A stretch of DNA of 32,988 nucleotides from assembly GCA_902801885.1 (NCBI GenBank), contig CADCJX010000026.1, positions 1 through 32,988 on the forward strand, given 5' to 3'. The notes beneath the pieces are model-generated. The model searched no databases and had not been told where the DNA came from. It was given only the letters and a program-made list of their open reading frames with translations. This document shows positions 1-32,988 of this stretch, piece by piece; the stretch's first letter is position 1, and each line of letters starts with the position of its first letter. The stretch is from an uncultured Bacteroidia bacterium. GTDB taxonomy: Bacteria > Bacteroidota > Bacteroidia > Bacteroidales > UBA932. The translations under genes and the position numbers were made by a program.

Positions 1-1505
1 GGCTTCCAGTTGATGGTCTTGTTCAGGGCGACCATCTCATCCTTGACGGCAGTGGTCTTGATGAACCATGCATCGAGAGGATAGTAGAGGACCGGCTTGT
101 CAGTACGCCAGGAATGAGGATAGCTGTGGGTGTGCTTCTGGATCTTGAAGCAACGGCCGTCCTGCTTCATCATCATGCAGAGGTCCACATCAAGGGTGGG
201 TGCATCTGCAGGGATGCTGTCGTCGAAGGCATTCTTTACATAACGGCCTGCAAACTCCTTGTATGACGGGTCTACATACTTCTCGACATATTCGGGATCG
301 AGATCCTCGATCGGATAGAAACGGCCTTCGTGGTCTACCTGGGCCTGGCGTTTGCCATCCTTGTCGATCATCATGATGCCGGGGACCCCGAAATTGGCGG
401 CAACCTTCTTGTCGTCAGCTCCGAAAGTAGGAGCGATATGGACAATTCCGGTACCGTCTTCAGTGGTGACATAGTCGCCGGAGATCACCCTGAAAGCTTC
501 TCCTTCTTCAACCGGAGTGAACCAGGGAATAAGCTGCCTGTATTTTATTCCCACGAGGTCAGCACCCTTGAAGGAGCCGTCAAGAACCTTGAAGGGAACG
601 AGCTTGTCGCCTGGTTTGTAGTCCTCGAACGGGATTTTGGCAGCCTTGGCGTTGAACCATGCTCCGACTAGTTCCTTGGCAAGGACGTAGATGGCCTTCT
701 GGCCTGTGTAAGGATTGAAAGAAAGGACCCTGACATAGTCGAACCTGGGACCTACGCAGAGGGCCACGTTCGAAGGAAGGGTCCAGGGCGTAGTCGTCCA
801 GGCCAGGAAATAGACCGGCACGTCCTCACCTGCGAAAAGGGGCTCGGACTTTTCGTTCCTGACAACTTCGAACTGCACGGTAGCCGTAGTGTCGGTGACA
901 TCCTTGTAGCAACCGGGCTGGTTGAGTTCGTGAGAACTAAGGCCGGTTCCGTCTGAAGGGGAATAAGGCTGGATGGAATAGCCCTTGTAAAGCAGTCCCT
1001 TGTCATAGATCTTCTTCAGAAGGTACCAAAGGGTCTCGATATAGCGGTTGTCATAGGTGATGTACGGATCGTTCATGTCCACCCAGTAGCCAACGCGCTC
1101 GGTCATGGTCTCCCACTCAGCGGTGTACTTCATGACTTCCTCGCGGCAAGTCCTGTTGTACTCCTCGACAGAGATCTTGGTACCGATGTCGTCCTTATGG
1201 ATTCCAAGTTTCTTCTCAACGCCGATCTCCACAGGAAGGCCGTGGGTGTCCCATCCAGCCCTACGCATTACCTTGAATCCCGTCTGGGTCTTGTAACGGC
1301 AGATGGCATCCTTGATGGAGCGGGCCATGACATGATGGATTCCCGGCTTGCCGTTTGCGGAGGGCGGACCCTCGAAAAAGACAAACTCAGGTGCACCTTC
1401 CCTAACCTCGAGGGACTTCTCGAAAGCCCTGTTCTTCTTCCATCTGTCAAGGACTTCGTTCCCGATCGTGACCAGATCTAGTCCTTTGTACTCTTTGAAT
1501 GTCAT
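1..1505 (-). CDS. ileS: Isoleucyl-tRNA synthetase, partial (C-terminal part beyond window edge)
   Basis: Class I aminoacyl-tRNA synthetase that charges tRNA-Ile in the cytoplasm. About 501 N-terminal residues are present; the family in Bacteroidota usually runs well over 1,000, so the KMSKS loop and anticodon-binding domain lie off the left edge. Recognition rests on the N-terminal block FFEGPPSANGKPGIHH (residues 43-58), followed by an RYKTQTGFKVMRRAGWDTHG stretch, and on AWTTTPWTLPSN at the start of the editing domain. The ATP-binding signature reads GIHH (residues 55-58, bases 1332-1343) instead of HIGH, as in a subset of type-2 IleRS. The ATG at 1503-1505 is chosen because the protein begins as homologues do (MTFKEYKGLDL). 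A leftward promoter match lies at 1567-1597. Its divergent neighbour is the cvpA-like gene. Confidence 0.96.
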   Translation of the reverse strand, partial: MTFKEYKGLDLVTIGNEVLDRWKKNRAFEKSLEVREGAPEFVFFEGPPSANGKPGIHHVMARSIKDAICRYKTQTGFKVMRRAGWDTHGLPVEIGVEKKLGIHKDDIGTKISVEEYNRTCREEVMKYTAEWETMTERVGYWVDMNDPYITYDNRYIETLWYLLKKIYDKGLLYKGYSIQPYSPSDGTGLSSHELNQPGCYKDVTDTTATVQFEVVRNEKSEPLFAGEDVPVYFLAWTTTPWTLPSNVALCVGPRFDYVRVLSFNPYTGQKAIYVLAKELVGAWFNAKAAKIPFEDYKPGDKLVPFKVLDGSFKGADLVGIKYRQLIPWFTPVEEGEAFRVISGDYVTTEDGTGIVHIAPTFGADDKKVAANFGVPGIMMIDKDGKRQAQVDHEGRFYPIEDLDPEYVEKYVDPSYKEFAGRYVKNAFDDSIPADAPTLDVDLCMMMKQDGRCFKIQKHTHSYPHSWRTDKPVLYYPLDAWFIKTTAVKDEMVALNKTINWK

Positions 1506-1524
1506 AATTTTCTTTCTAATTTTG
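1494..1524 (+). promoter_or_regulatory. Bacteroidota-type promoter for cvpA-tsaB cluster
   Basis: TTTG (1494-1497), exactly 19 bases, then TAATTTTG (1517-1524): a perfect match to the Bacteroidota consensus TTTG-N19-TANNTTTG. Expected start is near 1530, leaving a leader of about 80 bases to the GTG at 1609. The element overlaps the ileS start codon and points toward the ileS promoter, so the two leaders should be complementary over about 30 bases. Confidence 0.55.
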
Positions 1525-1566
1525 CACTCGGAGAGGCCTGGTGGCATCCGGAGCAATTTAAGTTTG

Positions 1567-1597
1567 CAAAGATATGCATTTCCGGCGTTTTTTTCAA
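1567..1597 (-). promoter_or_regulatory. Bacteroidota-type promoter for ileS
   Basis: Read leftward, the -7 box TATCTTTG (bases 1567-1574) is a full match to TANNTTTG. A TTG -33 element (1595-1597) lies 20 bases upstream. Transcription should start near 1560, giving a leader of about 55 bases before the ileS ATG. Assignment is by consensus match and position only. Confidence 0.55.
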
Positions 1598-1608
1598 TAG
1601 GTTACCAA

Positions 1609-2103
1609 GTGAACGTCATAGACATAATCATCCTGCTTTGCTGCGTGCCGGCACTGTACAACGGAATCACCAAGGGATTCATTTCCCAGGCATTCTCCCT
1701 TGTGGCCCTGGTGCTTGGAGCCTGGTTCTCTTTCAAGTTCGCCGGTCCCCTGGGCGAATGGCTCAAGTCCTATGCCGACCTCCCGGGCCCGATCCTGAAC
1801 GTCATAGCTTTCGCCTTGATCCTCGTGATAGTAGTGCTGGTACTGAAAATGACGGCCATGACGTTGGAGAGGCTCCTTAAAGTCGTGATGCTGGGCTGGC
1901 TCGACAAACTCCTGGGAGTCGTTTTCGCCCTCATCAAGACCGTCCTGATCATAGGGCTTGTGATAGTCCTCCTTGATTCGGTCCTGAACCTCATTCCTTT
2001 CGTCTCATCGGACACTTTGAACGAATCGATTCTCTACCATCCGATAAAAGACATTGCCAACATTATTTTCCCTTACTTGAAGGAATTGATATTCAATAAA
2101 TAA
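1609..2103 (+). CDS. CvpA family membrane protein
   Basis: A 164-residue inner-membrane protein of the colicin V production (CvpA) family. Four hydrophobic segments are visible, roughly residues 3-20, 25-45, 64-88 and 102-125, with Gly/Lys turns such as NGITKGFISQ after the first helix, as in the family. Members in other bacteria are tied to envelope homeostasis and purF-linked phenotypes, but the biochemical role is not settled. I place the start at the GTG at 1609 because NVIDIIIL is where homologues begin; upstream in-frame codons give a non-family extension through the ileS leader. Its TAA overlaps the tsaB ATG by one base (TAATG), so the two are probably translationally coupled. Confidence 0.82.
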   Translation: MNVIDIIILLCCVPALYNGITKGFISQAFSLVALVLGAWFSFKFAGPLGEWLKSYADLPGPILNVIAFALILVIVVLVLKMTAMTLERLLKVVMLGWLDKLLGVVFALIKTVLIIGLVIVLLDSVLNLIPFVSSDTLNESILYHPIKDIANIIFPYLKELIFNK

Positions 2104-2789
2104 TGGATAGGATAATCCTTATAGAAACTTCCACCTCGCTCTGCTCCACGGCCCTCGTGGAGGACGGCAGGGTGGTCTGCGAAAAACTTAGTACTGAGCC
2201 AAGGGCGCATGCCTCCATGACGGCTCCCTTTGTCAGCGAAATGATGTCCGAACGAGGCTTGAGCGTCAAGGACTGCAGCGCTGTCGCGGTGAGCAAGGGG
2301 CCAGGGTCCTACACCGGCCTGAGGGTCGGAGTGTCCACTGCCAAGGGCCTCTGCTTCGGAGCCGGTATCCCGCTGATTTCCGTCGGCACTTTGGACACCC
2401 TGGTCTGGCAGGCCATCGATGAAGGCCTCCTGCCAGAAGGATGCAAGTACATCATTCCGATGGTCGATGCCAGGAGGATGGAGGTTTACACAGGAATATT
2501 CACTCCTGACGGCAGGCAGGTCTCCCCTACCGTGGCACAGATCGTCGATGAAAACTCTTTCAAGGAACAACTTGAGGAAGGTCCTGTGCTCTTCATTGGC
2601 GACGGAGCTGAGAAATGCCGCGAAGTGATCGGCGAAGCCTCTTTCGTACAATGCTGCCCGAAGGCCTCCGGGATGACTAATCCGGCATACAAAGCCCTGA
2701 AAGAAAAGCAGTTCGAAGATGTGGCTTACTTCGAGCCATTCTACCTGAAAGAATTCATGACCACGGTCAGCAAGAAAAAATTATTCTGA
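2103..2789 (+). CDS. tsaB: tRNA threonylcarbamoyladenosine biosynthesis protein TsaB
   Basis: A 228-residue protein of the ASKHA fold. TsaB is the non-catalytic partner that dimerises with TsaD and, with TsaE, transfers threonylcarbamoyl to A37 of ANN-decoding tRNAs. Diagnostic features are the N-terminal ETSTSLCSTAL strand-turn (residues 8-18), the GPGSYTGLRVG block (66-76) and PMVDARRMEVY in the second half. Length is normal. The start ATG overlaps the stop of the cvpA-like gene; rpiB follows after 21 bases. Grouping with truB and ileS makes this a tRNA and translation cluster. The tsaD and tsaE genes are not in the window. Confidence 0.95.
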   Translation: MDRIILIETSTSLCSTALVEDGRVVCEKLSTEPRAHASMTAPFVSEMMSERGLSVKDCSAVAVSKGPGSYTGLRVGVSTAKGLCFGAGIPLISVGTLDTLVWQAIDEGLLPEGCKYIIPMVDARRMEVYTGIFTPDGRQVSPTVAQIVDENSFKEQLEEGPVLFIGDGAEKCREVIGEASFVQCCPKASGMTNPAYKALKEKQFEDVAYFEPFYLKEFMTTVSKKKLF

Positions 2790-2810
2790 TAACCAATAAT
2801 CTTTCTAATC

Positions 2811-3242
2811 ATGAAAATCGGTGTTGCAAGCGATCACGCAGGCTATGAGTACAAGAACAGGCTGGCGGAACTCCTGACCAAGAAGGGGTACGACGTTGCC
2901 GACTACGGAACTTACTCGGAAGTCAGCTGCGACTTCCCCGACTTTGCTCATCCACTTGGAGAAGCTGTTCAAAAAGGCGAGATAGATCTCGGTGTCGCTC
3001 TCTGCGGGACCGGGAACGGAATGGCGATGACTCTCAACAAGCATGAAGGTGTCCGGGCCGGGCTTGCCTGGAACAGCGAAATCGCCAGGCTGATCAAGGC
3101 CCACAACGATGCCAACGTGCTAGTCCTTCCGGCAAGGTTCATTTCCTACCAGATGGCGACCAGGATCCTCAACACCTGGCTCACCACTCCCACCGAAGGT
3201 GGCCGGCATGAGAGGCGCCGCGAAAAGATCGATATCAAATAA
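2811..3242 (+). CDS. rpiB: Ribose-5-phosphate isomerase B
   Basis: A 143-residue cytoplasmic enzyme of the LacAB/RpiB family that interconverts ribulose-5-phosphate and ribose-5-phosphate in the non-oxidative pentose phosphate pathway. Visible family residues are SDHAG near the N-terminus (residues 7-11), the catalytic cysteine in CGTGNGM (Cys65), His98 in HNDANVL, and the C-terminal arginine-rich GGRHERR that contacts phosphate. Length matches the family. The TAA stop directly abuts the TTG proposed as the truB start, with no intergenic base, pointing to one transcript with tsaB and truB. An allose-6-phosphate isomerase role cannot be excluded, but the housekeeping context favours RpiB. Confidence 0.94.
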   Translation: MKIGVASDHAGYEYKNRLAELLTKKGYDVADYGTYSEVSCDFPDFAHPLGEAVQKGEIDLGVALCGTGNGMAMTLNKHEGVRAGLAWNSEIARLIKAHNDANVLVLPARFISYQMATRILNTWLTTPTEGGRHERRREKIDIK

Positions 3243-4166
3243 TTGGAGATAAAGGCATTAATAGCGGATTCCGGTCTGATCGGAAGCGTCCTGTCGAGGA
3301 GTATTGACGACTATCCCGACGGGATAATCATCCTTGTCAACAAGCCATTCAGGTGGACTTCCGCAGACGTGATCCGCAAGCTCAAATGGGCCGCCTGCAA
3401 GCATTTCGGGAAGAAAAACCTGAAGGTTGGCCATGCAGGGACACTCGACCCTCTCGCTACTGGAGTCCTCCTCGTCTGCATAGGGAAGGCCACGCGCCTT
3501 GCCGAGGAACTCCAGAAGGAGGGCAAGGAATATCTTGCCGGCATCTCTTTCGGGGCCACCACTCCTTCCTACGACCTTGAGAAGGCCGTTGACAAGTTCT
3601 ACCCGACAGACAATGTAAGTGAGGAGTCAATCAAGGCTGCCCTGCCGCGTTTCCTTGGGGAGCAGGACCAGGTTGCTCCCCTCTTCAGCGCAAAGTCCGT
3701 TGACGGAGTCAGGGCTTATGAGCTGGCGAGGAAGCAGTTCAGGGAAAAGGGCTTGGCCAAGTCTGACGTGATGGAGGATTTCGACCACAGCTTGGCGGAT
3801 GTACTTCATATCCAGCGGATTAACATCTACTCTCTCGAACTGGAATCTTTCTCAGATGCAGGGGCACTGCTGCCCCCCCGGCCAAACGACATGGTTCATG
3901 GCCACGATAAGGCCAAAGGTCCGGACAGCAGGATTAATGTGGCGGACACGAGCGGATTGCCTCTGGCGAAGGCCCAGATCCGCATCGCCTGCAGCAAGGG
4001 CACCTACATCCGCGCCTTCGCCCGCGACCTGGGTGAAGCCCTCGGCAGCGGCGCCCACCTCCACTCACTCTGCAGGACGAAATCGGGCGGCTTCACAGTG
4101 GAAACCGCCCTCGATATATCCCAAGCAGTAGAGCTGCTGTCTATTCAACCTGCATCACAGGCCTGA
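3243..4166 (+). CDS. truB: tRNA pseudouridine(55) synthase TruB
   Basis: Makes pseudouridine 55 in the T-loop of tRNAs. The catalytic block GHAGTLDPLATGVL carries Asp69; LVNKPFRWTSADVI (31-44) is the family N-terminus, and IACSKGTYIRAFARDLG is the conserved C-terminal strand-helix. I use the TTG at 3243 because no ATG or GTG lies upstream of the conserved domain, and it abuts the rpiB stop. An oddity is about 30-35 extra residues (about 207-240, bases 3861-3950) between two conserved strands. They are rich in Pro, Gly and Asp, and their DNA is GC-rich with nested inverted repeats. The last 26 bases overlap the 3' end of the opposing lipoprotein gene. Confidence 0.94.
   Translation: MEIKALIADSGLIGSVLSRSIDDYPDGIIILVNKPFRWTSADVIRKLKWAACKHFGKKNLKVGHAGTLDPLATGVLLVCIGKATRLAEELQKEGKEYLAGISFGATTPSYDLEKAVDKFYPTDNVSEESIKAALPRFLGEQDQVAPLFSAKSVDGVRAYELARKQFREKGLAKSDVMEDFDHSLADVLHIQRINIYSLELESFSDAGALLPPRPNDMVHGHDKAKGPDSRINVADTSGLPLAKAQIRIACSKGTYIRAFARDLGEALGSGAHLHSLCRTKSGGFTVETALDISQAVELLSIQPASQA
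3861..3924. repeat. Inverted repeats inside the truB insertion
   Basis: GGGGCA-CTGC-TGCCCC (3861-3876) and TGGCC-N7-GGCCA (3899-3915) can each form a hairpin. CCGG at 3878-3881 can pair with CCGG at 3921-3924 around the second one. They coincide with residues absent from ordinary TruB proteins. This could be a worn relative of the palindromic elements in ftsK and the ManA-like gene, but it shares no long exact block with them. Confidence 0.35.
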
Positions 4167-4575
4167 CTGGATCAAGTTGATGGACCTGGTCCCGTGAAAC
4201 CCTTATCACCCCCTTCACCTTCTCGAAACGAGCAATCGACTCCTCAAGCTTTGAGGGATCGGCAACCCGGACTGCCAAGGCATTGATCATCCTGTAGTCA
4301 TAGATGATCTCGGCCCCGTATTTCTTGACAGCCTTCTGGAGAGGCTCCTTACCTATTTCATAGTCGTAACTGATGATGAGCACATCACTTGAATAAACAA
4401 GGCCGGCGTTCCTGGGACGCTCCGGAGGGATCATGCCGGGAGAAGGGATGTCGGGCATGTCAAAGGAGTCCACCCTGGCCAGCTGCTTCTCAGTCCGGCT
4501 CATGGTACTGCAGCCGGAAAAAGCCAGAACCGCCGCACCCAGGCAGACGGAAAAATATTCATTGATCCTGTTCAT
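4141..4575 (-). CDS. Small lipoprotein with I9 propeptide-like C-terminal domain
   Basis: A 144-residue putative lipoprotein. The signal peptide ends in AFSGC, so Cys22 would be lipidated. A Pro-rich linker (about residues 38-58) follows. The C-terminal half (about 65-138) reads as strand (VLIISYDYE), helix (EPLQKAVKKYG), strands (AEIIYDYRMI, NALAVRVAD), helix (PSKLEESIARFEKVKG), strand (VIRVSRDQVH). This is the order of the inhibitor I9 / subtilisin propeptide fold, including the GV-x-x-V pattern near the end. No protease follows in the same protein, so it may be a free-standing periplasmic or outer-membrane inhibitor or chaperone. The fold is inferred from pattern, not a search. It lies 19 bases downstream of apbE on the same strand, and its end overlaps the truB 3' end. 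Confidence 0.72.
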   Translation of the reverse strand: MNRINEYFSVCLGAAVLAFSGCSTMSRTEKQLARVDSFDMPDIPSPGMIPPERPRNAGLVYSSDVLIISYDYEIGKEPLQKAVKKYGAEIIYDYRMINALAVRVADPSKLEESIARFEKVKGVIRVSRDQVHQLDPVRPVMQVE

Positions 4576-4594
4576 CTTTGTAAGATTGCCGGTA

Positions 4595-5617
4595 TCAGTT
4601 TACTGCAAGATTGAAGCCAGACGAAGCCCACTCTCTCATGAGACCGTCGCTGTCGTAGATCAGATAACCTTCAATGTCTTCCCTCGAAGAGATGAACGCT
4701 TTCGCCTCCTCGAGCCCAATGACCATGCAGTAAGTGGCGTAAGCGTCAGCAGTGGCGGCATCAGGAGCGATGATCGTAGCGCTCAAAAGATTGTGCTGGA
4801 CAGGGAAACCCGTCCTGGGATCGATCGTGTGGGAATATTTCTTTCCGTCCTTCTCATAAAACTTACGGTAATTGCCGGAAGTCACGACTCCCTTGCCGCT
4901 GCCGTCACCCTTCCATATTCCGTCAAGATCAGCCCCCGGCGTCATGTTCCCGTCGAAAGGGCGGTCGATTCCGATCGACCATGGATTACCTTTCTGGTTG
5001 ACTCCCTCGCAGTAGATCTCCCCGATGTCGACCAGCATGTCCTTGACGCCCAGTGAGTGGAGATAGTCAGCGATCCGGTCGCTGGAATAGCCCTGGGCTA
5101 TGGCGTTGAAGTTGAGCCGTGGCTTCAAGCCTTGCACAAGTGGGGCCATGCCCTCATCAAGCTTGTCCATGCCGCAGGTCGCCCTGACACTGTCCACCTG
5201 GCTTTGAGATGGCATCTGATCCGTGGTGAATCCGAATCCCCAGATGTCGAAAAGAGGACCTGAAGCCACGTCCAGGGCCCCACCTGTCTCGTAATAGAAC
5301 TTCCTGGAAAGGGAATAGATGTCCTTGAACATGTCATTGGGCACGACAGGAAGACCTTCGTTGAAACGGCTGAGCTGCGAGCCTTTGTTATAGCCTGAAA
5401 GGGTGGTGTCTATCTTCGTGAGGATGGATTCGATCCCGCTGTGGATCTCATCCTTCGGCACCTTCACCCCTTTCATGTTGAATTTCACTGAATATGTCCC
5501 GCCCTGGGCATAGCCGGTGAGCTGGCAGTAACCGGCATCCCGGGAGCAGGAAACAGCCGCCGACATCAGGCAAAGGCCTATGAGCGGCCACAAAAACGAC
5601 TTCACGATCTTATTCAT
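4595..5617 (-). CDS. apbE: FAD:protein FMN transferase (ApbE/Ftp), lipoprotein
   Basis: A 340-residue exported enzyme that attaches FMN from FAD to Thr/Ser of target flavoproteins, such as Na+-translocating NQR and RNF subunits. A signal peptide ending AAVSC (Cys24) suggests a lipoprotein facing the periplasm. Family blocks are GGTYSVKF near the N-terminus, GALDVASGPLFDIWGFG, FNAIAQGYSSDRIADYL (usual GIAKGYAVD), YSHTIDPRTGFPV, and DAATADAYATYCMVIG, whose acidic residues bind Mg2+. The usual GGE turn appears as VDIGEI with a single Gly. The start is the ATG at 5615-5617, where the signal peptide begins; an ATG 42 bases upstream would add a non-signal extension. No NQR or RNF genes are in the window, so the target is unknown. 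The I9-like lipoprotein gene follows. Confidence 0.93.
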   Translation of the reverse strand: MNKIVKSFLWPLIGLCLMSAAVSCSRDAGYCQLTGYAQGGTYSVKFNMKGVKVPKDEIHSGIESILTKIDTTLSGYNKGSQLSRFNEGLPVVPNDMFKDIYSLSRKFYYETGGALDVASGPLFDIWGFGFTTDQMPSQSQVDSVRATCGMDKLDEGMAPLVQGLKPRLNFNAIAQGYSSDRIADYLHSLGVKDMLVDIGEIYCEGVNQKGNPWSIGIDRPFDGNMTPGADLDGIWKGDGSGKGVVTSGNYRKFYEKDGKKYSHTIDPRTGFPVQHNLLSATIIAPDAATADAYATYCMVIGLEEAKAFISSREDIEGYLIYDSDGLMREWASSGFNLAVN

Positions 5618-5705
5618 TAATGCAATAATAATCATTTGCGACGTATTTCCGGACATCATTGGACTGGTTTTTGCTTAAAGAATACCGTTTTTGCATTTTT
5701 TATGC

Positions 5706-5713
5706 GATATTTG
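5706..5713 (+). promoter_or_regulatory. Weak -7 box candidate upstream of the FISUMP lipoprotein
   Basis: GATATTTG matches TANNTTTG at all fixed positions but the first and lies 18 bases before the ATG at 5732, similar to the spacing of better boxes here. No -33 TTTG at 19 bases is seen. The 114-base divergent gap 5618-5731 holds no convincing leftward promoter for apbE. Confidence 0.3.
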
Positions 5714-5731
5714 CATGTTCAAGACAATAAG

Positions 5732-6733
5732 ATGAAATTCAGGAATCTTCTAATATTGGGCACCGCGATTTCGATGCTGGTTCTTCCATCCTGCCACAAG
5801 AAGGATGAAGATGAGGTATCATTACCCTTCCTCGACGGTACCCTTTCGTTCTCCGTCCCAGCTTACGTCCTTCCCGGAGAGTCTTTCACACTCGTACCCT
5901 CAGGAGCATCCAATCCGACGACAGGAAACGTCGGCTATGTCTGGTACTCTTCCTGGCTGACTGCAAGGGACACTACCAAGAGAGAGACTGCTTCCGGAGA
6001 CGGAGCATGGAACGTGACAATGCCCCTAGTGATCGGTCAGTACACCATCACCGGCTACGCTTACGCAACCGACTACACTCCAATCAGTTCCACCAAGGAT
6101 GTATGTGTCGTCGACCCTACAGTAGACGTGTCACTGACAGGGACCGGCTACCAGATCGATTCCGCAGCCTTCAAGGATCCCAGGGACGGGGCGACATATT
6201 ACCTGGCCACAACCGGAGGCAACGTTTGGATGCAGAACAACCTTTATTATCCTGAATTGGGAGTATCCTATTTCTACAGTCCTGCAGTAGACCCCATCTT
6301 CGGCAGGCTCTACACTTGGGATGAAGCCATGAAGGCTTGCCCGGACGGCTGGCACCTTCCTTCCGAAGCAGAATTCGCCGCCCTTGCAGGTGTAGAAGAT
6401 GACATCCCCGCAATGAAGGGGCAGACTATCCCTGACGTAGCCGGTTCGCTCATGGCGAATGCCTATTTCCTCGGAGACAGGCTGTGGGCTTTCTGGCCGG
6501 ACGTGACCATCACCAACAGGACCAAATTCTCCGCCATACCGATCGGTTATGCAGTCGACCGGGATGGTTCACAGACCTATAACGGGCAGAAGGGTTACGC
6601 AGTGTTCTGGACCTCAGATGACGATGGTGACGAAGCCATCTACAGATACATCTACGTCGACAAGAACAGTTTGTTCAGTTCGAAGGGTGACAAGAAATCC
6701 TTCAGGGCTTCCGTCAGGTGCGTGAAGGATTAA
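5732..6733 (+). CDS. FISUMP-domain lipoprotein, probably surface exposed
   Basis: A 333-residue lipoprotein. The signal peptide ends LPSC (Cys21), followed at once by HKKDEDE. An acidic cluster just after the Cys resembles the lipoprotein export signal that sends Bacteroidota lipoproteins to the cell surface. Residues about 30-145 look like an Ig-like beta domain. The C-terminal half carries the Fibrobacter succinogenes major paralogous domain: DPRDGATYYLATTGGNVWMQ, then GRLYTWDEAM, CPDGWHLPSEAEF, a Gly-Tyr segment, GYAVFWTSDDD and the terminal SVRCVKD. The function of this domain is unknown; it is common in secreted proteins of the phylum. I use the ATG at 5732 because it starts the signal peptide. 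Its stop overlaps the opposing lolA-like stop by four bases (TTAA). Confidence 0.87.
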   Translation: MKFRNLLILGTAISMLVLPSCHKKDEDEVSLPFLDGTLSFSVPAYVLPGESFTLVPSGASNPTTGNVGYVWYSSWLTARDTTKRETASGDGAWNVTMPLVIGQYTITGYAYATDYTPISSTKDVCVVDPTVDVSLTGTGYQIDSAAFKDPRDGATYYLATTGGNVWMQNNLYYPELGVSYFYSPAVDPIFGRLYTWDEAMKACPDGWHLPSEAEFAALAGVEDDIPAMKGQTIPDVAGSLMANAYFLGDRLWAFWPDVTITNRTKFSAIPIGYAVDRDGSQTYNGQKGYAVFWTSDDDGDEAIYRYIYVDKNSLFSSKGDKKSFRASVRCVKD

Positions 6734-7383
6734 CGCAGATCCGTAACGACATAGGAATTACCAAGGGTCTTTTCGTCAAAACGGAAGGACCCTTTTTCCT
6801 GGCCTTTAGCGCTGAACGACAGCCCAGAAATAGAGAACTCAGACACGGACCCGTCATTGAGCTTAATCTCTGCCCCGACAAGTTCTGTAGTTCCGCTCTT
6901 AAAAAAGAGTTTCAACCCCGCTATGTCCATCGAAGACTTGCCCTTGAGGACAGGAGTAAGGGATGAAGCATCGACAGTCTTGCCGGCAAATTTCGCAGTT
7001 CCGAAAGAGACCTCCTCGAAAGCCTCATCCACGGCAGATATCATGAGGGCGGGATTGGTCGCAAAACCATCCGAAGATTCCTCGACACTCTCGACAAGGG
7101 CCTCTTCGGAGAAACGGTCGATCGTCCAGCGGGTAGCACCGTCGCACCAGACCTCCAGCCCGTTGCCTTCCAGGAAGAAACTGCTGCCCTGGATCTTTAC
7201 CTTGCCTTTACCTGTCATCTTCGACTTAGCTGCAGGAGTCTGCATCGAGAAAGAATAGTCAAACGATACGAGGGAAGAATTGACCTTCTCGATGAAAGCG
7301 CCGAGGGTCCTGCTCTTCGCTCCGGACTGTACTCCGGAAAGAAGCAGAGCAACGGCAGTGATGATGATAACTGTCTTTTTCAT
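6730..7383 (-). CDS. LolA-like outer-membrane lipoprotein carrier
   Basis: A 217-residue periplasmic protein. A signal peptide (MKKTVIIITAVALLLSG) precedes a LolA/LolB-type half-barrel: FIEKVNSSLVSFDYSFSM early, a GKGKVKIQGSSFFLEGNGLEVWCDGATRWTID region of alternating strands, and a C-terminal block beginning LNDGSVSEF. LolA takes lipoproteins from the LolCDE complex to the outer membrane. Sequence conservation in the family is low, so the call rests on strand pattern, length and position. It lies 38 bases downstream of ftsK on the same strand, a neighbourhood frequently seen in Bacteroidota. Its stop overlaps that of the FISUMP gene. Confidence 0.82.
   Translation of the reverse strand: MKKTVIIITAVALLLSGVQSGAKSRTLGAFIEKVNSSLVSFDYSFSMQTPAAKSKMTGKGKVKIQGSSFFLEGNGLEVWCDGATRWTIDRFSEEALVESVEESSDGFATNPALMISAVDEAFEEVSFGTAKFAGKTVDASSLTPVLKGKSSMDIAGLKLFFKSGTTELVGAEIKLNDGSVSEFSISGLSFSAKGQEKGSFRFDEKTLGNSYVVTDLR
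6763..6797 (+). terminator. Possible intrinsic terminator for the FISUMP gene, inside lolA
   Basis: AAGGGTC (6763-6769) pairs with GACCCTT (6788-6794); a TTTT/AAAA pair closes an inner loop, and a run of five T (6793-6797) follows. Rightward, this is a terminator-like hairpin 30 bases past the stop at 6733. It lies in the antisense of the lolA-like 3' coding region, so chance coding bias is possible. Confidence 0.38.
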
Positions 7384-7421
7384 GATACTATTTCGGATTG
7401 CACAACCTGTGCCAGAAGGTC

Positions 7422-9872
7422 TTACTGGTTTCTGAATGCATCCAGAACCTTTTCAAGTTCGTCCAGGCTTGAGATCAGGACCTGCCTGGGCTTGGATCCT
7501 TCCTGAGGGCCGACGATGCCGGCAGCTTCGAGCTGGTCCATCACGCGCCCGGCCTTGGCATAGCCCATTCCAAGACGTCTCTGAAGGTCAGAAGTAGAAC
7601 CTCTCTGATTGGTGACGATCATCCTCGCGGCTTCTTCAAACCGCTCGTCAAGGTTCTTCATGTCAACCATGCCACCCGAGCCTTCTTCGGTGGATTCTTC
7701 CACGTCAGGCAGGTAATAAGGCGTGTTATAGCTCTTCTTGTAGCCCTGCTGTGATCCGATGAAACTGGTGAGTTCACCGATCTCGTCACTGTCGATAAGG
7801 GCACACTGTACCCTTTCCATCTCGACTCCGGCATAATAGAGCATGTCTCCCCTACCGATAAGCTTCTCTGCTCCCGGGGAATCCAGGATGGTAGAAGAAT
7901 CGATCCTGGAAATAACCCTGAAGGCTATTCGGGTCGGGAAGTTGGCCTTGATAAGGCCGGTGATGACGTCTACGGAAGGCCTCTGGGTCGCCAGGACGAT
8001 GTGGATACCTGCGGCCCTTCCCTTCTGGGCAAGACGGATGATGGATGTGGAGATGCTCCTGGCCATGGCTTTGGCGTCTCCTCCACCTCCGACAGACATC
8101 GTAAGGTCTGCATATTCATCGACAACCGTGACTATATAGGGCAGGAACCTGTGTCCCTCAGTGGGGAGAAGGTGACGGTCCCTGAACTTGTCATTGTAGA
8201 GCTTGATATTGGGGACATAGGCCTTGCTCAGGAGCTCGTAACGCTGTTCCATCTCTAGGACCAGCGACTTGAGCACCTTCTCGGCCTTATCTGCCTTCTT
8301 GACGATCGCATTCTCCTGTTCCTCCTTTTCATCGTTGCTGGGAAGCACCGCAAGGTAATGGTGTAGCAGCCGACTGTAGGCGGAGAATTCGACCATCTTG
8401 GGGTCGATGAACACGAATTTTAGTTCCGAAGGGTGCTTGGAGTACAGGAGCGAGGCGACCATCGCATTGAGTCCCACTGACTTACCCTGCTTGGTGGCTC
8501 CTGCCACGAGGAGGTGCGGGGCATCAGCCAGGTCGAAGACCTTGACCTTCTGCTGGATGGTGTAACCGATTGCTATCGGGAGCTCTGCCTTGCTGTTCCT
8601 GAATGCGTCATCATTGAGGACGGCCCTCATGGGGACGATCGACGGCTTGTCGTTAGCGACCTCAATTCCTACGGAATCGGTAAGGGTCACAACGCGGACT
8701 CCCCTCGCATGAAGGTACATTCCGATGTCTTCCTGGAGTTTCTTGATCTCGGCGATCTTCACTCCTGGTGCGGGATAAACCTTGTAGAGGGTAACCGTGG
8801 GGCCCACGATGGCCTTGACGTCGTTGATCTGGATGCGGTAGTTCTCGAGGGTCGCACGGATCTTGTTGTTGTTCCTGGCGAGTTCTTCGTCGGTGACTTC
8901 GTGGTGGCCTGATGAATATTCTTCGAGGAGTTCGAGGGAGGGGAACTTGTAGTTGGGGAGTTCGTCGCGGACGTTGATCCTGGGGAGTTCTTTCTTGACT
9001 TCGGTGGATAGGGTGTCGTCCTTGATGACTTCTAGGGGCTGGTTCTGTCCGGAAGGAGTCGGTACCTCGGACGCCTCGCTTCGCTCGGGGGCTTCTTTTG
9101 TTACTAAAGTAGAAACTGCGGGCGTAGATACTGCTGGTTTAGCAATGACCTTAGGGATAATCTCCTTACGAGAAGGATATGGCGGTTCGGACGCCTCGCT
9201 TCGCTCGGCCCCACCGCTCGCAGGGCTCGCGGTCCCCCCGCTGGTGCCGCGGGCGGCATTGTCCTCACTCGCCAAATCCTTCTCGTGATCGGATGAAATA
9301 TCTCCGAGCGAGGCGAACCAGCGGGAGAAGCGGTCACTGATGAAGAAGAGCCAGAGGGCAAGAAGGAGCAGGATCAGGAAGCCGGTGATGACCGGGCCGA
9401 AGAGATTGCGCGACCAGCCGACCACGGCCTCGCCGCACTCTCCTCCAAGTCCTCCTCCGAAGATATTGCTCCAACCGAAGAGATCGGAGATGAAAGACAG
9501 GATGAACGAAGATACAAGGGCACCTGAGACTGTCAGGAGAATGGTCTTGAGCATCGAGTAGTGCCACCTCTGAAGGAGGAGGCGTACCGAGATTGCAAAC
9601 AGAATCACTATCAGGGCCAGGCTGCCGAGACCGAACCATCTGCGTACCAAAAGGTTGGACCATTTATAGCCCAGCTTGCCGGCCAGATTCCTGATTTCTA
9701 CGGAAGTGTCTCCGACAGGGGCGGCCAAGGCGCTCTGGTCGACCTTCCACGTAAAGAAATAGGAAACTGTAGCAAGGAGGGTGAAGACCGTGAAAATGGC
9801 GACGACGAAACCTGTCGTCTTGACCAGTCTCGCTTTGTCATCCTCATCCATGTTCTTCCAAAGCCTCAACAT
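7422..9872 (-). CDS. ftsK: DNA translocase FtsK
   Basis: An 816-residue septal ATPase that pumps DNA during division and chromosome dimer resolution. Four membrane segments are visible (about residues 19-42, 82-102, 110-132, 160-182), then a low-complexity linker (about 190-320), the alpha/beta RecA-like motor, and a winged-helix gamma domain (about 750-816, QRRLGMGYAKAGRVMDQLE). Walker A is GATKQGKS (458-465) with Lys where Gly is common; Walker B ends VVDEYADL (Asp585). LATQRPSVDVITGLIKANFP is the FtsK signature. The linker holds two in-frame copies of a 22-base repeat encoding ERSEASE, one part of a larger palindromic element. I use the ATG at 9870-9872, which shares its A with the upstream TGA; a GTG one codon earlier is possible. 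Confidence 0.95.
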   Translation of the reverse strand: MLRLWKNMDEDDKARLVKTTGFVVAIFTVFTLLATVSYFFTWKVDQSALAAPVGDTSVEIRNLAGKLGYKWSNLLVRRWFGLGSLALIVILFAISVRLLLQRWHYSMLKTILLTVSGALVSSFILSFISDLFGWSNIFGGGLGGECGEAVVGWSRNLFGPVITGFLILLLLALWLFFISDRFSRWFASLGDISSDHEKDLASEDNAARGTSGGTASPASGGAERSEASEPPYPSRKEIIPKVIAKPAVSTPAVSTLVTKEAPERSEASEVPTPSGQNQPLEVIKDDTLSTEVKKELPRINVRDELPNYKFPSLELLEEYSSGHHEVTDEELARNNNKIRATLENYRIQINDVKAIVGPTVTLYKVYPAPGVKIAEIKKLQEDIGMYLHARGVRVVTLTDSVGIEVANDKPSIVPMRAVLNDDAFRNSKAELPIAIGYTIQQKVKVFDLADAPHLLVAGATKQGKSVGLNAMVASLLYSKHPSELKFVFIDPKMVEFSAYSRLLHHYLAVLPSNDEKEEQENAIVKKADKAEKVLKSLVLEMEQRYELLSKAYVPNIKLYNDKFRDRHLLPTEGHRFLPYIVTVVDEYADLTMSVGGGGDAKAMARSISTSIIRLAQKGRAAGIHIVLATQRPSVDVITGLIKANFPTRIAFRVISRIDSSTILDSPGAEKLIGRGDMLYYAGVEMERVQCALIDSDEIGELTSFIGSQQGYKKSYNTPYYLPDVEESTEEGSGGMVDMKNLDERFEEAARMIVTNQRGSTSDLQRRLGMGYAKAGRVMDQLEAAGIVGPQEGSKPRQVLISSLDELEKVLDAFRNQ
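9067..9088. repeat. 22-bp direct repeat, copy 1 (ftsK linker)
   Basis: An exact copy of bases 9187-9208, offset by 120 bases and so in the same reading frame. On the coding strand it contains GCGAAGC, a sequence known to form a very stable mini-hairpin, and encodes part of ERSEASE. It lacks the C-rich blocks that follow copy 2, so it looks like a partial element. Confidence 0.85.
9187..9257. repeat. GC-rich three-hairpin palindromic element in ftsK linker
   Basis: It starts with the 22-bp repeat (9187-9208, core GCTTCGC at 9198-9204), then CCCCACC (9209-9215), an ACCGC/GCGGT stem (9213-9217 with 9229-9233), the block GCGGTCCCCCC (9229-9239), and a GCCG/CGGC hairpin (9246-9257). The order, the exact CCCCACC and GCGGTCCCCCC blocks, and their 20-base spacing match the element in the ManA-like gene at 17828-17897. 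It encodes about residues 205-229 of FtsK. Confidence 0.7.
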
Positions 9873-10537
9873 CACTTCCGGTTCTTGTTGCGGTTGTTCT
9901 TCTTGTTATTCTTCCGGTTCTGTCCGTTCATGCCGAGGTTCATGCCTGGACGGGAGAAGTTCGAATCCTGCGAAATCTTCGTAAGTTCCAATCCTTCAGG
10001 GACCTTGATCCTGTAGTCGGAAAGCTTTTCAATGTCTGCGAATATCGTTTCGTCAGCCACGCTGTCCTTGTTCCAGATAAGGTACTGCTGCCTCATGTAG
10101 ATGGCGAGGGAACGGATCATTGCCGTCTTCACCTCCCCTTCGGGTTCTCCGGCGATCAGGTCGATAATACTCTCTATGTTACGGCCATAATGGGTCGCCC
10201 TCACGGGAGACTTGTCGATCGGAATCACCATGGGCCTGATAGCCTTGGCTTCCGGAAGTGGTGCAGGATAGGGAGAATCTATGTCAAGGTCATAGCCGGC
10301 GATCATGTAAAGATGGTCCCAGAGCTTCTGTTCGAAGTTCTCCTGCTGATGCACCTGAGGGTTAAGAGTCTCCATGACCTTGACGACGGCCTTGGCCTGC
10401 TCGCTACGCTTTGCGCGGTCAGGAATTCCCTTGAGCTGTTCGACCATACGGAGGACGTTCCTCCCGTACTCTGGCATCTGGAGTTTCTCCCTTTCTGTGT
10501 TGTAGAAAAGTTTTATCGTACTGTCGTTAGCTTCCAT
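9872..10537 (-). CDS. DUF4290 family protein
   Basis: A 221-residue cytoplasmic protein with no signal peptide or membrane segment. The central region matches the pattern I know for DUF4290 of Bacteroidota: EYGRNVLRMVEQL, DRAKRSEQAKAVVKVMETLN, FEQKLWDHLYMIAGYDLDID and a following PYP. The function is unknown. The last 20 residues are almost only Asn, Lys and Arg (GQNRKNNKKNNRNKNRK), a disordered basic tail likely to touch nucleic acid or membrane. Its TGA overlaps the ftsK ATG (TGATG), so the two should be translationally coupled; this pairing with ftsK suggests a link to chromosome or cell division, which is inference. A rubrerythrin gene lies 14 bases upstream. Confidence 0.85.
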   Translation of the reverse strand: MEANDSTIKLFYNTEREKLQMPEYGRNVLRMVEQLKGIPDRAKRSEQAKAVVKVMETLNPQVHQQENFEQKLWDHLYMIAGYDLDIDSPYPAPLPEAKAIRPMVIPIDKSPVRATHYGRNIESIIDLIAGEPEGEVKTAMIRSLAIYMRQQYLIWNKDSVADETIFADIEKLSDYRIKVPEGLELTKISQDSNFSRPGMNLGMNGQNRKNNKKNNRNKNRK

Positions 10538-10551
10538 AGTTATATAAAGAC

Positions 10552-11106
10552 CTACTTGTCGAAATAACGCTTCAGGAGACCGTAGAAACCTGAGCCGTGA
10601 CGGGCCTCGTCCTTGGCCATCTCGTGGACGGTATCGTGGATGGCATCATAGCCAAGGGCCTTGGCCTTCATGGCAGTGGCAAGTTTGCCTTCGCATGCTC
10701 CAGCCTCAGCCATGTAACGTTTCTCAAGGTTGGTCTTGGTGTCCCAGACCATCTCCCCAAGGAGTTCGGCGAACTTGGCGGCATGCTCTGCCTCCTCGAA
10801 AGCATAACGCTTGAAAGCTTCTGCAATCTCAGGATAACCCTCACGCTCAGCCTGACGGCTCATTGCGAGATACATTCCTACTTCGGAGCATTCTCCGGCA
10901 AAATCATGGCGCAAGGCCTCGACGATTTCCTTATCCTCGACCATTCCATCACCGAGATGGTGCTCGCAAGCCCATTGGGGGCCTTCAGCTTCTTCCTTTA
11001 TCTCCACAAACTTGGAGGCAGGGGCCTTACACTGGGGACAACGCTCCGGCGGGTTCTCGCCTTCATAGACGTATCCGCAAACCAGACATCTGAATTTCTT
11101 TTTCAT
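10552..11106 (-). CDS. Reverse-type rubrerythrin (rubredoxin domain first)
   Basis: A 184-residue non-haem iron protein that reduces hydrogen peroxide in anaerobes. The rubredoxin site is N-terminal, with CLVC at Cys7/Cys10 and CPQC at Cys23/Cys26. The ferritin-like diiron domain follows, with Glu in [20 protein letters not shown] and a C-terminal DEARHG. Classical rubrerythrins have the opposite order, so this is the reverse type. The start is the ATG at 11104-11106; an upstream in-frame ATG would add 19 residues across the promoter. A good -7 box lies 22 bases upstream. Gaps to the DUF4290 gene are short, so read-through into the ftsK cluster is possible. It points to an anaerobe facing oxygen stress. 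Confidence 0.93.
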
Positions 11107-11128
11107 GGTAACAAAAATTGTATTTTGA

Positions 11129-11136
11129 CAAATATA
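11129..11136 (-). promoter_or_regulatory. -7 box for the rubrerythrin gene
   Basis: Read leftward, TATATTTG is a full match to TANNTTTG, 22 bases before the ATG. No clear TTTG is present 19 bases further upstream, so the -33 element is weak. Confidence 0.45.
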
Positions 11137-11141
11137 ATAAC

Positions 11142-11149
11142 TAAATTTG
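11142..11149 (+). promoter_or_regulatory. -7 box directly before addB
   Basis: TAAATTTG fully matches TANNTTTG and ends only four bases before the ATG at 11154. If used, the mRNA would be leaderless or nearly so. A TTG lies 21 bases upstream, a slightly long spacing. Confidence 0.35.
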
Positions 11150-11153
11150 ATAA

Positions 11154-14060
11154 ATGAGACCATTCCTCGAACAGGTAGCCGACCACTATATCCAGGCAGG
11201 AGGCATCTCCGGCCGCTGCTTCATATTCCCCAACAGGAGAAGCCAGGTGTTCTTCAAGAAATACCTGGGCGAAGCCGTAAAATCTCTCGGGAGTCCTATC
11301 ATAGCCCCGAAGATGCTGACCATCAATGATTTCTTCTACGAGATAGCAGGCTCGAAGCCCACTGATCGGGTGAGCCTCCTGCTCGAATTGTACGATTGCT
11401 ACAAGGCTCTGTTCCCCAAGGCGGAACCCCTGGACGAGTTCATCTTCTGGGGCGATGTGATCCTGGGAGACTTCGACGATGTGGACAAGTACCTCGCAGA
11501 CCCTTCGCAGCTTTACACCAACATCAAGGAATACAAGGAGATACAGGACACATATTCCTACCTCACCCCAGGGCAGAAGGAGGCGATAGACCGCTTCGTG
11601 AAGCACTTCAGGGATTCGGGCCGCCTTACGGTGAACCTCGATTCAAACAATCCAAATGTGAAGGAGCGGTTCCTTCAGATCTGGAATATCCTGCTGCCAT
11701 TGTACGAGAGTTTCAGGGACAACCTCGTCTCCAAGGGCATGTCATACGAGGGCATGACCTACCGGAGCCTTGCCGAAAGGCTCAGGAAGGAGCCTGTTGC
11801 GGACGTCCTCTCCGCCTCTTTCGGAGATGTCAATGAATATGTGTTCGTGGGTCTCAATGCCCTGAACGAATGCGAGAAGACCTTGATGAAGAAGCTTCGG
11901 GACGCAGGCCTGGGGGCATTCTGCTGGGACTTTTCCAGCAAAATGATAAGGGACAGGCGGAACAATGCCTCACTCTTCATGACCAGAAACCTGGAGGAGT
12001 TCGGACAGGTCTTCCCCATCGACGAAGAAGGACTGCCGCTGCCGGAAGTGGAGGTGATAAGCGTGCCTTCGTCTGTAGGACAGGCAAAACTCATCCCATC
12101 TATCGTCAAGGATGAAGACTATGCCATCGTCCTTCCTGACGAAAGCCTGCTTGTCCCGGTGCTGAACTCCATACCGCCCGAAATCAAGGACATAAACGTC
12201 ACGATAGGCAGCCCCATGCGAGGCAGCGCATATTTCGATTTCATGACCCTGGCCTCCGCCATGCAGATGCACCTGAGGCAGAAAGACGGCAAGTGGTACT
12301 TCTACCACAACCAGGTCTGGGCATTATTCTCATCCGGATTGTTCAGGAAGGTCACCAAGGATGACGAAGTCTTGAGGGAAAGGGTCGATTCGATCAAGAA
12401 GGAAGCAGAATACTATATTCCCCAGGAAAAGCTGAACGGTCTGCCCGTATTCGACCTTATCTTCAGGCCGGTGGTGACTGATCCAAAGTCCACCTCAAGA
12501 GAGCAGGCACGGGCTTTCGTGGAATACCACAAGTCACTGATCCTGGGAATATCGCCCTTGCTGGCTGAAGATCCTGACATGATGGTCGAACTGGAATTCG
12601 CCAGGAAGGCATATTCAGCGATCAACCTCCTTGCCTGCAAGGATTTGGAGATCCTCCCACAGACTTTTGCCAGGCTCCTGGACCAGATCCTCAGTCCCAT
12701 CTCGGTCCCTTTCAATGGTGAGCCCCTCAAAGGCCTCCAGATCATGGGACCCCTGGAGACAAGGGCCCTGGATTTCCGGCATCTGGTCATCCTTTCCTGC
12801 AACGAAGGCATGTTCCCAAGACGGAGCGTCAGTTCTTCATTCATTCCTCCTGAGTTGAGAAAAGGTTTCGGCCTGCCTACATACGAGTTTCAGGACGCGA
12901 TCTGGGCCTATTATTTCTACCGCATGATCCAAAGGGCGGAGACCGTGACCCTGGTCTATGACTCCAGGACAGAAGGGCTCAAGAACGGAGAGGAAAGCCG
13001 CTTCATAAAGCAGCTCGAGTACCACTACAACCTGCCTCTCAAGCGCAGTTTCGTCAGGGCTGAAGCAAGATTGCATGAGGATGATTCGCAGATCATGAAG
13101 ACGGAGGAAGACATAGAGAAACTGTCCGGAATCACCCTTTCCGCATCGTCCTTGAAAAACTACCTGGACTGCCCGGCGAAGTTCTATTTCTCCAAGATAG
13201 CCTGTCTGACGGAGGAGAGCGAGGTCGCGGAAGACCTCGACTCCGGCATGCTCGGAGACGTCTATCATTCGACGATGCAGGCCCTCTACATGGGCGAAGG
13301 AGCTATGGATCCTGACTACGACATGGGTAACAGGAAGGTGAATGCTGCGTTCCCCGGGGCCCTGAAAGAGATCACAAAGGAATTTATCCTTTCCTGGATG
13401 AAGCGGAAGTCCGACATCAAGAAGAGGGTCAGGAGCCTGATCCTCAAGCAGCTACATACCCTCGAAGTGAGCGGGAGGAATCTGGTCCTGGAGAACGTGA
13501 TCGTCCAGTACGTGATGAAGACGCTCCAAAGGGATAAGGAACTCCTGGAGAAACTCGGAGTGCCATCCTTCAAAGTCATAGGCCTGGAAAACAAGTTCGA
13601 GATGAAAATCGATGGCTTCAACTTCGTCGGCTATGTCGACAGGATGGACAGTTTCCTGCCAGGAGAAGTCAGGATCGTAGACTACAAGACCGGCCGGGTC
13701 GAGGCGGACGATGTGGACATAAACGATGGGAATGCCGAGAGGGTTGCGGAAGCCCTCTTCGGGGAAGACAACCAGAAACGTCCCAAGATCGCTTTCCAGC
13801 TTTTCCTCTATGACTACCTTGCGGCATCCAACCCTGAATTCAAAGGCAAGGTGCTTGTCAATTCGGTCTACCAGCCTGCCAAATTCTTTACGGAAGAGGT
13901 CCGGAACGTACCCATGAGCCTGAAATTCAACGAGGAAGTGGAGCAGCGTCTTCACGGTCTTCTCTCCGAGATCAGGAATCCCGAGGCGGGGTGGAGGAGA
14001 ACCGATGACACGAAGACATGTTCATGGTGTGATTTCAAGATGATTTGTGGGAGGCAATAG
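11154..14060 (+). CDS. addB: AddB-like nuclease subunit with iron-sulfur site
   Basis: A 968-residue DNA repair protein that with AddA processes double-strand breaks for RecA. The N-terminal region starts [16 protein letters not shown], as in Bacteroidota AddB relatives. The C-terminal PD-(D/E)XK nuclease shows RIVDYKTG (Asp843, Lys845) followed by the QLFLYDYL helix. Four cysteines fit the AddB 4Fe-4S pattern: Cys673 in LDCPAKFYF, then Cys956-x2-Cys959-x5-Cys965 near the end. [21 protein letters not shown] is a degenerate helicase-like motif. The start ATG follows a possible promoter closely. addA begins two bases after the stop, so they form an operon. It could also be listed simply as a PD-(D/E)XK nuclease family protein. 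Confidence 0.92.
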
Positions 14061-14062
14061 CT

Positions 14063-17000
14063 ATGATAGAGATTCTCAAGGCATCAGCCGGTTCCGGAAA
14101 GACTTTCAACCTGGCCAGGACTTACATAAAACTCCTCCTGCAGAATGAGGATCCCACTGCCTACAGGCACATCCTTGCCGTGACTTTCACGAACAAGGCG
14201 ACCGACGAGATGAAAAGCAGGATCCTCAAGGAACTCCACAGGCTCTCCACGGAGCCTGGAAAATCCCAGTACACCAAGGACTTCGTACCTTCATTGTTCC
14301 CGACTGAGGCAGCTCTGCAAAAAAAGGCCGAAGATGTTCTTTTCAACATCCTCCACGACTACAGCGCCTTCTCCGTGAGCACAATAGACCGCTTCTTCCA
14401 GCAGACGCTGAAAGCCTTTTCCAAGGAGATCGGCCAGTTCGCCTCCTACCAGGTCGAGCTGGACAAGGACTCCCTCGTCAGCGAGAGCGTGGACAGGATC
14501 CTGGACTCGCTTACGGAGGACAACAAGGCTCTTCTCGGCTGGCTCAGCGACAGCATGATGGACCAGCTGGAGCAGGGCCACAGGTTCAACCTCGAAGGGA
14601 GCCTTTCAGACATGGCGAAGCGTCTCAAGTCCGACGAGCACAGGGCCGTGGTGGAGGAATATGGTATCGATGAAGAAAAAACATATTCAAAGGAAAACCT
14701 GACCAGGATGAAGTCCAGGTTCAGGGAGGTCATTAATTCCTACGTCAAGGAAGTGAAAGCGGCTGCCACAGCAGTCTCAGATGCTTTCGCCCAGGCCGGG
14801 GTCTCCCCTGCCGAAACCTCCAGGGGATTCATGGCCGGGGTTCTGGACAAATTCAGTGCGATGGACTCCCGTTCCACCTTGCCAAATCTTACTGAATCAT
14901 TCAGGAAAAAGGCCGAAGATTTCAGTACTTGGTTCAAAAAGGCCGACCAGCCGAAATACAACTCCATGGAAGGGACCCTAGTACCACCGGTTGCCAGGCT
15001 GATAGACACATACGACAAAGGTCTCAAGACCTTTAACACCGCAAGGATACTGCTCGGCCAGACCAACGACCTGGGGATCGCTTCCGAACTCTCAAAGGAA
15101 TTCCGGAATCTCTTGAAAGAGAAGAACGTACTGAGCCTCGACGACTCCAATCAGATCTTGAAAGGGATTATTGACGGTTCCGACGCTCCGTTCATCTACG
15201 AAAAGCTCGGTGTACGATTCGAGCATTTCCTCCTCGATGAGTTCCAAGACACTTCCAAGGTTCAGTGGGAGAATTTCAAGCCTCTCATTTCGAACAGCGA
15301 TGCCTCCGGAAACGAGAATCTTCTCGTCGGCGATGTGAAGCAGAGCATCTACCGCTGGAGAGGGTCCGACTGGAAGTTGATGGCAAAGGATGTCGCAGAA
15401 GAATTCCCCGGAGCTGTCAATGAAAGCCTGGAAGGCAACTGGAGAAGCCTTAGGAATATCGTCGAGTTCAACAACTCTTTCTTCAGGTATGCCGCTGCAG
15501 AGTTGGACAGGATCTATGGTCATGATGCCTCGATTTCTGTGTCTTCAATCTACGGTGGAGATAGCTCAAAGGGTCAGGAAGTAATGACCGGGGACCCGTC
15601 CGAAGGGCTTGTGGAAGCGGTCTTCTGCCCCCAAGACGCACAGGATGACCACATTCTGGACACAATCTGCAAGGTCATCGACTCGGGAGCAAAACCCGGA
15701 GACATAACCGTCCTGGTACGAAACAACCAGGAAGGTTCTGAAGTTGCAGGTTTCCTGATGGATAAAGGAATTGATGTCATTTCAGATGACTCCTTGCACT
15801 TGAAGTCCTCTTTCATGGTCAGGAAACTGGTCTCCCTGATCTCGTCGGTCAAGAACCCGGATGACACCATAGGTTCCTATCTTGCTACAAAGGCCGGTCT
15901 TGAGGCCGGAAAGATATCTTTCCACTCGCTTCCAGACCTGTGTGAACAGCTCCTGAGACTCCTTCAGAAGAATGAGGATCCCGAAATCATGAAGGACGAG
16001 ACTCTCTACATCCAGTCTTTCATGGATTACGTGCAGGACCACGTGGCCTCGAACGGCAACTCCCTGGACGCCTTCCTGAAGGCCTGGGACGAAGCCGATC
16101 CAAAGGTGAGTTCGCCCTCCGACGTGAATGCCGTGCGGGTCATGACTATCCACAAGGCCAAGGGATTGGAGTTCCCTTATGTCATATTCCCATATTCAGA
16201 AAAGGTCACCCTGTTCAAGGCCCATTCTTCATGGACGGTGCCGTCGGTGGATGGGACACCCCTCCAGGACATCGGCAACACCGCGTTCGACGTGACCCTG
16301 TCATCTGGAAGCGCCAGCACCTTGTTCGAGAAGGACTACAGGCAGGAGTTGCTGCTCCAGTACATCGACAACATCAACACCTACTATGTCGCCCTGACCA
16401 GGGCATCCAAGGGGATGACGATAATCTCCGACATAGACTCCAAGCCGGAAGGCAGCTTCGCCGGACTGTTGCGGGGTTACCTTGAAGGGTTCGGAGCCTC
16501 GGAAGGTTTCTCCGAGGAGAGTGATAATGATGAAGAAGTAATGTTCAGGAAAGGCTCGATGTACGATTTCAGCCGCCTGGAAAGGAAGGAAGAGGACATC
16601 ACAGGGATAGAACCTGGATTCCCCTCCTTCCCCTTGAATCCGGAGGGCGAAGAAGGTACTGAAAGGGGAAGGCTCAGGGTCTCCACAGATGCGGCCGATT
16701 TCTTTACCGCGGAAGGAATGGCAAGGGCGGAGGCCAGGCACAACGGCACAGTGCTCCATGACATCCTGTCGAGGGTGAGGGTGCCTTCCGATCTTGAACC
16801 GGCCGTGCTTCAGGCGGTCAGGGACGGAGAACTTGAGCCTGAACGTAAAGACGATGTGCTAAGGCTGCTTTCTGAAAGAATATCTTCCCGTTCGGAGTGG
16901 TTCCCGGTGAGCGGGACGGCAATTCTCAACGAGACTTCGCTCTTCGACACAGACGGCAGGGAGTGGCGCCCGGACCGCGTGGTGATCCGGGACGGGAAGG

Positions 17001-17143
17001 TCACGGTCATAGACTACAAGTTCGGTGAGCATAACCCCCACTACAGGAAGCAGGTCGCAAGGTACGCCGCAATCTACCGCCGCCTCGGCTACGAGGACGT
17101 CTCCACAGCCATCTGGTACGTCCCCTCCGACGAAGTGGATTGA
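14063..17143 (+). CDS. addA: AddA-like UvrD-family helicase/nuclease
   Basis: A 1026-residue SF1A helicase with a C-terminal nuclease, the motor partner of AddB in double-strand break resection. Motif I is ASAGSGKT (residues 7-14), Ia HILAVTFTNKATDEMK, II LLDEFQDTSKVQW (Asp392, Glu393), III/IV VGDVKQSIYRWRGSDW, V VMTIHKAKGLEFPYVI, VI YYVALTRASKGM. The nuclease motif VTVIDYKFGE (Asp984, Lys986) with QVARYAAIYRRLGY lies at the C-terminus. The start is the ATG at 14063, two bases past the addB stop, because the Walker A motif usually lies within the first dozen residues; an upstream TTG would overlap addB. No RecD-like subunit is nearby. Confidence 0.95.
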   Translation: MIEILKASAGSGKTFNLARTYIKLLLQNEDPTAYRHILAVTFTNKATDEMKSRILKELHRLSTEPGKSQYTKDFVPSLFPTEAALQKKAEDVLFNILHDYSAFSVSTIDRFFQQTLKAFSKEIGQFASYQVELDKDSLVSESVDRILDSLTEDNKALLGWLSDSMMDQLEQGHRFNLEGSLSDMAKRLKSDEHRAVVEEYGIDEEKTYSKENLTRMKSRFREVINSYVKEVKAAATAVSDAFAQAGVSPAETSRGFMAGVLDKFSAMDSRSTLPNLTESFRKKAEDFSTWFKKADQPKYNSMEGTLVPPVARLIDTYDKGLKTFNTARILLGQTNDLGIASELSKEFRNLLKEKNVLSLDDSNQILKGIIDGSDAPFIYEKLGVRFEHFLLDEFQDTSKVQWENFKPLISNSDASGNENLLVGDVKQSIYRWRGSDWKLMAKDVAEEFPGAVNESLEGNWRSLRNIVEFNNSFFRYAAAELDRIYGHDASISVSSIYGGDSSKGQEVMTGDPSEGLVEAVFCPQDAQDDHILDTICKVIDSGAKPGDITVLVRNNQEGSEVAGFLMDKGIDVISDDSLHLKSSFMVRKLVSLISSVKNPDDTIGSYLATKAGLEAGKISFHSLPDLCEQLLRLLQKNEDPEIMKDETLYIQSFMDYVQDHVASNGNSLDAFLKAWDEADPKVSSPSDVNAVRVMTIHKAKGLEFPYVIFPYSEKVTLFKAHSSWTVPSVDGTPLQDIGNTAFDVTLSSGSASTLFEKDYRQELLLQYIDNINTYYVALTRASKGMTIISDIDSKPEGSFAGLLRGYLEGFGASEGFSEESDNDEEVMFRKGSMYDFSRLERKEEDITGIEPGFPSFPLNPEGEEGTERGRLRVSTDAADFFTAEGMARAEARHNGTVLHDILSRVRVPSDLEPAVLQAVRDGELEPERKDDVLRLLSERISSRSEWFPVSGTAILNETSLFDTDGREWRPDRVVIRDGKVTVIDYKFGEHNPHYRKQVARYAAIYRRLGYEDVSTAIWYVPSDEVD

Positions 17144-17156
17144 CAAATTGTTTTTG

Positions 17157-17164
17157 TATATTTG
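17157..17164 (+). promoter_or_regulatory. -7 box for the ManA-like gene
   Basis: TATATTTG is a full match to TANNTTTG and lies 22 bases before the ATG at 17187. It starts 13 bases past the addA stop. A TTTG at exactly 19 bases upstream is absent. It suggests the ManA-like/S4/SusCD cluster is transcribed apart from addBA. Confidence 0.45.
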
Positions 17165-17186
17165 ATAATTGAGACATAATAATCAC

Positions 17187-18284
17187 ATGGAAGAAACTTC
17201 AAAAAAACTGTACCCGATGAGGTTCGTGGAGAAGGAGGCGGAGATGCCTTGGGGACAGGTCTGTTACCAGATCGCAGATCTCGGGGCGATCGACTCGATG
17301 GTGTACGACGGATGGCTTGGAGGCAACAACCTGAGCGAACTCATGGGGACATTCCTGGAGAGAGTGGTCGGGGATGATGCCTTTGAATTCTACGGGCTTC
17401 AGTTCCCCATACTTGTCAAAGTGATGAAGACTTCAGGCAGGCAGCCGCTGCAGATCAATGCTGCGGATGATGTCGCGGAAGAGAGATACGATTCGTTCGG
17501 GAAAACGGCGTTCTGGTTCGTCAAGGAGGCTTCTGAAGATGCATCCTTGTTCCTCGGACTGAACAGGGATGTGGATGCCGGAGAGTTTTACAGGAGGTGC
17601 CAGGAGGGCACGGCTGAAGAGATCCTGAATGTGATCCATCCGAAGGTCGGGGATAGCTTTGTCATCAAGCCGGGGACGGTCTACGCTGCCGGCCCGGGAC
17701 TTACGATCGTCGAGATCTCCGAGTGCTCTGAGCTGTCGTTCAATCTCGAAACCGAACTCGAAGAGGCCTTCGACCTCATCGACTTCCACCGCTTCGTCTC
17801 TCCGGCGGCATTGACCCCTCGTTCAACGTCCGCTTCGCGGACCCCACCACCGACTACGTCGGCGGTCCCCCCTCTTACGTGGCCGAGGGTGGCCACGGTT
17901 GCCGAGGGGTCAATGCCGTCGGAAGACAGTGGAAAGGGATGTAAGCTGGCGGAGTGTGATGAATTCAAGGTTACAAAGTTCGATCTGGAGAATCCCCTTC
18001 ACATATTCAGTGACCAGCCCGGAAGCTTCGCAATCTACCACTGCATCAGCGGAGAAGCCTTCGTACAGGCTCCGACTGAATCCGGCGGCTACGAGAACTA
18101 TCCTCTCAAAGCCGGTGCAAGCATCCTCGTCCCATCCGAAGTGAACGACTTCATGCTGTTCCCTGCGGCAGACAAGACCGTGCTCCTGGAAGCCACGGTC
18201 GAAAGACGCACCCTGCCCGACTCCTACACCGACGGCAAGCCTGCCGACGACACTCCAGATCCTCATGTAAGACAATGGAATTAA
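17187..18284 (+). CDS. ManA-like type I phosphomannose isomerase homologue lacking zinc ligands
   Basis: A 365-residue cupin protein resembling type I mannose-6-phosphate isomerase: MPWGQ near the N-terminus, FPILVKVMKTSG, a QINAADD block, FGKTAFWFV and KPGTVYAAGPGLTIVEIS. Active enzymes have QVHPDD, GKTExW and PAGxxHAIG, where Gln, His, Glu and His bind zinc. Here Gln89 is kept, but His is Asn91, Glu is Ala108 and the second His is Tyr166; the TYRxYD Arg segment reads SFNLETE. It is probably not a working isomerase and may bind a sugar or regulate. Residues about 205-246 are encoded by a palindromic element in the linker between cupin domains. The start at the ATG at 17187 is preferred over a TTG 18 bases earlier. 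Confidence 0.82.
   Translation: MEETSKKLYPMRFVEKEAEMPWGQVCYQIADLGAIDSMVYDGWLGGNNLSELMGTFLERVVGDDAFEFYGLQFPILVKVMKTSGRQPLQINAADDVAEERYDSFGKTAFWFVKEASEDASLFLGLNRDVDAGEFYRRCQEGTAEEILNVIHPKVGDSFVIKPGTVYAAGPGLTIVEISECSELSFNLETELEEAFDLIDFHRFVSPAALTPRSTSASRTPPPTTSAVPPLTWPRVATVAEGSMPSEDSGKGCKLAECDEFKVTKFDLENPLHIFSDQPGSFAIYHCISGEAFVQAPTESGGYENYPLKAGASILVPSEVNDFMLFPAADKTVLLEATVERRTLPDSYTDGKPADDTPDPHVRQWN
17801..17923. repeat. In-frame palindromic element in the ManA-like gene
   Basis: 123 bases (41 codons) bounded by 21-base inverted arms, 17801-17821 and 17903-17923, that pair with one G:T mismatch (17805/17919). Inside are three hairpins: GTCCGC-TTC-GCGGAC (17828-17842), ACCaCCGAC-TAC-GTCGGcGGT (17846-17866) and CGTGGCC-N6-GGCCACG (17878-17897). 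The blocks CCCCACC and GCGGTCCCCCC occur at the same 20-base spacing as in the ftsK element. The element keeps the reading frame open and encodes a Pro/Ser/Thr-rich stretch. Confidence 0.85.
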
Positions 18285-18289
18285 GTAAT

Positions 18290-18715
18290 ATGGCCGATTC
18301 CGAAAGAATAGACAAAGTCCTCTGGGCACTGCGTGTCTTCAAGACCAGGACAGAGGCCACCGACGCCTGCAAAGGGGGGAAGGTTAAGATCGGAGGCGTT
18401 AACGCCAAACCGTCCAGACCCGTGAAAGCAGGAGAGACGATAAGAGTCCATAAAGGGATCATCCAGTATTCCTACAAACTGAAACAGGTACCAGAGCACC
18501 GCATGGGTGCCAAACTGGTACCTGAATATGCCGAAAACCTCACACCGCAAGCTGAACTTGACAAGATGCGTGCTCCTGTGGAGACCTTCTTCCTGAAGAG
18601 GGACCGAGGAACGGGACGCCCCACGAAAAAACAGCGCCGCGAGATGGAGGACGCCTGGGACAAGATCGACATCGCAATGCAATACGGACTCGACGATGAT
18701 GAAGAACTGGAATAA
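18290..18715 (+). CDS. S4-domain RNA-binding protein (Hsp15/HslR-like)
   Basis: A 141-residue basic protein. The S4 fold occupies residues 1-60: ERIDKVLWALRVFKTRTEAT, then CKGGKVKIGGVNAKPSRPVK and AGETIRVHKG. This arrangement matches Hsp15, which in E. coli binds stalled 50S subunits still carrying peptidyl-tRNA. The C-terminal half is charged (KRDRGTGRPTKKQRREMED) and ends in an acidic tail (LDDDEELE). I prefer the ATG at 18290; another ATG at 18275 overlaps the ManA-like stop by ten bases and would add five residues. The susC start lies inside this gene's last 20 bases, so coupled translation is likely although the functions look unrelated. Confidence 0.87.
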   Translation: MADSERIDKVLWALRVFKTRTEATDACKGGKVKIGGVNAKPSRPVKAGETIRVHKGIIQYSYKLKQVPEHRMGAKLVPEYAENLTPQAELDKMRAPVETFFLKRDRGTGRPTKKQRREMEDAWDKIDIAMQYGLDDDEELE

Positions 18716-21335
18716 AACAATTCTGACGTTCCTCTTCGCCGTCGCATTCAGCATAAACGCCCTTGCACAGACCGACACTACGGTCACCGGCACCCACACC
18801 GTCACGAGGAACAGGATGAACAAAGGACTCGTCACCGGAGGACTCGACGCCCTGAACGGGCAGTCAGCCGGCGTGGTAATCTCCTCCGGAGCCAACAGGG
18901 CTGCCATGCTGGATGCCGTACGAGTACGCGGAACCACTTCACTGACAGGAGGTAACGACCCTTTGGTGATAATCGACGGAGTGGCCTCCGACATTGCGAC
19001 TCTCGGCACCCTCTACCCCGGCGACATCGAGAGTTTCACGGTCCTGAAGGATGCCTCTGAAACCGCCAGCTACGGTTCGAGAGGAGCCTCCGGAGTCATC
19101 AAGGTCGAGACCCGTAAGGGTAAGGGCGGCGCCTTCAGCCTCAGCTACGACGGACTAAGCGGGGTGGAGTCGGTCTTCAAGAACCTCGACATGCTTTCCG
19201 CAGACGGATTCAGGACCTACAATCGCTCCAACGGCTACAGCTTCATCGACAAGGGCTACGATTCCTACATGCCTGGATCGATCATCCGCACCGGTACTGT
19301 CAACAACCACCACATCTCCTTCGGCGGAGGTACCGATGAAAGCCGGTACCGCGCTTCTTTCGGAGTCCTGGACCACAGGACAGTCATCCGCACCAACAGG
19401 TACCGGACCTACACGGCCAAGCTGGACATCAACCAGGGTGCCTTCAACGGCCTCCTGGACTTCGACCTGGGAGTCTTCGGATCCCTGAAGAAATCTTCCG
19501 ACCTTCACGACATCCAGCACCTGTTCTATTCCTCCGCAGCCTTCAATCCCACCTTCCCGATAGGCAAAGAGGCGGACGGAAGCTACTCGCAGATTCCGGA
19601 GGCCAGCCAGATCAACAATCCGTCTTCCCTGCTTGAGAAGAAATACGACAGCGACAACGCCCACTTCAACGCCCATCTCCAGGCCAGGATGCATCTGCTC
19701 AAGAACTTGGAACTAAGCGCCTTCGGATCCTATTCCTACAACGTCACCGAAGACGCCCACTTCTTCCCTTCCATCATCTGGTCACATGGAGAGGCCTACA
19801 GGGGCCATAGCCGGTCGCAGGACTTCCTGGGGAACCTCAACCTCAAGTACACCATCGAAGCTGGACCTCACAGGGTAGAGCTTTCAGCCCTGACCGAAGC
19901 CCTTCAGACCATCTCGGACGGTTCCTATGTCACGACAACGGATTTCAAGACGAACACCTTCGGCTACGATGCCATCCAGGCTGGTGCACTTCGCCCTTGG
20001 GACGGCACGGCCTCATTCTACGAAGACGTGGATCTGCTCTCATTCATGGGAGGAGCCAGTTATTCCTATTCAGAGAAGTACCTGCTCGCACTTTCGCTGC
20101 GCGCCGACGCATCTTCCAAATTCGGTCCCAACAACCGCTGGGGCTATTTCCCCTCTGCTTCTTTCTCCTGGGTGGCCATCAAGGAACCCTTCCTGAGCAG
20201 CCTGGGATGGCTCAGCAACCTCAAATTCACAATCGGCTACGGCCTTTCAGGAAACCAGGGAGCCCTTGGGGCCTACAACTCCCAAGCCCTCCTGAGGCCT
20301 ACTGGGATCGTCAACATGAACGGAACGCCCACCACTTCTTTCGGAATAGTCAGGAACTCCAATCCCGACCTGAAGTGGGAAGTCCGTTCTTCAGGGAACT
20401 TCGGAATGCAGTCCGGCTTCTTTGACAACCGGCTCGTCTTCACGGCAGAAGTCTATTCTTCCCTCACGAGGGACATGCTCTACGAATATGAAGTCAGCGT
20501 CCCGCCCTTCGCCTACAACCGCCTGATGGCCAACCTGGGAAGGATGTCGAACGCCGGAGCAGAATTCGGTCTTGGAGGAACTCCTCTTCATAACAAGGAC
20601 ATGGAGCTGAACATCAACCTGAACCTCTCGTTCCAGCGCAACAAGCTGGTCTCCCTAAGCGGCTGGTACAAGGGTGAATATCTCACCGCTCCGGACATCG
20701 CAGGGCTGAATTCCCTCAATGGAGCAGGCTTCCACGGCGGACACAACGACATCGTCCACCAGATTGTCGGACAGCCACTCGGTGTCTTCTTCCTGCCTCA
20801 CTGCACCGGGCTCGCCAGGGCCGAGGACGGTTCCCTGTACTATGAGATGGCAGACGGACAAGAAAACAGGATTGCTGGACAGGCAACTCCAAAGGCGACT
20901 CTCGGCTCCAACGTGAGTTTCCGCTGGAAGGATTTCGACATCTCCGTCCAGATGAACGGAGCCTTCGGCCACAAGATATTCAATGGCACGGCCCTGACCT
21001 ACATGAACCTGGGTTCCCTCCCCTACTACAACGTGTTCTCGGAAGCTCCCGCCAAGGGAATCAAGGACCAGACGGTCACCGACTACTGGCTCGAGAAGGG
21101 AGACTATCTCAACTTCGACTACCTTACCCTGGGATGGAACGTCCCCCTTCGCTCCAACATATTCAGGAATTTCAGGGTCAGCGCATCCGTCAACAACCTG
21201 GCCACCATCACCGGTTATTCGGGTCTAACTCCGATGATCAACTCTTCGGTGGTCAACTCTACCTTCGGCCTTGACGACAAGGTCTCCTTCCCGGTCTACC
21301 GGTCCTACACCCTTGGTTTGAGCATTCAATTCTGA
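18696..21335 (+). CDS. Short SusC/RagA-family TonB-linked outer-membrane receptor
   Basis: An 879-residue TonB-dependent barrel with a signal peptide ending near NALAQ. The plug motifs are those of the SusC clade: LDALNGQSAGVVISSG, VRVRGTTSLTGGNDPLVIID and LKDASETASYGSRGASGVI. The barrel shows alternating strands to the terminal YRSYTLGLSIQF ending in Phe. It is shorter than usual SusC proteins (about 1,000 or more) because the N-terminal carboxypeptidase-like domain and a clear VVVGYG TonB-box segment are missing. Upstream DNA is the S4 gene, so no extension is possible. The start is at 18696 or the adjacent ATG at 18699. susD follows after five bases. No glycoside hydrolase is nearby, so the ligand cannot be told. 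Confidence 0.9.
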   Translation: MMKNWNKTILTFLFAVAFSINALAQTDTTVTGTHTVTRNRMNKGLVTGGLDALNGQSAGVVISSGANRAAMLDAVRVRGTTSLTGGNDPLVIIDGVASDIATLGTLYPGDIESFTVLKDASETASYGSRGASGVIKVETRKGKGGAFSLSYDGLSGVESVFKNLDMLSADGFRTYNRSNGYSFIDKGYDSYMPGSIIRTGTVNNHHISFGGGTDESRYRASFGVLDHRTVIRTNRYRTYTAKLDINQGAFNGLLDFDLGVFGSLKKSSDLHDIQHLFYSSAAFNPTFPIGKEADGSYSQIPEASQINNPSSLLEKKYDSDNAHFNAHLQARMHLLKNLELSAFGSYSYNVTEDAHFFPSIIWSHGEAYRGHSRSQDFLGNLNLKYTIEAGPHRVELSALTEALQTISDGSYVTTTDFKTNTFGYDAIQAGALRPWDGTASFYEDVDLLSFMGGASYSYSEKYLLALSLRADASSKFGPNNRWGYFPSASFSWVAIKEPFLSSLGWLSNLKFTIGYGLSGNQGALGAYNSQALLRPTGIVNMNGTPTTSFGIVRNSNPDLKWEVRSSGNFGMQSGFFDNRLVFTAEVYSSLTRDMLYEYEVSVPPFAYNRLMANLGRMSNAGAEFGLGGTPLHNKDMELNINLNLSFQRNKLVSLSGWYKGEYLTAPDIAGLNSLNGAGFHGGHNDIVHQIVGQPLGVFFLPHCTGLARAEDGSLYYEMADGQENRIAGQATPKATLGSNVSFRWKDFDISVQMNGAFGHKIFNGTALTYMNLGSLPYYNVFSEAPAKGIKDQTVTDYWLEKGDYLNFDYLTLGWNVPLRSNIFRNFRVSASVNNLATITGYSGLTPMINSSVVNSTFGLDDKVSFPVYRSYTLGLSIQF

Positions 21336-21340
21336 CGGCT

Positions 21341-22924
21341 ATGAAAAAGATTGTACTTCCATTCATGATGATGATTGCCGCGGCCTGCTCCTTCCTTGAA
21401 GAAGGCCCCCGCGACCAGAAACCGAGCGAGGAGATAGTCACCGATGCCAATTCGCTCTACCTCACCACCTTGGGCAATCTCTACTCCCTCTTCGGCTCCG
21501 ACACCGACGGCGAAGGCCTGATGGGTACCTACCGGGGAATATATGACCTGTGCACGTTCACTACCGATGAAGCCATCATCCCGACGAGGGGCGGCGACTG
21601 GTACGACGGAGGCCTCTGGCAAAGGCTCTATCTCCACACATGGGAAACCGGAGAAGCCCCGCTCAAGAATGCCTGGAACTACCTCTACAAGGTGATTGTC
21701 AGCGCAAACCAGGCCCTCGAGACCCTTTCGGAGAACAAGAACCTGATCTCAGATGATGAATATTCCTCCTGGTGCGCAGAAGCCAGGGCTATCAGGGCGA
21801 TGTACTATTACTACCTGTGCGATCTGTTCGGGAGGGTGCCGCTGGTGACCTCGGCTTCGATGGCCATGGCGGATGTAGCCCAGTCCGAAAGGAGCGAGGT
21901 CTTCCATTTCGTAAAGAAAGAGCTGGAAGAGACCGCTCCCCTGCTGTACGAAGGCAGGAGCAACCTGAAAGGCAAGTACTACGGACGTATCACCAGGCCT
22001 GTGACCCATTTCCTGCTGGCAAAGCTTTGCCTCAACGCAGAAGTCTTCACGGACGATGACTGGACAGACGGAACCAGGCCCGGGTGCGAGAATTATCTAA
22101 GAGAAGCCATAGTCTGGTGCGACTCCCTCTACGGCATATATCACCTTGAAACGGACTATTCCGCCAATTTCTCGGTCTTCAACGAGAATTCGGTCGAGAA
22201 CATCCTGACCATCCCGATGGACAAGCAAGAATACTCCTCCCAGTTCCAGTACCTCTTCCGCTCCCTCCACTACGACCACGCCGCCGCCTGCGGGATGAGC
22301 GGTGAAAACGGAGCCTCAGCCACTCTGGAAGTCCTGGAAGCCAACGGTTTCGGAACCCCCGGACAGGATCCGCGCTTCGACTTCAATTACTGGGGAGGGC
22401 AGGCATTGGACTTGAATGGAGCCAAGGTCCTTTCATCGTCCGGAGAACCCCTCGTCTACAAACCTCTTTCAGTAGAACTGGATGTTACCGGAACAGCCGA
22501 CGAGAAACTTTCTGGAGCCAGGATGAGGAAATACGAGATCGATCCCAACGGGATGAAGGACGGAAAGCTGATCGGAAATGACATCGTGCTGTTCCGCTAT
22601 GCAGATGTCCTCCTCATGAAAGCGGAAGCCCTTATCCGGCTCGGTTTGGACGGCACCTCCGACTTGAATGAGGTCCGTACAAGAACAGGAGCAGCCGCAC
22701 TTGATAGTGCGGCTACCCTTGACGATGTGCTCCGTGAAAGGATGGTGGAATTTGCCTGGGAGGGCCTCAGAAGGCAGGACCTTGTCCGCTTCGAGGCATT
22801 TACGAGATCCTGGTCATCGAGGCCGGCCGTTCCTGGAGAATCAAACGGATTCACGACCGTCTTCCCGATTCCGGCAGATGTCCTCGACCTCAATCCGAAA
22901 CTGTCCCAGAATCCCGGTTACTAA
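21341..22924 (+). CDS. SusD/RagB-family surface lipoprotein
   Basis: A 527-residue nutrient-binding lid that partners the SusC barrel encoded just upstream. The signal peptide ends IAAAC (Cys16). Family marks are the helical TPR-like core (NAWNYLYKVIVSANQALETL, CAEARAIRAMYYYYLCDLFG, VPLVT), the RYADVLLMKAEALIR segment, an ERMVEFAWEGLRRQDLVRF helix and the C-terminal NPKLSQNPGY. Length is normal. Substrate cannot be read from sequence; the pair could serve oligosaccharide or peptide uptake. Its TAA overlaps the stop of the opposing SGNH hydrolase gene by four bases (22921-22924). Confidence 0.94.
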   Translation: MKKIVLPFMMMIAAACSFLEEGPRDQKPSEEIVTDANSLYLTTLGNLYSLFGSDTDGEGLMGTYRGIYDLCTFTTDEAIIPTRGGDWYDGGLWQRLYLHTWETGEAPLKNAWNYLYKVIVSANQALETLSENKNLISDDEYSSWCAEARAIRAMYYYYLCDLFGRVPLVTSASMAMADVAQSERSEVFHFVKKELEETAPLLYEGRSNLKGKYYGRITRPVTHFLLAKLCLNAEVFTDDDWTDGTRPGCENYLREAIVWCDSLYGIYHLETDYSANFSVFNENSVENILTIPMDKQEYSSQFQYLFRSLHYDHAAACGMSGENGASATLEVLEANGFGTPGQDPRFDFNYWGGQALDLNGAKVLSSSGEPLVYKPLSVELDVTGTADEKLSGARMRKYEIDPNGMKDGKLIGNDIVLFRYADVLLMKAEALIRLGLDGTSDLNEVRTRTGAAALDSAATLDDVLRERMVEFAWEGLRRQDLVRFEAFTRSWSSRPAVPGESNGFTTVFPIPADVLDLNPKLSQNPGY

Positions 22925-23592
22925 CGGATGACCTTCATGAGGGCCTCTTCCATGATCTTGTAACCCTCAAGGTTGGGATGCACTGAATCCTTGGACAGGT
23001 CTGACCTGGTCTCGCCCTTCTCATCAGCGAGGACGGTTGCATAGTCCACCACCTTGTAGTGGTGTGCCTTTGCATATTCCTTGATCATTGCGTTCAAGGC
23101 AGCGACCTGCTCCTTTGTGTCCTTGATGGCCGGACGCCAGCGGATGTAGGCAGAAGGGACGAGGGTGCAGAGCACCGGCTTGATCTTGTTGGCCTTGGCT
23201 ATCTCGCACATGGAGACTATGTTGCCGAAGGTGTTCTCGAGGGAGATGTAGCCATTGTTCCTGGCGATGTCATTGATTCCGGCAAGGATGACGACATACT
23301 TGGGATGATGGTCTACGACGTCCCTGCGGAAACGGGTCAGCATGTGGGATGTGACCTGGCCGCTGATGCCACGTCCGAGGAGGTTGTTGGCCTTGAAGAA
23401 GTCAGGGTCGTTGCTGTACCAGCCGTCCGTGATGGAATCTCCCATCAGTACGGCAAGGGGCTTGGCAGTAACCTCTGAATTGGCCTTTGAATAACGTTTG
23501 AACTGAGCCCAATCATTGTCCGGAAGGTCCTGGGCGGAAAGGGTGGCTGCGCAGAAGAGCGCTGCAATGGCTGCAATGATGATCTTTTTCAT
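22921..23592 (-). CDS. Secreted SGNH/GDSL hydrolase
   Basis: A 223-residue exported esterase-type enzyme. The signal peptide ends at TLSAQ. The four SGNH blocks are present: GDSITDGW (Ser53), GRGISGQ (Gly75 region), AGINDI (Asn107), and DSVHPN (Asp202, His205). Such enzymes in Bacteroidota remove acetyl or other acyl groups from sugars or lipids; the substrate here is unknown. It lies 19 bases after the HAD phosphatase gene on the same strand and ends tail to tail with susD. Its opposite orientation means it is not a co-transcribed part of the SusCD unit, though joint use on one glycan is possible. Confidence 0.91.
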   Translation of the reverse strand: MKKIIIAAIAALFCAATLSAQDLPDNDWAQFKRYSKANSEVTAKPLAVLMGDSITDGWYSNDPDFFKANNLLGRGISGQVTSHMLTRFRRDVVDHHPKYVVILAGINDIARNNGYISLENTFGNIVSMCEIAKANKIKPVLCTLVPSAYIRWRPAIKDTKEQVAALNAMIKEYAKAHHYKVVDYATVLADEKGETRSDLSKDSVHPNLEGYKIMEEALMKVIR

Positions 23593-23611
23593 TGGATTAT
23601 CTGTTATAATG

Positions 23612-24271
23612 TCATTTTAGGATATTCTCTTTGATTAACTCCGCAAGCTGGCTCACGGAATCCGCTATGGCCTCAGCCTCTCCGAAGTCCTCCCTCGGCC
23701 GGAAACCCCAGGTAACTGCTATTGCGGGAATACCTGCGTTATGGGCAGTCCTGATGTCTGTCGCTGAATCGCCCACCATGACGGCACGTGATGCAGCGGC
23801 CGCCTCCATAGCAAGGCGGACAACCGAAGCATCCGGTTTCAGCGGAAGACCAGGCGCATTGCCTAGTATCTTGACGAAGGGGATGTCCTGGAAAAATCGG
23901 TCTATCAGCATCTGAGTCCCCTCCTGGAACTTGTTGGAAGCCACGGCCAGTTTCACTCCTGACGCGGAAAGGGAACGTAGAAGCTCATGAATCCCAGGAT
24001 ATGGCCTGGATAGGACATCGATATGTGTAGTGTAATAATCCACGAAACTACGAAGGGTCATATCGATAGTCTCCTCGCTTGTTCCCGCAGGCAGGGCCCT
24101 GGTGACAAGATTTCGGATTCCGTGCCCTACCATCTTACGGTACTCATCCAAACCATGCCCAGGAAAACCCATTACGGACAAGGCGTGTTCAACAGCCGCC
24201 GCAAGATCTCCTATCGTGTCGATAAGGGTACCGTCCAAGTCAAAAATTACTATCTCTCCATGCATATTCAT
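23612..24271 (-). CDS. HAD hydrolase, phosphoglycolate phosphatase-like
   Basis: A 219-residue cytoplasmic phosphatase of HAD subfamily IA. Motif I is FDLDGTLIDT with the two catalytic Asp, motif II VASNK, motif III Lys in LKPDASVV, motif IV GDSATDI. The cap region (GDLAAAVEHAL, YRKMVGHGIRNLV) resembles Gph, which dephosphorylates 2-phosphoglycolate from DNA repair. Related HADs act on other small phosphates, so the substrate is tentative. The start is the ATG at 24269-24271; a second ATG two codons later is equally possible. Far upstream in-frame ATGs would give an unlikely extension. A TATTTTTG box (24274-24281, leftward) ends two bases before the ATG, suggesting a leaderless message. Confidence 0.87.
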   Translation of the reverse strand: MNMHGEIVIFDLDGTLIDTIGDLAAAVEHALSVMGFPGHGLDEYRKMVGHGIRNLVTRALPAGTSEETIDMTLRSFVDYYTTHIDVLSRPYPGIHELLRSLSASGVKLAVASNKFQEGTQMLIDRFFQDIPFVKILGNAPGLPLKPDASVVRLAMEAAAASRAVMVGDSATDIRTAHNAGIPAIAVTWGFRPREDFGEAEAIADSVSQLAELIKENILK

Positions 24272-24273
24272 TA

Positions 24274-24281
24274 CAAAAATA
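24274..24281 (-). promoter_or_regulatory. -7 box directly before the HAD gene
   Basis: Leftward TATTTTTG fully matches TANNTTTG and lies two bases before the ATG at 24271, or eight before the second in-frame ATG. No -33 TTTG is visible at 19 bases. Confidence 0.3.
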
Positions 24282-24301
24282 AGAAATCCGCTGAATTTGC
24301 T

Positions 24302-24309
24302 TATCTTTG
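24302..24309 (+). promoter_or_regulatory. -7 box for the symporter-hydrolase operon
   Basis: TATCTTTG fully matches TANNTTTG, 23 bases before the ATG at 24333, the same spacing as the manA-like and rubrerythrin boxes. The -33 region is not a clear match. Confidence 0.45.
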
Positions 24310-24332
24310 ATAATGCATAATTGATTCCACGA

Positions 24333-25499
24333 ATGAAAAAAATCAAGATCGGTCTTTTCGTCAAGGTCCTGATCGCGATAGTCTGCGGCGCCCTGCTGGG
24401 ACTCATCGCCCCTGATCCTTTTGTGCGTGTCCTAAAGACATTCAATGTCCTTTTCGCTCAGATTCTCAAGTTCATGATCCCTCTCCTGATCCTGGGACTC
24501 GTGACTCCGGCTATCGCCAATGTCGGGAAGAATGCCGGGAAAATGCTGCTGGTCGTGATCGGTATAGCCTACCTCTCCACGATCTGTTCAGGGTTTTTCG
24601 CACATCTGTGCTCGTCCAATGTGATGCCACTGTACCTCAATGCCGGTGAACTCTCTTCAGACACCCTATCAGCCAAGGATTTCCAGCCCTATATCGACCT
24701 GAAGATTCCACCTGTCTGCGACATCATGACAGCTCTGCTCCTTTCATTCATGATAGGAATAGGAATCATCGTGACCGGCTCATCTCCCCTCAAGAAGGCC
24801 TTCGACGACTTCGGAGCGATAGTCAGGCTGACAATCGAAAAAGTCATCATTCCGATGCTGCCCTGGTACATCTTCACGATGATCTGTGAAATGGGAGCCC
24901 GCGGGGTGATTGATGTGGTGCTAGGATCCGGGTTCAAGATTATCCTCACTGGAATAGTACTTACCATCATCTACTTGATACTCCAGTACTGCGTCGCAGG
25001 AGCGATAGCCGGAAAGAACCCTCTCAAGTGCCTATGGAACATGGTTCCTGCTTACCTGACTGCCTTTTCGATCTGCTCATCCTCCGCAGCCATTCCAATG
25101 ACTTCGGCCTGTACCAAGAAGAACGGGATCAGCGACGACATCGTCGATTTCACAATTCCCCTTTGCTCGACGGTACACATGTGCGGATCCACAATCAAAC
25201 TAGCCGTATCTTCGATTGCGGTGGCCTACCTTACCGGTACTCCGCTGCCTTTCGCCGTCTACGCCAACTTCGTGCTTGTACAGGGCATAGCGGCCGTAGC
25301 GGCTCCCGGAGTCATGGGAGGAGTACTGATGGCCTCCGTCGGACTCCTGGAATCCATAATGGGATTCTCTCCGGACCAGACAGCCCTCGTAATGACCCTC
25401 TACCTGGCACTCGACGGCTACGGTCCTGGATGCAATGTCACCGGAGATGGTGCGATCGCTATCATCATCGACAAGATATTCAAGAAAGACAAACAATAA
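24333..25499 (+). CDS. Divergent DAACS-family (GltP/DctA-like) cation symporter
   Basis: A 388-residue inner-membrane transporter with about eight helices and two re-entrant hairpins. The Ser-rich hairpin reads SICSSSAAIP (246-255), the TM7 motif HMCGS (282-286), hairpin 2 AAPGVMGG, and TM8 DGYGPGCNVTGD (361-372). In glutamate/aspartate members TM7 is NMDGT and TM8 is DxxRTxxNVxGD. Here the Asn and Asp of TM7 become His and Cys, and the Arg that binds the side-chain carboxylate is Gly364 with Pro365 next to it. So the substrate is probably not an acidic amino acid, and sodium coupling may differ. The start is the ATG at 24333. The nitrilase-GDPD gene begins six bases after the stop, so the two form an operon. 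Confidence 0.88.
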   Translation: MKKIKIGLFVKVLIAIVCGALLGLIAPDPFVRVLKTFNVLFAQILKFMIPLLILGLVTPAIANVGKNAGKMLLVVIGIAYLSTICSGFFAHLCSSNVMPLYLNAGELSSDTLSAKDFQPYIDLKIPPVCDIMTALLLSFMIGIGIIVTGSSPLKKAFDDFGAIVRLTIEKVIIPMLPWYIFTMICEMGARGVIDVVLGSGFKIILTGIVLTIIYLILQYCVAGAIAGKNPLKCLWNMVPAYLTAFSICSSSAAIPMTSACTKKNGISDDIVDFTIPLCSTVHMCGSTIKLAVSSIAVAYLTGTPLPFAVYANFVLVQGIAAVAAPGVMGGVLMASVGLLESIMGFSPDQTALVMTLYLALDGYGPGCNVTGDGAIAIIIDKIFKKDKQ

Positions 25500-25505
25500 A
25501 AACCA

Positions 25506-27185
25506 ATGAATATGAAGAAGTTCCTCCTTTCAGTGGCCATTTTGGTCCTCGCGGCATCCATCCCTTCAGGAGCCGCTCCGATGAAAGCCAGAGTTATTCA
25601 GCAGCCTTTCTCAGTGGACGGCAAGGATATGGACGCTTATTTCGAGTGGACCATCAATGAACTCAAGAAATGCGATGAGAGTCTGGATATCGTAGTCCTT
25701 CCTGAATTCAGCGAGGTGCCAGGCAAAACCTTATCCAGGGAAGAGTTCCTGAACACCGCCCGCAAGAACGGCCCAATCCTGCTTGAGACATGCGCCGAAA
25801 CTGCAAGGCGCTGCAGCACCCTTGTTTTCGCAGGAGCGATAGATCTCTCCCTTGAGGTCCCGCGCAACACGATCTTCGTCTTCAACAGGCAGGGCGAGAT
25901 CATTGGCAAGTACTACAAGGAACATCTTACAAGGGGTGAGTGGGACAAGCTCGACAAAAGTTACACCGAAGAGTGGACCCAGCCGTATATTCTTGACATA
26001 GAAGGAGTAAGGTATGCCTTCCTGACCTGCTACGACTTTTATTTCTACGAGAATTTCTCAAACATCGCAAGGTGGAAGCCGGACGTCATCATCGGCAGCT
26101 CACACCAGAGGAGCGACACCTTCAGGGCGCTCGACATAATCAACACCTTCTGCGCCTACAACACCGGGGCCTACCTTGTAAGGGCTTCCGTGTCCATGGG
26201 TCTTGATTCAGAACTCGGCGGATGCTCATGCATCGTGGCCCCTACCGGAGAGATCCTCGGCACCCTCAGGTCAGAGGTAGCCAGCCTGGATGCCACCTTC
26301 GACCCCAAGGCCAAGTACCTCAAGCCGGCAGGTTACGGCAATCCCCCTTCCCTCCATTCTGAATATATCGAAATCGGTCGCCGCCCCTGGAAATACCGTC
26401 CCGGAGGAAGCGCTATCGTGACACCTTTGGACGAGGCTCCCGCCAAGAGGCTCTGTGCCCACCGCGGATTCTCGGCAGTCGCGCCGGAGAACTCCCTTGC
26501 TGCACTTGGAGCAGCAGTAGCCCTGGGAGCCTCCGAAGTCGAATTCGATCTCTGGTGGACCAAGGACGGAGAGATAGTGTCAATCCATGATGCCACCCTT
26601 GACAGGGTTTCGGACGGTACCGGAAAGGTCTATGAGAAGACCTACGACGAGCTGATGAAGTACGATTTCGGATCAAAGACTTCCGAGCATTTCAAAGGGC
26701 TTCACATTCTCCGTTTCGAGGACATCCTCAAGAAACTGTCCTGCCACACGATCATGAACATCCATATGAAGTCCATCTATGGACAAGGTTGGGACGAGGC
26801 CTGCCTCAAGAAAGTGGTGGATCTCATACACGTTTATGATGCTGACAAACATGTCTACTTCGCTACAGGTGACCATGTCCTGCATGAGCAACTTGCAAAG
26901 TTGGCTCCGGGAATCCCTCGCTGCATGCTCTATTGGAATGGCGCGGATATCGTGGATGATGCCCTGAAGTATGGTTGCAAGATCATACAGCTTGGAAAGA
27001 CAACCAAGTACCAAGGTTACTCCAACCTGGAAGAAATCCTGAAGAAGGCGAAGGACAACGGCCTGAGATGCAACATCTTCTGGGCTGACGATCCCCAGGA
27101 GGCCAGGCATTTCTTTGAAATGGGCTTCGACACGATCCTGACAAATGATTACCAGATAGTTGCAGACGCTACGGGCGAGAAATAA
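25506..27185 (+). CDS. Secreted nitrilase-family amidase fused to a GDPD domain
   Basis: A 559-residue two-domain exported protein. The signal peptide ends about residue 23 (IPSGAA). Residues 26-290 are a carbon-nitrogen hydrolase with the Glu67-Lys138-Cys175 triad (VVLPEFSE, KYYKEHL, LTCYDFYF), expected to cut an amide or nitrile. Residues 315-552 are a glycerophosphodiester phosphodiesterase: AHRGFSAVAPENS (His319, Arg320), EVEFDLWW (Glu346, Asp348) and SIHDATLDR (His361). The third metal ligand, normally Glu in NxExK, is His420 in MNIHMK. Acting together outside the inner membrane, the domains could split an amide-bearing phosphodiester and feed the symporter encoded upstream; this is inference. 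The fusion is not an arrangement I know as standard. The opposing EamA gene ends three bases past its stop. Confidence 0.88.
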   Translation: MNMKKFLLSVAILVLAASIPSGAAPMKARVIQQPFSVDGKDMDAYFEWTINELKKCDESLDIVVLPEFSEVPGKTLSREEFLNTARKNGPILLETCAETARRCSTLVFAGAIDLSLEVPRNTIFVFNRQGEIIGKYYKEHLTRGEWDKLDKSYTEEWTQPYILDIEGVRYAFLTCYDFYFYENFSNIARWKPDVIIGSSHQRSDTFRALDIINTFCAYNTGAYLVRASVSMGLDSELGGCSCIVAPTGEILGTLRSEVASLDATFDPKAKYLKPAGYGNPPSLHSEYIEIGRRPWKYRPGGSAIVTPLDEAPAKRLCAHRGFSAVAPENSLAALGAAVALGASEVEFDLWWTKDGEIVSIHDATLDRVSDGTGKVYEKTYDELMKYDFGSKTSEHFKGLHILRFEDILKKLSCHTIMNIHMKSIYGQGWDEACLKKVVDLIHVYDADKHVYFATGDHVLHEQLAKLAPGIPRCMLYWNGADIVDDALKYGCKIIQLGKTTKYQGYSNLEEILKKAKDNGLRCNIFWADDPQEARHFFEMGFDTILTNDYQIVADATGEK

Positions 27186-27188
27186 GCC

Positions 27189-28115
27189 CTAGGAACTGCT
27201 TCGGCCGGCAATGATTACTCCTGCAAGGATAATCGCTGAGCCGGCGATCGACATGGCACTCATTCTCTCCCCGAGGATGAGTGCTGCCGTTATAAGGGTA
27301 AAGACTGGATTGAGGTAGACATAATTGGTGGAGGTTACGTTCCCAAGCCTGGCCATGACGAGGTTCCACACAATGAAGCATGCAAGTGAAGCCACGAGCC
27401 CGAGGAACAGGAGGTTGAGGTAGACTTCACTCTGTCCAAGGATCTCAGGTGCGAAGGAAGACGTGCAGTTCCCAAGGAATGGGATAATCGTCAGCAGGCC
27501 ATAGAAGAAGACCTTCCTGGTGGCAAACACGGCTCCATAATCCTTGGTCATCTGTCCCATGAACATGCTGTATAGGGCCCAGCAAAGCGCCGCTCCAATC
27601 GAAAGGAGGTCCCCTTTCAAGGAGATTTCCATCCTGGAACCGTCAAAGATGACAATGGCCATTCCGGCAAGGGCAAGAATGGTACCCACAACAAGGGGCA
27701 GTCCTAGTTTCACGTTCTCCAGCCCATCGGCAAAACGGCCTCTGAGCACCTTCCTTCCAATAAGAGTGAATATGGCAGTGAAGACAGGAGCAACGCAGAC
27801 CAAAAAGGCCACATTCCCGGCCTGGGTATACGCCAAGGCGGTGTTCTCTGTCAAGAAATAAAATGATCCACCGGTGATGCCTAGGAAAAGGAACATCAGC
27901 TCATCTTTCCAACTGTTGCTGAATATCCGGACCTTATCTTTGCCGGTAAGGCACAGGAGCCATATCCCCAGATAGGCCATGCTGAAACGGACGGCAAAGA
28001 TCGCAGCCGGATGCATCCCGGCAGAAATCAATGTCTTCGTGCACACGAAGGTAACACCCCAGACAGCTACGACGGCGAGGGCTAGAAGGTGGTAAAGTAC
28101 TTTCTTTGAGGGCAT
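27189..28115 (-). CDS. EamA/DMT-family transporter
   Basis: A 308-residue inner-membrane protein with ten predicted helices in two EamA repeats. The first repeat starts VVAVWGVTFVCTKTLI; the second contains GDLLSIGAALCWALYSMF and later SLACFIVWNLVMARLG and VYLNPVFTLITAALILGER, which is the typical end of the second EamA unit. Members export or import metabolites such as amino acids, purines or sugars; the substrate cannot be told. The ATG at 28113-28115 is followed by a charged MPSKK, then the first helix. It is divergent from the SGNH hydrolase gene with 48 bases between, and convergent with the nitrilase-GDPD gene. Confidence 0.91.
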   Translation of the reverse strand: MPSKKVLYHLLALAVVAVWGVTFVCTKTLISAGMHPAAIFAVRFSMAYLGIWLLCLTGKDKVRIFSNSWKDELMFLFLGITGGSFYFLTENTALAYTQAGNVAFLVCVAPVFTAIFTLIGRKVLRGRFADGLENVKLGLPLVVGTILALAGMAIVIFDGSRMEISLKGDLLSIGAALCWALYSMFMGQMTKDYGAVFATRKVFFYGLLTIIPFLGNCTSSFAPEILGQSEVYLNLLFLGLVASLACFIVWNLVMARLGNVTSTNYVYLNPVFTLITAALILGERMSAMSIAGSAIILAGVIIAGRSSS

Positions 28116-28152
28116 GTTGTTAAATTCGAAGGGTCAATATACAAAAAAATCG

Positions 28153-28160
28153 TATCTTTA
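28153..28160 (+). promoter_or_regulatory. -7-like box directly before the second SGNH gene
   Basis: TATCTTTA matches TANNTTTG except the last base and ends three bases before the ATG at 28164. If real, the message would be leaderless. Confidence 0.25.
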
Positions 28161-28163
28161 AGC

Positions 28164-28928
28164 ATGATTAAGAATATGTACAGGTTATTTGCAGCCCTCG
28201 TGCTGGCTGGCATGCTTCTTCCCGCCTCATCTGCCGCGGCAGCAGGAAAGAGGATCGTCTTCATAGGTGATTCAATCACTGACGGCAACTGGGGCTGTCC
28301 GTATAATTTCAAGCCGACTTCCGCGGAGAGAAGCCACACGGACATGAACCATATCTACGGCCACAGTTATGTCATGCTCATCGCTTCCGACTGGCAGAGC
28401 CGCCATCCAGGGTCCGGATACTCCTTTTTCAACAGGGGCTTCAGCGGTCACAAGCTCGCTGATCTCGAAGGGCGCTGGAAGGAAGATGTACTGGACCTCA
28501 GGCCGGACGTGCTGTCAGTCCTCGTGGGAGTCAATGACATGCATTCCTATTTCAGTTCCAAGAATATGGAACCGTTTGACTTCGACGGATGGAAAGAAAG
28601 GTACCGCAACCTGCTCCTACAGGTAAAGGAACTGAACCCTTCCGTAAAACTGATTCTTTGCACTCCGTTCCTTGCCCGCGAAGGAAACACCGGGAAATCA
28701 CCTGATTACGAAGAAAGGGCAGAGATGACCCGGCATCTTGCCTCCATCGTCCGGGAACTGAGCGAAGAGCTTGGGGCTACCTGCGTCCAATTTGACAGGA
28801 TGTTCGAAAAGTTGGTGGGATCAGAACCGGAACCCTCCTACTGGATCTGGGACGGCATCCATCCGACTCCGGCCGGGCACCGCAGGATGGCTGACCTATG
28901 GACTAAGAAAGCAAAAATCAACAAATAA
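28164..28928 (+). CDS. Secreted SGNH/GDSL hydrolase
   Basis: A 254-residue exported enzyme with a signal peptide ending in an Ala-rich ASSAAAAG. The blocks are GDSITDG (Ser37), NRGFSGH, VGVNDM and DGIHPT (Asp230, His233). The spacing and the block starting RNLLLQVKELNPSVKLILC resemble the rhamnogalacturonan acetylesterase/lipase-like branch. The substrate is unknown. It differs clearly from the other SGNH protein in this window, so it is not a recent duplicate. An SPFH protein gene follows nine bases after the stop, so they are likely co-transcribed. An alternative ATG four codons later would still give a signal peptide. Confidence 0.91.
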   Translation: MIKNMYRLFAALVLAGMLLPASSAAAAGKRIVFIGDSITDGNWGCPYNFKPTSAERSHTDMNHIYGHSYVMLIASDWQSRHPGSGYSFFNRGFSGHKLADLEGRWKEDVLDLRPDVLSVLVGVNDMHSYFSSKNMEPFDFDGWKERYRNLLLQVKELNPSVKLILCTPFLAREGNTGKSPDYEERAEMTRHLASIVRELSEELGATCVQFDRMFEKLVGSEPEPSYWIWDGIHPTPAGHRRMADLWTKKAKINK

Positions 28929-28937
28929 TCAATAATC

Positions 28938-29873
28938 ATGGAGAATAAAGAATTTACCTACAAGGGTTTGACCCTCAACGGTTTCCTTGCCCTGTTCATG
29001 GAGCTGGTCATCTTCGCCTGCGCTATCTTCCTTTTCGTCAAGGCTGACGGTAATTCATGGTATGCCCTTCCCGCTGGCATCCTTCTGCTTCTGTTCGCAA
29101 TCTGCATGAGCGGTTTCATCAAACTGGAGCCCAATGAGGCAAAAGCCCTTGTGTTCTTCGGAAAGTACAGCGGAACCTTCTTCAAGACCGGTTTCTACTG
29201 GGTCAATCCCCTTCTGAGCAAGAAGAGCGTAAGCCTCCGTGCCCGCAACCTGAATCCGGAACCTATCAAGGTCAACGACAAGGCCGGAAATCCCGTCCTT
29301 ATCGGAATGGTTCTCGTCTGGAAACTCGAAGACACCTACAAGGCCCTGTTCGAGATTGACAGCCAGTCACTTGCCCCCGTAATCACCACGACTGCCCGCG
29401 GTGGAGTTATCCGCTCCCTGTCACAGGCTTTCGAAAACTTCGTCAGGGTCCAGAGTGACGCCGCACTTCGTCAGGTCGCCGGTTGCTACGCCTACGACAA
29501 TCCTGATTCCGAAGAAGAACTCACTCTCCGTTCAAATGCGGAAGAAATCAACGAGAGGCTCGTCAAGACCCTCAACGACCGTCTCTCTATGGCAGGAATC
29601 CATGTTATGGAGGCCAGGATCAACTACCTCGCATATGCCCCTGAAATCGCTGCAGTCATGCTTCGCCGCCAGCAGGCCGATGCCATCATTGCTGCACGCG
29701 AGAAGATAGTGGACGGTGCTGTCAGCATGGTCAAGATGGCTCTAGACAAACTCAAGGACGAGGGTGTTGTCGACCTCGACGAAGAAAAGAAGGCTGCCAT
29801 GGTAAGCAACCTTCTCGTAGTCCTTTGCGGAGATGAACCGGCCCAGCCGATCGTCAACTCCGGAAGTATTTAA
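28938..29873 (+). CDS. SPFH/band 7 domain membrane protein
   Basis: A 311-residue protein of the stomatin/prohibitin/flotillin superfamily. Two hydrophobic segments (about residues 13-34 and 42-60) precede the SPFH domain, which starts IKLEPNEAKALVFFGKYSGTF and includes KVNDKAGNPVLIGMVLVWKLED. A helical region near ALRQVAGCYAYDNPDSEEEL follows, then ILE/ALA-rich helices (APEIAAVMLRRQQADAIIAAREKIVDGA) typical of the family's coiled C-terminus. These proteins organise membrane microdomains and associate with proteases. In many Bacteroidota a small Arc-type gene follows such SPFH genes; here the next gene is an opposing carboxylesterase. Nine bases separate it from the SGNH gene. Confidence 0.92.
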   Translation: MENKEFTYKGLTLNGFLALFMELVIFACAIFLFVKADGNSWYALPAGILLLLFAICMSGFIKLEPNEAKALVFFGKYSGTFFKTGFYWVNPLLSKKSVSLRARNLNPEPIKVNDKAGNPVLIGMVLVWKLEDTYKALFEIDSQSLAPVITTTARGGVIRSLSQAFENFVRVQSDAALRQVAGCYAYDNPDSEEELTLRSNAEEINERLVKTLNDRLSMAGIHVMEARINYLAYAPEIAAVMLRRQQADAIIAAREKIVDGAVSMVKMALDKLKDEGVVDLDEEKKAAMVSNLLVVLCGDEPAQPIVNSGSI

Positions 29874-29883
29874 GCCTCGCTTG

Positions 29884-29899
29884 ATGCACATCAGTGCAT
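29884..29899. repeat. Small hairpin at the SPFH/carboxylesterase convergence
   Basis: ATGCAC-ATCA-GTGCAT, a 6-bp stem with a 4-base loop across the carboxylesterase stop codon and just past the SPFH stop. No T-run follows on either strand, so it is at most a weak transcript-end structure. Confidence 0.3.
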
Positions 29900-31555
29900 G
29901 AAGCCCATCAGCCATTTGTTGCGGGCCTCGAAGTCAGCATCGCAGACTTCCTTGCAGTCAACATCCAGTATGAGCATGGGCGGGACATCCATTCCATTGA
30001 TAGGATGCCAGTCCACCAGCCCAAGACCGTTGGGATTGCCGGTCTTGATGAAGTTGGCATAGTAAGCCTGGAATTGTGCTGAGACGGCATAGTCTTCAGG
30101 CTGCCAGTCGTACACGCGATTGGTCGGAAGGGTACCCATAGCATATTCAATGTCAGCCGAATGCACCGCTCCTTCGAAGGAAAGAACGGGCGCCTTGGGG
30201 GCATTGTCATCAGCTTTCTGCACACCGCCTGCCAAGGCTGCGACTACTCCCTCCATCACCATCCTTGGACGAGGCTTGGAATAATAGTAACGGTAAACCG
30301 GCTGCCCTGAAGTCATGGCATGGAGGTATCCGAACTTCCATGTGCTGTAGGCTATGAACATGTCCGAGGCCAGGTCCACTCCTGGCTTGCCCAGGACGTC
30401 TGCATCTGTCTTGAAACCGTACATTCCCATGGCTTTCTCAACATTATCGGCTCCGAAAACGGATGCTAGGACAGGCTTGATGTTCTCAAGGGTCGCCTCC
30501 TGGCCGCGAAGGAAGGCGAGCGGACTCATCTCCTGGGAATTGCGGCCGACCAGAAGCGGAACCTTCTGCTGTTCTCCGGCTTCGAATATAGCCGAAGGTT
30601 GCTTGGGGAAGAAGTAATTGTCTACATTGTAAGTTGGTACTCCGTTTATGTTGGATTTCTCAAGGAGTTCTTCTGCAGGCATTGCACGGGCCTCCGCAAT
30701 GGAATTCAAGCCCATCTCGGAGAGTTTCGCAACTCCCATAGCATCGGCTTCTTCCTGAGTGGGTATGGTTCCGGCAGTCACAGAACCGCTGGATGCCATT
30801 GCACGGGCGAACAAACCCTTTGTCAGAGGTGATGCTACCAGGGCGCTTACTGACATCGATCCTGCAGACTCTCCCACAATGGTTATCTGGTTCGGGTCTC
30901 CGCCGAAGGCGGCAATGTTGTCATGCACCCACTGGATGGCAGCGACCTGGTCCAGAAATCCCCAGTTTCCGGATCCGCCATAATTGCTTTCCGCTGTCAG
31001 TTCGGGATGGGCGAAATAACCGAATATTCCTTCACGATAGTTAGCAGTGATAGAGATAACTCCATGGCGGGCCATGCTTTCACCTGCATAACGTGGTTCG
31101 CTGCCGCTCCCGGCGTAAAGACCTCCGCCATTGAAATAAATCACTGAAGGAAGGCCGTCAGAAGCGCTCTTTGCCGGAGTCCAGATATTCAGGTACAAGC
31201 AGTCCTCACTCTTCTTTTCGGCGTAGAAGTTCATGTCTCCGAAGGGGTTGCCCTGCATGGGGTCGTCTCCGAACTTCTTGGCTTCACGGACTCCTTCCCA
31301 AGGCTGGACAGGCTGAGGAGCCTTCCACCTGAGATCACCTACCGGCGGAGCGCCAAAGGGAATTCCACGGAATATCTTCAAGCCTGATTCCAGGGTGCCT
31401 TCCAGGGTTCCCTGGGCAACAACTACTTGCGGACATCCGTCGTGAAAAACAAAACTCTCGGATTCGGCTGTCTTCTGCGAAGAATTCTTCTCTCCGCATG
31501 CTCCGATCATCATAGCTGCAAGTACGAAGCTTGCAATGCCGGTCAATGCTTTCAT
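29891..31555 (-). CDS. Type B carboxylesterase lipoprotein
   Basis: A 554-residue alpha/beta hydrolase related to para-nitrobenzyl esterase and cholinesterases. The signal peptide ends MIGAC, so it is probably lipid-anchored. Blocks include FRGIPFGAPPVGDLRWKAP, SEDCLYLNIWTPA, an oxyanion-hole FNGGGLYAGSG and IVGESAGSMSV with nucleophile Ser230. The acid is the Glu in GRNSQEMSPL (usual form NxDEG) and the His is in GAVHSADIEY (His465), where Ser replaces the usual Gly after His. The substrate is unknown. The start at the ATG at 31553-31555 begins the signal peptide; the longer frame would start at the end of the CPBP gene. It has its own -7 box at 31585-31592. Confidence 0.92.
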   Translation of the reverse strand: MKALTGIASFVLAAMMIGACGEKNSSQKTAESESFVFHDGCPQVVVAQGTLEGTLESGLKIFRGIPFGAPPVGDLRWKAPQPVQPWEGVREAKKFGDDPMQGNPFGDMNFYAEKKSEDCLYLNIWTPAKSASDGLPSVIYFNGGGLYAGSGSEPRYAGESMARHGVISITANYREGIFGYFAHPELTAESNYGGSGNWGFLDQVAAIQWVHDNIAAFGGDPNQITIVGESAGSMSVSALVASPLTKGLFARAMASSGSVTAGTIPTQEEADAMGVAKLSEMGLNSIAEARAMPAEELLEKSNINGVPTYNVDNYFFPKQPSAIFEAGEQQKVPLLVGRNSQEMSPLAFLRGQEATLENIKPVLASVFGADNVEKAMGMYGFKTDADVLGKPGVDLASDMFIAYSTWKFGYLHAMTSGQPVYRYYYSKPRPRMVMEGVVAALAGGVQKADDNAPKAPVLSFEGAVHSADIEYAMGTLPTNRVYDWQPEDYAVSAQFQAYYANFIKTGNPNGLGLVDWHPINGMDVPPMLILDVDCKEVCDADFEARNKWLMGFMH

Positions 31556-31584
31556 GTTCTGAATTGCTAAATTGTACAATGAGA

Positions 31585-31592
31585 CAAAGATA
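31585..31592 (-). promoter_or_regulatory. -7 box for the carboxylesterase gene
   Basis: Leftward TATCTTTG, a full match to TANNTTTG, 29 bases before the ATG. A TTTTG lies about 22 bases upstream inside the CPBP 3' end, slightly longer than ideal spacing. It suggests the esterase can be transcribed apart from menA-CPBP. Confidence 0.45.
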
Positions 31593-31605
31593 GCAATTTT
31601 CAGCA

Positions 31606-32250
31606 TCAGATAGGCAAAAGGACGAAAACCAGTACATCCCAGAGAGCATGGCTCACTATCAGGGCCCAGATTGCCTTAGGACAGATCCTGTAGACAAGGC
31701 CCCACACCGCACCGGCAACCAGGGCAGCCATCACCAGCATGAAGTTGAAGGACCAGATGTGTACGAGAGCATATATTACAGCTGTTATAAGAAAGGCAAA
31801 GTCCTTCGCATGTTTTCCTCCCAGCAGGCTGGAAAAGGTGCGCTGGACGTATCCGCGCCAGAAAAACTCTTCAGCAGGGCCGATGAGCAACAGCAGCAGG
31901 ATTGCTATTAACCAGGCAGGAAAGCCTTCCTTCATAGCGTAGACATTATCCACCTGAGGCCTGGCGAAATCGAACATCAAGGCAGAGAGTTTGTCCCCAA
32001 CCCAGAAAATGCCCCATAGGGCAAAAGCCAGGAGGATGCCACCGAAAAGTTGAAGGAGAGGCTTCTCAACAGGCAACAAGGATTTCAGGTCAGTGGTGAA
32101 AGACAGGCCCAGCACCGTGAGAGTGATGGCTGAAAAGGTCATCACCAGCCAGAACGAGGGCCATCCCTGCGTCCATGGGCTGAACATGTAAAACCAGAGC
32201 AGGGCGGCCGCACTCAGAGCGATGCCCAGGTTCCGTGCTTTTGTAATCAT
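31606..32250 (-). CDS. CPBP family intramembrane metalloprotease (Abi/CAAX)
   Basis: A 214-residue polytopic membrane protein. The CPBP motifs are EEFFWRGYV (Glu127, Glu128, Arg132), ALVHIW (His164) and VSHALWD (His201), matching EExxxR, FxxxH and HxxxN/D-type signatures of glutamic/metal intramembrane proteases. In bacteria such proteins process peptides or act in bacteriocin immunity; no specific partner is visible here. The start ATG overlaps the menA stop (ATGA, 32247-32250), so it is translationally coupled to menA. Confidence 0.9.
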   Translation of the reverse strand: MITKARNLGIALSAAALLWFYMFSPWTQGWPSFWLVMTFSAITLTVLGLSFTTDLKSLLPVEKPLLQLFGGILLAFALWGIFWVGDKLSALMFDFARPQVDNVYAMKEGFPAWLIAILLLLLIGPAEEFFWRGYVQRTFSSLLGGKHAKDFAFLITAVIYALVHIWSFNFMLVMAALVAGAVWGLVYRICPKAIWALIVSHALWDVLVFVLLPI

Positions 32251-32988
32251 AGAAGTCCGCCGATGAAAAGACCAAGGGAAAGCAGTCCGGAGAAAACAAG
32301 CTGCATCTTGGCGGAAGCCTGATCGAGCCCCTTCATTGCCTCGAGTCCATCCTTTTTGAACAAACTGGCCTTACGGAAGTTGTTCCAAGCAGGGATAATG
32401 GCACCAAGGCAAAGGAGGGAAGCCGGATGGAGCCACCCGGCAATCACAGCCACTGCCACATAGACAAACGGAATCACCATATAGCAGCAATACAGGATGG
32501 CAGAAGCCTTAAGGCCGATGAGCATGGCAAAAGTCCTGATTCCCGCAGCCCGATCGGTTTCCGAATCCAGGGTGTTGTTGGCATGAAGGACCGAAACGGT
32601 CACCAGCCCAATGGGGATGGAAAGCACCAGTGCCTCAGGTACATAAGCGCCAGTAATGGCATAAGTGGTACCCAGTACCGTAAGGACGCCGAAGATAAGG
32701 AATATGTCGGCATCTCCCAGTGCGTGGTATTTAAGGAAAGAATATAGCAACGTGAAAAGTACGCCTACTCCTCCAGCTATCAAGAGCCCTGGACCGATTA
32801 AGAATGTAATCAAAACGCCAACGGCGACTCCAGCAACAAAGAGGATGATGCTGAAACGCAGATATTCCTCCGGCTCGAAACGATGGAAAACCAGGTTGGG
32901 AACGGCAAACGCAGTCTCATTGTCGACGCCGCTTCTATAGTCTGCCCAGTCGCTAAGGACATTGCCTGCGGAATGCAGGAGGACGACG
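32247..32988 (-). CDS. menA: 1,4-dihydroxy-2-naphthoate prenyltransferase MenA, partial (N-terminus beyond window edge)
   Basis: About 246 C-terminal residues of a UbiA-superfamily membrane prenyltransferase; the frame stays open to the right edge, so the N-terminus is missing. The first Asp-rich motif GNVLSDWADYRSGVDN (bases about 32919-32966) and the second, NNTLDSETDRAAGIRTFA, are those that hold Mg-diphosphate, and the second fits MenA (DIETDxxAGKRTLA in others). MenA attaches the polyprenyl chain in menaquinone synthesis, in keeping with a quinone-using anaerobe. UbiA-type enzymes with other aromatic substrates are the alternative. A Met inside the frame at 32813 is not the start, because the first Asp-rich motif lies upstream of it. 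Confidence 0.88.
   Translation of the reverse strand, partial: VVLLHSAGNVLSDWADYRSGVDNETAFAVPNLVFHRFEPEEYLRFSIILFVAGVAVGVLITFLIGPGLLIAGGVGVLFTLLYSFLKYHALGDADIFLIFGVLTVLGTTYAITGAYVPEALVLSIPIGLVTVSVLHANNTLDSETDRAAGIRTFAMLIGLKASAILYCCYMVIPFVYVAVAVIAGWLHPASLLCLGAIIPAWNNFRKASLFKKDGLEAMKGLDQASAKMQLVFSGLLSLGLFIGGLL

What the first reader, a model, noticed from the sequence alone, without database searches (positions are those of the whole stretch)
9187..17923. Related multi-hairpin palindromic elements sit in frame inside two unrelated genes (ftsK and the ManA-like gene)
Seen directly: both genes contain GCTTCGC, then CCCCACC, then GCGGTCCCCCC. The first two blocks start 11 bases apart in ftsK and 10 in the ManA-like gene; the last two start 20 bases apart in both. 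The bases between CCCCACC and GCGGTCCCCCC differ but still form a stem (ACCGC/GCGGT in ftsK; ACCaCCGAC/GTCGGcGGT in the other). A further hairpin follows in each. The ManA copy is enclosed by 21-base inverted arms and is 123 bases long, exactly 41 codons. Established parallel: Rickettsia palindromic elements insert in frame in protein genes. Inference: this is a Bacteroidota counterpart that lands in linkers and adds residues without breaking the protein.
Basis: partly seen in the sequence, partly recalled or inferred. Interest (0 to 1): 0.78.

Follow-up and report, generated by a model that had tools for sequence, protein, structure and literature searches.

The report
Flipping hairpin inserts inside housekeeping genes
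A Bacteroidales genome carries about two dozen copies of a small folded DNA insert, many of them in frame inside ordinary housekeeping genes, and comparison with related species shows that the middle part has turned around in place while the surrounding arms keep matching each other.

Summary
The two window copies belong to a repeat family: 29 covariance-model matches in this genome, matches in 47 of 61 genus genomes and 35 of 149 family genomes, own included. Of 174 assessable copies held, 99 lie in frame in long ORFs, for example in miaA, ispH, argC and ftsK.

Each copy is a cloverleaf: three conserved hairpins closed by an outer stem. The stem differs from site to site, yet its arms are complementary in 187 of 190 copies. 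Non-orthologous copies that share inner arms have unlike outer arms that still pair within each copy (42 of 43 pairs).

At 35 shared sites 65 pairs have the core inverted and 64 not, but at 90% or higher flank identity 1 against 8. In 43 of 46 inverted pairs inside genes the core exchanges the same two open frames.

Best explanation: an element that works like a Rickettsia palindromic element, its arms homogenised and its core inverted by replication template switching (inferred). How copies spread is unknown. The literature searches made found no such account in Bacteroidales.

The parts
9166..9289 (+). element copy, subtype B, inside ftsK (read in frame on the - strand as SEDNAARGTSGGTASPASGGAERSEASE)
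   Evidence: R1 match 1.4e-22; in-frame ORF
9168..9192 (+). left arm of the ftsK copy
   Evidence: complementary to 9261-9286 with mismatches
9193..9209 (+). hairpin H1 of the ftsK copy
   Evidence: alignment A1
9213..9233 (+). hairpin H2 of the ftsK copy (ACCGC..GCGGT)
9243..9260 (+). hairpin H3 of the ftsK copy (TGCC..GGCA)
9261..9286 (+). right arm of the ftsK copy
9067..9088 (+). remnant of a second copy (H1 part only) in the ftsK linker; G072 has a complete copy at this place
   Evidence: match L048; L035 vs L166
7422..9875 (-). ftsK, host gene
   Evidence: ORF, Pfam FtsK_SpoIIIE, alpha, gamma, 4TM
17801..17923 (+). element copy inside the ManA-like gene, 123 bases
   Evidence: R1 match 17800-17925, 5.4e-18; in-frame ORF
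17801..17821 (+). left arm of the ManA copy
   Evidence: 95% complementary to 17903-17923
17828..17842 (+). hairpin H1 of the ManA copy
17846..17866 (+). hairpin H2 of the ManA copy
17878..17897 (+). hairpin H3 of the ManA copy
17903..17923 (+). right arm of the ManA copy
17169..18284 (+). ManA-like (mannose-6-phosphate isomerase, cupin domain) host gene
   Evidence: ORF, PF21621

Best explanation
A family of small palindromic elements of a Bacteroidales lineage (mostly 115-140 bases by the model) that sit in intergenic DNA and, in frame, inside ordinary genes, where they are read as an extra loop or linker; they work like Rickettsia palindromic elements. Each copy is a four-way hairpin structure: three conserved hairpins (core) closed by a long outer stem. 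The inner part of the stem travels with the element; the outer part is made at or after arrival, as an inverted copy of local sequence. Replication template switching across this structure then does two things: it keeps the arms complementary while their sequence drifts, and it inverts the core in place. Both orientations of the core are open in the frame that the host gene uses, so an inversion swaps one peptide (ATLGTLRGGTGAERSEASGGAERSEA type) for another (ASLRSAPPLASLRSAPVPPLNVPRVA type) without breaking the gene. Shown: family, structure, in-frame placement, arms matched within and not between copies, orientation turnover between species, frame exchange. Inferred: template switching as the cause, translation and near-neutrality of the inserts, mobility by a still unknown route.
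For: Family: 29 own matches, 47 of 61 genus genomes, 35 of 149 family genomes in 11 of 25 genera, own included in each. Structure: 19 of 19 outer-stem pairs with changes on both sides; on 112 copies from other genomes 91.0% of cells paired, covariation score 0.507 against 0.131 shuffled and at most 0.101 slid (that alignment was fitted to the model, which favours it). Arms: within-copy score median 22 against 6 between copies, 187 of 190 above the 99% null; outer 16 nt of 43 non-orthologous pairs (40 copies) that share inner arms: within-copy mean 7.0, cross-copy -0.5, within above cross in 42 of 43. Flips: 65 inverted and 64 same-orientation pairs at 35 sites; inverted against same 1 to 8 at flank identity 90% or more, 5 to 5 at 86-90%, 59 to 51 below. 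Clearest in-place flips, arms homologous and core identity at least 0.90: 16 pairs at 10 sites, at 5 of them both copies in frame; miaA read base by base. Frames: 43 of 46 inverted genic pairs exchange the same two frames. In frame: 99 of 174 copies; in 7 of 8 genic filled/empty pairs read, the length difference is a multiple of three (126, 108, 117, 144, 111, 90; 126). Published: template switching homogenises arms and inverts spacers of short inverted repeats in yeast genes (PMC8604942, abstract and passages).
Against: No flip or arm conversion was seen within one species or in reads; all rests on comparison of assembled genomes, mostly MAGs. Only 16 of 65 inverted pairs meet both criteria for an in-place flip, so others may be separate insertions at favoured sites (GH3 gene, L039/L164, core identity 0.82); but in the earlier, less exact version the arms were recognisable in only 32 of 60 same-orientation pairs too. 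Arms share a weak consensus (purine-rich, then C-rich; by eye), so they are not plain random host sequence. The eighth genic pair, L144/L124 in miaA, differs by 184 bases, not a multiple of three, and was not resolved. Only 17 of 149 candidate filled/empty pairs were printed and read. The ftsK copy does not fold better than shuffles. Pairs are not independent: 129 come from 35 sites.
Confidence: 0.72

Rival explanations
1. A classical MITE: a deletion derivative moved by a transposase that recognises its terminal repeats; flips are independent insertions in either orientation at favoured sites.
For: Size, palindromic form, in-frame and intergenic copies, shared sites; in-frame fusions are reported for several bacterial MITEs (PMC2229807, passages); some inverted pairs have unlike cores (L039/L164 0.82).
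Against: Arm ends match within copies and not between them. In the 318 loci then held, no right half had a left half 60-300 bases away; 53 had none by the pattern and 4 only beyond 300, but the printed stretches show a left half beside most of these, a few being cut by contig ends. No target-site duplication was recognised by eye. At 10 sites the arms are homologous and only the core is turned.
Confidence: 0.15
2. A REPIN-like element mobilised by a REP-associated tyrosine transposase (RAYT) of the same genomes.
For: Y1 transposase genes occur in 46 of 61 genomes and co-occur with the element: 41 of 47 element-bearing genomes have one, 5 of 14 others (Fisher p 3.3e-4; 26 genomes at least 90% complete p 0.013). 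Five of five tested proteins hit NF047646, below its cut-off.
Against: Of 26 Y1 places looked at (part of those listed), 1 held a clear element copy (L327, about 0.9 kb away) and 1 a doubtful one (E 0.055). Several of these genes, read by eye, have other repeats beside them. Six element-bearing genomes lack a match. Shared descent was not corrected for.
Confidence: 0.08
3. The outer stem is held by selection for a function of the structure (terminator, RNA stability, protein binding), not by template switching; compensatory changes arise one by one.
For: Strong covariation; some intergenic copies have A/T runs outside the arms as terminators do (L007, L017, L023).
Against: Copies in genes face both strands and all six frames; at one site whole arms differ between species yet match within each copy (argC; acyltransferase site), which needs many paired changes; selection does not by itself invert the core.
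Confidence: 0.05

Closest known systems
Rickettsia palindromic elements (RPE; Ogata et al. 2000 recalled; described in PMC2229807, passages read)
   Same: 105-146 bases, palindromic, in intergenic DNA and fused in frame in conserved protein genes (19 reading frames reported there); one tested enzyme is active with changed substrate affinity.
   Different: RPE are listed with terminal inverted repeats of 12 bp; here outer arms are specific to the site. RPE are said to lose repeat identity with time (PMC6649704, passages); here arms stay matched. In-place inversion of an RPE is not known to me (recalled). Sequence homology was not tested.
Coding palindromes of nematomorph mitochondria (PMC6649704, passages read)
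   Same: Long inverted repeats inside protein genes with arms kept identical; the authors propose template switching or repeat conversion.
   Different: There perfect repeats scattered in mitochondrial genes; here a dispersed bacterial family with a conserved three-hairpin core that turns.
Template-switch arm homogenisation and spacer inversion in yeast genes (PMC8604942, abstract and passages)
   Same: Both outcomes seen here: matched arms and inverted spacers in coding DNA.
   Different: Yeast spacer inversions changed 2-5 bases, and the authors call long inversions in proteins unlikely to be neutral; here a core of tens of bases turns within genes in frame.
Bacterial MITEs with open frames (Correia/NEMIS, YPAL, RU-3; PMC2229807, passages) and REP/REPIN (PMC3733652, search listing)
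   Same: Small, dispersed, palindromic, non-autonomous; several MITEs are reported fused in frame to other ORFs.
   Different: No conserved ends, no target-site duplication recognised, no partner gene found here.

Membership tests
RPE-like coding palindromic element (as a kind, not by descent) | about 100-150 bases, palindromic, many copies | tested here: met
RPE-like coding palindromic element (as a kind, not by descent) | in frame in unrelated conserved genes as well as intergenic | tested here: met
   99 of 174 in ORFs; miaA, ispH, argC, RecQ family, cardiolipin synthase and others named
RPE-like coding palindromic element (as a kind, not by descent) | terminal inverted repeats common to the family | tested here: not met
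   arms match within copies, not between; subfamilies share inner arms only
RPE of Rickettsia (by descent) | sequence homology to known RPE families | not tested
   no RPE sequence was compared
MITE | autonomous partner with the same ends | tested here: inconclusive
   none seen in the loci held; whole genomes could not be scanned for it
MITE | target-site duplication | tested here: inconclusive
   filled/empty pairs show short repeats that fit insertion or hairpin deletion
REPIN/RAYT | element copies beside the RAYT gene | tested here: not met
   1 clear copy in 26 Y1 loci
Invertible segment of a site-specific recombinase | common recognition sequence in the inverted repeats | tested here: not met
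   arms differ from site to site; a weak consensus remains
Invertible segment of a site-specific recombinase | inversion within one population | not testable with these tools
   no reads or strain series at hand

The most novel reading that the evidence does not exclude
A transposase-free parasite of replication: a three-hairpin core that is copied into new places by template switching at short homologies, makes its own arms by snap-back copying of whatever DNA lies beside it, and, once inside a gene, acts as a reversible coding module whose inversion exchanges one 25-30 residue peptide for another in housekeeping proteins.
Probability: 0.25. Interest if true: 0.93.

Novelty: new variant of a known kind. 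Interest (0 to 1): 0.8.

Why it matters
In-frame palindromic elements are best known from Rickettsia and Wolbachia, with some open-frame MITEs elsewhere. A gut lineage with such copies in most sampled species of the genus makes their drift, inversion and loss measurable. It would be a natural record of replication template switching in bacteria, with orientation changing on the time scale of species divergence, and evidence that coding segments of tens of bases can be inverted inside housekeeping genes and survive. It also shows a route by which proteins gain loops.

Tried and rejected
Inverted duplication of the target as shown fact: sites L151/L195 (ispE), L158/L197 (aroC), L013/L178 and miaA of G090 (L131) keep one arm, or part of one, in the species without the element, which first looked like a native target copied in inverse. 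Elements occur at the L151 and L013 sites in other species, and the own-genome aroC loop, without the element, is longer than in most relatives (47 residues in the stretch read, against 33-40 in other element-free genes read from the same start), so these may equally be scars of hairpin deletion between short repeats. The aroC pair L377 (G189, filled) and L356 (G042, empty) shows a 7-8 base outer arm as inverse of neighbouring native bases, with the same ambiguity. I therefore claim local origin of the outer arms only from the 42-of-43 test.

Autonomous copy with a gene in the H2 loop: none seen in the loci held. RAYT as mover: associated but not adjacent. Known RNA family: none at the gathering threshold in the window. 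Mobile DNA: one 108-base copy had no match in phages or plasmids at E 1e-3, and a 27-base pattern of subtype A none in viral contigs. Assembly artefact as cause of flips: it should give equal orientations at every distance, but at 90% or higher identity it is 8 to 1 for the same orientation.

A first version of the copy statistics used an anchor that could fall in an arm: arms 145 of 173 above null, 60 same and 65 inverted pairs, one of them within a locus, outer arms 40 of 41, 95 of 158 in frame, in-place flips 12 pairs at 9 sites. It was replaced, which gives the numbers cited. One search left out pairs from one locus and pairs above 98.5% flank identity.
Full report
What is in the window. 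The ManA copy is 17801-17923, 123 bases, with 21-base arms 95% alike; it folds with z -4.5, while the ftsK copy alone has z +0.39. The ftsK copy has arms too (9168-9192 and 9261-9286). A remnant at 9067-9088 marks a place where relative G072 carries a complete copy, while the window's own full copy is not at its place in G072.

A family. DNA searches of the own genome at E up to 10 gave 26 matches to the ManA copy and 31 to a subtype B copy, weak chance ones included. Twenty-four copies were aligned; left out were L024 (long H2 loop), the fragments L046 and L049, and the window remnant. On this alignment 19 of 19 outer-stem pairs have changes on both sides (68.9% of cells paired without gaps in the stem) and the three hairpins are 86-93% paired. 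The covariance model R1 gave 29 own matches at E 0.01 or less and matches in 47 of 61 genus genomes, and at E 1e-4 in 35 of 149 family genomes, 11 of 25 genera; the own genome is counted in each. Genus genomes G033 and G017 have contigs of the same lengths as MAGs RUG12500 and RGIG7537 in that list, which is why I write Bacteroidales; the genus is not named here.

Where it sits. Of 27 own copies or fragments, 18 lie in long open frames that look like ordinary genes (two of them fragments, two in one ORF), one more (L013) in a 151-residue frame that looks spurious, and 8 in none. NCBIfam or Pfam matches name miaA, NADPH-dependent glutamate synthase, cardiolipin synthase, ispH, a GH3 enzyme, a dihydrolipoamide acyltransferase, a RecQ-family helicase, an rRNA methyltransferase, argD-type and argC genes (some below the curated cut-off), a MatE transporter, a DNA polymerase III clamp-loader subunit, FtsK and the MPI cupin protein. 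Over all loci held, 99 of 174 assessable distinct copies are in frame in long ORFs; two of six frames hold 78 of the 99. Relatives without the insert exist for the ManA-like gene (G033), ispH, miaA and aroC. Of 149 candidate filled/empty pairs 17 were printed, and one more was read; in 7 of 8 genic ones the difference is a multiple of three (126, 108, 117, 144, 111, 90, 126), the eighth, L144/L124 in miaA, is 184 and unresolved.

The arms. Within a copy the two arms match (median score 22 against 6 between copies; 187 of 190 above the 99% null). Subfamilies share inner arms at unrelated places; in 43 pairs that share 14-26 bases on the right and a like stretch on the left, the next 16 bases pair within each copy (mean 7.0) and not across copies (-0.5), in 42 of 43. 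At shared sites arms differ between species in both halves at once: argC and the acyltransferase site (ten loci). So the outer stem is made and re-made locally. In the first-version data cores were 0.91-0.92 identical at shared sites whose flanks averaged 80-81%.

The flips. G072 is the closest relative found, by its gltD-type and miaA matches. Of 12 shared sites compared with it, 5 have the core in the same orientation, 5 inverted (one a block of two copies turned as a whole), and 2 could not be compared like with like. Over all loci 64 pairs are alike and 65 inverted, at 35 sites, 21 of them with an inverted pair; alike against inverted 8 to 1 at 90% flank identity or more, 5 to 5 at 86-90%, 51 to 59 below. 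Orientation is thus inherited but turns over between species. Sixteen pairs at 10 sites have homologous arms and a core of at least 0.90 identity, the clearest in-place flips; the rest may include separate insertions. Of 46 inverted pairs with both copies in genes, 43 exchange the same two frames, so a flip leaves the gene open.

How it most likely works. Template switching between the arms of inverted repeats is reported to homogenise arms and to invert spacers (PMC8604942, passages), and is proposed for coding palindromes of nematomorph mitochondria (PMC6649704, passages). Both outcomes are seen here, without a strong common recognition sequence in the arms. The conserved hairpins next to the arms may favour such switching. 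This step is inference. What spreads the copies is open: no autonomous partner in the loci held; RAYT-type Y1 genes co-occur (Fisher p 3.3e-4, not corrected for descent), but a clear copy was found at only 1 of 26 Y1 loci.

What is known. Seven searches of the held PMC library gave Rickettsia palindromic elements, other MITEs, nematomorph coding palindromes and yeast template switching, and in their listings no account of in-frame palindromic elements in Bacteroidales; most subscription papers and preprints are not held. The kind, a coding palindromic element, is known; site-made arms and in-place inversion of a coding core are, as far as these searches go, new.

Noticed in passing
L010 (own genome), L170 and L159 (G072), L227: A second repeat family with blocks CCCCCCTGCACCCCC .. 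GGGGGACTGAGGGGCG .. CCTCAGACTCCCTGAGTCGC beside element copies, also palindromic and partly inside ORFs; at L010/L170 it is turned together with the first family.
   Followed up: partly
L370 (aroC of G212), L151 (ispE of G072), L182, L196, L020: A third in-frame repeat with ACTCAGCCGCAGCRRAGCGAGGATGG, read as TQPQ(Q/R)SEDGL in proteins, in aroC of G212 where other species carry the first family or nothing.
   Followed up: no
G072 sites orthologous to L023 and L024 (L179, L183); also L187, L189: Sites that hold the first family in the own genome hold a GTCATTCTGA(A/G)CG-type repeat in G072, at two of them between matching arms: sites seem to outlast the element they hold.
   Followed up: partly
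L018/L014 (own C15:29336-29630) and L171/L172 (G072): Two copies in opposite orientation in one ORF, the whole block inverted between species.
   Followed up: partly
G189:C50 (L118, L150) and own C4 (L012): A GH3 gene with its element is identical in the compared stretch in two species that are 82% alike at gltD: recent transfer or contamination.
   Followed up: no
L325-L344: RAYT-like Y1 genes of these genomes have REP-like repeats of other sequence beside them, for example CCATGTGGT..ACCACATG (by eye).
   Followed up: partly
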